A stretch of DNA of 64,000 bases from Lachnospiraceae bacterium oral taxon 500 (GTDB taxonomy: Bacteria > Bacillota > Clostridia > Lachnospirales > Vallitaleaceae): NCBI GenBank assembly GCA_002999035.1, contig CP027241.1:2990195-3054194 (forward strand), given 5' to 3'. Below, piece by piece: positions 1-64,000 of the stretch. Below the pieces are notes generated by a model, which was not told the DNA's origin, did no database searches, and saw only the letters and a program-made list of their open reading frames with translations. The position numbers and the translations under genes were made by a program. Every line of letters begins with the position of its first letter. Position 1 is the first letter of the stretch.

Positions 1-763
1 CCCAGATTCCGCGGAAAGTCATCGGCACTTCATCCGTCGTATCGCCGTTGCCGTTCGGGTCGCCGTTTTTAAACGCTTCCAATACTTCCTTTAATTCGGC
101 TGCGTTTTTCGGCGCTTCCTTACCAACGGCTTTCAGCCAGTTCTCATTGATAAACATCTGCGAGTCAATCGCATTCCAATAGGTTTCGTCACCGGTCGGC
201 AAGCTGTAGATATGTCCGTCCGGAGCCTTTAAGATTTCCCAGTATTCCGGCCGGGAATTAAAGAACTTGACAATATTCGGAGCAATTTCTTCGGTTAAAA
301 ACTCATCCAACGGATACAGTTGGGTATATTTTTCCTCAACGGAAATATCGCCCAAAATCGCATCCGGCAGCGCATTCGTGCTGAACAGGATATTGATTTT
401 TTCTTTCCAGCTGGAACCGGCTACTTCAATAAAGTTGGTATTAACATTGGTGTCTTCAATTCCTTTTTTAACCACTTCTTTATCATTGGCTGCTACCACC
501 GGCGACAGCTGCTCAACATAAATATCAAAGGTTTCCTTTTCATTTAAAATCGGATAACCGCTGTGATTAAACTTGGCCATCACATCGTCACCGGCCGGCG
601 TTTCCGCTTTTTCCTCGGTTTTACCTTCCGGCTTTGTTTCTTCCTGTTTGTTTGTCTGCTCTTGCGATTTTTCTTCTTTACCGGTCGGTTTTTGCTCTCC
701 GCATCCGGTCAAAGCGCTGCCTGCTAAAATCAAGGCAATCAGTACACTGAGTATCTTTTTCAT
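1..763 (-). CDS. Extracellular solute-binding lipoprotein, ABC sugar type (3' end outside window)
   Basis: Only the first 254 codons are in the window; the gene runs off the left edge. The start is ATG at 763-761, with GGGAGG six bases upstream. Residues 1-20 form a lipoprotein signal peptide (MKK, then a hydrophobic core) ending in the lipobox LTGC with Cys21. A Lys/Glu/Thr-rich linker follows, then a family-1-type binding domain with a DPNGNGDTTDEVP calcium-loop-like segment typical of LplA/YtcQ-like proteins of clostridia. It should be anchored outside the membrane and deliver an oligosaccharide or sugar to an ABC importer whose permeases lie outside the window. A strong promoter sits about 130 bp upstream. 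The substrate cannot be told. Confidence 0.88.
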   Translation of the reverse strand, partial: MKKILSVLIALILAGSALTGCGEQKPTGKEEKSQEQTNKQEETKPEGKTEEKAETPAGDDVMAKFNHSGYPILNEKETFDIYVEQLSPVVAANDKEVVKKGIEDTNVNTNFIEVAGSSWKEKINILFSTNALPDAILGDISVEEKYTQLYPLDEFLTEEIAPNIVKFFNSRPEYWEILKAPDGHIYSLPTGDETYWNAIDSQMFINENWLKAVGKEAPKNAAELKEVLEAFKNGDPNGNGDTTDEVPMTFRGIW

Positions 764-891
764 GTTTATCCTCCCATTATGATTAGTTGCTGTTTTTTTA
801 TACTAAATTCTGCATTTCTACCAAACATCACCCCTCTTTTTTGATGATTTTGACTATAAACTTTTTAAAGTCATTTTAATAACTTGGCCTT

Positions 892-920
892 ATTATACAT
901 TCAAATTTTACAGTTGTCAA
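892..920 (-). promoter_or_regulatory. Sigma-A-type promoter of the binding-protein gene
   Basis: On the minus strand TTGACA (920-915) is followed by a 17-base spacer and TATAAT (897-892). This is a full consensus promoter pointing at the lipoprotein gene, leaving an untranslated leader of about 120 bases. Confidence 0.75.
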
Positions 921-1034
921 TATCTGAAATATCAACCTCACAGAAAATCCGTTTTAAAGGGAACAGCCATTATACCTCATTTTCTTTGTCAATCCTTTTT
1001 CCTGTTTTCGGATATCCGCAAAAATTATAGCCCC

Positions 1035-1062
1035 TTGACAATTTGGGAAACCACTGTATAAT
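1035..1062 (+). promoter_or_regulatory. Sigma-A-type promoter upstream of rqcH and its leader
   Basis: TTGACA (1035-1040), a 16-base spacer and TATAAT (1057-1062) point rightwards. Transcription would start near 1069 and read the structured stretch 1079-1212 before rqcH. Confidence 0.7.
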
Positions 1063-1068
1063 AAAAAT

Positions 1069-1212
1069 TGCAAGAATGAAATATGAGGACGGAACGGGCA
1101 GCCGTCGCCCTTGCTGGAGATGTAGGAGTGCCACCTACCATATTTTATTCACCTACAAACTGTTAAGGGGAAGATAGCTTTAAGTTATTCTTCTCTTTTT
1201 CGTTTTTTGCTG
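1069..1212 (+). ncRNA. Possible structured small RNA or leader with terminator, class unknown
   Basis: Between the promoter and rqcH the sequence can fold into a three-way junction. A closing stem AAATATG/CATATTT (1079-1085 with 1139-1145) encloses two hairpins, GGGC/GCCC (1096-1110) and GTAGG/CCTAC (1122-1138). An arm pair GAAGA/TCTTC (1170-1193) followed by two T tracts (to 1212) resembles an intrinsic terminator. The arrangement fits either a free small RNA of about 140 nt or a riboswitch-like leader controlling rqcH. The motifs do not match riboswitch classes I know by heart, nor clearly 6S RNA. The structure is seen; the function is unknown. Confidence 0.4.
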
Positions 1213-1297
1213 CAATAGGATACCATTGCTGCCAGCAAGTGGCTCTATATAAATAAGGCAAAAAAAGCCTGCAAAAGAAACCCGGAAAGGAATTATC

Positions 1298-3067
1298 ATG
1301 GCATTAGACGGAATTGTACTTAACTATCTGACTCACGAATTAAAAGAAACATTGACCGGCAGTCAAATTTTAAAAATAAATCAACCGGAAAAAGATGAAC
1401 TGAACCTGATTTTACGGCAAGACCGCCGGCAGTACCGGCTGCTGCTCAGTGCCGATGCCGGTATGCCCAGACTTTATCTGACGGCGGAAGCCAAGGAAAA
1501 TCCGACTGCGCCCTCGGCCTTTGTCATGCTGCTGCGCAAATATCTGCAAAACGGCAAAATCATCGACATCAGCCAAGCCGGCAGCGAGCGTATCCTGACC
1601 TTTCATATCAGCCATTACAACGAAATGGGCGATTTGTCGGAAAAGCGTCTGCTGATTGAAATTATGGGCCGGCACAGCAATATCATTTTAATTGATGAAA
1701 ATGACAAGGTGCTGGACAGTATCAAGCGTATCGGCGCTCATATCAGCTCGGTGCGGGAAGTTTATCCCGGCAGGCTTTATGTTCTGCCGCCGGCTCAAAA
1801 TAAAGTCAGCCCCCAAAGCGTCGGCTCACTTTCTGATTTTACTGCACTTTTACAGGCAGCGAATGGCCACGCCCTGCAAGATAAAATCATGCACAGCTTC
1901 ACCGGTTTCAGCCCGCTGCTGGCTGATTGGCTTTGCCGCGCCGGCGAGTGCGAGGGCAGCGCACTGTTTGACAGTCTGACGTCGGCTGATTTATCCAAAC
2001 TTTATCAAAACTTTCAGGTTTTAAATGAAGAAATGGCTGCTCACAGCGGTCAGCCCTATGTCATCTTAAATGCCGATGGTCAATATCAGGATTTTCACAC
2101 CAGTTTAGTGCTGCGGCCAAACGGCCGCTTCCTGCCCTTTGACACTCTGTCGGAACTGCTGGATATTTTTTTCGTAACCAAGGCCAAACAAAGCCGGATG
2201 CACCAGCGCAGCGCCGATCTGCGCAAACTCCTGCAAAATCTGCTGGAGCGCTGTGCCAAAAAACTGGATTTACAGGAGCAGCAGCTAAAAGACACCAAAA
2301 ATATGGAAAAGTTTCAGCTCAAAGGCGAGCTGCTGATGGCTTATCAATACCAGCTGCCGGAAAAAGCCGAGAAAGTTACGGTTTTTAATTATCATACCAA
2401 TCAGGAACAGGAACTGACCCTTGATCCGGCCAAAACCGTTCAGGAGAACGCCAAAGCCAGCTTTGAGAAATATAACAAAAAGAAGCGAACACAGGCTGCC
2501 GTCAGTGAGCAGCTGACGAAGACCCGACAGGAGTTGGCTCATTTAGAATCGATTGCCTACAGTGTGGAAAGTGCCGAAAACTTTGAGGATTTACAGGCCA
2601 TCCGGCAGGAACTGCAAAACGCCGGCTATGTCAAAAAAAACAGCGGCAAAACCGCCGGCAAAAAAACGCCGAAAAAAGCTAAAATTATCGGCCTTGCACC
2701 CCATCACTACCTGTCTGACGAGGGCTTTCATTTTTATGTCGGCCGCAATAACGAGCAAAACGAGGAGTTGTCGCTCCGTTTCGCCGGCAATAATGACTGG
2801 TGGTTCCATGCCAAAGGCATCCCCGGCTCGCATGTGGTTGTCAAAACCGCCGGCCGGGAATTATCCGACCAGGCCTTTGAGCAGGCAGCCGCTCTGGCCG
2901 CCTATTACAGCAAGGGGCGGGAAAGCAGCAAGGTCGAGGTGGATTACACCAAAGCCAAAGAATTAAATAAACCCAACGGCTCGCCGCTGGGCTATGTTAT
3001 TTATCATCAAAATTATTCGATGGTGATTGCGCCGGGAACAGCCGGACTGACTAAAGTCGAAAGCTAA
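1298..3067 (+). CDS. rqcH: RqcH, ribosome quality-control NFACT protein
   Basis: A 589-residue protein with the NFACT family layout: an NFACT-N domain (about 1-215), a middle region and a long charged coiled coil (about 290-440), and a C-terminal NFACT-R/DUF814 domain with FHFYVGRNNEQNEEL and WWFHAKGIPGSHVVV. Family knowledge: bacterial RqcH binds split 50S subunits carrying stalled peptidyl-tRNA, recruits tRNA-Ala and adds C-terminal alanine tails that mark the peptide for degradation. Older annotations call it a fibronectin-binding protein. GGAAAGG sits eight bases before the ATG. It is one of very few plus-strand housekeeping genes here and is transcribed away from the recN cluster. Length is normal. 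Confidence 0.93.
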   Translation: MALDGIVLNYLTHELKETLTGSQILKINQPEKDELNLILRQDRRQYRLLLSADAGMPRLYLTAEAKENPTAPSAFVMLLRKYLQNGKIIDISQAGSERILTFHISHYNEMGDLSEKRLLIEIMGRHSNIILIDENDKVLDSIKRIGAHISSVREVYPGRLYVLPPAQNKVSPQSVGSLSDFTALLQAANGHALQDKIMHSFTGFSPLLADWLCRAGECEGSALFDSLTSADLSKLYQNFQVLNEEMAAHSGQPYVILNADGQYQDFHTSLVLRPNGRFLPFDTLSELLDIFFVTKAKQSRMHQRSADLRKLLQNLLERCAKKLDLQEQQLKDTKNMEKFQLKGELLMAYQYQLPEKAEKVTVFNYHTNQEQELTLDPAKTVQENAKASFEKYNKKKRTQAAVSEQLTKTRQELAHLESIAYSVESAENFEDLQAIRQELQNAGYVKKNSGKTAGKKTPKKAKIIGLAPHHYLSDEGFHFYVGRNNEQNEELSLRFAGNNDWWFHAKGIPGSHVVVKTAGRELSDQAFEQAAALAAYYSKGRESSKVEVDYTKAKELNKPNGSPLGYVIYHQNYSMVIAPGTAGLTKVES

Positions 3068-3140
3068 TCCCTGCCTGCCGGTCGTATCCGGTATAAACGC
3101 TTGCTTGCCTGTTATCGCTTTGTTACCTCTTAAGCCAAGC

Positions 3141-3252
3141 CACTGATAATTCGCTTTTAGCGAATTATCAGTGTGGCGCTCGCGCAAATAGGCAGTTATA
3201 CTTGATACTTCCCTCGAGAGCAAGCTCTCCGGTCGTATCAAGTATAACTGCC
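3141..3252. repeat. Bipartite palindromic intergenic repeat (hairpin B plus hairpin A)
   Basis: Two long hairpins lie side by side between convergent rqcH and recN. The first is a 15-bp perfect stem with a 3-base loop (3141-3155 / 3159-3173, CACTGATAATTCGCT). The second is an 18-bp stem (3191-3208 / 3235-3252, starting GGCAGTTATACTTGATAC) whose loop contains a smaller GAGAGC/GCTCTC stem. Related hairpins occur at 5627-5655, 9172-9252 and 12076-12171. They may act as bidirectional terminators and look like a REP-type dispersed family. Confidence 0.7.
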
Positions 3253-3291
3253 TGCTTGCCTTAAGCGGTAAGCAACTTGTCAATGCGTGGA

Positions 3292-4950
3292 TTACTCAGT
3301 TAAGCCCAGCATCTCCCGGGCGGTATCTTCCACTGCCTTGGAGATGTTTTTTCCGCCCAGCAGCCGCGCCAGTTCCTTGACTCTGGCCTCGCTGTCCAGC
3401 TCAATAATCTCGGTACGGGTATGATTTTGCACTTCTTCCTTATAAATCAAATAATGGGCATCCCCCAGCGCCACAATCTGCGGCAGGTGGCTGATGGCAA
3501 AAATTTGCTTGCCTGCGGCCAGCCGCTTCATCTGCTCACCGACCATGCCGGCGGTAATGCCGCTGATGCCGGTGTCAATCTCATCAAAAATCAAGCTGGG
3601 AATCTCGTCCACCGCTGCAAAAATCCCTTTCATCGCCAGCATAATCCGAGAAAGCTCACCCCCCGAAGCAATTTCCACCAAAGGCTTGAGTGCCTCGCCC
3701 TTGTTGGTGGAGATATAAAACGCGGCTTCGTCCCAGCCATCGGCCTGTACCTGCTTTTTCCGCTCTATTTTCACTTCAAACTGATTGTTATTAAAATTAA
3801 GCGCGCCCAGCCGCTCCTCCATCTCCCGTTTGAGCTGAGCCGCTGCCTTTTGCCGAACAGCCGTCAACTCGCCGGCTTTGGCCTGCATTTTTTGATCAAT
3901 CTCCGCCATTTGCCGCTGCCGCCGCTGGCGGTTCTTAACAATATCCTCTAAAAAGGCCAGCCGCTCTGCTTTCTGCGGCAGTGCCGCCAAAATCTCCTCA
4001 ATCGTATTGCCATGCTTGGCCTTCAGCGAATTGATTACATCCATTCGTTCTTCGGCTTCAAACAGCCTTTCCTCATAGCCGTCCATCGTATCCAAATACC
4101 GTTCGGCTTCTCGGGCTACATCATGCAAAATATCCTCAGCGCTTAACAGCTGCTCCCACAGGGACATCAGCCGCTCGTCATAATCCTTGACCCGCTGCAA
4201 ACCGTAGGCGGCCTGTCCGACCTGATTGCGGCTGCCGTATTCCCCGGCGACCGCTTCCATCGCCGCCTGCAAAGCTTCCTGAATCTGCCGGCTGTTTTGC
4301 AGCACTTCCAGTTCCTGCTCCAGACTCTGATCCTCGCCCGGCTTTAAGTCCGCTTCTTCAATTTCTTTGATTTCAAACTGCAAAAAATCCACTTCCCTAA
4401 GCCTGGCTGATTCTTCCATATTCAGTTCCGCCAGCGCCTTTTCCGCTTCCCGTCTCTGTTTATCCAGCAGTCTTAATTCCTCTAACAGCGGTGTAATTTC
4501 CTTAGCAAAATACCGGTCAAGCATTAAAATATGATTTTTCACCTGCAAAAGCGACTGATGCTCTCGCTGCGAATGAATGTCCAATAGTCTGGCGCGCAGC
4601 TCTAAAGCCGCCGCTTTGGTTATCATCTGGCCATTGCAGCGAAAAACCGACCGGCCGCCGCTGACCTTGCGGCTGATAATCAGCTCCTGCTCTCCGGACA
4701 GCCCCAATTCCTCCAGACAGTCAAAAATGGCCGGACTCATCCCCTCCAGCGCAAAAACGCCCTCAATAAAAGAATCTTCCTCCCGTTTCAGGCTCTTGGC
4801 CATTTCACCGCCCAGCAAAGCATCAAGCGAACCAATAATCATGGACTTTCCGGCGCCCGTCTCACCCGATAACACATTCAGCCCCCGGCGAAACGGAATC
4901 TCGATATTATCAATCAAACCGATATTTTGAATATGTAAACTCACCAGCAT
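3292..4950 (-). CDS. recN: DNA repair protein RecN
   Basis: A 552-residue SMC-like ATPase. Walker A is GETGAGKSMI near residue 30, a central coiled coil spans about 155-360, the ABC signature SGGELSRIMLAMK lies near residue 430, and Walker B LIFDEIDTGISG follows. The protein acts early in double-strand-break repair. It starts 13 bases after argR ends, which is the conserved Firmicutes pairing argR-recN, so the two are likely co-transcribed. AGGAAA precedes the ATG. It is the last gene of the minus-strand run tlyA-nadK-argR-recN and is followed by the hairpin pair at 3141-3252. Length and motifs are normal. Confidence 0.96.
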   Translation of the reverse strand: MLVSLHIQNIGLIDNIEIPFRRGLNVLSGETGAGKSMIIGSLDALLGGEMAKSLKREEDSFIEGVFALEGMSPAIFDCLEELGLSGEQELIISRKVSGGRSVFRCNGQMITKAAALELRARLLDIHSQREHQSLLQVKNHILMLDRYFAKEITPLLEELRLLDKQRREAEKALAELNMEESARLREVDFLQFEIKEIEEADLKPGEDQSLEQELEVLQNSRQIQEALQAAMEAVAGEYGSRNQVGQAAYGLQRVKDYDERLMSLWEQLLSAEDILHDVAREAERYLDTMDGYEERLFEAEERMDVINSLKAKHGNTIEEILAALPQKAERLAFLEDIVKNRQRRQRQMAEIDQKMQAKAGELTAVRQKAAAQLKREMEERLGALNFNNNQFEVKIERKKQVQADGWDEAAFYISTNKGEALKPLVEIASGGELSRIMLAMKGIFAAVDEIPSLIFDEIDTGISGITAGMVGEQMKRLAAGKQIFAISHLPQIVALGDAHYLIYKEEVQNHTRTEIIELDSEARVKELARLLGGKNISKAVEDTAREMLGLTE

Positions 4951-4963
4951 TTCATTTCCTACC

Positions 4964-5416
4964 CTATATCAAATTCTTAATATCCTTTAGTACCTCTTCC
5001 GCCGTCTGCGGCGAATGGGTCGCACAAAAAATAGTATCGTCCCCGGCAATACAGCCGATGACATGGCGCAGTCCCAGCGCGTCAATCGCCGCCGCCACCG
5101 CCATCGCCATACCGCTTAAGGTCCGGATCACCACCAACTGACCGGCCGCTTCTCCAGTTTTATAGCCATGCTTTAAAATATTCCGGTATTTTTCATTACT
5201 GGCTTCCGGCACCGTTTCCGCCTGCGGCAGGCTGTATTTAACCCGGCCGCTGCCGTCCGCTGATTTAACCAGCTTCAACTCCCGTATATCGCGGGAAATC
5301 GTCGCCTGCGTAACCTGATACCCTTCTTTCAGCAAAAGCTGCACAATCTCATCCTGAGTTTCCACTTCCGCGTTCTTTATAATCTCCAACAGCCTTGATT
5401 GCCTTTGAAATTTCAT
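4964..5416 (-). CDS. argR: Arginine repressor ArgR/AhrC
   Basis: A 150-residue protein. The N-terminal winged helix contains the recognition segment QATISRDIRELKL (about 37-49). The C-terminal arginine-binding and hexamerisation domain contains IAGDDTIFC (about 123-131), including the Asp pair that contacts arginine. It represses arginine synthesis and activates catabolism in related bacteria. GGAGG sits just before the ATG. It is followed by recN after 13 bases. A 385-base gap separates it from nadK and holds one hairpin of the palindromic repeat family. No ARG box is obvious nearby. Confidence 0.95.
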   Translation of the reverse strand: MKFQRQSRLLEIIKNAEVETQDEIVQLLLKEGYQVTQATISRDIRELKLVKSADGSGRVKYSLPQAETVPEASNEKYRNILKHGYKTGEAAGQLVVIRTLSGMAMAVAAAIDALGLRHVIGCIAGDDTIFCATHSPQTAEEVLKDIKNLI

Positions 5417-5626
5417 TTGTACCTCCTTCCGGCGTTTTCGGCGCCGTCCCTATCTGCCAAACAAAGGCTCCGCCCTTGCTGTCTGACTGAAATATCTTGC
5501 TTTTTTACGAAAGGCAATTTGTCGTTACAGTTTAGGCAAGCAGATACCTCTGTATGATACTGCTCGAAAAAGCCTGCTTTCACAGGCCGTACCATGCATA
5601 ACTATCCATTTGCTTAACGCACCGTA

Positions 5627-5655
5627 CTCGTAATTTGCGGAAAGCGAATTACGAG
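5627..5655. repeat. Palindromic repeat, hairpin B only, in the nadK-argR gap
   Basis: CTCGTAATTTGC pairs with GCGAATTACGAG across a 5-base loop (12 bp with one G.T). The flanks, TTAACGCACCGTA before it and GCGGCTTG after it, match the flanks of the copy at 12138-12171, showing common descent. The rest of the 5417-5801 gap holds no convincing gene. A 60-codon frame there overlaps the argR start and lacks a ribosome site. Confidence 0.6.
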
Positions 5656-5801
5656 CGGCTTGCCTGAACTGTCAAATTTATGCTGTTTCTGTTTTGCTTT
5701 CCGCTTGTTAAATGCTTTCATTTCTCCGACCTTCCTTTCGGATGATCTTACCCTCTTCATACTTTCTGGAAAAAATAAGATCGGGAAAGGAAACGCGAAA
5801 A

Positions 5802-6620
5802 CTATAACTTGTCATTTAAAACCGAGAAAAAGTTGGTATTTTCCCGCCGAATCAAATTGGTTGTCCGCTCGGAACGAATAACCTGCACCCTCGTTCCCGG
5901 CGAAATCGGAATCATCTCGCTCCCGTCCAGCGTTACAAAAAAATCGTCCAAACCGTGCAGCCGGTCAAATTCCAGTTCAATCACATCCGTCGCCGACAAG
6001 ACCAGCGGCCGGGCCGACAAGGAATGCGGACAAATCGGCGTGACCGCAATGTTTTCGCAATGCGGCAGGATAATCGGCCCGCCGGCCGATAAATTATAGG
6101 CCGTAGAACCGGTCGGTGTCGATAAAATAACTCCGTCCGCCCGATAATGTCCGGCCAGATTGCCGTTAATCCGCAGGGTATACGCCATCATCCGGGAAAT
6201 ATCATGTCTTTTGAGTACCACCTCATTTAAGACCGAACCGTAAAAGCGCTTCTCTCCGGCTTCAAGCCCATAGGCGCTCAACATCATCCGCTTTTCTATT
6301 GTATAGCGGCCGTTAAATATTTCCGTCAAAGCAGAAAACGCACAACTTTCCTCCGTTTCCGCCAAAAAACCCAGATGCCCCAAATTGATGCCCAGCACCG
6401 GCAAAGCTCTGGCTGCCGCTTCTTTCGCCACATTAATAATCGTTCCGTCGCCACCCAGTGTAATAATCAGTTCCTGCCCGGCAATGTTTTCGGCACTGAC
6501 CCGATGCACACTGCTGACATTTTTGCCTTGCCCTGTCAACCATTCCTTTAAGATCCCGGTAAACCTTTCCTCCGGGTCTTTCTGCACATTGGTTACAATT
6601 AAAATATTCTGATATGCCAT
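5802..6620 (-). CDS. nadK: NAD kinase
   Basis: A 272-residue ATP-NAD kinase converting NAD to NADP in the cytosol. It has the family motif LGGDGT (about 55-60), GHLGFL, and the NAD-site segment LSTPTGSTAYNLSAGGP (about 165-181). The ATG overlaps the tlyA stop as TAATG, so the two genes are translationally coupled. The order tlyA-nadK-argR-recN is conserved across Firmicutes. The N-terminus is short (no extra leader), which is normal for this class. Confidence 0.95.
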   Translation of the reverse strand: MAYQNILIVTNVQKDPEERFTGILKEWLTGQGKNVSSVHRVSAENIAGQELIITLGGDGTIINVAKEAAARALPVLGINLGHLGFLAETEESCAFSALTEIFNGRYTIEKRMMLSAYGLEAGEKRFYGSVLNEVVLKRHDISRMMAYTLRINGNLAGHYRADGVILSTPTGSTAYNLSAGGPIILPHCENIAVTPICPHSLSARPLVLSATDVIELEFDRLHGLDDFFVTLDGSEMIPISPGTRVQVIRSERTTNLIRRENTNFFSVLNDKL

Positions 6621-7498
6621 TATTCTACCATTTCATGGGATTTTTCCACCACATTTTCAATATTGATCTCCGGTTCGTCTCTCTCCTGTGCTGACGGTTC
6701 CGCCGCTTCCTCGACTGCCGGCCGCCCGGCCTGGCCATCTATTTCCTCCACCCCTCCTTCCGATTTTTGATTTTTAATATGCAGCAGATATTCTATATTC
6801 CCGGCCGGTCCCTTAATCGGGGAAAAATCCAAACCAAGTACCGCAAATTGTCTTGCCCGCATTTCCCGAACAATCCATTCAATTACTTCCTGATGCACCT
6901 TTTTATCCCGCACCACACCGTTTTTGCCGACTTTTTCCCGCCCGGCCTCAAACTGCGGCTTAATCAGGCAAACCATTTCTCCGCCGTATTTTAGACGGGT
7001 CTGGGCGGCATCAATAATCTTGGTCAAAGAAATAAACGATACGTCTACGCTGGCAAAATCTACCGGCTCCGGTACCTGCTCCGCCGTCAGATAGCGGACA
7101 TTGGTCTTTTCCAGAACAATCACCCGCTCATCCTGCCGCAAACTCCAAGCCAGCTGTCCATAACCGACGTCAATGCTATATACCCGCTTTGCTCCATGCT
7201 GCAGCATGCAATCGGTAAAGCCGCCGGTTGATGCGCCGATATCCATGCAGGTTTTACCCGTCAAATCAATGCCAAACTCGGTCAATGCCTTCAGCAGCTT
7301 GTAACCGCCCCGGCTGACAAACGGCTCCGGCTCGCCCCTCAGCCGAATCTCCTGATCCGCCGGCACCATCGCACCGGCTTTTTCTTCTCTTTCTCCGGCC
7401 ACCAAAACTTTACCCGCCATAATCAGCGCCTTGGCCTTTTCCCGGGAAGCCGCCAGCCCTCTCTCCACCAGCAGGATATCTAATCTTTCTTTTTTCAT
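6620..7498 (-). CDS. tlyA: TlyA family rRNA 2'-O-methyltransferase
   Basis: A 292-residue protein. The S4 RNA-binding domain (about 4-65, LVERGLAASREKAKALIMAG) is followed by an FtsJ-like methyltransferase with SAM motif DIGASTGGFTDC (about 87-98) and the KPQFE segment (about 180-184). Family members methylate rRNA ribose; B. subtilis YqxC is the neighbour-type homologue. The C-terminus has about 50 extra residues rich in Glu and Ala after the usual end, which is unusual. Only a weak AGGAAA precedes the ATG. It follows the OapA-like gene after 239 bases in which I see no convincing gene. Confidence 0.92.
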   Translation of the reverse strand: MKKERLDILLVERGLAASREKAKALIMAGKVLVAGEREEKAGAMVPADQEIRLRGEPEPFVSRGGYKLLKALTEFGIDLTGKTCMDIGASTGGFTDCMLQHGAKRVYSIDVGYGQLAWSLRQDERVIVLEKTNVRYLTAEQVPEPVDFASVDVSFISLTKIIDAAQTRLKYGGEMVCLIKPQFEAGREKVGKNGVVRDKKVHQEVIEWIVREMRARQFAVLGLDFSPIKGPAGNIEYLLHIKNQKSEGGVEEIDGQAGRPAVEEAAEPSAQERDEPEINIENVVEKSHEMVE

Positions 7499-7737
7499 TG
7501 CTTTTGTTTCCTATCTATTTTACAGTTCTGCTTTCCCATCGCCAAAACTTGCTTTCGCCGCCGTCCCCAAAATATATTTGTTTCCGGCCGGCCGCGCCAA
7601 AAGCTATCGTTTTGCGGCGGCAAGCAGCAAAAACTCCTCTTTCGCTGTCAAGCCCGTTTTCAATTTCAAAAACAGCTGTTCCCATTCCATCCGTTCCTTT
7701 GCAATCCGCCCAAACAAGAAGTAAATAAGACAACTTC

Positions 7738-8301
7738 TCAACTTCTTTGAAAAAAGTTTAAAAACCGACCGATTTGAAAGACAATAAAATTGGCATGCCG
7801 CATGGCAATCTCCTTGGCCACCGCCTTGCCGCCGACCGTCACCGCCGCAATCACCGCCGACAGCAAAATCTCCGATGTCCGTAGCCAAAAGCGGTCTTCC
7901 ATCGCCAGCTTAACAATAATCGCCGCCGCCGCACTACCGGAAATAATCCCGGCAATATCGCCAACCACATCATTACAGAAATTAGCTACGCTGCCGGCAT
8001 TGCGAATAATTTGAATACTTTCTTTGGAGCCCCTGACATGCGAAGCCGCCATCGAATGAAACGGAATCTCATCGGCCGCCGTGACCGCAATGCCCAGCAG
8101 GTCAAAAAAGATACCGATCGATATAATCAGCAACAAAATCAAGAGCGCCGCCGTCACCGATACGCTTTCCATAAAAGCAGTCGAAAAATATGCCATCGCT
8201 GCCGCAATTCCAAATGTCGCCGCCGTAATAAAAGCAATCCACTTATAATTTACTTTTCGCTTTACTTTATTTCTAAACTTTACTCTGTTTTTTCTGCCCA
8301 A
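7738..8301 (-). CDS. oapA: OapA-like OLE-RNA-associated membrane protein
   Basis: A 187-residue protein with a basic N-terminus (RKNRVKFRNKVKRK, residues 3-16) and four predicted membrane segments (about 21-44, 49-75, 113-133, 142-165). The loop between helices 2 and 3 carries DEIPFHSMAASHVRGS and a DVVGD (DxxxD) motif. Size, topology and position match OapA, the membrane partner of OLE RNA in Bacillus halodurans, encoded just downstream of the RNA and next to tlyA. OapA anchors OLE ribonucleoprotein at the membrane. The start is TTG at 8301 with AAAGGG before it, a weak site. The upstream 640-nt non-coding region supports the call. Alternative: an orphan small CNNM/DUF21-related membrane protein. 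Confidence 0.75.
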   Translation of the reverse strand: MGRKNRVKFRNKVKRKVNYKWIAFITAATFGIAAAMAYFSTAFMESVSVTAALLILLLIISIGIFFDLLGIAVTAADEIPFHSMAASHVRGSKESIQIIRNAGSVANFCNDVVGDIAGIISGSAAAAIIVKLAMEDRFWLRTSEILLSAVIAAVTVGGKAVAKEIAMRHANFIVFQIGRFLNFFQRS

Positions 8302-8459
8302 ATCAAACCCTTTTTCTTATGCTCTTTGCTGTCGCTGCGCCGGCTTCGCCGCTGGCGTACTTATCCGATGCCCGCCTCCCGTGCCGCGGCCGAAAGGTTT
8401 CAGCACTTATCCGCGGCTTGCTTTTCCCTTAAAACACTTGTCCGACAGACTTAGTTATG

Positions 8460-9097
8460 AGCATCTTCCTGATTAATGGTATCCGCTTTTTTTAATGGAA
8501 AGTAAGACAGCCCGGATGATAAATTTTACGACATATGGTCCTGCAGGTTTTCCCAAAATCTTACTTTTTTGTCGCCAAAAAAGCGGTTTCCCATTAAAAG
8601 ACCTCCGGAGCAGTTGCCACGCTCCGCGCAAGATCGCCAAATAAGTCGTACCGTAATCCCATCCGCGCCTCAAGTGAACAGTCTAGGGGCTTTCCCCGGC
8701 AATTCCTCTACTTCCTAGTCTTTTTTGCAAACGATCGTTTCAAGGGACAATCCTTTCGCCTATTTGGCCAAATATTTGAAAGATGCAATCCCTATCCCCG
8801 AAAGCTCACGCAAGACAGGCTACGCTGCCCACAGCTTTCGCCGCAAGACAGGTTCCACGCGATTTTGCAGGCAAGTCCTGTTAAAAAAAGTCAAGTCCCC
8901 CGCAAATATCAGTCTCCACGAGAAGCGGGTCAACGCCTGCATGCCATTGCAGATCGCCCGAATCTCTTAACTCCCGCCATCAGCCCGCAACTGGGCGTCA
9001 CCAGCCAATAGCAGGAACTTCATCGATATGCCCTTTACGGATTTTTAGCCCCGTCTTCGGAAATAAAGCAATCGACTAGAATACTGCGTCTTACTCC
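8460..9097 (-). ncRNA. ole: Candidate OLE RNA (ornate large extremophilic RNA)
   Basis: About 640 bases without a credible gene, transcribed towards oapA from its own promoter. The 3' domain shows nested pairing: CCGCTTTTTT (8483-8492) with AAAAAAGCGG (8577-8586), enclosing AAAGTAAGA (8499-8507) with TCTTACTTT (8559-8567). Further stems are GGAGC/GCTCC (8607-8625), GGGGCTTTCCCC, and CGAAAGCT/AGCTTTCG (8799-8840). The RNA sense strand repeats CCTGTCTTGCG twice about 35 bases apart. OLE RNAs are 600-plus nt, lie directly upstream of oapA and sit in exactly this gene company (xseA/xseB, nusB, tlyA, argR, recN). Ends are estimated from the promoter and 3' pairing. I recognise the class mainly by context, not by recalled consensus. 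Confidence 0.7.
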
Positions 9098-9103
9098 AAA
9101 ATA

Positions 9104-9132
9104 ATTATACTACGCATGGGAAAATAATACAA
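9104..9132 (-). promoter_or_regulatory. Promoter of the OLE RNA candidate
   Basis: On the minus strand TTGTAT (9132-9127), a 17-base spacer and TATAAT (9109-9104) predict a start near 9097. The promoter lies wholly inside the 149-bp direct repeat and is therefore present again at 12008-12036. Confidence 0.7.
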
Positions 9133-9252
9133 CTAAAACCTCACTTTTCCTCCGGTTCAGACAAGAAAACAGTTATACCTGACAGGCCCCATCGGCATGT
9201 CAAGTATAACTGTCCGTTTACTTAATGCATACACTAGTAATTCGTTGAGATG
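9104..9252. repeat. 149-bp direct repeat, left copy (target duplication)
   Basis: Same length as 12008-12156 and identical except for about seven bases. It contains the OLE promoter, palindromic hairpin A (starting CAGTTATACCTGACAGG) and the first half of hairpin B, cut at GAGATG. Because the right copy continues into the complete hairpin B, the right junction is the original locus and this copy is the duplicated, truncated one on the OLE side. Confidence 0.85.
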
Positions 9253-9408
9253 GGAGTTTGACACTTCTTTTTTTAGCGGCTTAATGTAGCTTCTTTATTT
9301 AAGCCATTTGGGGCTTATTTTTCGTCAAATTTTATGATTTTTATAGTGCTATTTTGTACGCTTTGTGGTATAATAAAGAAAACCAATTTTTTACAGGAGA
9401 AAAGCATT

Positions 9409-9495
9409 ATGTATGTATCTATTACTGGAAATAAAGGCAATCAGGACGTCTACATCAAGCAGTCTTACCATCAAGCTGAATATTCATTCTTGTAA
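9409..9495 (+). pseudogene. Transposase, N-terminal fragment (IS1634-like)
   Basis: ATG at 9409 with AGGAG ten bases before. Twenty codons read MYVSITGNKGNQDVYIKQSY, the usual start of this transposase group, then the reading turns into unrelated sequence and stops at 9495. The natural continuation (RKENGKTSSRIHKKLGKYK) is found at 11389. The promoter-like TATAAT at 9370-9375 suggests it was once expressed. Confidence 0.7.
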
Positions 9496-9626
9496 CCATA
9501 TTTTATTTAACCCACTACAAAACGGTGGTAATCGTTTTAAGGCTCTTTTTCTTTCCTCAGCTTATCCTTTACCTAAATCATATTTAGAAGCAAAATAGAG
9601 TGCTTACACCGTCTTTTAAGCATATC

Positions 9627-9872
9627 TTAAAGATGATCTCTTATCATATATTCTTCAATCGTCGGAGCTTTGCTTCTATCATTTGTTTTCTTTCGCAATT
9701 CTTCCTCATCTTTCTCATACCAGTGAAGCAAGGTTGCATAATGGTCTTGATAGGTCTTTCCACTGCTTTGCATATACCTTGATAGCTTTTCAACCATTGT
9801 GTTTGTATGGCTTTTTAACTTTTCCTTTAGCCTTTGATATTTGACATAAAGGTAATATTCCTTTTTATCCAT
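9627..9872 (-). pseudogene. Small ORF, probable remnant of a plasmid/ICE protein
   Basis: An 81-residue frame preceded by GGAGG, rich in Lys, Glu and Tyr, with SGKTYQDHYATLLHWYEKDEE in the middle. This resembles the C-terminal part of replication-initiator-like proteins of clostridial conjugative elements, but I cannot name the family. It lies in the nested AT-rich segment. It may be a real small gene or an internal-deletion derivative like its neighbour recombinase. Confidence 0.4.
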
Positions 9873-9925
9873 TGTGTAATCCTCCTTTTTCTGATCTCTG
9901 ATTTCGTTTTTTGAGCATAAAAAAG

Positions 9926-9958
9926 GAGGACTTCTACACTTTGGCGTAAATAGTCCTC
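9926..9958 (-). terminator. Intrinsic terminator downstream of the decarboxylase gene
   Basis: GAGGACT pairs with AGTCCTC; on the minus strand the stem is followed by CTTTTTT. It lies about 100 bases past the end of the 10058-10465 gene. Confidence 0.55.
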
Positions 9959-10057
9959 TTTCAAAAATTATGATTTTTGGTTTTTCAGCAAAAAATCAGT
10001 GAAAAATCACTCGTTATTTCATTCCATATAGCTTCTTTATTTTTTATTGGTGATATA

Positions 10058-10465
10058 TTACCTCCCGTCGTTTGTGTTACTACCTAAAGTAAGATTCCTT
10101 TCAGAAAAGATTTTTTTTGCAACGAATGTAGCATTTAAGACTTTTGGAAAACCCACATACGGAATGCACTGAATAAATGTCTCAATAATTTTTTCCGGAG
10201 ATATTCCCACATTTAAAGATCCATTAATATGAACTTCTAATTGTGGTTCGCACCCTCCTAATGTCAATAAACTTGTGATAGTTATTATTTCTCTTTCTTG
10301 CAAAGAAAGTCCTTGTCTACTATAAATATCTCCAAATGCAAATTCGATAATATATTCTCCTAAATCTGGAGCAATATCTTTTAATGTTTGTATAACTTTT
10401 TCGCCACTCACACCATCAATTTCTTGTAATTGTTCTAAACCTATTTCAAATCGTTTACTTTTCAC
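10058..10465 (-). CDS. Carboxymuconolactone decarboxylase family protein
   Basis: A 135-residue AhpD-like alpha-helical protein with the segment EREIITITSLLTLGGCEPQLEVHINGSLNVGIS divided over about 57-90, giving the CMD-type Glu/Cys/His arrangement (E-P-Q-L-E-V-H after a single Cys). It has no CxxC, so it is not an AhpD peroxidase. It is transcribed divergently from a MerR regulator across a MerR-type promoter. This recalls the B. subtilis adhR-yraC arrangement, in which a MerR protein controls aldehyde-responsive genes including a CMD protein. Likely role: detoxification or thiol/carbonyl stress, inferred from context only. It is AT-rich and part of the nested mobile segment. Confidence 0.82.
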   Translation of the reverse strand: MKSKRFEIGLEQLQEIDGVSGEKVIQTLKDIAPDLGEYIIEFAFGDIYSRQGLSLQEREIITITSLLTLGGCEPQLEVHINGSLNVGISPEKIIETFIQCIPYVGFPKVLNATFVAKKIFSERNLTLGSNTNDGR

Positions 10466-10498
10466 TTGAATTCACCTCCTTTTTTCTTTTATAATATA

Positions 10499-10529
10499 AC
10501 TATACTACTTAAACTTTGGTTTAAGTCAA
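10499..10529 (-). promoter_or_regulatory. MerR-type promoter and operator of the decarboxylase gene
   Basis: On the minus strand TTGACT (10529-10524) and TATAGT (10504-10499) are separated by 19 bases, the over-long spacer typical of MerR-activated promoters. A perfect 8-bp inverted repeat ACTTAAAC/GTTTAAGT with a 4-base centre (10507-10526) lies in the spacer, as expected for the regulator's operator. Confidence 0.8.
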
Positions 10530-10576
10530 GTTCTTTTACTTATGAATTTTAAAAATTAGGAAAGGAGTCATCTGCA

Positions 10577-10948
10577 ATGAAAATAGGCGAAATTGCAAAT
10601 AAAACAAATCTTCCAGCAAGTACCCTTCGTTACTACGAAAAAAAAGGATTACTCAAAGTAGATAGAGACAAAAATGGTAGGAGATATTATAAAGAAAGCG
10701 ATATAGAGTGGATAAAATTTATAAGACGGCTGAAAGAAACAGGAATGCTTATCAAAGATATTCGACATTATTCCGAGTTACGATATGTTGGCTTGATTAC
10801 AATGCCTGAACGATTACAAATTCTCCAATTACACAGGAATTATGTTTTAGAACAGCAACTAAAATGGACTGAGTATCTTCAAAATTTAGATGATAAAATT
10901 GAGTTCTATCAGCAATCTATTAAAAATATGACAAAACATAACTTGTAA
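10577..10948 (+). CDS. MerR family transcriptional regulator
   Basis: A 123-residue protein. The winged HTH is MKIGEIANKTNLPASTLRYY (1-20), followed by EKKGLL and GRRYYKESDIEWIKFIRRL, the standard MerR DNA-binding domain. A dimerising coiled coil spans about 80-118. It has no cysteine at all, unlike metal sensors and unlike the Cys-based AdhR/NmlR group, so the signal is probably an organic ligand. AGGAAAGG precedes the ATG. It is divergent from the carboxymuconolactone decarboxylase gene and most likely activates it from the 19-bp-spacer promoter between them. Confidence 0.88.
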   Translation: MKIGEIANKTNLPASTLRYYEKKGLLKVDRDKNGRRYYKESDIEWIKFIRRLKETGMLIKDIRHYSELRYVGLITMPERLQILQLHRNYVLEQQLKWTEYLQNLDDKIEFYQQSIKNMTKHNL

Positions 10949-10978
10949 TTCGATAAGATCTGTTACATTGAGTGCGTG

Positions 10979-11349
<371 letters not shown>

Positions 11350-11388
11350 TCAAATAGTGATGAAGTGTTCTTCTTAATTCTATAACTC

Positions 11389-11949
11389 CGCAAAGAAAAC
11401 GGAAAGACTTCTTCCCGCATCCACAAAAAGTTGGGCAAGTACAAGGATCTTCTGGCACGGTTCTCCGGAAACGAAGAGGAAATGATGAACTGGGCGAAAA
11501 AAGAAGCCGAAAAAGAAACTCTGCTCTATAACCAGCGTCGGGAAAAGGTCACTCTTTCTTTTGACCTGTATCCCGGGAACCAGAATGAACAGCTTACTTT
11601 AAAGCCTCTGGAGACCAAAGTAATCCGGGATTTTAACTGCAGTGAATTTATCTTCTGCTCGGATGCCGGGCTTGGCAGTAAAGGGAACCGTTTTTTTAAC
11701 AGCTTTGGAAACCGGTCTTATGTGATCACGTATTCTTTAAAAAAGATGAAAAAAGAGGAACGGGAACGGGCTCTCCTGCCAACACAGTTCAAAATTCCGG
11801 GATCGGATAAATTCATCGATATCTCCGCTCTGGATGAGACGGATCCTACCGCCTATAACACCGTTTATTACAAAGAATACCCCCTCGTCACGGGAGATAT
11901 GGACGAAACCGTTATCATCACATACTCAGCAAAAACGAAAACAGCCTAA
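11389..11949 (+). pseudogene. Transposase, central/C-terminal remnant (IS1634-like, internally deleted)
   Basis: Reading resumes at CGC (11389) with RKENGKTSSRIHKKLGKYK, the natural continuation of the fragment at 9409-9468. It then gives NEEEMMNWAKKEAEKETLLY, jumps at KVTLSFDLYPGNQNEQLTL (a large internal deletion) and continues with CSDAGLGSKGNRFFNSFGNR and SYVITYSLKKMKKEERERAL, the DDE-domain region of IS1634-type transposases. The usual C-terminal third is missing. The base composition is less AT-rich than the nested segment, consistent with a different origin. Confidence 0.72.
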
Positions 11950-11982
11950 CCCCTCATAAACACTGGGGTTATGGCTGTTTTT
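11938..11982 (+). terminator. Intrinsic terminator of the transposase remnant
   Basis: AACAGCC-AACCCC pairs with GGGGTT-GGCTGTT across an 11-base loop, followed by TTTTTT. It closes plus-strand transcription 25 bases before the right end of the element. Confidence 0.8.
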
Positions 11983-12007
11983 TGCTCTACAAAGTGTCAA
12001 AGACGGG

Positions 12008-12156
12008 ATTATACTACGCATAGGCAAATAATACAACTAAAACCTCACTTTTCCTCCGGTTCAGACAAGAAAACAGTTATACTTGACAGGCCCCATCGGC
12101 CTATCCAGTATAACTGTCCGTTTACTTAATGCATACACTCGTAATTCGTTGAGATG
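12008..12156. repeat. 149-bp direct repeat, right copy (original locus)
   Basis: Partner of 9104-9252. It carries a second copy of the OLE promoter on the minus strand (TATAAT at 12013-12008, TTGTAT at 12036-12031, 17-base spacer), now pointing into the element's right end. It runs on without a break into the complete hairpin B at 12138-12171. Confidence 0.85.
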
Positions 12157-12171
12157 TCAACAAATTACGAG
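12076..12171. repeat. Bipartite palindromic repeat, most complete copy
   Basis: Hairpin A: AGTTATACTTGACAGGCC pairs with GGCCTATCCAGTATAACT with two mismatches. Hairpin B: CTCGTAATTCGTTGA (12138-12152) pairs with TCAACAAATTACGAG (12157-12171), 15 bp with one mismatch and loop GATG. It has the same two-hairpin plan as 3141-3252. Confidence 0.65.
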
Positions 12172-12239
12172 CGGCTTGTCTAAACTGAATCCGACACCCC
12201 ATGCTGAAGGGCTGCCGCTCTCTTCCTCCTTTCTGCTGA

Positions 12240-13829
12240 CTATTCTGCTGTTACCGTCATCACCGCCGTACCGTTTTTAATTGTACCGCCGGTTACTGCT
12301 CCGCTGCCCGTTTCAGAAAGCGTGCCGCCGGTATATACGGTATAACTGGTTCCGGTCTTTAACCGACCGGTGCTGATCAAAACCACTTGATAATTTTTCA
12401 CACCCGGGAAGGATGCTATCACGTTGCCGGCGCTGTCTGCTAAAGTCAACTGTTCGCCGGCGCTGCCGTTATGGTAAAATGCCACGCTGGACTGACTGCT
12501 GTTTTGACTGAAACCTTGGTACATGCCACTGCTGCCGGCTGCAATAAAAGTACCGCCGCTGATATCGGCCGTGCCATTGTAGTCAAGGCTGCCGTTGCCG
12601 TTGTTGGTCGGCCCGTAAATAACGGTCGTCCCACCGCTGACGGTAACATTGCCGTTGGAATCAAGCCCGTCGCCCTGAGCGTTGACAGTAATCACTCCGC
12701 CGGAAATATTAACCGCTACGCCTTCCTGAACCTGATCCATTCCGCCGCCGAATCCGCCGTCAGAAGAGGTTCCACCGGTCGCGTTAATGCCGTCATCGGA
12801 AGCATTGACATTGACTGTGCCGCCGCTGATATTGACAACCTTGGCTTCCAAGCCTTCCACGCTATTCGTAATGTCAATCACGGCACTGCCGGTAATATTC
12901 AAATCGGTTTCGGCATGAATCCCGTCGTCACCGCTGGTTAGGGTCAAACTGCCCGCCTGAATGGTAATACTGCCATTGCTGTGCAGGGTATCGTCAGCGG
13001 TATTTACCGTCATTGTTCCGCCGTTAATCAGTAAGTCCGTACCGGCTTTCACCCCTTTGCTGCTGGTGCTTTGCGTATTACTTTCACCTGCCGCTGTGTT
13101 GGTATCGGACTGCTGCCACTGGCCATTAAAACCTTGCTGACCCTGTGGTCCTTGCCCGTGCGGCGGCCTATGACCGTTTTGCTGCCCTTGATTCGGTCTA
13201 TTGGGTGGAGTCATTTGACCCGGCTGCGAAGCGGCGGCGCTGGTGCTGCCGCCGCCCGAAACAATCTCAAAAGTTCCGTCATTGATTTCAACTATGGTTT
13301 CCGCTTGAATCCCATCACCGCCGGCTGTAATCTTAAAGCTGCCGCCGTCAATCGAAACCCAGCCCTTTGTCGTGTCGCTTGTGTTGCTGGATTTGATTCC
13401 ATCGCCGCCGGCTGTAATCACAAAGCTGCCGTCTAAGATCGCAACCGAATCCTTACCGGTCAGTGCATCGTCCTGAGCTGATACCGTCAGCTGCCCGCCG
13501 GTAATGGTCAGTTCATCCTTCGATTTAATGCCGTCCTTGTACCGGCCATTAACCGTCAACGCACCGCCGCCGTTAATCGTCAAGTCGGTTTTGCTGTAAA
13601 TCGCCGCATCGGCCGCTGTTTCCGAAGTATCGGCATAGCTTTCGGCATCTGTCATCTGATTGACTGTTCCGTCAGCCAGTGTCAAAAATACCTTGTCAGC
13701 AGTTTTAATCTGCAAAACGCTGCCGGTTTGACTGGTAATATCCGCGCCATTTAAAACAATCTGCACTTTAGCCGTATCGGCCGCCTCAACAATGATTTGG
13801 CCATCGCTCCAGTTGCTACTTGTCAAGGA
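12240..13829 (-). pseudogene. Carbohydrate-binding domain protein, 5'-truncated (Cthe_2159/DUF4353-like)
   Basis: About 530 residues of a beta-helix protein rich in Gly, Thr, Asn and Ser, with many turns such as ITGGQLTV, INGGTMTVNTADDTL and ISGGTVNVNASDDGINA, typical of the polysaccharide-binding beta-helix group of cell-surface proteins in clostridia. A Gln/Pro-rich insert (about 215-265) breaks the helix. The usual signal peptide and N-terminal domain are missing: reading begins abruptly at NWSDGQIIVEAAD, right where tnpW ends. The frame can be opened by an ATG at 13847 that belongs to the tnpW side. Without a signal peptide it cannot reach the surface, so it is treated as a broken gene. 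Confidence 0.75.
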
Positions 13830-13833
13830 CTTT

Positions 13834-14019
13834 TTAATCAAAATCATCTTTTTTTTCGTTCGATTTTCTCCGAAATTCCCTCAGCATTATCCTTTTTAGT
13901 TTATCCTGCATAGTTTCACTGCTTTTATCATTAAAATGGACAATCACCTCATAACTGGTCTTTCCAATCTTCTTTGTTGTCTTTGCTCCTGTATTTTGTT
14001 CATTTCTTTTTTCTTGCAT
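13834..14019 (-). CDS. tnpW: TnpW-like transposon-encoded small protein
   Basis: A 61-residue protein beginning MQEKRNEQNTGAKTTKKIGK, then TSYEVIVHFNDKSSETMQDKL and a basic tail, the pattern of TnpW proteins of Tn4451-like and related mobilisable elements. AAAGGAG lies before the ATG at 14019. It is a cargo gene of unknown function. It directly abuts the broken carbohydrate-binding gene, marking the end of a transposon fragment. Confidence 0.72.
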   Translation of the reverse strand: MQEKRNEQNTGAKTTKKIGKTSYEVIVHFNDKSSETMQDKLKRIMLREFRRKSNEKKDDFD

Positions 14020-14112
14020 ATGCTCTCCTTTCATTGCAATAAAAAATGACGATTCGTGATTTTCTCCAATCGTCATTAGCTAATATCTATTCATTTCATT
14101 TCTTTTCTATTT

Positions 14113-14221
14113 TTAATTATCCGTATCTATTTCCTTAATCTTTTTCTCTATTTCTTCGATACTCGGCAAACTGCTCTTATATTCTGATTCAAGTAATTTA
14201 GTGATCTCATATTTGCTGATA
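14113..14221 (-). pseudogene. C-terminal fragment of an unknown mobile-element protein
   Basis: An open frame without a start reads SKYEITKLLESEYKSSLPSI, then EEIEKKIKEIDTDN and a stop. It is joined out of frame to the end of the truncated IS200 transposase. I do not recognise it. The AT-rich codons match the tnpW side. Confidence 0.35.
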
Positions 14222-14222
14222 C

Positions 14223-14444
14223 CTATACACTGTATTTTGGCGGAATCCTTACTAGCATATGTATGTGATCTACACAACACTCTGCTTCTACTATTTCTAC
14301 TCCTTTCCTCTCACATAATTCTCTCAATATTTTTCCTACATCTCTTTTTATCTTTCCATAGATAATTTGTCTCCTATATTTCGGTGCAAATACTATATGA
14401 TATTTGCATTCCCACCTCGTATGTGTTAAACTATTTTTATCCAT
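14223..14444 (-). pseudogene. tnpA: IS200-type transposase TnpA, C-terminally truncated
   Basis: Seventy-three residues: HTRWECKYHIVFAPKYRRQ, then ECCVDHIHMLVRIPPKYSV, i.e. the Y1-transposase fold with the HxH metal site (HIH) intact. The usual further half with the catalytic Tyr is missing; a stop follows at the junction with the 14113-14221 fragment. GGAGG sits before the ATG. It cannot be active. Confidence 0.85.
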
Positions 14445-14537
14445 TTGGATACCTCCTTTTTGATATCTTCATGCGGTTTGCAGACCTGCATTTATTATAT
14501 CACAGGAGGTTTTTTCTTGTAGCTAAAGCTTTTGTCT

Positions 14538-14562
14538 CCCCCAGCACAGCTGGGGGTTTTTT
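14538..14562 (+). terminator. IS200 left-end hairpin / terminator
   Basis: CCCCCAGC pairs with GCTGGGGG over a 3-base loop, followed by six Ts. IS200 elements carry such a hairpin upstream of tnpA, where it guards against outside transcription. Confidence 0.7.
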
Positions 14563-14574
14563 GTTGCTAAAGCA

Positions 14575-15477
14575 TACAATGAAAAAGGCCGGATCAGCGG
14601 CCTTCATCTCCTCTTTTTCAAACGGCAGTGGCAGCCCGATACGATTCGGATTGCGTTCGGTGACTATCAGCATAGCCTGTCGTCACTCTATGCTTTAATT
14701 CAAACTTTTTTGCTGGTCGGCGGTCTGGTACTGCTTGCCTTTTGGCGAATCAGTATCTTTTTGGCCAACATGGCACTGGCTCCGGTCGAAGCCGCCTGGA
14801 ACAAGCAACGCCAGTTTTTGGCTGATGCTTCGCATGAACTGAAAACGCCGCTGACGGTTATTCTGACCAATTTAGGAATTTTGGCCGCCAATCCCCAAAA
14901 AACCATAGCCGAGCAAAACCGATGGATTGAAAACAGCAGCGCCGAAGCACTGCGGATGAAAGAGCTGGTCGAGCAAATGCTGTTTCTGGCCAAATCCGAT
15001 ACCAGCCAGCTGTCGGTAGTTAAAGAAAGTGTTGATTTCAGCGATTTGGTCATGGGCAGCATCCTGACTATGGAATCGCTGGCTTTTGAGCGCGATCTCC
15101 GCTTTCAGGATGAGATTGCCGCCGATATCCGGTTGACCGGCAATGCCGCTCAGCTGACGCAGTTGCTTCACATTTTACTGGATAATGCCTGCAAATATTC
15201 TTTTCCCGGCAGCACCATTGGGGTCAAGCTATGGACAGAAAAAAAGTCGGCTCGGCTGTCCGTTGTCAGCCACGGCACTGTCATTGCCGCATCCGATTTG
15301 CCCAAATTATTTGACCGCTTTTACCGGGCGGACAGCTCCCGCGTCCGCGAAACCGGCGGCTACGGGCTGGGGCTGGCCATCGCTGCCAGTATCGCTGCCG
15401 CTCATCACGGCCAAATCAGTGCTGCCAGCAGTGCCGAAACCGGCACGATGTTTACGGTTATTCTGCCGATGGAGTGA
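14575..15477 (+). pseudogene. Sensor histidine kinase, 5'-truncated
   Basis: The frame opens without a start at the IS200 edge and reads through a membrane segment (LLVGGLVLLAFWRISIF), then the H box FLADASHELKTPLTV, the N box LLDNACKYS, an F box (LFDRFYRADSS) and the G box GGYGLGLAIA. The sensor part and first membrane helix are lost. A TTG within the frame (14710) could start a 255-residue C-terminal kinase, but there is no good ribosome site. The 3' end (15329-15477) is duplicated at 17933-18080. In clostridia such kinases are often near the carbohydrate-binding protein seen at 12.2-13.8 kb, so both may be ends of one lost operon. Confidence 0.75.
15329..15477 (+). repeat. Direct repeat of the kinase 3' end, left copy
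   Basis: The last 149 bases of the kinase recur at 17933-18080 with about 90 % identity and one 1-base gap. The pair encloses the regulator-peptide-transporter cassette. Confidence 0.8.
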
Positions 15478-16396
15478 TATAGCCCAGTGGTGCTAACTGA
15501 TAGGTATTTCTTAGATTTTGATTAACATTTTTATCCTTAAAGTGGCTGTTTTCTCCTAAAAAGTCATTTAGCTGCAAAAACAGGTTCATATACAGCAGCG
15601 CTTCCTCTTTTCGCCCTAAGCAGTACAGACTGCGCCCCTTAATATTGCTCAGCCCCGCCACTTGATAAAGGATATTGTTTTCCTGACAAAGCCGCAGTCC
15701 CTGGTCGGCTACCTGCAAAGCTTTTTTATATTCCTGCCGGTAAAAATAAAGCCGGCTTAAATTATAGAAAAAGTTTAAGTACGCATTATCTTTGACTTCA
15801 AAATAGCAGCGGTCAAGTATCGTAATTGCTTTAAGCAGCCATTCCTCAGCAATGTCATAGCGTTCGGCCTGCAAATGAACAAAAATTGCCGCATTTAAGA
15901 TGCGCAGCTCAAACGGCTTTAAATTAGCCTGCCAAATATCGCTGACCTTGGTAAAGGGATGTGTCAGAGCAATCAGGTTCAAAAAATCCTCCGCCGAAAA
16001 AGCCTCCGCTGGCTGGCAATAACCAGCTGCTATGCCAAAATACCAATTGATTCTTTGGCGCAAAAAAACAAAAGACCGGACAAGCTCATCATCTTTTAAG
16101 ATTTTGCTTTGCCGGTACATTTCCTGATATCGTTCTTCGCTGTAATACTGTTCTAATTCATCAACTCTCTTTTTCCAAAGAAACGGCTCCTCTAACTCAG
16201 CATAAGGAAAGTAATCCAACAGGTTCTCGCCTAAGCGAAAGGACAACTCATAAATCAAATAAGTACTGGCTTCCGAAGTGTTATTTTCAATTCTGGACAA
16301 CTGTTTCAGCGAACAAATCCCCTCAGCCAGTTCTTTTTGGCTAAGTCCTTTTTTCTTCCGCAATTCCCTGATGATTGTGCCCAACGAAACACTCAT
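15458..16396 (-). CDS. XRE-type regulator with TPR domain (RNPP/Rgg-like peptide receptor)
   Basis: A 312-residue protein. The N-terminal HTH (about 6-60: IIRELRKKKGLSQKELAEGI, SLKQLSRIENN) is followed by about 240 residues of helical repeats, e.g. AEEWLLKAITILDRCYF, YKKALQVADQGLRLCQENN and GRKEEALLYMNLFLQLN. This HTH plus TPR layout and length match PlcR, PrgX, NprR and Rgg, cytoplasmic receptors of imported peptide pheromones. AAAGGAG precedes the ATG. It is divergent from a 34-codon secreted-peptide gene and the MFS gene, with one 14-bp palindrome between the two promoters. Its last codons run into the kinase repeat, so the natural C-terminus may be altered. The peptide-binding role is inferred. 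Confidence 0.85.
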   Translation of the reverse strand: MSVSLGTIIRELRKKKGLSQKELAEGICSLKQLSRIENNTSEASTYLIYELSFRLGENLLDYFPYAELEEPFLWKKRVDELEQYYSEERYQEMYRQSKILKDDELVRSFVFLRQRINWYFGIAAGYCQPAEAFSAEDFLNLIALTHPFTKVSDIWQANLKPFELRILNAAIFVHLQAERYDIAEEWLLKAITILDRCYFEVKDNAYLNFFYNLSRLYFYRQEYKKALQVADQGLRLCQENNILYQVAGLSNIKGRSLYCLGRKEEALLYMNLFLQLNDFLGENSHFKDKNVNQNLRNTYQLAPLGYITPSAE

Positions 16397-16478
16397 TTGG
16401 CTCCTTTCCGCTCTATGGCTTTCTAAATACTTAATTATTTATTGGTTTTTTATTGTCTGTATCATACTTTTCCGGTTT

Positions 16479-16529
16479 TGTCAAGGGACAGATGTGTCCG
16501 TTGAAAAAGAAAAGAAAGGCTGGTATATT
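16479..16529. promoter_or_regulatory. Divergent promoters with a central palindrome (candidate regulator operator)
   Basis: Rightward promoter: TTGAAA (16501-16506), 17 bases, TATATT (16524-16529). Leftward promoter: TTGACA (16484-16479) with a weak -10 TACAGA 17 bases on. The palindrome GGACA-GATG-TGTCC (16486-16499) fills the space between the two -35 boxes, an ideal place for one dimer to control both directions. Confidence 0.6.
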
Positions 16530-16552
16530 AACGTCAAGAAACAAAACGTTAA
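16528..16552 (+). promoter_or_regulatory. Inverted repeat at the peptide-gene start site
   Basis: TTAACGT (16528-16534) and ACGTTAA (16546-16552) flank the predicted transcription start and end just before the AAAGGAG ribosome site. It could be a second protein site or a weak leader hairpin. Confidence 0.4.
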
Positions 16553-16570
16553 ACAAAGGAGTATTAAAAA

Positions 16571-16675
16571 TTGAAACAAAAACTAATTACCTTCTTGCTT
16601 TGCTTGATGACACTTACGCAGATATTTGCTTTTTCTGTTAAAAATGCACTCTTATTAAAAAATTTATGGTATTAA
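16571..16675 (+). CDS. 34-residue secreted peptide, candidate quorum-sensing pro-pheromone
   Basis: A short gene with TTG start and AAAGGAG ten bases upstream. It encodes a classic export signal: basic MKQK, the hydrophobic core LITFLLCLMTLTQIFAF, then a 13-residue tail SVKNALLLKNLWY. Small size, signal peptide and a hydrophobic/aromatic C-terminus are hallmarks of PapR, SHP and cCF10-type pheromone precursors. It lies between a divergent XRE-TPR regulator and an MFS transporter gene and has its own promoter beside the shared palindrome. The mature signal is probably the last 5-10 residues (ending KNLWY). Coding status is inferred from the ribosome site, signal-peptide pattern and context. 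Confidence 0.7.
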   Translation: MKQKLITFLLCLMTLTQIFAFSVKNALLLKNLWY

Positions 16676-16734
16676 AGAATTAACCTTACAGAAACAATTC
16701 ATTCAGCACACCACCGCCTTCAGAAAGGAATCCG

Positions 16735-17901
16735 ATGATGAACGCTAATGCTAAAAAACTATTATTCGGCCGCTCTATCTCTACCTTTGGCGATAATTTA
16801 TACCAATTGGCTGTAGTTTGGTATGTTTACGCCGCCACACAAAATGCTTTTTATACCGGTCTGGTAACCGCTATGACCATGCTGCCCAAAGCTCTGTCCT
16901 TTTTGGTCGGACCGTTGGTCGATCACGGCAATAAAAAGAAAATCCTCGTATCGGCGCAGCTGATTCAAGCCCTCTTGATTCTGCTTGTGCCACTGGCCTT
17001 TTATTTTAACCGGGCAATTCTGCCGACAATTTTTGTAACTATCCTTTTGGTTTCTTTCATTGAAAACTATGAAAGAACGGCAGAATTTGCCGTTATTCCG
17101 CATATTGTGCCGGAAAAAGGCTTAATTAAATACAATTCCCTGTCCGCGTCCATCAGCCGAATTGTGGAAGTGGCCGTCAGCGCTGCCTTTTCCCTGATTA
17201 TTGCTCATATCAGCGTCAGCCAGATTTACTTAATCAACGGCCTGACCTATCTCTTGGCCTTTGTCTGCTTTTTGGGCATTCAGTCGGCGGAAACCGTCAA
17301 GGCCGAAAAACTGAACTTCAGCCAATACAAAATCAGCTTTAAAGAAGGAATTGCCGCCTTTTTTTCCTCAGAGGCCGTTTCCATCTGTCTGCCGATCATG
17401 CTGTTAAACTTCACCATGGGCATTGTTTCCGCTATTTTGCCGGCTTACGCGGCAGCGCTGGGCAGCATTGATTATTTCGGTTATATCCGGCTGGCCATGA
17501 GTATCGGCCTTATTCTTGGCACTACCCTGGCCATGAAGTTGACAAACCTGTCCTATCTATTTAAACTGCGGGTTTTTCCGCTGATTACCTGCGTCTTATG
17601 GATAGCGGCGGTATTAATCAATCAGCTTTATTTTTCTCTGCCGCTTCTTAGTTTGGCCTTTATTCCTTACGGCGTGTTAACCATTACCTTGATTACGCAA
17701 ATTCAAAGCTCTCTGCCGGCTGCCCTGTTAGGCCGGATTGTTACGATTATCGACAGTGTTTTAGTGGCCACCATGCCAGTCGGCGCTATCTTGGGCGGCC
17801 TGTTAGCCGAATCCGTTCCGCCAGCTTACGCCATGATTGCCTGGGGCATTAGTATTTTAACGCTGTCAGTCATGACTTTAAAACGACCCAAAAAAGCCTA
17901 A
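16735..17901 (+). CDS. MFS transporter, peptide-cassette partner
   Basis: A 388-residue major facilitator with about 11-12 membrane helices, starting FGRSISTFGDNLYQLAVVWY, with the conserved loop 2-3 charge motif near DHGNKKK (about 63-69). It resembles the MFS_3 / macrolide-efflux-like group. GAAAGGAA lies seven bases before ATG at 16735; a second ATG follows at once. It is 59 bases downstream of the pheromone-like gene with no terminator seen, so probably co-transcribed and under the same regulator. It could export the peptide's target compound, a toxic metabolite or the peptide itself; the last is unproven. No truncation. Confidence 0.85.
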   Translation: MMNANAKKLLFGRSISTFGDNLYQLAVVWYVYAATQNAFYTGLVTAMTMLPKALSFLVGPLVDHGNKKKILVSAQLIQALLILLVPLAFYFNRAILPTIFVTILLVSFIENYERTAEFAVIPHIVPEKGLIKYNSLSASISRIVEVAVSAAFSLIIAHISVSQIYLINGLTYLLAFVCFLGIQSAETVKAEKLNFSQYKISFKEGIAAFFSSEAVSICLPIMLLNFTMGIVSAILPAYAAALGSIDYFGYIRLAMSIGLILGTTLAMKLTNLSYLFKLRVFPLITCVLWIAAVLINQLYFSLPLLSLAFIPYGVLTITLITQIQSSLPAALLGRIVTIIDSVLVATMPVGAILGGLLAESVPPAYAMIAWGISILTLSVMTLKRPKKA

Positions 17902-17932
17902 ACATCTGGCGCCAGCGACACCGTGTCAAAAG

Positions 17933-18080
17933 CGGACAACTCCGCGTCCGCGAAACCGGCGGCTACGGGCTGGAGCTGGCCATCGCTGCCAGTATTGCTG
18001 CCGCTCATCACGGCCAAATCAGCGCTGCTAGCAGTGCCGAAACCGGCGCGGTTTTTACGGTCGCGCTGCCGATGGAATAA
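17933..18080 (+). pseudogene. Duplicated 3' end of the histidine kinase
   Basis: Reads RVRETGGYGLELAIAASIAA to the stop GFTVALPME-like end, matching the end of the 14575-15477 kinase. The G-box Gly is changed to Glu (GLELA) and the upstream part is absent. It stops four bases before the convergent YuiD-type gene, so this is probably the original kinase end and the cassette was inserted between copies. Right copy of the direct repeat with 15329-15477. Confidence 0.8.
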
Positions 18081-18083
18081 AGT

Positions 18084-18524
18084 CTAATACCACAGCCCAA
18101 TCAAAATCCCCAGCAGCATGCCGACAAAAACTTCTAAGTAAGTATGGCCGAGCAGCTCCTTTAGTTCTTTTTCAATTTGAAAATTGGAACGCCCCAGCTG
18201 CTCGACAATCTGCTTAATCACCTTGGCCTGCTGCCCGGCTGCCATCCGGACATTGGCGGCATCGTACATGGTAATAAAAGAAATCACCATACCCAGTCCA
18301 AAGACCGGATCGCTGAAGCCCGACAGCTTACCGAGCTGAACCGTGGCCGCCACAATCGAAGCCGTATGCGAGCTGGGCATTCCGCCCGACCCCATGATCC
18401 GCTCCGGATCAAACTTTTTGTAACGGATGCCGGTTGTCAAAATCTTAAAACCCTGCGCCACGAACCAGCCAATCAGCGCCACCACAAAAGGGCGATTGTT
18501 AAATATTTCTACTATATATTTCAT
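18084..18524 (-). CDS. Divergent PAP2 family membrane protein (YuiD-like, DUF212)
   Basis: A 146-residue protein with membrane helices at about 10-30, 70-90 and 125-144, and the motif MGSGGMPSSHTASIVA (about 45-60), the phosphatase-like PSSH core of DUF212. The first ATG overlaps the xseB stop (ATGA), so it is coupled to xseB. It may act on a lipid pyrophosphate, in keeping with the isoprenoid genes usually found here (ispA, dxs), but the activity of this family is not settled. Confidence 0.88.
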   Translation of the reverse strand: MKYIVEIFNNRPFVVALIGWFVAQGFKILTTGIRYKKFDPERIMGSGGMPSSHTASIVAATVQLGKLSGFSDPVFGLGMVISFITMYDAANVRMAAGQQAKVIKQIVEQLGRSNFQIEKELKELLGHTYLEVFVGMLLGILIGLWY

Positions 18525-18724
18525 ATCTCATCTACTTCCAACACAATCAGTTCTTTTTCCGCCTTCTCCAGCCGGCCGCTGCATTCCTTTAAAAGCTCAG
18601 TCCCTCTTTGGTAAGCCGCCAAGTTTTCCTCAAAACTCAACTCTCCCGTCTGCAAGTCCTTGATAATCTGATCAACCTGCCGGAGCATTTCTTCCATGCT
18701 AATTTCTTTTTTCTTTGCCGCCAC
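18521..18724 (-). CDS. xseB: Exodeoxyribonuclease VII small subunit
   Basis: Sixty-seven residues, a two-helix protein with FEENLAAYQRGTELLKEC and LEKAEKELIVLE, the standard XseB pattern. It overlaps the 3' end of xseA by 26 bases and the next gene by 4, showing tight coupling. Together with XseA it degrades single-stranded DNA to acid-soluble fragments. Confidence 0.95.
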   Translation of the reverse strand: MAAKKKEISMEEMLRQVDQIIKDLQTGELSFEENLAAYQRGTELLKECSGRLEKAEKELIVLEVDEI

Positions 18725-19922
18725 TTTCCTTTTCCTCCACTCTTGCCGTCAGCCGACCGTCCCGCAGATATATCTGCAAAAGGTCACCGGCTTGAACCTG
18801 CTCTGCGGTTGTAATCCCCCGGCCATCCGCCGCTGTTAAATAAGCGTAACCGGCCGTCAGCTTGGCCTGCGGAGCGGCTGCGGTCAGTTCCTTTTGTTTC
18901 AGTTCAAGTTCCCAACGAACTTGCCGCAAATAATGTCTGAACTCGCGGTTTAATTCCTTCTCCCGGCCGGCCAGCCCGGCTGTCAGTTCTTCCCATTTGC
19001 GGCGCGGATGATAGTGCGTCAGCCGCAGCCGGGCCTGTTCGATTTCATTTCCAAGCATCCCGCCATACTGCCGAAAGGCGCTGTCTAAGCGGTGCCGGCT
19101 TTCGTTCAGCTTTTGTCTTTGCACGGCTTGCTCAGGAATCGCCAGTTCAGCTGCCGCCGATGGTGTCGGTGCCCGCAAATCCGCCGCCAAATCCGACAGC
19201 GTCACATCGGTTTCATGGCCGACAGCGGAAATGACAGGAATCCCGGAATGAAAAATTGCCCGTACAACCGCTTCTTCATTAAACGCCCATAAATCCTCTA
19301 ATGAACCGCCTCCCCGGCCGATAATGAGCACATCAACCGGTTCCTTTTGGCGGTTAAAATATTCAATCCCGGCCGCAATATTAGCCGCCGCCCGCTCACC
19401 CTGAACCAGACTGGGATATAAGATTAACTGCACTCCGGGATTGCGCCGGCCGGCAATCTGCAAAATATCCTGAAGCGCCGCGCCGGTTGCACTGGTCACC
19501 AGACCAATTCTTTCCGGCAGCAGCGGCAGTCTCTTTTTCGGCTTTCCAAAAATACCGTCCGCCGCTAATTTTTGCTTGAGTGCTTCCAATTTTTGCGCTA
19601 AATCGCCCCGGCCGCCGGCTCTGATTTCCCGGACATAAACCTGATAGCTGCCGGTTTTTTCATAAACGCCGACACCGCCGGTTACGACCACTTTTTCGCC
19701 ATTTTGGGGCAACAGCTCGACACCACCCGCATAGCCGGCAAACAGCACGCAGGCAATCGCTCCTGCTTCATCCTTTAAGGTAAAATAAATATGGCCGGAA
19801 GTATGGCGTTTGGCATTGCTGACTTCGCCCTCAATTTGCAGATGATTCAGCAAAAAATCATCCCGAAACAGATTTTTAATATATAAATTGACTTCCGAAA
19901 CCTGAAATATTTTGCCTGCCAT
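18699..19922 (-). CDS. xseA: Exodeoxyribonuclease VII large subunit
   Basis: A 407-residue protein. The OB-fold N-terminus (FQVSEVNLYIKNLF, GEVSNAKRHTSGHIYFTLKD) leads to the catalytic domain with IIGRGGGSLEDLWAFNEE (about 200-217) and ISAVGHETDVTLSDLAADLR (about 230-250), then a coiled coil and a C-terminal tail with GYAYL. GGAAGGAAG precedes the ATG. It is 45 bases after nusB and coupled to xseB. All catalytic motifs are intact. Confidence 0.96.
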   Translation of the reverse strand: MAGKIFQVSEVNLYIKNLFRDDFLLNHLQIEGEVSNAKRHTSGHIYFTLKDEAGAIACVLFAGYAGGVELLPQNGEKVVVTGGVGVYEKTGSYQVYVREIRAGGRGDLAQKLEALKQKLAADGIFGKPKKRLPLLPERIGLVTSATGAALQDILQIAGRRNPGVQLILYPSLVQGERAAANIAAGIEYFNRQKEPVDVLIIGRGGGSLEDLWAFNEEAVVRAIFHSGIPVISAVGHETDVTLSDLAADLRAPTPSAAAELAIPEQAVQRQKLNESRHRLDSAFRQYGGMLGNEIEQARLRLTHYHPRRKWEELTAGLAGREKELNREFRHYLRQVRWELELKQKELTAAAPQAKLTAGYAYLTAADGRGITTAEQVQAGDLLQIYLRDGRLTARVEEKESGGKEKRN

Positions 19923-19967
19923 GGCTTCCTTCCTTTTATCCGGCGCACTTTTCGCGCCTTTCTCCTT

Positions 19968-20417
19968 TTATTCCGCTTCCCCTTCTCCGTTTCCGCCGGT
20001 ACTTTCCGCCGGCAGCTCCTCTAAGAGTCTGCTGACTGCCCCGTTGACAAAACGATAAGCGGCATCCTGCCCATAACCGGCAGCCAGACTGACGGCGTCC
20101 TTGGCCAAAATACCGACCGGCGCTTCTTTTTTATAAAACAGCTCGTATACCGTCAAACGTAAAATCGCCAGTTCCACCTTGGCCATAGTTGCAGTATTCC
20201 AGCGCTCCACCCGGCGATTAATCCGCTCGTCAATCTCCGGCAGCAGTTTTCTGATTTCTTCCAGTTCCTGCCGCACTACGGCCTGATCCTCTTCCGACAC
20301 CGGTTTTTCATTGCGGTTAAATACTTCCAGCGCCTCCGCATCCAAATCCTGTTCCTGATGAAAGCTTTGTCCGAACAATACCCGAAACAGCAGCTCCCTT
20401 TTTTCTTTTAATTTCAT
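19968..20417 (-). CDS. nusB: Transcription antitermination factor NusB
   Basis: A 149-residue all-helical protein. The C-terminal half VELAILRLTVYELFYKKEAP and FVNGAVSRLLEEL is the classic NusB end. It acts with NusE/S10 in rRNA antitermination. GGAGATCAG precedes the ATG. It sits between an Asp23 protein and xseA, the usual clostridial order. The tail is slightly Glu-rich. Confidence 0.94.
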   Translation of the reverse strand: MKLKEKRELLFRVLFGQSFHQEQDLDAEALEVFNRNEKPVSEEDQAVVRQELEEIRKLLPEIDERINRRVERWNTATMAKVELAILRLTVYELFYKKEAPVGILAKDAVSLAAGYGQDAAYRFVNGAVSRLLEELPAESTGGNGEGEAE

Positions 20418-20484
20418 TTCTGATCTCCATTCTGCCAGAAAAAAGTAAGCGCTGCAATCGCTTGCCGCGCCTACCTACATCATC

Positions 20485-20892
20485 TTATGCGCCGGAGCCG
20501 GTTTTCTTGGGTTTTCTCTCTCTGGCTTTCGGCTCTACGCCGCTGACTTTAACATTGACCGCAGCCACCGTCAGGCCGGTCATATTCTCCACTGTCGACT
20601 TTACTTTCTTTTGAACCTTGGCCGTCACATCCTGAACACTGACATCGAATTCAATGATAACCGCCAAGTCCAAAGTGATTTCTTCCTGCTCATTGACCCG
20701 GACTTTAATCCCTTTGCCCAGATTTTTCATACCCAGCAGCTCAACCAACTCGCCCCGAAGCTTGCCGACCATGCCGGCTACACCTTCTACCTCGACTGCC
20801 GCCATGCCGGCAATCACAGCAATCACTTCATCGGCAATATTGACTGTGCCGCCGCCTTGCTGATCATCAATCTTTAATATTCTTCGTTCCAT
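20485..20892 (-). CDS. Asp23/Gls24 family envelope stress protein
   Basis: A 135-residue protein with IADEVIAVIAGMAAVEVEGV (about 17-36) and the beta-strand run KVRVNEQEEITLDLAVIIEF, then VQKKVKSTVENMTGLTVAAVNVKV split over about 88-115, the Asp23 fold. Clostridial nusB clusters usually carry this gene. It is thought to bind the membrane through AmaP-like partners; AmaP is not seen here. AAGGAGG precedes the ATG. The C-terminus is basic. Confidence 0.92.
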   Translation of the reverse strand: MERRILKIDDQQGGGTVNIADEVIAVIAGMAAVEVEGVAGMVGKLRGELVELLGMKNLGKGIKVRVNEQEEITLDLAVIIEFDVSVQDVTAKVQKKVKSTVENMTGLTVAAVNVKVSGVEPKARERKPKKTGSGA

Positions 20893-20960
20893 CTTGTCCT
20901 CCTTAGTCTTTTCCTGTGCTGCCCGGTCAAGCGACTATTCAAAAGTCATCCGGCCAACCT

Positions 20961-21527
20961 TTATACTCGGGAAACATATTCGCCGGTACGGGTATCAATC
21001 TTGAGCTTATCTCCGTTATTGATAAATAAAGGTACCATTACCACTGCGCCGGTTTCCAGTTCGGCCGGTTTGGTTGCGCCGGTAGCCGTATCGCCTTTAA
21101 TACCCGGCTCGGTATGGGTAACTGTCAGCTCCACGCTGATCGGCGGCTCAACACCAAAGATTACGCCATTATGCGACAACATCATGACCACATCATTTTC
21201 CTTAACAAACTTTAAGGCATCGCCCAAATCCTGCGCGTTTAAGGCAATCTGCTCAAAGGATTCCTGATCCATAAAGTGAAATAATTCTCCGTCTGAATAC
21301 AGATACTGCATATCTTTTCTTTCAATTACCGCCTGTTCAAAGCGATCCTGCGGCCGAAAGGTCTTATCAATGATGCTGCCGGACTTCATATTTCTCAATT
21401 TCGTTCTGACAAATGCCGGTCCTTTACCGGGTTTGACATGCTGAAATTCCAAAACCTGATAAATATTGCCCTCGAATTCAATGGAAATTCCGTTTTTTAA
21501 GTTACCTGCTTGTACTACTACTGCCAT
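20961..21527 (-). CDS. efp: Elongation factor P
   Basis: A 188-residue three-domain factor that rescues ribosomes stalled at proline runs. The tip loop [12 protein letters not shown] (about 30-41) has the conserved Lys (residue 35) modified in some species. The C-terminal OB domain ends with [23 protein letters not shown] precedes the ATG. The order aminopeptidase P-efp is conserved in Firmicutes. Confidence 0.97.
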
Positions 21528-21639
21528 GTTAATTGTTCCTCCTAAATTTTTTATTCACAATGATTTGGGGCAAACGCCTTCTGCCCTTTCCTCTATCGGA
21601 TTGCTCCGTGCTTTGCAGCATTCTTTTGACTCTACTATC

Positions 21640-22710
21640 TTACAATACAATCAATTTTTTTTCTGATGTAACCAGACTCTCTGCTCCGTTTTCGGTCAGC
21701 AGCGCCAGATCCTCAATCCTAACGCCGCCGATGCCGGGCAGATAAATCCCCGGTTCAATCGTTTCCAGCATATTTGCTTTCAGCGTTCGGGTTTCCCGCT
21801 GGCCTAAATACGGTACCTCATGCACCTCCAGGCCGACGCTGTGCCCCAGACCATGGCCGAAATACTGGCCATAGCCGGCTTCGGTAATGATATCTCTGGC
21901 AATGGTGTCAACCGCCGCGCCGGTTAAGCCCGGTTTCAAAGCCGCCAAAGATTCCAAATGCGCTTTCAAAGTAATGTCATAAATTTCTTTCAACTGATCG
22001 CTGACCTCACCAATTGCCACCGTTCTGGTCATATCCGAGCAGTAGCCCTGATAAATACAGCCAAAATCCATGGTCAAAAGCTCCCCTTGCCGAATCGGTT
22101 TATCCGTCGGCCGGGCGTGTGGCCGGGCGCCGTTTACGCCGGAAGCAATGATCGACTCAAAACTCAATCCCTCCGCTCCCAACTTTCTCATCGTAAACTC
22201 CAATTCGATACCGATTTCTTTTTCTGTCAGACCCGGCTTAATAAAATCCAGCATATGGCTGAACGCCTGATCGCCGATTTGCGAGGCTTTGCGCAGCAAA
22301 ACCAATTCTTCCGGCGTTTTCAGCATCCGCAACTGTTCAACGGCATCGCCCATGCTTTTCCATTCCACCGCCGGCAGCTTATCGACTAACAGCCGATATT
22401 CGGCAAAAGTCATTTGATTGCCTTCAAAACCGCAGATTTTAACGTTATCTGCCTGCAAATATTTTTCCAGTGTTTCGGTTAATCCGGCGTTGCGGTATTC
22501 TACAATTTGAAAATCCGGACACTGCGCTGCCGCCTGTTCCAGATAGCGAAAATCAGTCAGCAAAATCTGCTGATTCGGGCTGATATACAAATAGGCATTG
22601 GAACCGGTAAAGCCCGATAGATAACGACGGTTATATAAGCTTGAAACCAAAACCGCATCCAGTCCCAAATCCTTCAATTTTTCCGTTAATTTCTGAACTC
22701 TTAAATTCAT
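21640..22710 (-). CDS. pepP: Xaa-Pro aminopeptidase (M24B)
   Basis: A 356-residue creatinase-fold metallopeptidase releasing N-terminal residues next to proline. The metal site is complete: TMDFGCIYQGYCSDMTRTV (two Asp), GHGLGHSVGLEVHE (His), IEPGIYLP (Glu) and GGVRIEDL (Glu). I chose ATG at 22710 because GGGAGG ends five bases before it; an ATG 12 bases upstream is part of that ribosome site. It is next to efp, fitting the shared link to proline-containing proteins. Confidence 0.94.
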   Translation of the reverse strand: MNLRVQKLTEKLKDLGLDAVLVSSLYNRRYLSGFTGSNAYLYISPNQQILLTDFRYLEQAAAQCPDFQIVEYRNAGLTETLEKYLQADNVKICGFEGNQMTFAEYRLLVDKLPAVEWKSMGDAVEQLRMLKTPEELVLLRKASQIGDQAFSHMLDFIKPGLTEKEIGIELEFTMRKLGAEGLSFESIIASGVNGARPHARPTDKPIRQGELLTMDFGCIYQGYCSDMTRTVAIGEVSDQLKEIYDITLKAHLESLAALKPGLTGAAVDTIARDIITEAGYGQYFGHGLGHSVGLEVHEVPYLGQRETRTLKANMLETIEPGIYLPGIGGVRIEDLALLTENGAESLVTSEKKLIVL

Positions 22711-22815
22711 TTTTCCTCCCATAGACGACGCACTTCTTCATCCGTCTTTTCCACTTTGCATATTGCCAATCTGTTCCAGCCTCAAAACTGGACACGCGCA
22801 ACATTCCCGCTCGGC

Positions 22816-23319
22816 TTACAACAGCAGCAGGATTTCGTCAACAATTGCTTCCGGTGTTTTGCCGGCCGTTTGAATGATGATACCGGCGCTTTGAAAAAAC
22901 AAAGATTCCTGCCTGTCAATACGCGCAGAAAGAACCTCCTCGTCAAGCTTAACGTCCGGCTCCGGAGCAGTCCCCTGCCCTTCGCCCAGCCGACGCTCGA
23001 TTTCTTCCCGGTCGGTTTGCAAAAAAACCACCGTTCCGATTTTGGGCAGAACGCCCGCGATTTCTTCATCCTCAATCAGCTCGCTGCTGACGGCAATAAT
23101 CTTATTTTTCCGACCAATCAGCTTTTCCAGAGCATTTTTCCCAATCGCTTTAAACTCCTCCGGCGTCATTCCCGCTTTCAAATCGCGCATTTCCTGATGA
23201 TATTCATTTTCTATCTCGGTTTCTAATTCCACAAAGGATTGCTGCGTTTTTTCAGCTAAGAGCTTTCCGATTGTTGTTTTTCCGCATTGAGAAAAACCGA
23301 TCAATACTATATTATTCAT
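22816..23319 (-). CDS. Shikimate kinase-like P-loop protein
   Basis: A 167-residue protein. The P loop GFSQCGKTTIGKLLA (about 6-20) is clear and the fold order suits AroK. The usual substrate acids and the FR..E motif are altered (FVELETEIE, FKAIGKNALEKL), so it may not phosphorylate shikimate. ATG at 23319 follows GGAGAG and overlaps the end of the upstream yqeG gene. This small kinase commonly sits between yqeG and pepP in clostridia. Alternative: a nucleoside/gluconate-kinase-like enzyme. Confidence 0.75.
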   Translation of the reverse strand: MNNIVLIGFSQCGKTTIGKLLAEKTQQSFVELETEIENEYHQEMRDLKAGMTPEEFKAIGKNALEKLIGRKNKIIAVSSELIEDEEIAGVLPKIGTVVFLQTDREEIERRLGEGQGTAPEPDVKLDEEVLSARIDRQESLFFQSAGIIIQTAGKTPEAIVDEILLLL

Positions 23320-23830
23320 CTTCTCTCCATTTATCTTCTGAGTTTGTGATATGAGCATATTCCAGCAGTTTCTTTTCCAGCTTCCTTTTTATCTTCGTGT
23401 AAAATGCCTCTTGTTCCTGAATCGGCTGCACCAATATTGTACACAGCCCCAAAAGGTTGCCGGCAATCACATCAGTAAAAAGCTGGTCGCCGATAATAAC
23501 CGTTTCCTCCGGCTTCGTGCCCAGTATGGTCAGCCCTTTCTTCAAACCAAAGGGCAGGGGCTTAATCGCCGAAAAAACGCTGCGCAGACGAATCCCTTTG
23601 GCAAAGGGACGAACCCGACGCTTGGTATTATTGGAAACCAAAACAATGGAAAAGCCTTTGCGCCGCAGCAGAGCAACCAACTCCGCCACTTCGGCAGTCG
23701 GCATTTTCCGGTCGTAGGCCACCAGAGTGTTGTCAATGTCAAAAACAATCCCGCGGAAACCCTGATCATAGAGCTGGCGGTACGGGATATGATAGATACT
23801 TGGATAATAATATCGGGGATATATTTTCAT
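23312..23830 (-). CDS. yqeG: YqeG family HAD phosphatase
   Basis: A 172-residue HAD protein (subfamily IIIA). Motif I is FDIDNTLVAYD (about 29-39), motif II VSNNTK, a Lys precedes PEETVIIGDQLFTDV (motif III). ATG at 23830 is preceded by GAGG; earlier in-frame ATGs add 16 residues without a good site. First gene of a run yqeG-kinase-pepP-efp-asp23-nusB-xseAB with its own promoter at 23855-23883. Related to phosphatidylglycerophosphate phosphatases, but activity in this branch is not certain. Confidence 0.92.
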   Translation of the reverse strand: MKIYPRYYYPSIYHIPYRQLYDQGFRGIVFDIDNTLVAYDRKMPTAEVAELVALLRRKGFSIVLVSNNTKRRVRPFAKGIRLRSVFSAIKPLPFGLKKGLTILGTKPEETVIIGDQLFTDVIAGNLLGLCTILVQPIQEQEAFYTKIKRKLEKKLLEYAHITNSEDKWREDE

Positions 23831-23854
23831 AAAAACCTCAACTTTTCTCTCCTT

Positions 23855-23883
23855 ATAATATATTATTTTCCCCCCCAAGTCAA
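23855..23883 (-). promoter_or_regulatory. Promoter of the yqeG-efp-nusB-xse run, with a G7 spacer tract
   Basis: On the minus strand TTGACT (23883-23878), a 17-base spacer and TATTAT (23860-23855). The spacer contains seven consecutive Gs (23876-23870), a possible slippage site. Confidence 0.65.
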
Positions 23884-23910
23884 TCCCCTGTTTTTAGTTC
23901 AGGTATTTTA

Positions 23911-23932
23911 AAAGCACTCCGCCGAGTGCTTT
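23911..23932 (-). terminator. Terminator after trhP
   Basis: AAAGCACTC pairs perfectly with GAGTGCTTT around CGGC; on the minus strand it is followed by TTTTAAAAT. It separates the mltG-trmR-trhP run from the yqeG promoter. Confidence 0.75.
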
Positions 23933-23949
23933 CTATTTTACTTTGATTT

Positions 23950-25194
23950 TTACTCCCCGGCCGGCCGGCGGATAATGGTTTCCGATGCCACCGGCCCAGG
24001 CAGACGGAGCCACAGTTTTTCCTTGGCTAAAGTCGCACTGGTCTTTCCCTCGCCGCTCTCGGTTTGAATCGACTCCACCGAAAAAGAAAGATTATCTCCC
24101 CGCTGGGTCAAAATCTCCAAGGTATCGCCCACCGAAAACTTATTGCGCTGCTCAATCAAATGCAGCCCGCTGGCCGAATCATAGCCCAGCACCTTGGCCG
24201 TAAAAACATAATCTTTAATATACGCTGAGTTTTCATAGATTTGTCCATTCTGCGGCCGGCCGTAAAAAAAGCCGGTGTCAAAGTGCCGGTGTGAACATTT
24301 CCCCACTTCCGCCAAAAAACAGGCTTTCTTGGCCTGATAAGCAGCCGGATCGCTAAGACACAAATCAATCGCCTGTCGGTACGCCTTGACCACCGTTGCC
24401 ACATACAGCGGTGTTTTCATTCGCCCCTCAATTTTCAGGCTATCCAGCCCCGCGGCCATGATGTCCTCCAAATGATCAATCATGCATAAATCTTTGGAAT
24501 TAAAAAAATAGGTGCCGTTTTCGTCCTCCGATACCGGCAGATATTCGCCCGGTCTGGTTTCCTCAACCAAATGATATTTCCAGCGGCAGCTTTGGGTGCA
24601 GGCGCCGTGATTGGCATCCTGCCCGGTCAAATAATTACTGATCAGACAGCGCCCCGAATAAGACATACACATCGCCCCGTGAACAAAGCCTTCCATCTCC
24701 ATATCCGCCGGAATATTGGCTCTGATTTCACTGATTTCCGCCAGCGACAATTCTCTGGCCAGCACCGCTCGCTTAACACCCTGTCCGTACCAAAAACGGT
24801 ATGTCAGGTAATTGGTGTTATTGGCCTGTGTGCTGAGATGAATTTCCATCTCCGGCAAAGTTTCCCGAACCAGCATCAAAAGTCCCGGATCAGCCACAAT
24901 CAACGCATCCGGTTTTATTTCCTCGCCCAGCTCCCGCAAATAAGTCTTAGCCGCTTTTATGTCCTGATTATGGGCAAAAACATTCACCGTCACATAAACC
25001 TTTACTCCGTTTTCGCGGGCATAGGCCACGCCGGCCACCATTTCTTCCGGACTGAAGTTTTTCGCTTTCGCCCGCAGTCCCAAGACCGAACCGCCCAAAT
25101 AAACCGCGTCGGCCCCGTATTTAACGGCAGTCACCAAGTTTTCATACGAACCGGCCGGCGCCAGCAGCTCCGGCTTTTTTATCCATTCCTTCAT
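23950..25194 (-). CDS. trhP: U32 family tRNA hydroxylation protein (TrhP-like)
   Basis: A 414-residue U32 'peptidase' family protein. It has PELLAPAGSYENLVTAVKYG at the start, EGFVHGAMCMSYSGRC (about 164-179) with the conserved Cys cluster, CTQSCRWKY and LKIEGRMKTPLYVATVVK. U32 proteins of this branch (B. subtilis YrrO, E. coli TrhP) make 5-hydroxyuridine at tRNA position 34. It directly follows the O-methyltransferase gene that would complete 5-methoxyuridine, supporting the tRNA role over proteolysis. Spacing is 10 bases. Confidence 0.9.
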   Translation of the reverse strand: MKEWIKKPELLAPAGSYENLVTAVKYGADAVYLGGSVLGLRAKAKNFSPEEMVAGVAYARENGVKVYVTVNVFAHNQDIKAAKTYLRELGEEIKPDALIVADPGLLMLVRETLPEMEIHLSTQANNTNYLTYRFWYGQGVKRAVLARELSLAEISEIRANIPADMEMEGFVHGAMCMSYSGRCLISNYLTGQDANHGACTQSCRWKYHLVEETRPGEYLPVSEDENGTYFFNSKDLCMIDHLEDIMAAGLDSLKIEGRMKTPLYVATVVKAYRQAIDLCLSDPAAYQAKKACFLAEVGKCSHRHFDTGFFYGRPQNGQIYENSAYIKDYVFTAKVLGYDSASGLHLIEQRNKFSVGDTLEILTQRGDNLSFSVESIQTESGEGKTSATLAKEKLWLRLPGPVASETIIRRPAGE

Positions 25195-25204
25195 ATTCTT
25201 TCCT

Positions 25205-25930
25205 TTAATCCTTTTTTATACTGACCGTTGCTCCGTCTGCCAGTCCAAAGTAATGCGTTGTCAGCTGCGGGTGAATCCCGACCGCCCGCAAATATTCGCG
25301 CATTCGCTTATGGGTCGTCCTTTCCCGGCGCGGCAGCAAATGACGGGAAACCATAATCTCACCGTTTTGCAGCACATTATCCGTTACCAAAAGTCCGCCG
25401 GCGGTTAAGAGCCGCACCAATTCCGGCAAAAAATGAATATATTGCGCCTTGGCGGAATCCAAAAAAATAAAATCAAACGGTTCCTTTAATTCCGGCAGAA
25501 GCCGGGCGGCATCGCCACATAATAATTCTATTTTATCGGGCTGAACTCTCTCCGGCTGACCGGCACTCGGCTCGTCTCCCCGCGCTTGATCCGCCAGCCA
25601 CGTCTTGGCCGCAGTCAGGTTTTCTTCGGCTTCCCGCTGCATGATCGGGTTCCGCTCGATCGTCAGAAGTTTCCCGTCTGCCGGCAAGAAGCGACTCATC
25701 AAAAGCGCCGAATAAGCCACTGCTGTCCCAACCTCCAAAATTCGCCGCGGTCTTTGCAGCCGCAGCAAAAGCTGCAAAAGCTGCGCCATTTCCGGCCGAA
25801 TAACCGGCACCTCACGTCGGCGGGCAGATTTGCCCAAATCGGACAAAAAGCCTTCCTCCTCGTAAAACAAAGAGAAAAAGGCTTCTTTGTCACTGATGCC
25901 GCCGGTAAACAGAGTATTTACGTTTTCCAT
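25205..25930 (-). CDS. trmR: O-methyltransferase (TrmR-like, tRNA 5-hydroxyuridine methylation)
   Basis: A 241-residue class I methyltransferase with ILEVGTAVAYSALLMS (SAM motif I), KIELLCGDAARLLPEL and FDFIFLDSAKAQYIHFLPEL, matching YrrM/TrmR. I place the start at ATG 25930 with GAGGA upstream; the frame stays open 22 codons further without a site. An insert of about 15 residues (ADQARGDEPSAGQPERVQPD) is unusual. Its position between mltG and trhP matches B. subtilis yrrL-yrrM-yrrO. Confidence 0.88.
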   Translation of the reverse strand: MENVNTLFTGGISDKEAFFSLFYEEEGFLSDLGKSARRREVPVIRPEMAQLLQLLLRLQRPRRILEVGTAVAYSALLMSRFLPADGKLLTIERNPIMQREAEENLTAAKTWLADQARGDEPSAGQPERVQPDKIELLCGDAARLLPELKEPFDFIFLDSAKAQYIHFLPELVRLLTAGGLLVTDNVLQNGEIMVSRHLLPRRERTTHKRMREYLRAVGIHPQLTTHYFGLADGATVSIKKD

Positions 25931-26001
25931 TTCCGTCCTCATCTTATGATATCGTACTGTACTATAACCGGTTTGCTGCGGCTGACACCGCCACAAACCC
26001 T

Positions 26002-27075
26002 TTATTGCAAATGATCCTTGTATTTGACCTTGGCCGCATTGTGCTCATCCAGCGTCCGGCTGAATACATGCTCGCCGCTTTCGGCATCTTTGAGCACAAA
26101 GTAGATATAATCCGTTTCTTCGGGATAAAGCACCGCCTCTATCGCCGCCTTACCCGGATTGGCAATCGGCCCGGCCGGCAGTCCCCGGTTAATATAGGTA
26201 TTATACGGTGAATCAATTTTGGTATCGGCAATCGTCAACTGCGGATAGGATTTATTTAAAACATACATAACCGTTGAGCACATTTGCAGCGGCATATCAA
26301 TTTTCATCCGGTTATTGATGACACTGGCCACTAATTTGCGCTCCTCCGGCACCCGCACTTCTTTTTCAATGATTGATGCCATATTGACCACCTGGTCGAT
26401 GCTATACCCCAGCGCCGTCGTTCTGGCCCGGAAATCGGCATCATAAATCGCATCAAAGCGCTTCAGCATTTTTTCAATGACTTCCGTCACCTTGGCATCG
26501 GCGTAAATCTCATAGGTATCGGGGAAAAGATAACCCTGCAGCCGCAGATTCCGCTCCGGGATTTCCTGAACAAAATCATAATTATACTTGGAAATATCAT
26601 TGCAGGCCTGAACAAATTCATCGCTGCTTTTGCAGATACCCAGTTCGACCATCTTATTGGCAATTTGCAGGATAGTGTAGCCCTCCGGAATGGTAAACTT
26701 AACGGTCTTCCTCTTTTCGCCGTCCTTCATCAGGATTTCCATGATCCGGTACTCATCCATCGCCGTATCCAGCTTGAACTTGCCGGTTTGAAACTTAGCA
26801 TCATACCCGTTCAGCTTGGCCAGCGCCCGGAAAAAAAGCTCATTTTCAATCAGCCCGTTCTTTTTTAAAATCGCGGCAATCTTTTCCGTACCCACACCTT
26901 TGGGAATTTCGATGGTTACTTCCTTGCCTTCTCCGGTTTGGCCGGGTCTCTGGATCAGGGCGTATGCGTTTTGATAAGCCCAGCTCGTACCTCTGACCAC
27001 GGCAAATATAACCGCTCCGATAAAAGCGATCCGCACAATCACCTGTAAAATTTCTCCGACTACATTCCTGATCAT
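26002..27075 (-). CDS. mltG: Endolytic murein transglycosylase MltG
   Basis: A 357-residue YceG-like protein. One N-terminal membrane helix (about 9-28), a LysM-like region, then the catalytic domain with NMASIIEKEVRVPEERKLVA (about 230-250, containing the key Glu) and the C-terminal NPGKAAIEAVLYPEETDYIYF. It cleaves nascent glycan strands at the outer membrane face. GAGG is six bases before the ATG. Confidence 0.94.
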   Translation of the reverse strand: MIRNVVGEILQVIVRIAFIGAVIFAVVRGTSWAYQNAYALIQRPGQTGEGKEVTIEIPKGVGTEKIAAILKKNGLIENELFFRALAKLNGYDAKFQTGKFKLDTAMDEYRIMEILMKDGEKRKTVKFTIPEGYTILQIANKMVELGICKSSDEFVQACNDISKYNYDFVQEIPERNLRLQGYLFPDTYEIYADAKVTEVIEKMLKRFDAIYDADFRARTTALGYSIDQVVNMASIIEKEVRVPEERKLVASVINNRMKIDMPLQMCSTVMYVLNKSYPQLTIADTKIDSPYNTYINRGLPAGPIANPGKAAIEAVLYPEETDYIYFVLKDAESGEHVFSRTLDEHNAAKVKYKDHLQ

Positions 27076-27121
27076 AAATTCCTCTTTTCCCGGGAATCAA
27101 GCAAGGAACCCCGTTCCCCGC

Positions 27122-27472
27122 CTATTCCAAAAACTTGGTGTCGTAATCCAGCTCCGCCTCCATCGTTTGAAAAACATCCCGGAGCGAGCGACAAAGCTGA
27201 TAATCCGCATCTAAAAAAGCATTGACCAAGGGATCCTGTAATTCCTGCTCATAGTCGCTTTTTAATCGGAGCAGCCTTTCACCGGCTTCAAACTGCCCAT
27301 AGTTTTGATCGACTTGAATCTCAAATACCTTGCGCCGGAACGTGTTGACTTTGTCCCACAATTCAGGCTTGTTTGACAGCAATGATTTATAATTCAAGTA
27401 TTGAATATATTCTTCTGTCGATTTAAAGGCGCGAATCATTTCCCTTGCCTTTTCTTCTACACTTTCTTTCAC
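27122..27472 (-). CDS. YlbF/YmcA family protein (RicF-like)
   Basis: A 116-residue helical protein with FKSTEEYIQYLNYKSLLS and the C-terminal FLDADYQLCRSLRDVFQTME, the YlbF pattern. GTG start with AGGAGG before it. In B. subtilis such proteins form the Y-complex that steers RNase Y and sporulation/competence. Here it follows RNase J by 20 bases, so a link with mRNA decay is plausible. Confidence 0.85.
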   Translation of the reverse strand: MKESVEEKAREMIRAFKSTEEYIQYLNYKSLLSNKPELWDKVNTFRRKVFEIQVDQNYGQFEAGERLLRLKSDYEQELQDPLVNAFLDADYQLCRSLRDVFQTMEAELDYDTKFLE

Positions 27473-27491
27473 AACAGCCTCCTGTATTTTC

Positions 27492-29189
27492 CTATACCTC
27501 CACTTGTGTCAGGACGGGCAGTACCATCGGATTCCGTTTCAAATACTGCCACAGATATTCTCTAATGTCATCTCGAATCATTGTCTTAATCTTCGTCCAG
27601 TCATGGATATTTTTCATAGTTGCTCTTTCCAGCGATCGGCTGACAATATCTTTAATGTCATCCATCAAACTGGCGTTTTCCTTGACATAAATAAACCCGC
27701 GCGATACGATTTCGGGGCTGGCCAGGATCTCACTGGTATAGCGGTCAACCACAATCGAAACTACAATCAATCCATCCTGCGACAGCTTTTGCCGGTCACG
27801 CAGCACAACATCACCGACATCGCCGACGCCCAAACCGTCAACCAATACGGTTTCAATCGGAATCTTATCAATTACTTCGCCCCCGTCCTGCGACAAAGCA
27901 AAGACATTCCCGTTTTCCAAAATATAAACATCTTTTTTCTGCATACCCAGCTCCACCGCCAGTTCCTGATGCGATTTCAAGTGCCGGTACTCACCGTGCA
28001 CCGGGATAAAATACCGCGGGCGCACCAAAGTGTGCAGAAGTTTCAATTCTTCGCGGCAAGCATGCCCCGATACATGGGTGTCCTCATAAATAACGTCCGC
28101 ACCCTTTTTATACAAGCCGTTAATTACTCTGGCTATGTATTTTTCATTGCCGGGAATCGGTTTGGAGCTTAAAATAACCAAATCGCCTTCTTTGATACTA
28201 ATTTTGCGGTGCGTATTATTGGCTATTCTCGACAGCGCCGACAGCGGCTCGCCTTGGCTGCCGGTAGTAATAATGACCACCTGACTGTCCTTATAATTAT
28301 CCAGTTCATCACTGCTGATCAGCATATTTTTCGGCATTTTGATATAGCCCAGTTCCTGCGCGGTCGTAACCACATTAACCATCGACCGGCCCTCGACTGC
28401 CACCTTGCGCCGGTGCGCCTTGGCCGAGTTGATAATCTGCTGGACCCGGTCAACATTGGACGCAAAAGTAGCAACAATCAGCCGCCGCCCTTTATTTTCA
28501 TTAAAAATCGCATCGAAGGACTTACCAACCGTACTTTCCGACATGGTATAGCCCTCACGCAGCACATTGGTTGAATCGGCCAGCAGCGCCAGCACGCCCT
28601 CCCGGCCAAGCTCGGCCAAACGATGAACGTCAATCGCCTTGCCGTAAATCGGCGTATAATCCACCTTGAAATCGCCGCTGTGAATAATCACACCCAGCGG
28701 AGTATGAATCGCAATAGCCGCCGCATCCGGAATCGAATGATTGGTGCGGATAAACTCCGCCCGAAACTTGCCCAGCCGCACACTTTGTCCCATGCCGACG
28801 CTTTTGAGCTTGCACTTTTCTAAAATTTTATGTTCCTTCAGCTTGTTTTCCACTAAACCTAAAGTCAAGCGGCTCCCGTAAACCGGAATATTTAATTCCT
28901 TTAATAAATATGGAATCGCGCCGATGTGATCCTCATGCCCGTGCGTTACCACTAAGCCCCGCACTTTGTCGGCATTTTGCTTTAAATAGGAAAAATCCGG
29001 AATGACAAGATCAATTCCCAGCATTTCTTCATCCGGAAACGCTAATCCGCAGTCAATGATAATAATATCATTCTTATATTCAAATAAGGTAATATTCATT
29101 CCGATTTGGTCTAACCCCCCGAGCGGAATAATCTTTATCTTATCTTCATGTTTTTCTTGTTGTTTGTTTTTCAAAAAATACCTCCACAT
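27492..29189 (-). CDS. rnj: Ribonuclease J
   Basis: A 565-residue metallo-beta-lactamase RNase. It has VVTHGHEDHIGAIPYLLKEL (about 80-98), IHSGDFK, HVSGHACREELKLLH and the beta-CASP region, with the J-type C-terminal domain. It matures 16S rRNA and degrades mRNA 5'-3'. I choose ATG 29189 (MWRYFLKNK) because the frame upstream overlaps fur; GAGGG lies about 11 bases before. The N-terminus is thus about ten residues longer than in B. subtilis. Confidence 0.93.
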   Translation of the reverse strand: MWRYFLKNKQQEKHEDKIKIIPLGGLDQIGMNITLFEYKNDIIIIDCGLAFPDEEMLGIDLVIPDFSYLKQNADKVRGLVVTHGHEDHIGAIPYLLKELNIPVYGSRLTLGLVENKLKEHKILEKCKLKSVGMGQSVRLGKFRAEFIRTNHSIPDAAAIAIHTPLGVIIHSGDFKVDYTPIYGKAIDVHRLAELGREGVLALLADSTNVLREGYTMSESTVGKSFDAIFNENKGRRLIVATFASNVDRVQQIINSAKAHRRKVAVEGRSMVNVVTTAQELGYIKMPKNMLISSDELDNYKDSQVVIITTGSQGEPLSALSRIANNTHRKISIKEGDLVILSSKPIPGNEKYIARVINGLYKKGADVIYEDTHVSGHACREELKLLHTLVRPRYFIPVHGEYRHLKSHQELAVELGMQKKDVYILENGNVFALSQDGGEVIDKIPIETVLVDGLGVGDVGDVVLRDRQKLSQDGLIVVSIVVDRYTSEILASPEIVSRGFIYVKENASLMDDIKDIVSRSLERATMKNIHDWTKIKTMIRDDIREYLWQYLKRNPMVLPVLTQVEV

Positions 29190-29242
29190 GACGGAAAAGC
29201 CCTCAAAGGAGCCTTCCGCTTCATTTCTTAATTTCTCAATTC

Positions 29243-29704
29243 TTAATCTAATTCTTGTTCCTGTTTGCTCTGGTCTGCACATTCCCGGCAAAGCCCATAA
29301 ATCTTAATCTGCGCTTCCAACGCCTCAAAATTCTTTTCCGTTTTCAAAAAGTCCTTATAATGAGCTAAAAAATCCAGTTCCAGTTCATCAACCTTGCCGC
29401 ACTGCTCGCAGATCAAATGATAATGATGCAGCGGGCTGTCCTCATAAAATATTTCATAGCGAATGTCTTTGTCGTCAAAGGATATTTTTTCAATGATCCC
29501 GAGCCGGTTCAAAATTTGAATATTACGGTACACCGTTGCCAGTCCAACTTCGGGATTGGTTTCTCTGACATATTGATATACTTCATCCACCGTCAGATGG
29601 TCTTTTCTGTGAGCATACAGGGTTTCCAGCACAACCTTCCGCTGATTGGTAATTTTGTAACCGCCTTGCTTTAAAATTTCACAATATTTTGATAAGTCGC
29701 TCAT
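29243..29704 (-). CDS. Fur family regulator (Fur/PerR/Zur not resolved)
   Basis: A 153-residue protein with the winged helix ITNQRKVVLETLYAHRKDHL and EVGLATVYRNIQILNRLGII, the regulatory site HHYHLICEQCG and two CxxC pairs (CEQC, CREC) binding structural zinc. GAGGAGAG precedes the ATG. A Glu/Gln-rich tail follows the last Cys. Next to RNase J, as in several clostridia. Confidence 0.92.
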   Translation of the reverse strand: MSDLSKYCEILKQGGYKITNQRKVVLETLYAHRKDHLTVDEVYQYVRETNPEVGLATVYRNIQILNRLGIIEKISFDDKDIRYEIFYEDSPLHHYHLICEQCGKVDELELDFLAHYKDFLKTEKNFEALEAQIKIYGLCRECADQSKQEQELD

Positions 29705-29767
29705 ATCTCTCCTCGAGGACTCAGGCGAAAAAAAGTCCGTTTTTTATACAATTGGTTTGCCGTGCTT

Positions 29768-30052
29768 TTACTCGTAATCGTCGTCGTCTTCCTCTTCAGG
29801 GATATTATCTTCCAAAATATCCAACAGGGCGTTGACAAACTCCTCGCCCTCCTCTTCCGGATCGACAATGCTGTAAAAAGCATCCTCGCCCCGAACATCG
29901 TCCTCTCTCATGATGAAAACATTGATCTCTTCTTTATCCTCAGCCTGCTCATCCGTCACCAAAATATAGGTTTGGCCTTCATACTGCGCCATGCTCAGAA
30001 TTTCCAACTCCACCTCATTGCCATTTTCATCCGTAAACGTAATCCTGTCCAA
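29768..30052 (-). CDS. DUF1292 family protein (YrzB-like)
   Basis: A 94-residue acidic protein starting MDRITFTDENGNEVELEIL, then YEGQTYILVTDEQ, the DUF1292 pattern, ending in an Asp/Glu run. The start is TTG at 30052 with AGGAGG seven bases before; it lies just past the ruvX stop. Conserved order reoM-ruvX-yrzB. Function unknown. Confidence 0.9.
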   Translation of the reverse strand: MDRITFTDENGNEVELEILSMAQYEGQTYILVTDEQAEDKEEINVFIMREDDVRGEDAFYSIVDPEEEGEEFVNALLDILEDNIPEEEDDDDYE

Positions 30053-30062
30053 TTCATTCCTC

Positions 30063-30485
30063 CTAATTGCCGCCGGCATCCAAATATCCCTGCAGGAAAT
30101 ATGCCGCCGCCATTTTGTCAATTACTTTTTTCCTTTTTGCTCTGCTTAAATCCGCTTCCAATAACACTCTTTCCGCTCCGACCGTGCTTAGTCGTTCATC
30201 CCACGTCACCACCGGCAAAGAGATTTTTTTCTTCAGTTTTTCAATAAATTCCAGCGTCTTTTCCACGCGCTCGCCCGACGTATTGTTCATATTTTTGGGC
30301 AAACCGACCACAATCTTCTCGACTCCGTATTCGGCAATCAGTTCTTTGATGCGTTCTATTGAGGCAGCCAGCGCTTCTTCTTCCTGGCGGCGGATAATCT
30401 CCACCCCCTGCGCCGTCCAGCCAAACGGATCGCTGACGGCAATACCGATGGTTTTGCTGCCGTAATCACAGGCCATCACTCGCAT
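30063..30485 (-). CDS. ruvX: RuvX/YqgF, pre-16S rRNA nuclease
   Basis: A 140-residue RNase H-fold protein with [19 protein letters not shown] at the start, [23 protein letters not shown] and [15 protein letters not shown] at the end. All four catalytic motifs are intact. It is thought to mature the 16S rRNA 5' end. It is followed after 10 bases by DUF1292. Confidence 0.95.
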
Positions 30486-30527
30486 TTATTATCCTCTTTT
30501 CTGCTTCCGCGGCGAAAATCGACCACA

Positions 30528-30788
30528 TCAGTCCTGTTTTTTGGAAAAATAAAAATTAACCATTTCTTCCAGTAATTCATCCCGCTCTAAACGGCCAATC
30601 AGCTTGCGGGCATTATTATGTCCGGTCACATAGGTCGGATCTCCGGAAATAAGGTAGCCGACCAATTGGTAAGTTGGATTATAGCCCTTTTCTTCCAAGG
30701 CTTCATATACCTGTTCCAAGACCAGACGCGCTTCGTTGACTTCTTTCACCGGCTTTTTAAAAAATTGAGTATGTCCCTTATTTTCCAT
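30528..30788 (-). CDS. reoM: IreB/ReoM family regulatory phosphoprotein (UPF0297)
   Basis: An 86-residue protein starting [10 protein letters not shown], with Thr7 at the position phosphorylated by PASTA kinases in ReoM/IreB, then [20 protein letters not shown], the UPF0297 signature. GAAGGAAG precedes ATG 30788. ReoM controls MurA turnover and so cell-wall synthesis. In other Firmicutes alaS is upstream; here an FGGY kinase is there instead. Confidence 0.94.
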
Positions 30789-30951
30789 GATTTCACTTCC
30801 TTCTGAGGGTCTGAACATTTAAATCACTGCCGCAGTCAAAATATTCTTTATCCTGATAAACTATCATACCATATTTTGCGCTGCTTTGCCATAGCTTTTT
30901 CACGTTAAATTCTTAGCAAATGTACCGCCGTTTCTATCGCCGAGGGCTGTT

Positions 30952-32583
30952 CTATCCGTTGCCGCCTGCTTTATCTGTGCCTTTCCGAACAACTTTGCGA
31001 ATCGCCGTCTGCCGGGCATAAAGCGGCGCCAGCCGGCCATAAATTTCCATAAAAACTTCCTGATAAATCCGGCGGTATATTTTATGCCGCTCCATATCCG
31101 GCATAAAAATATCCTTGGGACGAACCATTGCCTTAACCGCTTCCTCAAAGCTGGGAAAAACACCCAGCCCGATAAAAGCCGCCATCGCACTGCCGATACC
31201 GCTGACTTCATTGGTCTGCGTCCGAATCGCCGGCAGACCGAACATATCCGCCGTAATCTGGCAAATCTCATCACTTCGCGACCCGCCGCCGCCCAAATAG
31301 ATTTCCCGCACCGGCACACCCGATTTCTTTTCCAGTTTATGCAGGCCGTTCATCAAGGCAAAATTGATGCCCTCAATAATCGCCCGGTAAATATGTACCC
31401 GGGTATGCAGGTCAGAAAAGCCGATCACCGCTCCCCGCGCCACCGGCATTGTCAGATTCGGCGTAAAATAGGGCTGAAAAACCAAGCCCTCGCAGCCCGG
31501 CGGAATTTCCTGCAACCGCCGGTTTAAAAGAACTTCCGGCGAAATCCCCAGCGCCTTGGCCTGCTCGACTTCTTTGGCGGCAAACTCTTTTTTAAACCAT
31601 GAAATCAGCCAATAGCCGCGGTAAATTTGAATTTCCGGGTTATACGCTCCCGGCAGCATTGACACATAGGCCGGCATAAACCGATCCGGCTCCATGTATT
31701 CGGTCGTCGTAATGCTGACGGTCGAAGCCGTACCGAAGCTGATCGCTGCCTTATCCGGCGTAATACAGCCCATGCCGATGGTTTCGCATACCTTATCCGA
31801 GCCGGAAGCATAAAGCGCCAGCCCGGCCGGGATACCGGTTGCCGCCGCCGCTTCTTCGGTGATGCAGCCCAAAACCTCACCCGCTTCTTTAAACGGGCAT
31901 AGTTTTTCCGGTTCAATATCAAAGACAAAACGCTTAAAGGAATGCTTGGTCATCCAGTTCCGCTTTTTATGATGAAACGGCACATGCCCGACCAAAGCCG
32001 AAACCGAATCAACCAGCTGACCGGTCAAACGGTAAATTAAATAACCACTTAAAAACGCAAAATGCGCTGTCCGCTTCCAGGTTTCCGGCTCCATTTCCCG
32101 CAGCCAGTTACAGGCCGAAATCCGCCACTGCGACACGGCAGTCTGCTCCATGCCAATCAGCTTAACCGCTGCCGCCATTGCCGGTGACAGCCGGGGATAC
32201 CCCTCGGCCTTTCTTTTATCCAACCATAAAAAAGCCGGACGCAGCGGCCGCATTTCCCGATCAAGACAAACATAAGTCGCCCGAATCGTGGTAATGGTCA
32301 CGCCTTCCACCCGCGCCCAAAGCTCCGGCTGACGACCCTTTAGTTCCGACACTGCGGTAATGATATGCTCCCAGTAAAAATCAGCCCGCTGCTCCGCCCA
32401 ATCGGCTTCCAGTGAAAAATAAGCCGGAATATGATTGCTCTTGGCCGCAGCCAATACATCGCCCCGGTCATTAATTAAGAGCGCTCTGGTGCTTTGCGTG
32501 CCCACATCCAGCGCCAGTACCACTCTTCCCTTTTTATCTCTTTCCTTTTCCGCCTGCTCTTGCCGCCCGGTTTCTATTTCCAT
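30952..32583 (-). CDS. FGGY family carbohydrate kinase
   Basis: A 543-residue sugar kinase. It has ALDVGTQSTRALLIN (phosphate loop, about 24-38), DWAEQRADFYWEH, ISFGTASTVSITTTEYMEP, and LGGGGSRSDEICQITADMFG (FGGY signature region) near residue 430. It is longer than xylulokinase (about 500) and has an unusual WLISWFKKEF stretch, as in a branch of uncharacterised FGGY kinases. GAGGAG precedes ATG. It stands alone, so the sugar is unknown. Motifs are intact. Confidence 0.9.
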   Translation of the reverse strand: MEIETGRQEQAEKERDKKGRVVLALDVGTQSTRALLINDRGDVLAAAKSNHIPAYFSLEADWAEQRADFYWEHIITAVSELKGRQPELWARVEGVTITTIRATYVCLDREMRPLRPAFLWLDKRKAEGYPRLSPAMAAAVKLIGMEQTAVSQWRISACNWLREMEPETWKRTAHFAFLSGYLIYRLTGQLVDSVSALVGHVPFHHKKRNWMTKHSFKRFVFDIEPEKLCPFKEAGEVLGCITEEAAAATGIPAGLALYASGSDKVCETIGMGCITPDKAAISFGTASTVSITTTEYMEPDRFMPAYVSMLPGAYNPEIQIYRGYWLISWFKKEFAAKEVEQAKALGISPEVLLNRRLQEIPPGCEGLVFQPYFTPNLTMPVARGAVIGFSDLHTRVHIYRAIIEGINFALMNGLHKLEKKSGVPVREIYLGGGGSRSDEICQITADMFGLPAIRTQTNEVSGIGSAMAAFIGLGVFPSFEEAVKAMVRPKDIFMPDMERHKIYRRIYQEVFMEIYGRLAPLYARQTAIRKVVRKGTDKAGGNG

Positions 32584-32763
32584 GTCACTCCTCTTATCGG
32601 TTTGCCCGAACTGTATTCTTTATTTGTCTGCCCGGTCAATTCTTGTGCCATTTCCTGTCTCGGCACAAAACAGCACAAAATTGTTTATTTTCTGACCTGG
32701 TCACAGCTGCCGAACATAATAATCCGTTCATTCTTGTTATCGGCTTTTACCAATAAAAAATTA

Positions 32764-32805
32764 ACTCAACTTTAGCGCGGGCTTCTGAACATGGGAAAGT
32801 TGAGT
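32764..32805 (-). terminator. Terminator of the TIGR03943 gene
   Basis: ACTCAACTTT pairs with AAAGTTGAGT over a 22-base loop and overlaps the stop; on the minus strand it is followed by TAATTTTTTATT. A similar arm pair (ACTCAACTTTCCC / GGGAAAGTTTAGT) occurs at 62751-62840. Confidence 0.65.
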
Positions 32806-33665
32806 CAATAACTGAAATAAACATACGGTGTTTCCAGCGGCTCAATTTTTTCAATCTCTTTGACCTGCAAAATCAGTTTGGATTCTTCCTCCCCGTTCAT
32901 CGGATTTTTAGCCAGCCCCTTTTGAGTTACACCCTTGACCCGAATCCAATCATTATCGGCAAAGTCCTGCGCCATCGGCGTGGACGCCACTATCCCCATC
33001 AAAGTCGCGTCGGCTGCACAGCAGGTAACCAGCATCCGGGAAACCAAAAGTTCGTTTTTACCGAAAAATTCACTTTTATACACAAAGCCTTCCAGCACAA
33101 TTTCCTGTCCGCCTTTTTCATCCAGAGAAAATAAAGTTTTCAGGAACGGATCTTCATCTTCTGCCGCTGCCACGCTATCCGCATTCGGATCGGTCGGATC
33201 GGTTGCCCCCGGATCGGGTGCATTCATCTCTCCCGGCGGCAGAGCATCATAAGCGGAACTGACTGCCGTCTCCGCCGTCGGTTCTGCTTTTTTCTCAACC
33301 ACTTCTTTATTTTTCTGTTCCGTCAGCAAAGCCGTCTGATCCTGTGCCAAGCTATTTAAATTGACCGTCCGGTTGGTAAAAATAACAGCGCTGGCATCGC
33401 CCGCCAAAATCAGCATAAACATCGGCAGTAAAAATAAGAAATAACCGATTTTAATCTTAAATGCATTTTCCGTCCGTTTAAATAACTTGGTTTGCTGGTA
33501 AACAAATAAGATCAGCAAAATAATCTCGGCTGCAATTACAAACTTCGTCATTTTCGGATGCAGGTAAAACCGCAGCTCATCAAAAATCAAAAGTTTGCCG
33601 ATCACAAGGCTGAGCGCCCCAATCAGCAGCCACCAGCAAAGTTCACCAATATTTATTTTCTTCAT
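32805..33665 (-). CDS. TIGR03943/DUF1980 family membrane protein (YcgQ-like)
   Basis: A 286-residue protein with two N-terminal membrane segments and one near 75-95, an Asp/Pro-rich linker (about 135-170), then a beta domain with VTCCAADATLMGIVA (Cys-Cys motif, about 210-224). This family is the partner of the DUF318 permease next door (B. subtilis ycgQ-ycgR), linked to zinc or other metal stress. GAGGATATA precedes ATG. Confidence 0.88.
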   Translation of the reverse strand: MKKINIGELCWWLLIGALSLVIGKLLIFDELRFYLHPKMTKFVIAAEIILLILFVYQQTKLFKRTENAFKIKIGYFLFLLPMFMLILAGDASAVIFTNRTVNLNSLAQDQTALLTEQKNKEVVEKKAEPTAETAVSSAYDALPPGEMNAPDPGATDPTDPNADSVAAAEDEDPFLKTLFSLDEKGGQEIVLEGFVYKSEFFGKNELLVSRMLVTCCAADATLMGIVASTPMAQDFADNDWIRVKGVTQKGLAKNPMNGEEESKLILQVKEIEKIEPLETPYVYFSY

Positions 33666-33750
33666 TATATCCTCAACTTTCCTTTGCCCGAAACACTATG
33701 CCCTTCTGCGTTTCCCCTCTATTCTTGCCTGTCAAAAAACACCTTGCTTT

Positions 33751-34884
33751 TTAAAACAGAAACGCACTTAAACTGCTGAAAATAAAGACTACCACTGCAA
33801 TCGTCAAAATCAGCCGGATAATAAACTTCATCCGAAAGCCCTGCGTCAGCATCAGCATATTTTTAATATCCATCATCGGGCCAAAAAGCAAAAAGGCCAA
33901 AATAGCCGAATTCGGAAGCCCACCCTGAAAGCTGGCAGCTACAAAAGCATCCGCTTCCGAGCAAAGCGACAGAACAAAGGCCAACAGCATCATAGCTGTA
34001 ATCGACAATGCCGGATTTTGCGACAGCGCCAAAAAATACTGCTTCGGTACAAAGGTCTGCATAGCAGCCGAAATCAAAACACCCAAAATCAAAAAACGGC
34101 CAACCTCATAAAGTTCATGCGAAGTATGGTCCAAAATCGACTTAACTATTTGCAGCGGTTTATCCCGCTTCGTCGCATGCACATGACCGCAGCTGCAAGC
34201 CGCGCCATGCTCATGGTCATGCTCATCGCCGATTTCCGTAACAGCGGCGGAATCCTCATTATGCTGATGTTTTCTATGGCCATGACTATGCCCGCAGGCG
34301 CAAGATTCTTCATGTTCTGTTTCATCGTCATAGTCATATCCGTCATGCTGATGTTTCCCATGGCCATGACTATGCGCGCAGGCGCAAGATTCCTCATGCT
34401 CCGTTTCCTCTGCGTCATGGTCATGCTTTCCTGCTTCGCCCTGCCAAACTGCCCCAGCGGTTTTGAGCTCCTCCTTATCCGATAAAAAGGTAATCAAAAG
34501 ACCAACTGCAATCGCTGTCAAATAGCCGAATACACCGCGCAGCAGCGGAAAATAAAAATTATTCAAAAAAGCAAAGCGAGTGGATAACAGCACCACCGGA
34601 TTAATCGTCGGGGTGGCCAGCATAAAAGTAACCGCCACTCCGACCGGCATTCCTTTTTTTACTAAGCGGCGCATAACCGGAACAATCGCACATTCACAAA
34701 TTGGAAAAATAATCCCGGCCAGACCGGCCACTAAAAAAGCAAACCAGCTTCTTTTCGGTAAATGCTCGGTCAGCCATTCCCGGGAAACAAAAATCTCAAT
34801 CAGCGACGAAACAATCGTGCCGATCAGCACAAAAGGCAAAGCCTCCAATAAAATACTTAAAAAAATAATCGCAAACTGCTGCAT
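33751..34884 (-). CDS. DUF318 permease with His-rich metal-binding loop (YcgR-like)
   Basis: A 377-residue protein with about eight membrane helices; the first half holds GLAGIIFPICECAIVPVMRR and FMLATPTINPVVLLSTRFAF, typical of the family (CxxxP and TPxxNP motifs). The central cytoplasmic loop (about 150-240) is extremely rich in His, Cys, Asp and Glu and contains an internal duplication of the unit TEHEESCACxHSHGHxKHQH, followed by HDHEHGAACSCGHVH. Such loops bind Zn or Ni. Co-transcribed with the YcgQ-like gene, 85 bases away. Family members affect metal handling, but the transported species is not settled. Confidence 0.88.
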   Translation of the reverse strand: MQQFAIIFLSILLEALPFVLIGTIVSSLIEIFVSREWLTEHLPKRSWFAFLVAGLAGIIFPICECAIVPVMRRLVKKGMPVGVAVTFMLATPTINPVVLLSTRFAFLNNFYFPLLRGVFGYLTAIAVGLLITFLSDKEELKTAGAVWQGEAGKHDHDAEETEHEESCACAHSHGHGKHQHDGYDYDDETEHEESCACGHSHGHRKHQHNEDSAAVTEIGDEHDHEHGAACSCGHVHATKRDKPLQIVKSILDHTSHELYEVGRFLILGVLISAAMQTFVPKQYFLALSQNPALSITAMMLLAFVLSLCSEADAFVAASFQGGLPNSAILAFLLFGPMMDIKNMLMLTQGFRMKFIIRLILTIAVVVFIFSSLSAFLF

Positions 34885-34956
34885 ACCATCTTCCTGCTTT
34901 TCTCTGTTTTGTCCTTTTACCGCCGGCTCACCGCTCCGTACTATTACTTGGTTGTT

Positions 34957-35619
34957 TTAATAATCTGACGCCGACTTTTCGCCTTTAATAATCGCAATTC
35001 CGGCACTTGCCCCAATCCGGTCAGCGCCTGCTTCAATCACCGCTTTGGCATCCTCATAACTGCGCACGCCGCCGGATGCCTTAACCAGTGCCTTGCCGGC
35101 CACTGTCTGCTTCATCAGCGCCACATCTTCCGGTGTGGAGCCGCCCTTGCTAAAACCGGTGCTGGTCTTGACAAAATCCGCTCCGGCCTTGACTGCCAAC
35201 TGGCAGGCCCGAACTTTTTCCTCTTCGGTCAAAAGGCAAGTTTCAATGATGACCTTTAAAATCCTATCTCCGACCGCCGCCTTGACCTGCCGGATATCTT
35301 CAGTCACATAATCATCGTTCTTGTCCTTTAATGCGCCGATATTGATGACCATATCAATTTCCTGCGCGCCGGCGCTGACTGCTGCGGTCGTTTCCGCTAC
35401 CTTAACTGCGGTGGTTGATGCTCCCAGCGGAAAACCGACCACCGTGCAGACCTTCACTCCGCTGCCGGCCAATTCCTTAGCCACCAACGCCGTATAATAC
35501 TCATTGACACAAACCGAGGCAAAGCCGTATTCTTTCGCTTCCTGACAAACCTTAATGATTTCCGCCCTGGTTGCGTCCGGTCTTAATAAAGTATGATCAA
35601 TATATTTTTCCAGTTTCAT
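34957..35619 (-). CDS. deoC: Deoxyribose-phosphate aldolase
   Basis: A 220-residue TIM barrel cleaving deoxyribose-5-phosphate to glyceraldehyde-3-phosphate and acetaldehyde. The Schiff-base Lys lies in [16 protein letters not shown] (about 147-162) and the second in [23 protein letters not shown] precedes ATG. It stands alone without the usual deo partners. Confidence 0.96.
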
Positions 35620-35641
35620 AAAAGTTCCTCCTTTTTTATGG

Positions 35642-35672
35642 TTTATAGTTTTGCACCATTTTCCTATGTCAA
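35642..35672 (-). promoter_or_regulatory. Candidate deoC promoter
   Basis: On the minus strand TTGACA (35672-35667) and TATAAA (35647-35642) with a 19-base spacer, which is longer than ideal. The remaining gap up to 35935 shows no gene or clear hairpin. Confidence 0.45.
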
Positions 35673-35935
35673 ATTATTTTCTCCGCGGCTGCAAGTACAG
35701 AAAACAGCTTATGCTGCGGCAGCACCGCGCAGAGCGAATATTTTAAACAAACAGACAAAAGAAAGCCTTAAAAGAAAGAATTTTTAGTTTTGCATATCAT
35801 TTGCATTTTACGCTCTTTCCCTTCAGCTTTCATAAAAAACAGATTAGATTTTGATGAAATATCACAAATAATAATTCCCCGCATAAAACCAAATGCTCCG
35901 GCAAAAACTTAAGTTACCGCTGCAATGTCAGCCGT

Positions 35936-36766
35936 CTATCCGACAATTACTTCACCGCCAAAAGCGTCGCTTTCCCGAATAACCTCCCCGACCGCCGGCA
36001 CAAAAATACGTCCGGCCAATGGGTTTTTAATACTGACTACCGGCGTGGTGATCGTTGCTTCAACCTCTGATCGTTCAAAACACAAATCCGCATCCTCCAT
36101 TTGGCAATGAAGTAAAGTCAACGCCTGACAATAGCAAAACGGCTGCGTCCCGATAATCCGGCAGTTTTCAAAGGTAACATTTTCGCAGTACCAGGCCAAA
36201 TATTCCCCTTTAACGACGCTATTGCGTATGGTTACATTTTTGGCATGCCAGAAAGCGTCCTTGGTATCCAGCTCACAGTCCTCAAACAGCGCATTTTGAA
36301 TATACTGAAACGAATATTTCCCCTGTAGGCGTACCCGGCGAAAAGTCAGGTCCTCGGCCCGCATCATAAAATATTCGCTTTCGGCGGCTGTATCCTCCAT
36401 TTTTAAGTTCCGCGTCGACCAGCCAAACTCCGGCGAAATGATCCGGCAGTCCTTCATCGCAACCTGTTCACATTCACGCAAAGCCTTAATGCCGTGCAGC
36501 TTTGAACCGGTGATTTCAATATCACTCGAATACCAGAGTGCCGCCCGACACAACGGTGTCATTTCCGAATTGCTGATTTTCAGGTTTTGAGCATGCCAAA
36601 AGGGATAGCGCAGATTAAAAAAACAGTTTTGCGCCTGAATATCACGGCTTTCCTTTAAGGCGCTTTCCCCGTCAGCCGGGCCATCAAAAGCACAATCCCG
36701 CAAGACAATCCCTTCCCGGCCGTACAGCGCCCGCTCTTCATCAAATGCTTGCTTTTCAATTATCAT
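35936..36766 (-). CDS. DUF3737 family right-handed beta-helix protein
   Basis: A 276-residue protein made of short repeating strands such as MKDCRII, FEDCELDTKDAFWHAKNVTI and FENCRIIGTQPFCYCQALTL, the DUF3737 pattern, with no signal peptide. The start overlaps the end of the GH32 gene by 11 bases, so it belongs to the sucrose operon. Function unknown; in other Firmicutes it also lies near carbohydrate genes. Confidence 0.87.
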   Translation of the reverse strand: MIIEKQAFDEERALYGREGIVLRDCAFDGPADGESALKESRDIQAQNCFFNLRYPFWHAQNLKISNSEMTPLCRAALWYSSDIEITGSKLHGIKALRECEQVAMKDCRIISPEFGWSTRNLKMEDTAAESEYFMMRAEDLTFRRVRLQGKYSFQYIQNALFEDCELDTKDAFWHAKNVTIRNSVVKGEYLAWYCENVTFENCRIIGTQPFCYCQALTLLHCQMEDADLCFERSEVEATITTPVVSIKNPLAGRIFVPAVGEVIRESDAFGGEVIVG

Positions 36767-38123
36767 CTTTTCCGCGCCTTTCTTTTATAAGTTCCGACTC
36801 CCCGGCCGGCAGTCCGGTTAAGCCTTTCATTTGATAAACTATTCCGCTTAGCCCGGTCAGGCCAAAGCTGATTTTCTCCGTCTGCGGATAAAAACGGGTA
36901 CTAAGCACCGCTTCGCCGTCATTTAAATAAATTTCCAAGCTGGAGGTATCCGCCAAAATTCGTATCTTTCGGCAGCTCTCCAATTTCAGCCGACGTGTTC
37001 CCCGGCCGCCGCCCAAAGTCCGGTCATCAAAGCGCAACTGAAAAATACCAGCCGCATATTCCAAGGTCAGCTGCCGCTCCAGCGTCAGACTAAAATCGCC
37101 GGTCACCTCCGCTTCAAAATCAAAGGGCAGCGCCATCTCCGTTTCCGCTCCGTCTGCCAGCGTTTTCGCTTCTTGCCTCAGCCTCTCTAACTCTTTAACC
37201 GGATACTGCGCCAGCCGTCCATCCGCCAAAACCGTCAACACCCGCGGCACGGTCAGACAATGCTGCCAGCCCAGCTCTGTTGTCGGGTTTTGATAATCAA
37301 TATCGGGCAGACCCATCCAGCCAATTAAAATCTTTCGACCGCCCGGCGCATCAAAGGTTTGCGGCGCATAAAAATCAAAGCCGTAATCCCATTCATAAAA
37401 CTCATTTTGATACAAATAACCGGCCTGATAAACATTTTGCCGGCAAAATTCCTGCGATTCCAGCCCCTGCGGCGAAATGCCCAAATATTCCCGGCCATCT
37501 AAGTCAAATCGGTCAGGACATTCCCACATATAGCCAAAGTTTGGCAGGGAAAATTGGCCGTCATACTGCCATGCCTTTAAATCCGCTGACACATAGGTCA
37601 GGACGCAGCCCTTGTCATCTCTGGTTCTGGCCCCCAGCACCATATAATATTTGCCGTCCGCCTGCCACAGCTTGGGGTCGCGCACATGGCAGCTGCAAAA
37701 GGCGGGATAGTCCTGATTGCGCAGCACCACTGTCTTTTCACTCATTGTCCGGCCGTCCGCCGTACTGACCCGAATGACATTGGCTCCCCGGCCGGTCAGA
37801 ATATAATCATGGTCCCCCGGCTCTTTGACATTGCCGGTATAGAAAAGATACAGTACACCGTCTTTTTCAAATGCGCTGCCGGAATAAACTCCGTCCCGGT
37901 CCTCGGCAATATCCGGCCGCAGCACCGTACCGGTAAACTCCCAGTCAAGCAAATCGGGGCTTTGATAATGCCCCCAGCATTTTTTCCCTTTGCCCTCGGC
38001 CGAGTCCGGCGCGTATTGAAAATAAACATGATAATTCCCTTGATAAAAGCACAAGCCGTTCGGGTCGTTCAGCCACCCCTGCGGCGGTTCTAAATGCAGC
38101 TTCTGCCGCCAGTTTTTACCCAT
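36756..38123 (-). CDS. scrB: Sucrose-6-phosphate hydrolase (GH32)
   Basis: A 455-residue beta-fructosidase. The nucleophile motif WLNDPNG (Asp20), the RDPK transition-state motif (HVRDPKLW) and the acid/base MWECPDRF are all present, with a C-terminal beta-sandwich. It hydrolyses sucrose-6-phosphate made by the PTS encoded just upstream. I choose ATG 38123, preceded by GGAGG; an ATG six codons earlier lacks a good site. No signal peptide, so cytosolic. Confidence 0.93.
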   Translation of the reverse strand: MGKNWRQKLHLEPPQGWLNDPNGLCFYQGNYHVYFQYAPDSAEGKGKKCWGHYQSPDLLDWEFTGTVLRPDIAEDRDGVYSGSAFEKDGVLYLFYTGNVKEPGDHDYILTGRGANVIRVSTADGRTMSEKTVVLRNQDYPAFCSCHVRDPKLWQADGKYYMVLGARTRDDKGCVLTYVSADLKAWQYDGQFSLPNFGYMWECPDRFDLDGREYLGISPQGLESQEFCRQNVYQAGYLYQNEFYEWDYGFDFYAPQTFDAPGGRKILIGWMGLPDIDYQNPTTELGWQHCLTVPRVLTVLADGRLAQYPVKELERLRQEAKTLADGAETEMALPFDFEAEVTGDFSLTLERQLTLEYAAGIFQLRFDDRTLGGGRGTRRLKLESCRKIRILADTSSLEIYLNDGEAVLSTRFYPQTEKISFGLTGLSGIVYQMKGLTGLPAGESELIKERRGKDDN

Positions 38124-38146
38124 GCCAGCCTCCGTTTCCATTCTTC

Positions 38147-40144
38147 TTATTTTTCCAAAATCAAGAGCTGATCCAGCGCCGCTATTTGCCCTTCCGCCGC
38201 CGGCCGAACTGCCTGATAGCTGTCGGAGTTGGCTATTACTACCGGTGTGATGGTTGAATAGCCCTTGCTTTCAATAAATGCCTGGTCAAAAGTAATCAGC
38301 AAATCGCCCTTTTTCACCCGGTCGCCCTCTTTCACATGCGCTTCAAAACCTTCCCCCTCAAGTGCCACCGTATTCATACCGATATGCACCAGAAGTTCGG
38401 CGCCGTTATCCAGCTTCATACCGACCAAATGTTTGGTATTAAAGACTGTCGAAATCACTCCGTCAGCCGGAGCAAGCACTTTGCCTTCGCTTGGCTGAAT
38501 TGCTGCTCCCAGTCCTAAAATACCATTAGCAAAAGTTGCATCCGGCACATCCTCCAAAGCCACCACCTGACCGCTGAGCGGTGATAAAATAGACTCGGCT
38601 GTTACTGCCGGCTGTTCTTTGACCGCAGCTTTATTTTCCGCTTCAGCCGCAGTCGTCTTACCGCCGGTACTGCCAGCAGCCGCATCTTTCCCCTGAGCGC
38701 CAGTATTATCTGCGCTTGCTGCTCCTGCCGCAGCGGATTTTTCCGGCTCGCCCGTTTTTTCCGTTCCCGCTTCCGCCGCTGTTTGATCCCGATAAATCAG
38801 CCAGGTGCAGGCAAAAGCGACCGCAAACGCGACCAGCATGACAATAAAATATTGCCATAAATTATGAGTGGTAATCAAAATGCCAAACAGGCCGGTAATG
38901 CCGTAAGCCGTAGCACTGACCTGAAGCAGGCCGGCAACTAACGCTCCGGCAGCTCCGCCGACACAGCCGGCTAAAAACGGCCTGAAAAATCTCAAATTCA
39001 CACCGAAAATGGCCGGCTCGGTGATACCCAAAAAGGCCGACAGCGAAGCCGGTAACGCCAGTGATTTTTGCTTGCGGTCTTTGGTTTTCAGAGCAAAGGC
39101 CAATGCCGCTGCTCCCTGCGCGACATTAGCCGCTGTTGCAATCGGCATCCAGATATTAGCGCCGTCCGCGCTTAAAAGTCCGGCTTCTAAGGCATTATAC
39201 ATGTGATGAATACCGCCGACCACCGTCGGGGCATAAATTGCTCCGCACAAAGCCGCGCCGATTCCGCCCGGTATGGCAATCAACAGCTTAACCGTCGAAA
39301 AAATACCATTTTCCAAAAAGCTGAACACCGGCCCGAACACGGTCAGGGTCAAATATCCCGTCACCATTACCGTCACCAGCGGCGTAACAAACAAATCAAT
39401 CATTTCCGGAACCAGCTTATGAAGCTTCTTTTCGATCATGCTCATGAACCAAACCGCAATCACCACCGGAATGACATGTCCCTGATAACCAACTAAATTA
39501 ATCTTAAACATCCCGAACCAAACCGAGGCCGTCGGCACGCTTTCGGCCGCCGCTACATTCCAGGCATTCATCAGCGCCGGATGAATCATAATCATACCAA
39601 TGACCGTTCCCAAGAATTGGTTGCCGCCAAAGACCTTAGCCGCGCTGATGGCAATTAAAATCGGCAGAAAAACAAAAGCGGCGTTGGCAAACAAACTGAA
39701 AATCACATAGGTATCACTCTTCGCCAGTTCCGGCGCCAGCTTGGAAAAGCCTTCCAAAAGACCCATTAAAAGACCGCTGGCCACAATGGCCGGAATAATC
39801 GGCACAAAGATGTCGCCCAAAGTCTTAATCGCTCTAGCGTACCACGGTGCCTTGGCCGTTGCCGCCTGTTTGATTTCTTCTTTGGTGGCGGCACTGATAC
39901 CCGCTTCTTTGATCAACTCATCATACACCTTATTGACCGTGCCGGTTCCAATGATGACCTGTAACTGGCCGGATGACTCAAACACACCCTTCACGCCATC
40001 AATATTTTCCAAAACGTTTTTTTGGATCTTGTCATTGTCGGCAATCACCAGCCGCAGTCTGGTCGCACAATGTGCCGCACTGACAATATTACTCCCGCCA
40101 CCGATTGCTTTTAAAATTTCCGATGCCGATTTTTTATAATCCAT
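38147..40144 (-). CDS. scrA: Sucrose-type PTS transporter IIBCA
   Basis: A 665-residue fused permease. IIB (about 1-85) with the phospho-Cys in AAHCATRLRLVI (Cys26); IIC with about ten membrane helices and TEPAIFGVNLRF; an Ala/Glu/Thr-rich linker; and IIA with LLVHIGMNTVALEGEGF (active His) at the end. It imports and phosphorylates sucrose (or a related glucoside) and is followed at once by the GH32 gene. Its promoter -35 box falls within the 27-bp repeat bordering the foreign island; no regulator gene is next to it. Confidence 0.92.
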   Translation of the reverse strand: MDYKKSASEILKAIGGGSNIVSAAHCATRLRLVIADNDKIQKNVLENIDGVKGVFESSGQLQVIIGTGTVNKVYDELIKEAGISAATKEEIKQAATAKAPWYARAIKTLGDIFVPIIPAIVASGLLMGLLEGFSKLAPELAKSDTYVIFSLFANAAFVFLPILIAISAAKVFGGNQFLGTVIGMIMIHPALMNAWNVAAAESVPTASVWFGMFKINLVGYQGHVIPVVIAVWFMSMIEKKLHKLVPEMIDLFVTPLVTVMVTGYLTLTVFGPVFSFLENGIFSTVKLLIAIPGGIGAALCGAIYAPTVVGGIHHMYNALEAGLLSADGANIWMPIATAANVAQGAAALAFALKTKDRKQKSLALPASLSAFLGITEPAIFGVNLRFFRPFLAGCVGGAAGALVAGLLQVSATAYGITGLFGILITTHNLWQYFIVMLVAFAVAFACTWLIYRDQTAAEAGTEKTGEPEKSAAAGAASADNTGAQGKDAAAGSTGGKTTAAEAENKAAVKEQPAVTAESILSPLSGQVVALEDVPDATFANGILGLGAAIQPSEGKVLAPADGVISTVFNTKHLVGMKLDNGAELLVHIGMNTVALEGEGFEAHVKEGDRVKKGDLLITFDQAFIESKGYSTITPVVIANSDSYQAVRPAAEGQIAALDQLLILEK

Positions 40145-40170
40145 AGAATACCCTCGCTTTCTTAGCTTCT

Positions 40171-40199
40171 ACTATACTGCATTTCACCCGCTTTGTCTA
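40171..40199 (-). promoter_or_regulatory. Promoter of the sucrose operon
   Basis: On the minus strand TAGACA (40199-40194), a 17-base spacer and TATAGT (40176-40171). The -35 half lies in the direct repeat at the island edge, so sequence upstream of it is now island DNA. Confidence 0.6.
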
Positions 40200-40208
40200 T
40201 TGGTAAAT
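40182..40208. repeat. 27-bp direct repeat, left edge of the AT-rich island
   Basis: Begins TTTCACCCGCTTTGTCTATT and is identical to 46843-46869. The two copies bracket 6.6 kb of AT-rich DNA and look like a target duplication or att-type repeat. Confidence 0.85.
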
Positions 40209-40240
40209 TTTGACTTCCCCGTCTTTTTTGCCAATAAAAA

Positions 40241-40340
40241 ATGCAAAAACACCTCATCTCTGTTACAATTAAAACGTAACATAAAACCAAAACGAAAAGA
40301 GTGTTTTTGCATGATTAATTATATCGGAGTAGGATACTAA
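40241..40340 (+). mobile_element. Remnant of an insertion-sequence end with a truncated start of a transposase
   Basis: ATGCAAAAACAC (40241-40252) pairs with GTGTTTTTGCAT (40301-40312), enclosing TGTTAC/GTAACA. An ATG at the end of the second arm opens nine codons (MINYIGVGY) before a stop, like the start of a transposase gene. Family not identified. Confidence 0.4.
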
Positions 40341-40375
40341 GTAAACCTGGATTTAACTCTATTGGAAAGTCAAAT

Positions 40376-41161
40376 CTACAGACTTTTTGCTTTTTCACAA
40401 AATGCTTTTGCTTTCTTGTAGTCAATCGGATTTCTCATATTACCATTTTTTATCCATGTTCCCACACTAACTCCATCAAAGACTGTTAGAATTTCTGATA
40501 TATTCTCTAATGTGGCGCCCGAACTCAATAAAATCGGGAAATTATTGCCGACCACATGCCTTACCTTTTCCGCCATATCTACACTCTCTTTTGTGTCTTT
40601 ACCCCCCACAAATATCCCATCAGCAAATGCATTTTGAACTAAATCTCTTGCCGCCTCTGTAAGTGATTTCTTACCAATTTGCTCATAATGAACTTCGTGA
40701 ATATCAGCATATACCGGAACATCTGTGTTAATCTTTTTTCTAAACTCGCAAATATCTACACATTGCGCTTCCAGCAAACCGGCATAACCAACTTCCACTC
40801 CAGTGAAAGTATGCTCAATTCGAACGAAATCAGACCCTACGGCATCGGCTACAGCCAACGATGCAACTCCATCCCAATTCACAAGAATTCCTTGAATCAT
40901 TTTGGGATATTCTCTTTTCAGACTACAAGCTAATACTGTCATATATGCAATATTTTGGGGCTGTGCATGCTGCTTAACAGGCGCATCATTTCTGTTTTGA
41001 ATAATGTATCCATCATAACCACAATCATATAATATTTTTATCTCCTCAAGTGATCTTTCTATAATTTCTTCAATTTTCATCCCATTATTTAAATAGCTGC
41101 CCGGACACGGCTCCGGTTGAATCATTGCTAAAATAACCGGACAATTTTTTTTAGTCAACAT
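40376..41161 (-). CDS. BtpA/SgcQ family TIM-barrel protein
   Basis: A 261-residue protein with PVILAMIQPEPCPGSYLNNG at the start, IIQNRNDAPV, VYADIHEVHYEQIGKKSLTE and LLSSGATLENISEIL, matching the BtpA family (SgcQ of the E. coli sgc sugar-PTS cluster). The enzyme activity of this family is not established. It overlaps the preceding gene by 7 bases and ends the island operon. Confidence 0.85.
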   Translation of the reverse strand: MLTKKNCPVILAMIQPEPCPGSYLNNGMKIEEIIERSLEEIKILYDCGYDGYIIQNRNDAPVKQHAQPQNIAYMTVLACSLKREYPKMIQGILVNWDGVASLAVADAVGSDFVRIEHTFTGVEVGYAGLLEAQCVDICEFRKKINTDVPVYADIHEVHYEQIGKKSLTEAARDLVQNAFADGIFVGGKDTKESVDMAEKVRHVVGNNFPILLSSGATLENISEILTVFDGVSVGTWIKNGNMRNPIDYKKAKAFCEKAKSL

Positions 41162-42123
41162 ATTTTTTCCTCCAACCTTTCGTTATATGATATCGCTTCT
41201 TGATAAAAGGCATGACTGGGTATAATGCCTTTCTCTGTTATAATCGCCGACAAGTACTTACTCTCAATTTTAACTAATTTAATGCCCGAAAAATCAATGC
41301 CTTCTTTCTCTTTATCATTCCAATCTTTTGCCAGCCTGATAGAGTAGTCAAATTCCATAGGTGCAAGTTTTGTGTATCCATACACATTACGAACGTCTAT
41401 TTTAATCATTGGCGAAATGGCATAGAGTGGAATATTGCATTCTTTACAAAGAATTGCAAGTATATCCGTCCCAACAGTGTTAAATACAGAGCCATCAGGA
41501 TATATTGTTTCTGCCCCAATAAATGCCGCTTGGGCTTTTCTTAATTGCACAAACATAGTTGTGTCCGGAATGAAATGGACATCATGATGTCCTCTGACAG
41601 CAGTTTTTAAGAAAGGCTTACCACCATCAAGCGCTCTGCTTTCAGGGATATAAATCCTTTTCTTTTCCGCCAATTTTTCAACAAACATATCTACCGTACT
41701 TGAATAATCAAATATCATAATCGTATCCATCTGCTTACAAAGAGCGGCCGCATATTCTGCTGATTTTTTAACATTTGTAATTAAAGTAGTCTCATAGCTA
41801 TTAATCATATCAACAATCGCACGTCTATCAAGAAATTCTTTATGTGCCAATTTGGGCGAAATACTTATTAATAATTCACTGATTGCATTATAGATTGCTC
41901 TACTATTTTGCCCCCTTGTTTCCTTAAAATAATTCGCTACAATCTCCACCTTTTGTTTCGCAACTTGAATATCATTCGTTTCATCCTGCACAATTGATGC
42001 CAATATTTTACATATTAAATTTGTTTGCTTACTCGCGCCTAATATTCTGCTGTTGACAATATCATCAAATAATTCAACTGCACCATTTGACAACTGATTA
42101 CGTGCTTCATCTTTATTTATCAT
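41155..42123 (-). CDS. eIF2B alpha-fold sugar-phosphate isomerase-like protein
   Basis: A 322-residue protein with the family's helical N-terminus and Rossmann-like C-terminal part: RIYIPESRALDGGK (ribose-1,5-bisphosphate isomerase/MtnA anion site region), AAFIGAETIYPDGSVFNTVGT (equivalent of the GAD...NKIGT motif, with Asp replaced by Glu). In bacteria this fold serves as aldose-1-phosphate isomerases such as MtnA. In a PTS cluster it probably isomerises a phosphorylated sugar; inference. AGGCGG precedes ATG. Confidence 0.75.
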   Translation of the reverse strand: MINKDEARNQLSNGAVELFDDIVNSRILGASKQTNLICKILASIVQDETNDIQVAKQKVEIVANYFKETRGQNSRAIYNAISELLISISPKLAHKEFLDRRAIVDMINSYETTLITNVKKSAEYAAALCKQMDTIMIFDYSSTVDMFVEKLAEKKRIYIPESRALDGGKPFLKTAVRGHHDVHFIPDTTMFVQLRKAQAAFIGAETIYPDGSVFNTVGTDILAILCKECNIPLYAISPMIKIDVRNVYGYTKLAPMEFDYSIRLAKDWNDKEKEGIDFSGIKLVKIESKYLSAIITEKGIIPSHAFYQEAISYNERLEEKIC

Positions 42124-42135
42124 AATAATCCGCCT

Positions 42136-42864
42136 TTACAAACTTAAGAATTCTTCAACATTTTTATGGAATAGTCTTTCTCTAAACGTCTCTGGTAGAT
42201 TCAACATATCAAATGTATCAATTGAACATTTAGTGAATTTGTGCGGATAATGACTTCCGAAAAGAAAATATTTCTCAGGTATAGCAGCAAAAGCTCTTCT
42301 TAAAATCGGAAATTCATACATTCCCGATGTCTCATCCCACAAATTCGGAGTTTCTTGCACTAATTTAACGCAACTATAGCCGAAATCAGTTGTTCCCATG
42401 TGAAGCAATACCATACGCATATCAGGGTGTTTTTTTGCATAATATGCCCATTGAGCCGGTGCTGTTCTATGTCCCCATCCCGTAAAAACATTAACCGGCA
42501 TATTGGCTTCTGTCGCAATATCAATTATTTCATCAATATTAGGACAAACTTCCGGGAAATAACAATGCTCCATGGAATCCAATTCAATCGTTCTGAAATA
42601 ACCTGATTCCACAACTCTGTTCATTTCCTCTATACAATTTCGTTCTTTGGGATTAATCACAGCACTGCCAATAATCCGATCCGGATGTTCTTTTACCAAT
42701 TTCATCACTGCATCATTTTGTTCTTTAATCGAATACCCATACAGGGCAGAAACAACTCTCATACTAATTCCGTTTTCATCCATATCTTTGAGAAGTTCTT
42801 CACCAAGATATGAATCCGTTTTTTGATCCCAACCCAGATGAGCATGATAATCAATAATTTTCAT
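42136..42864 (-). CDS. Amidohydrolase-2 family TIM-barrel protein (second copy)
   Basis: A 242-residue protein with the HxH strand MKIIDYHAHLG, His in HMGTTDFGYSC and the end motif LFGSHYPHKF. In the sister gene the last motif is MGTDWPYK; here the Asp is replaced by His, so metal binding or catalysis may differ. About 40 % similar by eye to the next gene. GAGGG precedes ATG. Likely works on a lactone, glycoside or amide in the island pathway. Confidence 0.8.
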   Translation of the reverse strand: MKIIDYHAHLGWDQKTDSYLGEELLKDMDENGISMRVVSALYGYSIKEQNDAVMKLVKEHPDRIIGSAVINPKERNCIEEMNRVVESGYFRTIELDSMEHCYFPEVCPNIDEIIDIATEANMPVNVFTGWGHRTAPAQWAYYAKKHPDMRMVLLHMGTTDFGYSCVKLVQETPNLWDETSGMYEFPILRRAFAAIPEKYFLFGSHYPHKFTKCSIDTFDMLNLPETFRERLFHKNVEEFLSL

Positions 42865-42873
42865 ACGATTCCC

Positions 42874-43608
42874 TCACTTGATTTTTTCCCATAACAATTC
42901 CGCATTTTTATAATATATATCTGCATATTCAGATTCAGTTAGATGTAAAAGTTCGAGTTTTTCCAATTCAATATTTGTTGGTTTATATGGCCAATCTGTT
43001 CCCATCAAAATCTTTTTTGACCCTAATACTTCGACAGCTTTCTTTAAAATGTCAGCTTCTTCATTTGCCGAAGTTTCAACCCAAATATTCGGAATATCTT
43101 TTATTGCTTCTATGCAACTATAACCAAACTCTCTTCCGCAAATATGTGTGAATACAAAACGCATATCCGGTCTGCGTTTTGCATGATCAATCCAAATAAA
43201 AGGTGTACACAGCGGACTTGCTCCACCATGAATTTGAATATGCACTCCATATTTACCTATTTCATCTATTACTCCGGTCAGCTGAGGGCAATTATCTACA
43301 GCATAACCATGTTTCCACGCAAAAAACTTTACTCCGTTCATCCCCATTGTTCCAAGGGTGCGTTCAATTTCTTCATATGCTTTTGGATCCTTTGGATTTA
43401 TATCCGCATATCCTTCTATAAAATCCGGATACTTACACATTGCATCATATACAATATTATTTTGTTCTATCATGCTGTTTCCCGAGGTACAGCAAATACC
43501 AACCTTAGATATACCAAACGAACTCAACTGTTGAACTAATTGTTCAACACTATTGGGGTCTCCGGCAGTTGTTTGTCCCAAATGAGAATGAAAGTCATAT
43601 TTTTTCAT
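42874..43608 (-). CDS. Amidohydrolase-2 family TIM-barrel protein (first copy)
   Basis: A 244-residue protein with YDFHSHLG (HxH), VHIQIHGGA, FVFTHICGREFGYSC and LMGTDWPYKP (final Asp). All metal-ligand positions of the Amidohydro_2 fold are present. Substrate unknown. AAAGGGG precedes ATG. It lies downstream of the GntR gene by 12 bases. Confidence 0.85.
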   Translation of the reverse strand: MKKYDFHSHLGQTTAGDPNSVEQLVQQLSSFGISKVGICCTSGNSMIEQNNIVYDAMCKYPDFIEGYADINPKDPKAYEEIERTLGTMGMNGVKFFAWKHGYAVDNCPQLTGVIDEIGKYGVHIQIHGGASPLCTPFIWIDHAKRRPDMRFVFTHICGREFGYSCIEAIKDIPNIWVETSANEEADILKKAVEVLGSKKILMGTDWPYKPTNIELEKLELLHLTESEYADIYYKNAELLWEKIK

Positions 43609-43620
43609 TATATTTCCCCT

Positions 43621-44376
43621 TTATTTTCTTTCTCTAACATTCACGATATGAATAAAGTATTTGTATATTTCTCCATTATATGTATTTTGAGAAAATTCCA
43701 CTGCGTTTCCATCAACATCATATGTAACTCTTTCTTTATATATAACCGGTTGATTATCGTTAAGAAATAAATCTCTCTTTATTACGGAATCTGCTATTCT
43801 CGCTTCCATCGTTTCATCTGCACTTCCCAGTTTTATTCCTTTACTTTCTAACAAATCATACAAAGAAGTTTCCGAATTAAAATTGCTTTCCGATAATTTA
43901 ATGCCTAATTGCGTCGAAATATATGTGTCATTTATTCCGACAATTCTTCCATTTTGAAGTCGTATTCTTTTTAAGTAATACACTTTTGTTCCCACATCGA
44001 TTCGAAGCATTTGAGCAACATGTATTTTTGCATCCACAACTTCAAACTTCAATATTATTGAACCAGGATTATCTCCTCTTACTCTGGCTGATCCCCCAAA
44101 ACTAGTGAAATTCATTAGATTCCTCTCTGTTTTGGGAAAAGCCACAATGGTAGCCGCTCCTCTTCGTTTCTTCAAGTATCCATCATTTTTCAAATCCATT
44201 AAAGCCCTTCTTACAGTAATTTGAGAAACATGATAGAATTCAATCATTTCTTTTTCAGACGGAATCTCTTCACCTGTTTTCAGTATTCCGTTTTCAATTT
44301 GCTCTTTTATATGTGAGTAAATTTGTTGGTATGCTGGCACACCTATGTTCTTAACAATTCTAAATTCTTCTTCCAT
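43621..44376 (-). CDS. GntR/HutC family transcriptional regulator
   Basis: A 251-residue protein. Winged helix: YSHIKEQIENGILKTGEEIPS then VSQITVRRALMDLKNDGYLK; C-terminal UTRA effector domain with YYLKRIRLQNGRIVGINDTY and ITYDV-like strands. It probably represses the island operon and responds to a sugar phosphate. It sits inside the operon after a hairpin at 44425-44454; likely sites are the four tandem repeats at the operon promoter. Confidence 0.9.
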   Translation of the reverse strand: MEEEFRIVKNIGVPAYQQIYSHIKEQIENGILKTGEEIPSEKEMIEFYHVSQITVRRALMDLKNDGYLKKRRGAATIVAFPKTERNLMNFTSFGGSARVRGDNPGSIILKFEVVDAKIHVAQMLRIDVGTKVYYLKRIRLQNGRIVGINDTYISTQLGIKLSESNFNSETSLYDLLESKGIKLGSADETMEARIADSVIKRDLFLNDNQPVIYKERVTYDVDGNAVEFSQNTYNGEIYKYFIHIVNVRERK

Positions 44377-44424
44377 TACCTTTTACCTTTCCGATCCAAC
44401 ATTTGGGAAAATATAATTAATGGC

Positions 44425-44454
44425 AGTAGGAAAGGCATATTCGCCTTTCCTACT
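44425..44454 (-). terminator. Intercistronic hairpin between IID and gntR
   Basis: AGTAGGAAAGGC pairs perfectly with GCCTTTCCTACT over a 6-base loop, just after the IID stop. No strong U tract follows on the minus strand, so it may trim or dampen rather than end transcription; the plus strand has TTTTT. Confidence 0.6.
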
Positions 44455-44463
44455 TTCATCTTT

Positions 44464-45303
44464 TTAAATGATAATCCCCAGAGCATATAAAATAACACCA
44501 ACCACCATAACCCCAAGAATTAACCATACTGGTGAAACTTTCTTTTTTTTCAACAGCCAATAACAAATTAAAGTTGTGACTAACGGTAATAAATTGGGCA
44601 TTAGCCCATCCAATATTCCTTGCAAAGCAATTGTTGTTTCACCTGATGTAAAACTCAATGGAGTTGATACCCAAACAAACGCCGAAACCCATCCGCCAAT
44701 GACTATACTTGCAACAATACCCGCATACCTGGTAATTTTTTGTAATAATCCGCTGTTTTGAATCATATCAACTAAGGCAAATCCTTTTTCGTAGCCTTTA
44801 TGAATTCCCAAGTATCGAATTGTTTGCCCAATACCAGCCATAATTAAAACAAAGAGTATAGAACCTAATGGACTCGTATAATTTGAAGCTGCAATCATTG
44901 AAACCGCCAAACCAGCAGCTAAGGGTCTCAGTGTTCCATGATACAATGAATCGCCAATACCTGCCAACGGTCCCATTAATGCAGATTTTACTGCATTAAT
45001 ACTATTTTCATCAAATTCATCTTTTTTTAAAGCATTCTGTTCTTCCATTGCCGCAGTAATACCAAGCACCAAATGTGATACTCTTGCCTCTGTCAAGAAC
45101 AATTCTGTATGTCTTTGATATGCCTTTTTCTTATCTTCTTCATTACTATACACTTTTTCAATAACAGGCATCATACTAAATACAAAACCCGGCGCTTCTT
45201 CTTTTGTATAATTAAACCCGCTCACAAATCCCTGTGATTGCCAGAAAAATCTATTTAAATCCTTTTTCGTCAATAATCTTTTTGTTTCGTTTATTTCTGA
45301 CAT
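44464..45303 (-). CDS. PTS mannose/fructose/sorbose-class IID component
   Basis: A 279-residue membrane protein with LNRFFWQSQGFVSGFNYTKE at the start, LMGPLAGIGDSLYHGTLRPL (about 110-129) typical of IID, and helices in the C-terminal half. ATG overlaps the IIC stop (TAATG). It forms the membrane channel with IIC. Confidence 0.93.
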   Translation of the reverse strand: MSEINETKRLLTKKDLNRFFWQSQGFVSGFNYTKEEAPGFVFSMMPVIEKVYSNEEDKKKAYQRHTELFLTEARVSHLVLGITAAMEEQNALKKDEFDENSINAVKSALMGPLAGIGDSLYHGTLRPLAAGLAVSMIAASNYTSPLGSILFVLIMAGIGQTIRYLGIHKGYEKGFALVDMIQNSGLLQKITRYAGIVASIVIGGWVSAFVWVSTPLSFTSGETTIALQGILDGLMPNLLPLVTTLICYWLLKKKKVSPVWLILGVMVVGVILYALGIII

Positions 45304-46058
45304 TAGTTTTCTCCTTTCACTAAATCAATTTTCTTATCCAGCATATATGTAATAACAACCACAATACCTGCCACAACTGTACATCCAATTTGGTTGATTC
45401 CTAAATAACTTGCTGCAAAGAATCCTAACGCGAAAAATACCCACAAATTTTTGAAATTTAATGACACCAATAATAAAGCTAAACCAACTGCACCAATCAT
45501 TCCTCCAGCTGCACTAATTCCATTTATTATTGTAGAAGGAATAAAATCTATAATTGCCTGAACAGCATCAGATCCAAAATAAACAGCTAAAAATACCGGA
45601 ACAGCAAACAGAATCAAATTAAAAATGTTTGGTAAAATCAACGAATTTAGAACAATACCTTTACGATCCATTCTTTCTACTGCCTTTTCAAGTTGTGTGC
45701 CTGTCCAACCACACAAAACAATATTTCTTAAATACATGCCTGTTTGTCCAAGAATTGCTATTGGAATTGCAGTGGCTAAGGCAATTTCCGTACTTCCTAA
45801 CAAACAAGCAAATGCAGCAGCTAATATTGTACTGAATGTTTCTTCCGGTGGTAATGCCGTTCCTACGAATACTTGCCCTAAGAACATTAACTCAACAATA
45901 CAGCCAACCTGTAATCCAATTGAAAAGTTTCCCATAATCAATCCGACAATACAACCTGCGACTACCGGACGATAAGTATATAATTGCATACAATATTTAT
46001 CAATGAATGTAAACCATGTGAATAAAGCTAAAATAATGCACCTAAACAACAAACTCAT
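45303..46058 (-). CDS. PTS mannose/fructose/sorbose-class IIC component
   Basis: A 251-residue protein with about seven helices and the family segment RPVVAGCIVGLIMGNFSIGL followed by CIVELMFLGQVFVGTALPPE. It contains the sugar-binding domain. AAAGGGG precedes ATG. Confidence 0.93.
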   Translation of the reverse strand: MSLLFRCIILALFTWFTFIDKYCMQLYTYRPVVAGCIVGLIMGNFSIGLQVGCIVELMFLGQVFVGTALPPEETFSTILAAAFACLLGSTEIALATAIPIAILGQTGMYLRNIVLCGWTGTQLEKAVERMDRKGIVLNSLILPNIFNLILFAVPVFLAVYFGSDAVQAIIDFIPSTIINGISAAGGMIGAVGLALLLVSLNFKNLWVFFALGFFAASYLGINQIGCTVVAGIVVVITYMLDKKIDLVKGEN

Positions 46059-46088
46059 AATTTTCCCCTTTCTTTTAATTATTATTTG

Positions 46089-46583
46089 CTAAAGTCCATT
46101 TTTAGTCAATAAATCCATGCCATCGATACTTTTATCATTAGGAATCGCTCTTACATCAAGCTTTATTCCCATATCATATATTTTTTTTAAATATTCAACG
46201 TCTTCCGGTTCAACAAATATAAACTGTAGTAATTTTTTTCTTCCCTTTTCCGACTTGCTATTACTAATATTTCCGACATTAACCGACTGAACACTTACTC
46301 CTTTTAATAATAATTCATACGCACATTTTGGATTTCTTACAATTAACAATACCGCCTCCTTGATTAATGGATCATTTAATGTTTTTGCAGCGTCTTCAAT
46401 ACTGTTAATTATTAGTTTTATGCCTGAAGGAACAGCAAACTTCAGCATTGTTTGTTGTAATGAATCTTTTGCAGCTTTATCATCTGCAACCATAATTGTG
46501 TTTGCTTTTGAGTCACTAATCCATGCTGTAACAATCTGACCATGGATTAAACGATCATCAATCCTCATATGATTGATTTGCAT
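46089..46583 (-). CDS. PTS mannose/fructose/sorbose-class IIB component
   Basis: A 164-residue cytosolic protein with the phosphorylated His in RIDDRLIHGQIVTAWI (His14), the rest standard for the IIB family. AGGAGG precedes ATG. It receives phosphate from a IIA that is not encoded in the island. First gene of the operon. Confidence 0.93.
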   Translation of the reverse strand: MQINHMRIDDRLIHGQIVTAWISDSKANTIMVADDKAAKDSLQQTMLKFAVPSGIKLIINSIEDAAKTLNDPLIKEAVLLIVRNPKCAYELLLKGVSVQSVNVGNISNSKSEKGRKKLLQFIFVEPEDVEYLKKIYDMGIKLDVRAIPNDKSIDGMDLLTKNGL

Positions 46584-46650
46584 ATCTTATTGTCCCTCCT
46601 TCCTTAAAAAATAAACTCTCAGAATCCCTGTACTTATAACACGCGTACAA

Positions 46651-46702
46651 CTTGTTATACTTTGTTATGCTTTATTATAACTTATTATACTATGTTTGTC
46701 AA
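46651..46702 (-). promoter_or_regulatory. Island operon promoter with four tandem operator-like repeats
   Basis: Minus-strand TTGACA (46702-46697), 17 bases, TATAAT (46679-46674). On the plus strand the overlapping stretch 46651-46690 reads four near-repeats at 10-11 base steps: CTTGTTATAC, TTTGTTATGC, TTTATTATAAC, TTATTATAC. One repeat per helical turn over the -10 suggests GntR repressor sites. Confidence 0.65.
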
Positions 46703-46773
46703 TGATGTTATAAATTTTTTTGTAATTTTTTATAAACATTACTCAAATTCCCATACAACACTTTTGTATATAA

Positions 46774-46814
46774 AAAGTGGCGAAAGCTTTTAATATAAAG
46801 CTTACCGCCACTTT
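46774..46814 (-). terminator. Strong terminator inside the island edge
   Basis: AAAGTGGCG pairs with CGCCACTTT, with an inner AAGCTTT/AAAGCTT arm; U-rich on both sides (TTTTTATAT on the minus strand). It lies 3' of the DUF4299 gene and insulates the island promoter from upstream transcription. Confidence 0.7.
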
Positions 46815-46842
46815 ATCTTTATTTAAATGTCTTAGATAGGAT

Positions 46843-46869
46843 TTTCACCCGCTTTGTCTATTGGTAAAT
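46843..46869. repeat. 27-bp direct repeat, right edge of the AT-rich island
   Basis: Identical to 40182-40208. Sequence to its right has the composition of the host chromosome, so before the island arrived the sucrose operon was probably joined to this point. Confidence 0.85.
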
Positions 46870-46935
46870 GAGGCTAAGTTTTTCTTTTTCGGTTGCGGTT
46901 CGGGCAAGCATACATACACAGCAAAAATGTACCGG

Positions 46936-47853
46936 CTATTCCAAAAATCCAGCCATTTCCTCTTTGCTCAGTCCTGACACCACGATATAACCGCCGTCTA
47001 AGAAGGAATACTTTTCCGGGTCTAATTTTTGGATAAAGCTGTCATAATCCATTTCGCCCAAGGCATAATAACTTTCCGGGTCATCTTCATCTTCATAGCA
47101 GACCAGCGTCAGCAGCCACTGGCTGACTTCCCGCTCACCCAGCATTTCCTGATTGTCGTATTCGACATAAGGCTGATAGGGCAAAATCGTCGGCAACTCC
47201 TGCGTCAGCGTGTAATTGCCGATAATGCTGTCATCCTCTCTGTTAATATAAAACTGCTGATTGGCAGAATATGCGTCCGTATACTGGGTTCTGTGCACCA
47301 ATTCCTCAAAACGGGTCAGCCGGTCGGACGAATTCAGCAACTCCTGTGCCAAATTTCGGTCAATATAAACCGGACGGAATACACCAAAAATAATAGAGCT
47401 GCCGCTTTCCAACGCCTGCTTGCAAAAAACCTCAATCCCATAAGTAATATCATGCTCATAATCAAATGCGGTGATATTTTCCGCCGTAAAAGAAACGCCG
47501 TCCTCTTTTATAATCGGGCTCCCCAGTTTTCGCGCCAAAGCCTGCATAAAGGTAATCGCGAGCCGCCAGTCCGCCGCTGCCGCCGGCGTATTGACTCTGA
47601 CATTGTAGGCTTTTTCCTCCTCCTCATAGCCAATCTCAAAGCCCCGGCCGCTTTGCCCGTCAATCCCGACCACCAGACATTCAAACCGGGATAAGGGCGA
47701 AGCGTAAAACTCTTCAAGGGCAAAATCCTCATCCGTTTCATCAAAACCGAACTGTATCAAGCCCTCTACCAAATCCAGACATTCTGCCACCGTCAGCACC
47801 GGTGCCTGACCGGCTCCTTTTTTCTGATTGTTAATATGAAACACTACACTCAT
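46936..47853 (-). CDS. DUF4299 family protein
   Basis: A 305-residue soluble protein beginning MSVVFHINNQKKGAGQAP, rich in Glu, Asp and Tyr, with LVEGLIQFGFDETDEDFALE and an ending SGLSKEEMAGFLE. It matches DUF4299 proteins of Firmicutes. No signal peptide or membrane helix. ATG 47853 has GGAGG upstream; earlier ATGs do not. Function unknown. Confidence 0.8.
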   Translation of the reverse strand: MSVVFHINNQKKGAGQAPVLTVAECLDLVEGLIQFGFDETDEDFALEEFYASPLSRFECLVVGIDGQSGRGFEIGYEEEEKAYNVRVNTPAAAADWRLAITFMQALARKLGSPIIKEDGVSFTAENITAFDYEHDITYGIEVFCKQALESGSSIIFGVFRPVYIDRNLAQELLNSSDRLTRFEELVHRTQYTDAYSANQQFYINREDDSIIGNYTLTQELPTILPYQPYVEYDNQEMLGEREVSQWLLTLVCYEDEDDPESYYALGEMDYDSFIQKLDPEKYSFLDGGYIVVSGLSKEEMAGFLE

Positions 47854-47923
47854 TGCATTTTCCTCCCTATATCTATTGCCCGGCCGCCTGCCGGGATGTA
47901 ACACTTTTTTGCCGATCGGCGCG

Positions 47924-49645
47924 TTACTCGATCGGAATCAAGATCGAAACAGAAAAACCGGTTTCAGCCGGATTGAGTACCAGACCATAACCGCTGCCAA
48001 AGTACAGGCGAAGGCGTTCATGCACACTGCGCAGGCCAAACTTAGCGCTTTCCCCCATCAATTCTTCTAAGTCCTTACCGCCACAGCCCGCTCCGTCATC
48101 CTCCACCCGAATCTCCGCGCGACCGTCCAAGCGGCGGGTACTGATTCGAATTCGGCCAAAGCACTTGGCCGGCTTAATGCCGTGATAAATGGCGTTCTCA
48201 ACTAAAGGCTGAATACTCAGCTTTGGGATCGGCGTGGCCAGCAATTCTTCTTCAATCTCAATGGAAAAATCAAAAATATCGGAATAGCGGTTTTTTTGAA
48301 TCAGCAAATAATTCCTAACGCCGTTGATCTCCTCGGCCAGCGCAATAATTTCCTGGCCGCCGCTCAGTGCCACCCGATAAAAATCAGCCAGCGCCTTGGT
48401 CATATCGCCGGCTTCTTCGCTTCGGCCCATACTGCACAGCACATAGATCAAATCCAAACTGTTATATAAAAAATGAGGCTTTATCTGCGCCTGAATTAAC
48501 GAAAACTCATACTCCCTTTTCTGTCTTTGCTCCGCCTGAACATCCTGCAATAAAGCTTTAATCCGGCCAACCATTTCATTAAACGCCAGTGCCAGCCGAC
48601 CGATTTCATCCCGTGAACGGTAAGTGCAAGCCACCTCCAAATCCCCGCTCTTAACTCCGGCCATATCCCGCTCCAGCCGTCTGACCGGATCGACAATAAT
48701 CTTCGCTAGAATTTCTGCGCAGATAATTGACAGGGCGCAGCACAGCAGCGCCGTCAGCATAATATATTTCATCAAACGGAAATGATCGGCCAACAGCTCG
48801 TTCATATCCGATTCCGTCATCAACACCCAATCAAAAATACCAATCGCATATTCGGAAAATAATTTCCGGCGCCCCTCTTTTTCTCTTTCATAAAAAACAA
48901 TCTCTTCCTGACCACCGATTACCGGCCGCCCACTTTCCCGAAACAGCATCTGCTCATCTCCCGAAGAAACCACCTTGCCCGCCTGCGTGACCGATATAGC
49001 CATATCATTGGCATACTTGCTATGATAAATGGCCGAGATTGTTTTTTCTTTAACATATAACAACAGAATCCCCATCCGGTCATGGGTGTCGATCTGAATA
49101 ACTTTTCTGGCCAAGACCAGCGCCGGTTCCATTTTTTTCCGAGTCAAAATATCAATATCACTCATTGGATACCATTGGGTCAAAGTCGGGCCGGTCAAAT
49201 CTGCCCTAATCTGCTCAATATGGATTTCTTCTAATCCCCGGTTACCGGTTTGAATCACATTGCTGTTCTCATCAATAAAAACAATTCGGTCTATCCCCGG
49301 AAACATTTGCCGGGCAATATCCAAATTATTGTCCACGCCGTGATAAAACTTGAGCTGCCGAATACCGGCCGGTTCATAGCGCAGCAGCGCCAAAACGCTG
49401 TTAATGCTTAAGTTCAGCATTTCCGAACAACTTTCGGCGTTTTCGATGACCGAATTTATTTGATTGCCGATCAGCCGGGAGTTTTCAGCGATATTATTTT
49501 TGGCCGCCGAAACAGCCGCGCCGGTATAAATCGAATTCGCCAGCCAAAGCAGTGCTCCGATCGGAAAAAGCAGCAGCAAAATATAAGCGGTTACAATCTT
49601 CTGCCGAATCGCCAGATTTTTAAAGATTTGCTTTAATCTTTTCAC
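47924..49645 (-). CDS. YesM-type sensor histidine kinase
   Basis: A 573-residue kinase. Membrane helix about 16-40, extracellular sensor (to about 295), second helix YIMLTALLCCALSIICAEIL, HAMP (about 325-375), His_kinase domain with IKPHFLYNSLDLI (phospho-His) and ATPase with PLVENAIYHGIK, EDDGAGCGG and FGLRSVHERL. GTG 49645 is chosen because GGGGGAG lies just before it. Such kinases sense carbohydrates and pair with YesN regulators; one is at 59.6-61.2 kb, but not adjacent. Confidence 0.9.
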   Translation of the reverse strand: MKRLKQIFKNLAIRQKIVTAYILLLLFPIGALLWLANSIYTGAAVSAAKNNIAENSRLIGNQINSVIENAESCSEMLNLSINSVLALLRYEPAGIRQLKFYHGVDNNLDIARQMFPGIDRIVFIDENSNVIQTGNRGLEEIHIEQIRADLTGPTLTQWYPMSDIDILTRKKMEPALVLARKVIQIDTHDRMGILLLYVKEKTISAIYHSKYANDMAISVTQAGKVVSSGDEQMLFRESGRPVIGGQEEIVFYEREKEGRRKLFSEYAIGIFDWVLMTESDMNELLADHFRLMKYIMLTALLCCALSIICAEILAKIIVDPVRRLERDMAGVKSGDLEVACTYRSRDEIGRLALAFNEMVGRIKALLQDVQAEQRQKREYEFSLIQAQIKPHFLYNSLDLIYVLCSMGRSEEAGDMTKALADFYRVALSGGQEIIALAEEINGVRNYLLIQKNRYSDIFDFSIEIEEELLATPIPKLSIQPLVENAIYHGIKPAKCFGRIRISTRRLDGRAEIRVEDDGAGCGGKDLEELMGESAKFGLRSVHERLRLYFGSGYGLVLNPAETGFSVSILIPIE

Positions 49646-49825
49646 TGCTCTCCCCCTCGCCGTTCTAAGGCCATATTTCATTATTATCAGCAGTTCCGGT
49701 GCTTTGGCTTGCCGCTCAGACCGGCACATATTTATGCCAGGCCAATCTTTTTATATCTCGCTGAATCACCGGCGGCTTGCCTAGCTGCATCTTTTGAACT
49801 TATCCGATTCCGGCCTAAAATTCGA

Positions 49826-49856
49826 ATAGGGAACGCCGATCGAGGGTGTTCCCTAT
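49826..49856 (-). terminator. Terminator of the 5'-nucleotidase gene
   Basis: ATAGGGAAC pairs with GTTCCCTAT over a 13-base loop; an A/T-rich stretch with TTTT follows on the minus strand. Confidence 0.55.
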
Positions 49857-49915
49857 CGATAATTTAAATATTCCGTTCCGCCATAATTGGTTTAATTATC
49901 CCGGACAATGACAAG

Positions 49916-51910
49916 TCACGCTGCGTTCAGTAATTCCGTGATTACCGAGATCAGTCCTTCTTTGATCAGTTCATGGATATTAATGGATTTAACATTCGGG
50001 GTTCTGCCGTCCTGCGAACGCGGAATCTTAATCTTGCCTTCCCGAATCAAATCATAAATTTCTTCCTTCCGGCTGTCATTCAATCCCGGCGCACCGATAA
50101 TTTTCCAGTTATTATCTACCTTCGGCCCGATCTTTCCTTTGCCAACTTCCTGAATATACTGCGCGATCAATGTCCGAATGCGGCCATTGTCCTGATAAAT
50201 ATCATAGGAATCATAGTAAACATCTTCTTTGGTTGCCAGTTTCAAGTTCACCAAAGTACCGAACCGATAGTTGTTGACCGCCAGTTTATAGATTTGATCA
50301 TCTTTAATCGGTTGGCCATTTAACTTCAAGTTAGTAATTCTGCTGCCCGGTTCTTTCGAAATATCAATGTCATAAGTCACTCCGGCAAACATATCATAGT
50401 TATAGCCCCTGATATTCTCATTGAAGCTGACGGTCACATCGCCATCTTTATAAGTGTTATAGTATCCGGCTGACCATTCCATATATTTCTTCAGTTTTTC
50501 ACCGGTAATATTGAGCCCCATTAAAGTATTGGTATATTTATAAATATCCGCAACATTTTTCTTCTTAAATTCACCTTTTTTCAGGTTCATATCATTTTTA
50601 AATGCCGCTGCCGCACTGACATCCGCTTTGGTGTAATATAATTGTACTTCATTGATCAAGTCAATTAAAGCGGTATCTTCTACTTGAGAAGTAGGCATTG
50701 TCGTGACTTTATCTTTGCCGGTAATATAGTCAACTTTGCTCAGGAAATCGTCCGTAATTTCACCAATTACGGTATTGGCGTCTGCAATGGATTGCTTGTG
50801 AACAAACTCGTATTTTTCCAGAACGGCCTTATCTTCTTCGACTGTTTCTGTCTTAATGTTTTCAGTCACAACCGATAAGACTTCTACGCCTTTTTCTCCT
50901 TTTTTCACTTTAATATCCGCTTTTGCCAATGCCCAGCCGTAAGCACCCGGTTCAATTAACTGCACTCCGTTTACTTCCTTTTGGTATCTGGAATGAGCAT
51001 GGCCGCCAAAGATAACAGCAAATTGAGGGAACTTTTCGGCAATCTTTTCAATTCCGTCAAAACCATGTTCGCCTTCCGGTCCGATATGATAAGCTCCAAC
51101 CAGAATATCATATTGGCCTTCCAGTTCTTTGATGGCCTTTTCGGTTTCTTCCGTGATATTCTGGAAAGTAAGGCCGGCAAAGTGTTCGGGAGAGCTTGCT
51201 TCCCACAGCGGTATATGCGGCGGAATCATACCAATTACCGCTACTCTTATGCCATTGATATTAAACACCTTATGTCCGTCAACAAAACGGTCCTTTGTTC
51301 CTTCTTTATAAATATTGGCGGATAAGACCGTTCCTTTAAAAGCTGCAATATTTCTTTCCAGGAAAGATTTTTCAAAGTTGAACTCATGATTTCCCAGCGC
51401 CCAAACATCTACTTTCAGGTCATTCATGACTTCCACCATCGGATGTACCGGCAAATCATTAAATAACTCGGCGCTGTTGTCCTGAACGGTATCACCGACA
51501 TCCATCAGCAATAAGTTCGGATTCTTTTCTCTCTCCGCTTTTATCAAAGTAGTAATTTTGGCAAAACCGGCATCTTTATCCTCTTCATCAATAGCATATT
51601 CGTAAGCATAAATACGACCATGCATGTCAGCGGTTCCCAAAATAGTAATCGTTTCCTCTCCCTTAGGCATTTCCGGCGCCGGCTCTTTTTCTTCCTCTTG
51701 TGCCTCGGGAATCTCCAAAACTTGTCCTGTATAGATTAAATGCGGATTCTTCAAATTATTATGTTTGGCTAAAGTTTGATAGTCCATGCCATATGCTTTA
51801 GCAATTTTCCATAACACATCTCCGCTTTGGACGGTATAAGTTTTTGCAGATACGTTTACGGAAGTAAAAAGTAACAACATCGCCAAAATAATTGCAAGTT
51901 TTCGCTTCAT
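49916..51910 (-). CDS. Secreted LysM 5'-nucleotidase / 2',3'-cyclic phosphodiesterase family protein
   Basis: A 664-residue exported protein. Signal peptide 1-22 (ends SVNVSA), one LysM ([17 protein letters not shown], about 25-68), a Pro/Glu linker, a calcineurin-like domain ([46 protein letters not shown]), the 5'-nucleotidase C-terminal domain (about 380-580) and a small unknown C-terminal part. It would release nucleosides and phosphate at the wall, held by LysM. AGGAGG-like GGAGGC precedes ATG. Confidence 0.92.
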
Positions 51911-52042
51911 ATAATGCCTCCTTTTACTTTACATTAATAAACCCCATTGCCTTTCGCTTACTTTTTCTGTAAACCTTCCTCCTCTCCTTTCCCTTTCATT
52001 TAGAAAAAGTAAAACCTCAACTCTGCACGCAGAGCAAAAAAC

Positions 52043-53203
52043 TTATAAACTCTTCCTTCTTTTTTTCAAATATAACATACATGCCATAAATGCTGTAAAC
52101 GGCACCGTCAGGACAATACCGATACTGCCGGCAATTCCCTGGACGACTTCGACTGCTATAAAAGGTAAATTGCCGATTTGGCGCAGGCTCATATTATACC
52201 CCCACAGCAGCATCACCAGACTGAACGAACCTCCCATAAAAGCCAATATCAAAGTATTAGCCATTGTTCCCATGATATCTTTGCCGATATTCATTCCTCT
52301 TTTAAATAATTCCTGAAAAGCGATAGCCGGGTTTAATTCATAAATCTCCTGCATGGAAGAAGAAATTGACATTGCCACATCCATAATTGCCCCCAGAGAG
52401 GCAATTAAAATCGAAGCATACATTATCCCTTTGACTTTAATTTGGTAATCCAGAGCCATATACACAATCTGGCTGCCTTTTTCCAAATTGACCACCGAAA
52501 CCCTCGTCAAATGACTAAAAATAAACGATACCAAACCGGCCGCCAAAATACCGCAAATTGTACCTAAGATAGCAACCAATGTCTTTTTTTCAAAACCGCC
52601 TATCACCAAAAATGAAACGACCAATGCGATAATTGCACAAATACTGGAAACCGGCACCGTGGAATAACCATGAAAAATCAAAGGAATCAAGACAAATATC
52701 AAAATCGCCGTGGTAAAAAGCAGGGCAATAATTGCATGGACACCTTTTTTGCGGCCAAACAAAATCAAAAGCAGAAAAAACACTGCAACCAGTAAATACA
52801 GGTAAGTCTGCCTTTTATGATTATAAACCCAAACTCTGGGGCCATCTTCCGCTTCCCGAACACCGACGATTACATGCATCCCCTCGGCCGCATAGACCGT
52901 ATGGCTCAGGTCGATAACATTCACGGTTTCCTGAACTAAGCCTTGATATTTACCGGTCAGCACCTCCACCTCTACTGTTTGCTTGCCCGTAAAAAAACCT
53001 TCAATTACCGCATCTTCCTGAATCTCTTCTGCTTTTATTTTCAAAATCTTGGCTTCTTCAAAGTCCTGATTATAATAATCCGGCTTGGGCAAACCCTCTT
53101 TTAAAAGCGGCGAAACTGCCGCCATGACCACAATGGCAGCCATCGTAATCAAAACGAAGATAAAATGATAAATCTCCTTTGCATTGACCTTCTGCCCCTT
53201 CAC
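52043..53203 (-). CDS. YibE/F-like family membrane protein
   Basis: A 386-residue protein with one N-terminal helix, an extracytoplasmic part (about 40-130), then seven or eight helices with FGRKKGVHAIIALLFTTAIL and LGAIMDVAMSISSSMQEIYE (family signature). The function of YibE/F is unknown; membership is clear. GAGG precedes ATG. Own transcription unit in front of the nucleotidase. Confidence 0.88.
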   Translation of the reverse strand: MKGQKVNAKEIYHFIFVLITMAAIVVMAAVSPLLKEGLPKPDYYNQDFEEAKILKIKAEEIQEDAVIEGFFTGKQTVEVEVLTGKYQGLVQETVNVIDLSHTVYAAEGMHVIVGVREAEDGPRVWVYNHKRQTYLYLLVAVFFLLLILFGRKKGVHAIIALLFTTAILIFVLIPLIFHGYSTVPVSSICAIIALVVSFLVIGGFEKKTLVAILGTICGILAAGLVSFIFSHLTRVSVVNLEKGSQIVYMALDYQIKVKGIMYASILIASLGAIMDVAMSISSSMQEIYELNPAIAFQELFKRGMNIGKDIMGTMANTLILAFMGGSFSLVMLLWGYNMSLRQIGNLPFIAVEVVQGIAGSIGIVLTVPFTAFMACMLYLKKRRKSL

Positions 53204-53378
53204 AAAATCCTCCCCTAATGAAAACCGAAGTTTTCACAACTCTTTTTGTTAATCGCTTAACTTTTTATTTTATTATAACTCTTTCCGGTCTTATTTTCAA
53301 TGAATTTCTATTCTTTTCTGATTTTCCTGAAATCGGGGAGCCGCCCCAAAGGACAGCTCCCCGCTTATGTCATCTTGC

Positions 53379-55703
53379 TTAATCCTGATAAACCTCAATC
53401 AGCCGAACCGCGTGTCCGGCCTTTTCGCCGCCGCCGACGGTTTCCGCTACGTTCAGCCGGACAAAACGCGCCGGCGTTCGGTCAAATAAATAAACCTTGG
53501 GCAAGCCGTCATTTCTTCTTTCCCAAGCCACCGGCTGCCAATTTTGATTGTCCACCGACACTTCAACCGTAAAGACTTTAGCGTACTTTTCCCGGTCGGT
53601 CGTCACATGAATCCGATTAATCCAAGTCGGCCGGCCCAAATCAAGGCAGGGCGCCCAAAGAATATCCCGGTCAGCCTGCGTATAGCCGTTTAAACTGCCG
53701 TTGGTACAATTACTGAAAGTGCCGTCGACACTGGGTACTATCGCCGCCCGCACGCCTTTGCGGTAAGCCAGATTTTTCCGGACATTCATGTTTTTCAGTT
53801 CAATCCGCACAGACCTGACTTGGCCGTCCGCCAGCACAATGCCGCTGTCCGCATCCAGATACCCGCCGCTGACAGCAGCCACATTTGCCCGCAGCACCGG
53901 CAGGTCAATCCTCCATTTGCCCTTAGGACTGTCGCCGGAAAAGGAGATTTGAATATACTTTTGAGCCTGCCCTTCCAGCCGAACGCCGATCCGGCGGTTA
54001 TCGGCAATCGGATAATGGTCCAGTTCAATCACTTTGCCGTCATAAAGCCATTCCTCCGGAATGCCCCGGCCGACAATGACATCACCATCGGCTTTTTCCG
54101 CTAAAACTGACTCCAACAGGGCTTTTGACGCACAAGCCTGCCCCCACATATGCGGGCAGGAACCGTCTCCGCTGACCGGATGCCAGCCGTACCATTTACC
54201 GACTTCCGCCTCCCCAGCGCTTTCCCACCAGCTGTACGGCCCGGTCATGCCAAAAGAAATCATCGCCTGATAGCAGTAAATCGCTTCAGAACGGTATCTT
54301 TGCGCCCGCAGTCCGGCTGCCGCCAAACCGGCGTTGTAAGAACCAATCGCATTGCTGTAAGTCCCGCCGCCAAAGGAATGAGGGAACAGGCCGGCTTCCC
54401 GTCCCCGGGCAAAACCATAATCATAAGTTGCGTCAATCAGGGCAATCATGGTGCTGTCCTGCTCCGCACCAAACAAATAACCGTCCCAGGCCCAGCGGCC
54501 GAATAAAAACATTGACGCCCAATTGGTATTGCGCGGGTTGCGGCACACATTTTCACTGTTGGGCTCCAGCATCGAACAGGGCAGATAGTTAAGCCCGCAG
54601 CGGGAAACTGTTTCCTTAATTGTCTGGTCGCAGGCAGTCAGCAGCTTTTGATAGGCCGCCAGCGCCCACGCCGCTTCCTCCTTACGGCCCAGCGCCGCCG
54701 AAATATAACGGAACGCCGTCAGCCCCAGCAGCACCGACCAATTATCGACCGTCCAGTGCCCGATATTATCAATGTCCCAGGTTTGCTTAACAATACCCTT
54801 GGGTCCGGTCAAATCGACTTCGATTTGATAAGCAAACTTTTTAATAATCTCATATTTTTGCTCGACAAACTCCCGGTCGCCCGTTTTCAGGAGATACAGG
54901 GCAAACGGCCAGGCATATTTCCACTTGGCGTCATCATACTGAATCTGCGATTCCATATTTTCCAGAAAAACTCTGGCATCCCGAAAATCACCCATCATCA
55001 AAAGACTGATTAAAATACCGATTGCATCATGGTCAAAAACCTCATCATAGCCATTTTCCCCGACATTTAAACGATATCCGTCCTTAATGATGTGGGTATA
55101 AATAAAACCGGCTTTATACGCCTCAATCAATCGACTGTCCGGCAGCTCACGAAACATGGCAATTTCTTCCAGCCGGCCGTCCCAATAGTTTTTCATATGC
55201 TGATAATGCTGCTCCCAGCCGCCCAGCGCCGCAATTTCCTCATCTGCCGGCCAATCCTGACCGCCGCCGAAACGGTCGGCGGCAACTGCGTAATCATAGC
55301 AAACCGCTGCACCGGCTTTGATTCTTTCCTCCGGTGCGTTCAGCCGAATCACCGGCCCGACCGGCTCCGGTACCAGAACAACGTCCTGTTTGCTTTTGTT
55401 TTCAATCCTGACCCGGCTGTAAACAACTACAAAATCCTGTTCCTTGAGCCTGACTTTATCCCCAAAGTTAGAAATCGTAACCCGACAGCCCCGTTTTTCA
55501 AACTCAGTCACCAGGCAAGGCAGATAGCCTTCACTGTTGTACCAGTCTAAATGCTCAACTCCCTGGCTGATTGCAAAATCAATGGTTACATTTTTTCCGT
55601 CCCGGATAAAATATCCGCCCTCCATATAGGCAATAACCCCGTCCTGATCGCCGTCCCAGCCGATGACGGAAGCTTTGCTTGTATCCACCTCTATCCTGCT
55701 CAT
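53379..55703 (-). CDS. Cytosolic six-hairpin-type glycoside hydrolase with C-terminal discoidin domain
   Basis: A 774-residue protein without signal peptide. N-terminal beta-sandwich (about 1-150), a helical (alpha/alpha)6-like barrel (about 160-560) with DNIGHWTVDNWSVLLGLTAF, NPRNTNWASMFLFGRWAWDG and GPYSWWESAGEAEVGKWYG, and a F5/8-type discoidin domain at the end (about 640-770, VDNQNWQPVAWERR, FVRLNVAETVGG). I cannot assign the GH family. It ends a carbohydrate ABC operon, so it probably cuts the imported oligosaccharide. Confidence 0.8.
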   Translation of the reverse strand: MSRIEVDTSKASVIGWDGDQDGVIAYMEGGYFIRDGKNVTIDFAISQGVEHLDWYNSEGYLPCLVTEFEKRGCRVTISNFGDKVRLKEQDFVVVYSRVRIENKSKQDVVLVPEPVGPVIRLNAPEERIKAGAAVCYDYAVAADRFGGGQDWPADEEIAALGGWEQHYQHMKNYWDGRLEEIAMFRELPDSRLIEAYKAGFIYTHIIKDGYRLNVGENGYDEVFDHDAIGILISLLMMGDFRDARVFLENMESQIQYDDAKWKYAWPFALYLLKTGDREFVEQKYEIIKKFAYQIEVDLTGPKGIVKQTWDIDNIGHWTVDNWSVLLGLTAFRYISAALGRKEEAAWALAAYQKLLTACDQTIKETVSRCGLNYLPCSMLEPNSENVCRNPRNTNWASMFLFGRWAWDGYLFGAEQDSTMIALIDATYDYGFARGREAGLFPHSFGGGTYSNAIGSYNAGLAAAGLRAQRYRSEAIYCYQAMISFGMTGPYSWWESAGEAEVGKWYGWHPVSGDGSCPHMWGQACASKALLESVLAEKADGDVIVGRGIPEEWLYDGKVIELDHYPIADNRRIGVRLEGQAQKYIQISFSGDSPKGKWRIDLPVLRANVAAVSGGYLDADSGIVLADGQVRSVRIELKNMNVRKNLAYRKGVRAAIVPSVDGTFSNCTNGSLNGYTQADRDILWAPCLDLGRPTWINRIHVTTDREKYAKVFTVEVSVDNQNWQPVAWERRNDGLPKVYLFDRTPARFVRLNVAETVGGGEKAGHAVRLIEVYQD

Positions 55704-55754
55704 ATTTTCTCCATTCTGTATAAAATTCGGCTTTTAAGCCTATCTCCTAATCGG

Positions 55755-56594
55755 CTAACCTTTGATCGACGAACCGGCAGCCACGGCTTTTTCAATCTGC
55801 TGACTGAAAATCAAATACAGCAGCAGAGTCGGAATACTGGAAATGACCAGTGACGCCGCCATCGCTCCCCAGTCGGTTGAAAACTGCCCTTGAAACTTAA
55901 CTAGGCCAATCGGCAAAGTATTCAGCTCCTTTTTGCCGATGACTACCAGCGCAATCATGAACTCATTCCAGGAAAAGAGCATGGTAAAGAGCGCGCAGCT
56001 GACAATTGCCGGTTTGACCAGCGGCAAAATAATCCTTAAAAATATAGTATAAATACTGGCTCCGTCAATCGCCGCCGCTTCCTCCAGTTCGACCGGCAGC
56101 TGACGCAAATAGCCGTAAAAAATCGTAATGATAAATGGAGTCTGAAACGCTACATAGGGCAGGATAACTGCCAGCAGCGTATCATTGGCCCGCAAATCCC
56201 TGACCAAAATTACCAGTGGAATCAAGATAATCTGCGCCGGAATAAACATGCCCAAACTGACATAGGTTCTGGCCACACCCGACAGCTTCCAGTTCATCCG
56301 GGCGGTGGCGTAAGCGAACATCAGTGCCAGACACACCGTAAAAAAGACCGTCGCAATCGCCACCAGCACGCTGTTTCTGAAATACCGAACCACATCGTAT
56401 TCAAACCAGGCCTTGATATAATTTTCAAACCGAAGCTGCACCGGCAAGCCAAAGGGATTGACCGAAAAAATTTCCTCATTATTTTTAAAAGAATTAAACG
56501 TCATCCACAACAGCGGATAAACGGATAAAACGGTATACAGCGTCAGAGCCCCGTACAGCAGCAAGAGTTGAAGTTTTTCCGATGTTTTTTTCAT
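55755..56594 (-). CDS. Carbohydrate ABC transporter permease (MalG type)
   Basis: A 279-residue protein, six helices, with EEAAAIDGASIYTIFLRIIL (EAA loop, about 190-209) that contacts the ATPase. The operon lacks an ATPase gene, so a shared MsmX-type ATPase is likely. Short 52-base gap to the GH gene. Confidence 0.94.
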   Translation of the reverse strand: MKKTSEKLQLLLLYGALTLYTVLSVYPLLWMTFNSFKNNEEIFSVNPFGLPVQLRFENYIKAWFEYDVVRYFRNSVLVAIATVFFTVCLALMFAYATARMNWKLSGVARTYVSLGMFIPAQIILIPLVILVRDLRANDTLLAVILPYVAFQTPFIITIFYGYLRQLPVELEEAAAIDGASIYTIFLRIILPLVKPAIVSCALFTMLFSWNEFMIALVVIGKKELNTLPIGLVKFQGQFSTDWGAMAASLVISSIPTLLLYLIFSQQIEKAVAAGSSIKG

Positions 56595-56766
56595 CTCCTG
56601 ATCTGATTCAATCGTTTTAACTCAATTTTCCCTGTCCAGCCATGCCGCCCTTTTGTCCGGCACTCCGCCGGCCTAAAGACTGCGCTTATGAACATGGAAA
56701 AAGCTAAGTTATGGATCGAACTTTTCCTTTCTTCCAGCTTTACTGAATAATTTGGGTCATACTGTT

Positions 56767-56921
56767 AAAAGTTCACTTCCCGCGGGTACCAAGTCCTTCG
56801 CCAAAGTCTCCGCCAAATCCAAGGGCTGTTCATCCCGGAAAACTTAAACTAAAAGTTCACTTCCCGCGGCGCCAAAACCTTCGCCAAAGCCAAGGGTTAT
56901 TCATCCCGGAAAAGTTAAACT
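56767..56921. repeat. Tandem direct repeat between the two permease genes
   Basis: Two head-to-tail units (56767-56850 and 56851-56921), each AAAAGTTCACTTCCCGCGG ... CATCCCGGAAAA(C/G)TTAAACT; the second lacks about 13 bases. The second overlaps the permease stop. The rest of the 56595-56919 gap holds no gene. Confidence 0.75.
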
Positions 56922-57813
56922 AATATGTCAGCCGCTCCCGGGCCACAAACCGGTTAATCAGCAGGGTAAAGAGCAGACATTCCAGCATCAGCGCGATGGC
57001 AGCGGCGCAGGCATAACCAAAATTGCCGGTAATATAGGCGCTTTTATACATCATATAGCTTAACGTCGAGGTTTGATTGCCCGGCCCGCCGCCGGTCATG
57101 ATAAAAATATGCTCAAACGCCCGCAGACCGCCGGATAGGATTAAAATCAAAAGTAATTTATAGGTTTCCGCCAGCATCGGGATTGTCACCTTAATATGGG
57201 CCTGAATCGGCCGGGCGCCGTCGGTAATGGCCGCTTCATAATATTGCTCGGGAATCGCCTTGATCGCCGTATAAATCAGCAGAATTGTATTGCCGATGCC
57301 CTGCCAGGCCGCCACGAAGGCCATGGTCAAAATAGCCGTACCGCCCTGAGCCAGCCAATTTTGGCGGTAGGATACGCCCAATAGTTCAAACAGCTTGTTG
57401 AGCAGCCCCATATTGCTGGCATCGCTGGCTAAAATCGACAGCCACAGCTTACAGACAATGACAATCGATAAAGTGCTGGGAATAAAAAAGGCGGAGCGAA
57501 AAAACTTCCTGCCTCTGATTTTCTTTGACGCTAAAATAAAGGCAATCACCGTCCCCAGTCCGATTTGATAAACAACCGTCACCAGCGGAAAAAGCAGGCC
57601 GTTCAGGATTGATATCCGAAATGTTCTGTCCCCGGTAAACAACCTGATATAATGCTTTAAACCAACAAATTTTCCCAGGTTGATGCCATCCCATTCATAC
57701 AGGCTTTTCATCGCCGTCTGCATGATCGGATAAAAAACCACCACCGTATAAAGCAGCAGCGTCGGCAAAACGAAAAGCGCGATCGCCGCCTTATTGCCTG
57801 TCACCTTTTTCAC
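56920..57813 (-). CDS. Carbohydrate ABC transporter permease (MalF type)
   Basis: A 297-residue protein, six helices, with EAAITDGARPIQAHIKVTIP as the EAA loop. The order binding protein-MalF-MalG is standard. A hairpin lies before it at 57949-57978. Confidence 0.94.
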   Translation of the reverse strand: MKKVTGNKAAIALFVLPTLLLYTVVVFYPIMQTAMKSLYEWDGINLGKFVGLKHYIRLFTGDRTFRISILNGLLFPLVTVVYQIGLGTVIAFILASKKIRGRKFFRSAFFIPSTLSIVIVCKLWLSILASDASNMGLLNKLFELLGVSYRQNWLAQGGTAILTMAFVAAWQGIGNTILLIYTAIKAIPEQYYEAAITDGARPIQAHIKVTIPMLAETYKLLLILILSGGLRAFEHIFIMTGGGPGNQTSTLSYMMYKSAYITGNFGYACAAAIALMLECLLFTLLINRFVARERLTY

Positions 57814-57948
57814 CGTATCCCTCTTTTCCCCGTGATTTACTTATAGTTTAGGTCCGCGAATATTTAGACTTACAGACGTATTTCGCATCCCGGCAAATTG
57901 CGGGCTGCTTGTCCGCACTGTAACCATAGTTTTTGCCTATGTTATATA

Positions 57949-57978
57949 AGCGGGCCGCCATAAATACAGCAGCCCGCT
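57949..57978 (-). terminator. Hairpin between binding-protein and permease genes
   Basis: AGCGGGC pairs with GCCCGCT over a 16-base loop, 43 bases after the binding-protein stop. Such hairpins stabilise or partly end the message so the binding protein is made in excess. Confidence 0.6.
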
Positions 57979-58020
57979 TTCTGCACCGCTAATTTTGCGG
58001 CTCAATCTCTCCTCTGTTTA

Positions 58021-59382
58021 TTACTTGAAACTTTTAATAACCTCATCAATATCCTTTGCAAAATCTTCGACCGACAAAGACCCGGTTAAAAGTTCCTGCG
58101 CCTTATCTTCCATCACCGTTCTCAATTCCTGATTGGTCAGATTCCAGTCAAAGGCCGACATGCTCTTAAAGTTTTTATTATCCGATACATATTGCTGCAT
58201 AATTGCTCCCAGCTGTGCCTTGGTATCCGGCACGCCCTTAAAGATCGAAGCGCCGCCCTCCAAAACCACAAAGGCTTCGTTCAGCTTTTGGCTTAACTGA
58301 ATAGCAAACTCGGCCGCTATTTCCTTGTGCTTGCTGTAAGCCGGAACAGAGAATCCACCCTGGCTGTAACCGCCGCTCATATTCCAGCGGCATTCCTCTT
58401 CCTTACCGGCGTCAGCCAAGGGATAGTAAATCAGCGCCAATTTATCGCCCATTTTTTCTTCCAGGCCATTCAGCGCCCAGGTACCGGTCATAAACATCGC
58501 CGCTTTGCCGGATGTAAACAAAGCTTCCGCCTGATCGTAGGTGGTATTAAACACATCCTGCGACAGCATGCCGGCTTTGACCAGCTCGACTAATTTATTG
58601 GCCGCTTTAACATAAGGCTCATCGGAAGCCAGTGCCTCGCCTTTATCGAGCGCAGCAATGCCGGCCGTCGTTTCTCTGGTTGCCAAAATATCATATAAGT
58701 GCAGGCACCAAGCCTTTTCTTTGCCGAATAAAGCATAGGGCAAAATATCCTTTTCCCGGAAGGCTTTAACTGCTGCCATAAATTCATCATAATTCTCCGG
58801 TATTTTCACGCCATTAACTTCAAATACTTCCTTATTGGCGTAAAACGAATTAATCCACGGCGACTGCCACGGCACGGCGTAAATATGGCCGTCCGGCATA
58901 TACAGGGCCGATTTATAGGACTCAACCATATTGTCCTCAATCCCGGCCGCCTTGACATAATCATCCAGCGGCAGCAGCGCGCCCGATTTATTAAACAGCT
59001 CAATACCGACGCCGTCGGACTTAAAGACATCCGGCAGATTACCGGAGGCGGCGTAAGTCATCAGCTTCTGACCGTCGTCCTGCGGTGCCGGCTCAATCTC
59101 GACTGCCACATTGGGCATGATTTCTTTCATCTTCTCCAAAGCATAGTCCAAAGTTTGAATTTCCTGATCAGCGGAATAATTGGCAAACAGCGTTAAAGTG
59201 ACCTTTTCTTCCTTGGGCTGCTCGGCCGTCTTATCTTCGGGTTTGGTCGTTTCCTCTTTTTTTTCGGTTTGCGTGGGTGTTTCATTTTTTGGAGTTTCCG
59301 TCGGTTTGGCCGTTGTTCCGCATGAAGCCAGCAGCAGTACCAGAGCGCATAACCACGCTCCCATTCTGAATGATCGTTTCAT
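58021..59382 (-). CDS. Carbohydrate-binding lipoprotein of the ABC importer
   Basis: A 453-residue family-1 binding protein. The signal peptide MKRSFRMGAWLCALVLLLAS ends in the lipobox LASC; a Thr/Pro/Glu linker follows, then the binding domain with NLPDVFKSDGVGIELFNKSG and AAMFMTGTWALNGLEE. ATG 59382 has AAGGAGGG upstream; two earlier ATGs lack it. First structural gene of the operon. Confidence 0.93.
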   Translation of the reverse strand: MKRSFRMGAWLCALVLLLASCGTTAKPTETPKNETPTQTEKKEETTKPEDKTAEQPKEEKVTLTLFANYSADQEIQTLDYALEKMKEIMPNVAVEIEPAPQDDGQKLMTYAASGNLPDVFKSDGVGIELFNKSGALLPLDDYVKAAGIEDNMVESYKSALYMPDGHIYAVPWQSPWINSFYANKEVFEVNGVKIPENYDEFMAAVKAFREKDILPYALFGKEKAWCLHLYDILATRETTAGIAALDKGEALASDEPYVKAANKLVELVKAGMLSQDVFNTTYDQAEALFTSGKAAMFMTGTWALNGLEEKMGDKLALIYYPLADAGKEEECRWNMSGGYSQGGFSVPAYSKHKEIAAEFAIQLSQKLNEAFVVLEGGASIFKGVPDTKAQLGAIMQQYVSDNKNFKSMSAFDWNLTNQELRTVMEDKAQELLTGSLSVEDFAKDIDEVIKSFK

Positions 59383-59628
59383 AGTTTTCCCTCCTTGCTG
59401 TGAATCATCTTTTTTCATGGTATCCTCCCTTTCCATGCCTGCCGAACCACTCTTTCAGGTCTGTTCACCGGCCGCGGACTGCAAAGCGCTGCCGCAACTG
59501 CCGATGGCACTTTCTTATCCGGCCACCGCGCATTTCACATGGAGGGGCATCTTTATTATAATAAAAAGTTTGATCAGAGGGAATGTAGATTTCGTGACGA
59601 CTCTGAAAAAAACGCGACAAAAAGGTTC

Positions 59629-61215
59629 TCAGGGAACTTCGTGATATTCGCTGGGTGATTTACCAAAATATTTTTTGAAAACCTTGCTTAAATAACCGCT
59701 GTCATTAAAACCGACCATTTCTGCAATATCACTCAATTTATACCGGTTCTCGGCCAGCAGTTCCCTGGTTTTTTCCATTCGGACCTGGGTCAGGAAATCG
59801 GTAATTTTCATATTGAACTCTTTCTTGAACGCGCGGCGCAGGTAGCTGGAATCCACATAGAAATCAGCCGCCATCTGCTCAACCGTCAAACCGGAGCGCA
59901 TATAATGCTCCTCTATATATTTTTTTACGCCGTAGGCCATCTTGCGGGAGCGGGAATATTTATGCTGATCAAAAAACGCAATCGTCCGGCGGTAAACTTC
60001 GCGGATATCCTGAAAAGCATCATCAATCGAAGTTTTTCTCCGAATATCAATATAGCCGCCGATATCCTCACCCAAAACCTGCCGGATGTCTTTGCCGTTC
60101 TCGGTAATATGGGCAAAACAAATCGACAACAGCCCGACAAATATCACATAAACATAGTCGATTTGCAACCGCTCCTCAAGGATAAAAGCATACACCTGCT
60201 CCAAAATTTGGTTGATTCCATCCATATCATAAACCCGTAAATCGGCTTCAATCTTTTTATTCCATTCTCCGGCGTAAAAGCCGATATTTTGATATTCCTG
60301 CGATAATTCGTGATAGCGTATGACCTTCCCGCTGCCGTATAAGAGTTTACTTTGCAGGACCGCCACGGCCTGCCGGTAAGAGCCTTTAATCTGAGCCAAA
60401 CCGCTTCCCGCCTCACCGATACCGACCGATACCGAAAAGCCCAGATATTTCTTTACATTTTGCGAAAAACACGTATAAGCTGCCAAAACCGGCGCCGGAT
60501 CCATATCCTGCCGTTCCAGTTCCAAAATCGAAACAATCCTGTCGTCGGCTCCTAAAAAGGCAAAATGATTTATCCCCACCCCAATTGACTCCTCCAGGAT
60601 ATTGAGGACCGCGTTTTTCCACAGCCGGATCTCTTTATTTTCTTTGAACTTATCATACAGACCGTCAATCTCAACGCTGCTGACCTGAAAAATTTCGGTT
60701 TTAATTGTCAGACCGAAGCGGGACAGCGCCTGCCGGACTTCATTTTCATTTAAAGGATATTCGGCGTTGACCAGCGACCGGAAGAAGAACTCACGCAGCA
60801 ATTTCTTCTCTCTTTGCTGAACACTTTTTTCTTCTTTGAGAAACTGCAGGCGGCTCTTTTGCTTGAGCAGCGTTCGAATCAGTTCGTCGCGACTGAAGGG
60901 CTTTAAGATAAAATCGCTTACACCGATGCCAACTGCCCGGCGGGCATACTCAAACTCACTATACCCGGTAACCAGCACAATAATCACGTCCTCGCATTTT
61001 TGCCGAATCACTTCCGCCGCCAGCAGCCCATCCATGCCCGGCATATTGATATCGGCAAAGATAATATCCGGCGCTTTTGCCTCGGCCAAAGCAACCAGCT
61101 CCTGTCCGTCTCTGGCTTCGCCGGCCAGCCGGAAGCCATAGTCCTCCCAGCGGATCACCGTCTTTAAATATTCCCGGAAGATGCTTTCATCATCCGCGAT
61201 GTATACATTAAACAT
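59629..61215 (-). CDS. YesN-type response regulator (REC plus AraC HTH)
   Basis: A 528-residue regulator. Receiver with FADINMPGMDG (phospho-Asp55) and Lys in FILKPFSRDE; a central domain; C-terminal AraC-type HTH with DSSYLRRAFKKEFNMKITDF and IAEMVGFNDSGYLSKVFKKY. A G9 tract lies just upstream of the ribosome site. It most likely turns on the ABC/glycosidase operon it heads. No kinase is adjacent. Confidence 0.93.
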   Translation of the reverse strand: MFNVYIADDESIFREYLKTVIRWEDYGFRLAGEARDGQELVALAEAKAPDIIFADINMPGMDGLLAAEVIRQKCEDVIIVLVTGYSEFEYARRAVGIGVSDFILKPFSRDELIRTLLKQKSRLQFLKEEKSVQQREKKLLREFFFRSLVNAEYPLNENEVRQALSRFGLTIKTEIFQVSSVEIDGLYDKFKENKEIRLWKNAVLNILEESIGVGINHFAFLGADDRIVSILELERQDMDPAPVLAAYTCFSQNVKKYLGFSVSVGIGEAGSGLAQIKGSYRQAVAVLQSKLLYGSGKVIRYHELSQEYQNIGFYAGEWNKKIEADLRVYDMDGINQILEQVYAFILEERLQIDYVYVIFVGLLSICFAHITENGKDIRQVLGEDIGGYIDIRRKTSIDDAFQDIREVYRRTIAFFDQHKYSRSRKMAYGVKKYIEEHYMRSGLTVEQMAADFYVDSSYLRRAFKKEFNMKITDFLTQVRMEKTRELLAENRYKLSDIAEMVGFNDSGYLSKVFKKYFGKSPSEYHEVP

Positions 61216-61369
61216 TTCCGCCCCCCCCCGCCTATCAGTCTGATTTATCTCAACTTGCCGTTATTGAATCCTGACGCTGCTTGATTGGCGCCAATCCATT
61301 TTATGCCTGTTTCCGCTTTTCAGCGACTTAACTGCCCGTATCTTATGTGCCCTGATTATTACTTTTCCC

Positions 61370-62554
61370 TTAGCGATGTTTTCTCATATATTCCATCGTC
61401 CTGGCAAATATTTCGCCCGTAAAAATCCGATCCAGGTTTCCGGCAAAATCAAGCCCATACCGCTGCCGCAAAGATATAAGAGCGTCATTTATAATGTCCT
61501 GACCGGATTTTTCATCGGCAAATAAGTCTTCGAGCCGCAGCTGCCGGTTCTGCTCCCTCGTCAAACGATGAATGCCCACACCAATCAGCCTGACCGGGCC
61601 AGGTTTGATTTGCTCCAGCAGTTCCGACGAGCACTTATATATTTCCCCGGCCGAACGAGTCGCATCAATGGCTTTGGACCGGGTGATGGTTTTCATATCG
61701 GCATAAGTAATCTTCAGCGTGGCACTTTCCCCATAAAGTCCTACCTTCTCCGCCCGGCGCTCGACACTGATGGCCAAAAGCAATAAGGCATCGCGCAGGA
61801 ATGCAAAATCATTGACATCGGCCTGAAAGGTAAACTCCCGGCTGATGGATTTGGCATCTTCCGGTTTATACGGCACCACCCTGCGCTCATCAATCCCCAT
61901 CGCCAGCTTGGTCAACAGCCGCCCCTGCTTGCCGAGCAGGCGGATGGTTTCGTCCGGCTTCTGCCGGATATGGCGAATCGTATAAATACCTGCTTTATTT
62001 AACTTTTCCGCCGTTTTGGCACCAACCGTATAGAGAACACGCACATCCCGATCCATCACCAGGTTCACAAAATCTTCCGCGCTGGGAATTTCAAAGTAAC
62101 CGTTCGGTTTCTTCTCCTCACTGGCCGTTTTAGCCGCCGCCTTGGAATATGCCACTCCGATGGAACAGGTCAGTCCCAACTCAGTAAGAATACGGCTTTT
62201 TATTGTTTTGGCAAATGCACAGGCCTGTTCCCAATTTCCTGCGGTTTTGGTAACATCCAAATATGCTTCATCCAAGGCAATGTACTCCGCCGCCTCGGCA
62301 TATTCATTCCAAATCGAATGCAGCCGCGCCGAAACCGCTCTGTATTTTTCAAAGTTTGGATGCAGATAAATGCCCTCGGGACAAAGCCGGTGCGCTTCTT
62401 TAATGTTCATGGCCGAACGGACTCCATATTTGCGCGCTTCATAGCTGCATGTCGCCACTACGCCGCGTTCATGGGGCAGCGCTCCTATGATCAGCGCTTT
62501 TCCCCGGAGTGCGGGATTGTCGCGGATTTCAACAGCGGCATAAAAAGCATCCAT
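61370..62554 (-). CDS. dinB: DNA polymerase IV (DinB), 5' end uncertain
   Basis: A Y-family translesion polymerase. The frame has EYIALDEAYLDVTKT (catalytic Asp-Glu), SIGVAYSKAAAKTASEEKKP and the little-finger region to the end. The first in-frame ATG (62554) begins MDAFYAAVEI, which would lose the first metal-binding Asp. The missing IIIHVD is encoded in frame just upstream, but with no usable start. A better ATG at 62607 is in another frame and would join if the G5 run at 62597-62593 had one more G. This is either a frameshift, a sequencing error or a rare start codon. Confidence 0.85.
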   Translation of the reverse strand: MDAFYAAVEIRDNPALRGKALIIGALPHERGVVATCSYEARKYGVRSAMNIKEAHRLCPEGIYLHPNFEKYRAVSARLHSIWNEYAEAAEYIALDEAYLDVTKTAGNWEQACAFAKTIKSRILTELGLTCSIGVAYSKAAAKTASEEKKPNGYFEIPSAEDFVNLVMDRDVRVLYTVGAKTAEKLNKAGIYTIRHIRQKPDETIRLLGKQGRLLTKLAMGIDERRVVPYKPEDAKSISREFTFQADVNDFAFLRDALLLLAISVERRAEKVGLYGESATLKITYADMKTITRSKAIDATRSAGEIYKCSSELLEQIKPGPVRLIGVGIHRLTREQNRQLRLEDLFADEKSGQDIINDALISLRQRYGLDFAGNLDRIFTGEIFARTMEYMRKHR

Positions 62555-62687
62555 ATCGACATGTATGATAATCTGATTCGTGTTCTCCGCCTCCCCCGTA
62601 ATTCCATTCTTATGTTCCGGTACTTAAATCCATTATAGTTAAAATCGCAAAGGCTGTCAATTAACAGAAACAGCGCGCTGCGTGAAA

Positions 62688-62723
62688 AAGGCTATGAAAA
62701 ACCCGTCGATTTCTCATAGCCTT
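62688..62723 (-). terminator. Terminator downstream of the flotillin gene
   Basis: AAGGCTATGA pairs perfectly with TCATAGCCTT; on the minus strand CCTTTTTCAC follows. Confidence 0.7.
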
Positions 62724-62750
62724 AAAACATGTCCTTTATATGTTTTTTAC

Positions 62751-62840
62751 TCAACTTTCCCCTAATCGAAACACTTTACGTTTCTGCCCGGGAGAGCAAG
62801 CCGCTTTAAAAAGGCTGCTCTTTCAAACATGGGAAAGTTT
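62751..62840. repeat. Long inverted repeat with ACTCAACTTTCCC arms
   Basis: ACTCAACTTTCCC pairs with GGGAAAGTTTAGT across about 60 bases; the phrase AACATGGGAAAGTT also occurs at the terminator 32764-32805. It lies between flotillin and its terminator. Confidence 0.45.
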
Positions 62841-62858
62841 AGTATTATTTTTTAGCGC

Positions 62859-64000
62859 TTACTGCGCCTGATTTTCTCCCGCTTCCGGCTTTCCGCCTGC
62901 GGCTGATGCTTTGCCGCCCAAAAATCCGGAAATCAGGGCTTTGATGTCAATGCCCATACCCGAGGCAATGCCATCGGTAACCTGGGTTGTTCCCTCGACG
63001 ATGTCTTTCAGCAGCTTGGTATTATTACCGTCGCCGTACATCGTAATCTTATCGACCTTGCTCAGCGGCGCTGCCACATTCTGGGCAATTTCCGGCAGAG
63101 CCTTAACAATCATCTCAATAATTGCCGCTTCGCCGTACTGTTTCATCGCCTCCGCCTTTTCGGCAATACCCTTGGCCTCGGCCAGCAGCTTGGCTTCAAT
63201 CGCTTCGGCTTCGGCTAAACCAACCGCTCTGACACCGGCTGCTTCCTGCTCTCTCTGGAAACGGAAAGCATCCGCCTTGGCCTTTTCCGCTTCGGCATGT
63301 CTCTGCTCATCATACAGTCTGGCTTCCGCGTCTTTCTTCCGCTTAAACAGAAGCGCCTCGGCCTGCTGCTCTTCACGGTAACGCTCGGCGTCAGCCTGTG
63401 CCCGAATCTCAGCGTCCAGCTTTTGCTTTTTAACCTCAACCTCCTGCCGGCGCAGCTCCGATTCCCGCTCGGTTCTGGCAATCTGGGCATCAACGGTAAC
63501 GGTTTCAATAATCTTTTGCTGTTCCTGTTCCTGCACTTTATAGGCGGCGTCTGCTTCCGCCTTCTTGATATCAGCTAAAATCTTCAGCTCCGATTTTTTA
63601 ATATCCAACTCATTATTGCGCTTGGCAATCTCGGCTTCAGCCGATACCTTAGCTTCGTTTGACTTGCTGTTGGCCTCGGCCTGCGCAATCTGAACGTCTC
63701 TTTCCGCCTGCGCCTTGGCAATCGCGGCGTTTCTCTTAATCAAAGCCGTATTGTCCGCACCCAAATCCTTAATCAAACCGTTTTCATCGGTGACATTTTG
63801 AATATTACAGGACAAAATCTCAATGCCCAGCTTTTCCATATCCCTGGAAGCCTTGAGCATAACCTGATCAGAAAAGCTGTCCCGATCGGTGTTAATGCCC
63901 TTAAGCGACAAAGTACCGATAATTTCTCTCATATTACCCTGCAAGCTGTCCTGCAAATCGCTGGCAATATCCTTGGGGTTTTTATTTAAGAAGTTTTTGG
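62859..64000 (-). CDS. floT: Flotillin (FloT-like SPFH protein), 5' end outside window
   Basis: At least 380 residues; the start lies beyond the right edge. The SPFH part (LGIEILSCNIQNV) is followed by a very long Ala/Glu coiled coil with EA repeats (EAEAIEAKLLAEAKGIAEKAEA) and a Gly-rich tail ending GENQAQ. Flotillins build membrane microdomains. A NfeD partner is not in view. Confidence 0.9.
   Translation of the reverse strand, partial: KNFLNKNPKDIASDLQDSLQGNMREIIGTLSLKGINTDRDSFSDQVMLKASRDMEKLGIEILSCNIQNVTDENGLIKDLGADNTALIKRNAAIAKAQAERDVQIAQAEANSKSNEAKVSAEAEIAKRNNELDIKKSELKILADIKKAEADAAYKVQEQEQQKIIETVTVDAQIARTERESELRRQEVEVKKQKLDAEIRAQADAERYREEQQAEALLFKRKKDAEARLYDEQRHAEAEKAKADAFRFQREQEAAGVRAVGLAEAEAIEAKLLAEAKGIAEKAEAMKQYGEAAIIEMIVKALPEIAQNVAAPLSKVDKITMYGDGNNTKLLKDIVEGTTQVTDGIASGMGIDIKALISGFLGGKASAAGGKPEAGENQAQ

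Follow-up and report, generated by a model that had tools for sequence, protein, structure and literature searches.

A candidate RRNPP-type peptide-signalling cassette with an MFS transporter gene in Lachnospiraceae bacterium oral taxon 500

Do a regulator gene, a small open reading frame (ORF) and a transporter gene that lie side by side in the genome of Lachnospiraceae bacterium oral taxon 500 form a peptide-signalling unit? The locus belongs to the window, the whole stretch of 64,000 nucleotides that was analysed. The first-pass annotation had described an HTH-TPR receptor gene, a divergent small ORF with a TTG start, and an MFS gene, and all three ORFs were confirmed at their positions. 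The locus is likely an RRNPP-type peptide-signalling cassette that operates as set out below, with which the cells probably sense a small peptide of their own that they release, and turn on a membrane pump. The features of the locus are:

15339–15473, + strand: left copy of a 135-bp direct repeat that flanks the cassette; it is the 3' end of a histidine kinase gene
15458–16396, − strand: predicted RRNPP-type receptor / transcription regulator gene, 312 aa, with an XRE HTH (residues about 9–52) and a TPR domain
16479–16484, − strand: −35 box of the receptor gene, sequence TTGACA, kept in the relative G021
16481–16504, no strand: candidate operator, an imperfect 24-bp dyad (TCAAGGGACAGATGTGTCCGTTGA) that encloses the palindrome at 16486–16499
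16501–16529, + strand: predicted promoter of the small ORF and the MFS gene, TTGAAA-17-TATATT, with TG preceding the second box
16571–16675, + strand: candidate signalling propeptide ORF, 34 aa, with a TTG start and the Shine-Dalgarno (SD) motif AAAGGAG
16735–17901, + strand: MFS transporter gene (MFS_1/MFS_3), 388 aa
17942–18076, + strand: right copy of the 135-bp direct repeat, an apparent remnant, 92% identical to the left copy

By its sequence, the receptor is of the RRNPP type, and its earlier description as an HTH plus TPR protein of RNPP/Rgg size is borne out by family and profile matches. It matches the Pfam families HTH_3 (3.7e-9) and TPR_2 (7.7e-8), both above the cut-off, and RNPP_C at 2.7e-5 with 24.2 bits, which is below the gathering score of 26.5. 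Among seven relatives scanned, RNPP_C is listed for G021 alone, also below the cut-off (23.9 bits), and for none of the six others. A profile built from 30 receptors matched PlcR at 3.6e-35 over its full length (profile positions 1–295), ComR (6hu8) at 1.6e-11 (positions 4–289), and Rgg (4yv6/4yv9) at 1.5e-14 over positions 1–110 only; 4yv9 is given as Rgg in PMC9765709. As a single sequence, the receptor of the window matched PlcR at 4.4e-5 over residues 4–235, and neither Pfam nor NCBIfam listed an Rgg family for it at any E value up to 1. Receptor residue Asn168 is conserved in 22 of the 30 rows of alignment A4 and Asn212 in 25 of them; the latter aligns with Asn201 of PlcR, which we take to be a peptide contact. 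The AlphaFold2 model of the receptor is poor (pLDDT 55.6).

The full three-gene set was found in only one other genome, G021, which belongs to the same genus and carries the genes at a different chromosomal site. The G021 receptor is 59% identical over 239 residues and the MFS orthologue 67% identical. The receptor gene of G021 is frameshifted in the draft, and alignments A2 and A4 use its first 239 codons alone. MFS matches at 1e-25 are present in four of 392 genomes, two of them 27–28% identical, and in the one other genome with an MFS orthologue the gene travels together with the receptor and the small ORF. Genome G020 has no receptor match, and its best MFS match, 24% identical, is not close. 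The receptor of a further genome, G035, is 31% identical and has a divergent small ORF, with no MFS gene adjoining; no such small ORF adjoins the second receptor of G035. The counterparts of the small ORF are:

L004:1164–1325: small ORF of G021, in the same place, 53 aa
L068:4876–5031: small ORF of G035, in the divergent place

The search for the same gene order proposed in the first-pass annotation thus recovered the three genes in G021, and divergent small ORFs with a hydrophobic start were found in the window and at the two closest receptors identified, but the tails of these ORFs are not conserved.

The SD motif of the small ORF in the window ends 9 nt ahead of the TTG start, and the signal-peptide pattern previously noted was confirmed. 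The export signal was assessed from hydrophobicity and charge, and inspection by eye places a possible signal-peptidase site after Ala20. When the 338-bp gap was shuffled 2000 times, an ORF of 25–80 aa with an SD motif, a basic start and a hydrophobic core arose in one shuffle on the + strand, and in nine when both strands were counted; with its SD motif, the small ORF is beyond chance. Without the SD rule, such ORFs appeared in 125 of 1000 shuffles. The G021 counterpart was matched in none of 1000 shuffles. The small ORF of G035 has no good SD motif and fails the strict rule, and without the SD rule such an ORF is present in 175 of 1000 shuffles. Beyond the signal part, the three small ORFs are alike only in a [PS][IV]K stretch, and the N-terminal similarity between those of the window and G021 was equalled in 48 of 5000 region-wise shuffles. 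The tails do not align. The tail LLLKNLWY, to which the first-pass annotation had given weight, has no counterpart in the small ORFs of either relative, and because the tails differ, taking 'LWY' for the active end is guesswork. The tail in the window is the shortest of the three and lacks the acidic or Gly/Pro-rich residues that the other two carry, and could therefore be decayed.

The promoter-like site ahead of the small ORF matches 10 of 12 positions. The promoter scan found three sites of that level in 2751 bases, as compared with 3.7 in shuffles, and the match by itself therefore proves little; both boxes and their spacing are conserved in G021. The receptor-side promoter has a perfect TTGACA and a weak −10 box, and is absent from the promoter-scan list. 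The palindrome GGACA-GATG-TGTCC reported between the divergent −35 boxes is indeed present at 16486–16499, one base from each box, but its left arm is not kept in G021. Of 2000 shuffled versions of the 50-bp stretch, 91 held a 5-4-5 palindrome and 485 held some palindrome with 5-bp arms, so that the palindrome alone is weak evidence. In the G021 counterpart of the 24-bp dyad, the outer TCAA/TTGA and the inner CA.AT.TG are kept and the GGACA arm is not; the block TTTGTCAAG...CA.ATGTGTCCGTTGAAA is conserved. At an E cut-off of 0.001, a DNA search with the gap did not match G021. The pattern GGACANNNNTGTCC occurs once in the 3.2-Mb genome, and the reversed control pattern twice.

The MFS gene has the same direction as the small ORF, as had been claimed. 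Its product matches MFS_1 (4.5e-13) and MFS_3 (1.5e-8) of Pfam. A resemblance to exporters comes from three models, TIGR00900, EntS and Mef(A), each scoring below its cut-off. The gap between the small ORF and the MFS gene is 59 bp long, with no terminator-like site listed by the scan, and the two genes are probably co-transcribed.

From 43 matches listed, 25 places were taken with wide flanks, and from a further nine, eight places were taken. The survey of receptor surroundings comprised 31 receptor genes and omitted short or HTH-only matches (L002, L003, L024), loci with no or a partial tblastn match (L114, L116), as well as the second receptor of L078 and that of L086. The receptor-gene ends in L020 and L070 were placed by hand because both frames are broken. 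A divergent signal-peptide ORF was present at two of the 31 receptor genes in the strict survey. In the wider set of 30 receptors, a convergent signal-peptide ORF was found at 11 (two doubtful), against three of 310 controls, and a same-strand one at none; the convergent hits in L115 and L020 resemble parts of other ORFs. The scan of genome contigs provided two relatives, both HTH-only. A phage or plasmid origin was rejected, as full-length plasmid and phage matches to the receptor are 23–27% identical. Two Streptococcus plasmids match the receptor with 54% identity over 52 residues, MFS matches on plasmids are at most 32% identical among the matches listed, 11 viral-contig loci were judged by eye to be short CI/LexA-like repressors, and scanning viral sequences with the G035 receptor as the query found none.

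In the proposed mechanism, the small ORF would encode a Sec-type propeptide. Signal peptidase would cut the propeptide, probably after Ala20, leaving FSVKNALLLKNLWY, which may be trimmed further. An oligopeptide permease would re-import a C-terminal piece; the host genome has four SBP_bac_5 matches (oligopeptide-binding proteins), all above the cut-off. The peptide would then occupy the TPR groove of the receptor, which would sit on the dyad between the two −35 boxes and switch the propeptide-MFS operon, presumably in the positive sense of autoinduction, and probably its own gene as well. The output would be the MFS pump, most likely a small-molecule exporter.

The small ORF could instead encode a single-span membrane microprotein that remains in the membrane and modulates the MFS pump, with the receptor an ordinary HTH-TPR regulator sensing something else. 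Its 34 residues are mostly one hydrophobic span with a short tail that is not acidic, and the ORF is in line with the pump gene with no listed terminator. However, G035 has a similar small ORF by its receptor gene and no MFS gene adjoining, in the small ORF of G021 an AIA site is followed by a tail of 33 residues, most of them hydrophilic, and the convergent signal-peptide ORFs at 11 of the 30 wider-set receptors also argue against a microprotein, which is considered unlikely. The RRNPP type of the receptor, together with a small ORF that is beyond chance and has the same place in G021, makes it improbable that the receptor acts as a classical efflux regulator and binds a small-molecule substrate of the pump, with the small ORF incidental, even though divergent regulator-pump pairs are common, the MFS protein resembles exporters, and locus L031 has a distant MFS gene divergent from an HTH gene.

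A short ORF 59 bp 5' of a gene weakly similar to Mef(A) also brings to mind the leader-peptide control of mef genes, by which ribosome stalling or attenuation at the small ORF would steer MFS expression. However, the leader RNA of the window is less stably folded than its shuffled versions (z +1.72; 194 of 200 equal or exceed its stability), that of G021 is unremarkable (z −1.04; 29 of 200), and the similar small ORF of G035 has no pump. With no stable fold and no Rfam match, a leader RNA or attenuator was rejected, and a leader-peptide role is very unlikely. A chance origin of the small ORF, which would leave the locus as a regulator adjoining a pump, is likewise very unlikely: the unconserved tail, the TTG start, and the frequency of such ORFs in shuffles free of the SD rule speak for chance, but the shuffles under that rule make it unlikely, and in both the window and G021 the small ORF is flanked by the same pair of genes.

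The preferred reading is the RRNPP-type signalling cassette. If it is true, this clostridial group uses peptide signalling to control a membrane pump, by way of a small, exchangeable cassette. The surrounding receptors, many of which have a signal-peptide ORF in convergent or divergent position, would be candidate pairs for tests of peptide-receptor co-change. A bolder version, thought improbable, is a mobile, self-contained send-pump-receive unit in which the MFS protein would export the cassette's own peptide or protect from it, signal, pump and receptor would travel together, and the tail would be free to change with each transfer.

The first-pass annotation had likened the layout to both PlcR-PapR and Rgg-SHP pairs. 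The locus resembles PlcR-PapR in its HTH plus TPR receptor, in the profile match over positions 1–295, and in the alignment of Asn212 with PlcR Asn201. PapR is a secreted propeptide, as is proposed for the small ORF. Unlike in PlcR-PapR, the gap holds no match to the PlcR box consensus within one mismatch, and two matches elsewhere in the window are at chance level; the occurrence of the operator pattern at one genome site is a further difference. According to PMC9765709, PlcR-type pheromone genes lie directly 3' of the receptor gene, whereas the small ORF of the window is divergent, and the likeness of layout does not extend to PlcR-PapR. By their description, QsrR and QssR of Clostridium acetobutylicum and C. 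saccharoperbutylacetonicum are likewise clostridial RRNPP receptors with propeptide genes, and differ in that 'MFS' and 'major facilitator' are absent from the main texts on both systems.

A propeptide gene divergent from the receptor gene is among the known Rgg-SHP layouts, and here the claimed likeness stands. A short hydrophobic tail is shared as well, whereas the window receptor has Pfam TPRs and no Rgg family listed. The pairing with an MFS gene, which had been thought new for a clostridium, has a precedent in Streptococcus thermophilus, for which PMC7564271 tabulates Rgg-SHP loci with MFS genes, such as shp273-rgg7530-STER_1531 of strain LMD-9 with shp divergent from rgg. According to that paper, SHP is exported by PptAB and the MFS gene follows rgg on the rgg strand, whereas in the window the start of the small ORF is signal-peptide-like and the MFS gene follows the propeptide gene. 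The cassette looks like one further branch of the already known peptide-receptor systems.

The window spans positions 2990195-3054194 of a source genome (G000) of 3.2 Mb assembled as a single contig. The three genes described here probably form a peptide cassette of the RRNPP type, the class of HTH-TPR receptors with secreted propeptides that includes PlcR-PapR, Rgg-SHP, and ComR. This assignment is least secure with regard to the identity of the mature peptide, whether regulation is positive or negative, and what the pump transports. The cassette and its surroundings contain the following features:

15458-16396, reverse strand: receptor gene, 312 aa
16571-16675, forward strand: small ORF, 34 aa
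16735-17901, forward strand: MFS gene, 388 aa
16486-16499: palindrome GGACA-GATG-TGTCC, inside a 24-bp imperfect dyad (16481-16504)
15339-15473 and 17942-18076: direct repeat of 135 bp whose two copies (92% identical) lie on either side of the cassette and correspond to the 3'-terminal part of a histidine kinase gene
13834-15477, adjoining the cassette: TnpW gene, IS200-like transposase fragment, and a histidine kinase that apparently lacks its N-terminal part

The first-pass annotation had correctly located the three ORFs, the palindrome, and, for the small ORF, the TTG start, AAAGGAG, signal-peptide pattern, and tail. The small ORF is beyond chance if an SD sequence is required (1/2000 shuffles on the forward strand, 9/2000 on both strands), but not if the SD is ignored (125/1000 shuffles).

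Receptor matches at 0.001 are present in 12 of the 22 genomes of the family, with a close one in G021 only, and at 1e-8 in 25 of the 392 genomes of the order. MFS matches at 1e-25 occur in four of these 392 genomes: the source genome, G021 (67%), and two at 27–28%. The gene order in G021, MFS - small ORF - receptor, is identical to that of the window; the receptor frame breaks near residue 239 in this draft assembly, and the small ORF reads MKKRIITLIIILSILLYAIATPIK... with the SD AGGAG. A DNA search with the 338-bp gap between the divergent receptor and MFS genes did not recover G021 at E 0.001. The ungapped N-terminal match between the small ORFs of the window and G021 was reached by 0/5000 full and 48/5000 region-wise shuffles. 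The genome G035, from another family, encodes a receptor 31% identical to that of the window, with a divergent ORF of 46 to 51 aa (MRKNLVALVMVLMMITTLWNPIK...) positioned 92 bp from it and a poor SD. No MFS gene adjoins this locus, and no such small ORF adjoins the second G035 receptor. The small ORFs of the window, G021, and G035 all begin with a hydrophobic segment and contain a [PS][IV]K stretch, but their tails are not alike.

The 400-bp stretches flanking 31 receptor genes were surveyed for ORFs of 25–80 aa with an SD, a basic start, and a hydrophobic core. Such ORFs are present in the divergent position in 2/31 cases (window and G021), in the convergent position in 11/30 (the hits at L115 and L020 seem not to be related), and on the same strand downstream of the receptor in 0/30; control stretches from the same loci contained them in 3/310. 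Thus, about one third of the receptors have a convergent peptide-like ORF, whereas the small branch of the window has it on the opposite side. At nine loci (L069, L070, L073, L075, L078, L079, L081, L085, and L087), convergent signal-peptide ORFs of 46–60 aa lie immediately 3' of genes for HTH-TPR receptors. The tails of several of these ORFs are acidic or Pro/Gly-rich, and the loci are candidate pheromone pairs. At locus L112 (949-3384), a 452-aa ORF, MATE-pump-like by eye, lies downstream of a receptor gene in the same orientation.

In the genome G020, ~1.6 kb separates the counterpart of 18084-18524 from the FtsJ/S4-type (tlyA-like) gene, and this interval contains one ORF of at least 100 aa, with a length of 187 aa. 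Blastn found no match to window positions 12000-18085, including 13834-15477, in the corresponding G020 region (L124). The G020 genome contains no receptor match, and its best MFS match is just 24%. In G021, the cassette is positioned between genes resembling rarA and hflX. Judging from the flanking repeat, the absence from G020, and the other neighbors in G021, the receptor, small ORF, and MFS gene appear to have moved as one.

The palindrome arises in 91/2000 shuffles of a 50-bp stretch and is, alone, weak evidence. The pattern GGACANNNNTGTCC occurs at a single place in the source genome and its reversed control at two; this uniqueness favors a local switch over a regulon but does not argue for significance. 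A dyad pattern built from the window and G021 copies was scanned against three genomes with up to two mismatches. It matches these two copies and one more place in G021 (two mismatches), and the reversed control matches the source genome once in each orientation. The block TTTGTCAAG...CA.ATGTGTCCGTTGAAA and TATATT at 17-bp spacing are common to the window and G021. The palindrome is present between the divergent promoters as proposed, but in G021 its GGACA arm reads CCCCA. The dyad may serve as the operator, but the exact palindrome is not the unit that is conserved. If the start is ~7 bp past the -10 box, the operator center would lie near -43 of the small-ORF promoter, which suggests an activator role for the receptor.

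The first-pass annotation regarded an MFS pump beside a peptide-receptor pair in a clostridium as new. Rgg-SHP loci that include MFS genes are already listed in a table excerpted from PMC7564271, which alone among the open-access matches listed mentions both RRNPP and MFS transporter. No paper in the open-access literature was found for RRNPP, MFS, and efflux combined, and "MFS" is absent from the main texts of PMC10075063, PMC12700828, PMC7376267, PMC7206700, PMC9765709, and PMC12445099. The pairing itself thus has a precedent, and no clostridial RRNPP-MFS link turned up in these searches of open-access papers. In G018 (L031, 1498-4152), a distant MFS gene (24%) and an HTH gene whose open frame spans at least 414 codons are divergently oriented, and a 36-aa ORF lies in the gap between them; L032 of G017 has the same HTH match, and the sequence read was that of L031.

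In Pfam, HTH_3 and TPR_2 exceed their cut-offs in the receptor and RNPP_C is slightly under its own; among seven receptor relatives scanned, RNPP_C is listed for G021 only. PlcR is the first match of the single receptor sequence among solved structures (4.4e-5, residues 4-235). Among the best 60 of 129 structure matches, a profile of 30 receptors matches PlcR at 3.6e-35 (profile positions 1-295), Rgg at 1.5e-14 (1-110), and ComR at 1.6e-11 (4-289), as well as designed TPR proteins and kinesin light chain through the repeat part. Receptor residues Asn212 and Asn168 are conserved in 25/30 and 22/30 alignment rows, respectively. The aligned counterpart of Asn212 in PlcR is Asn201, and an asparagine of this kind in PlcR presumably grips the peptide backbone. 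In ComR, residue N208 grips the peptide backbone, according to an excerpt of PMC5131891.
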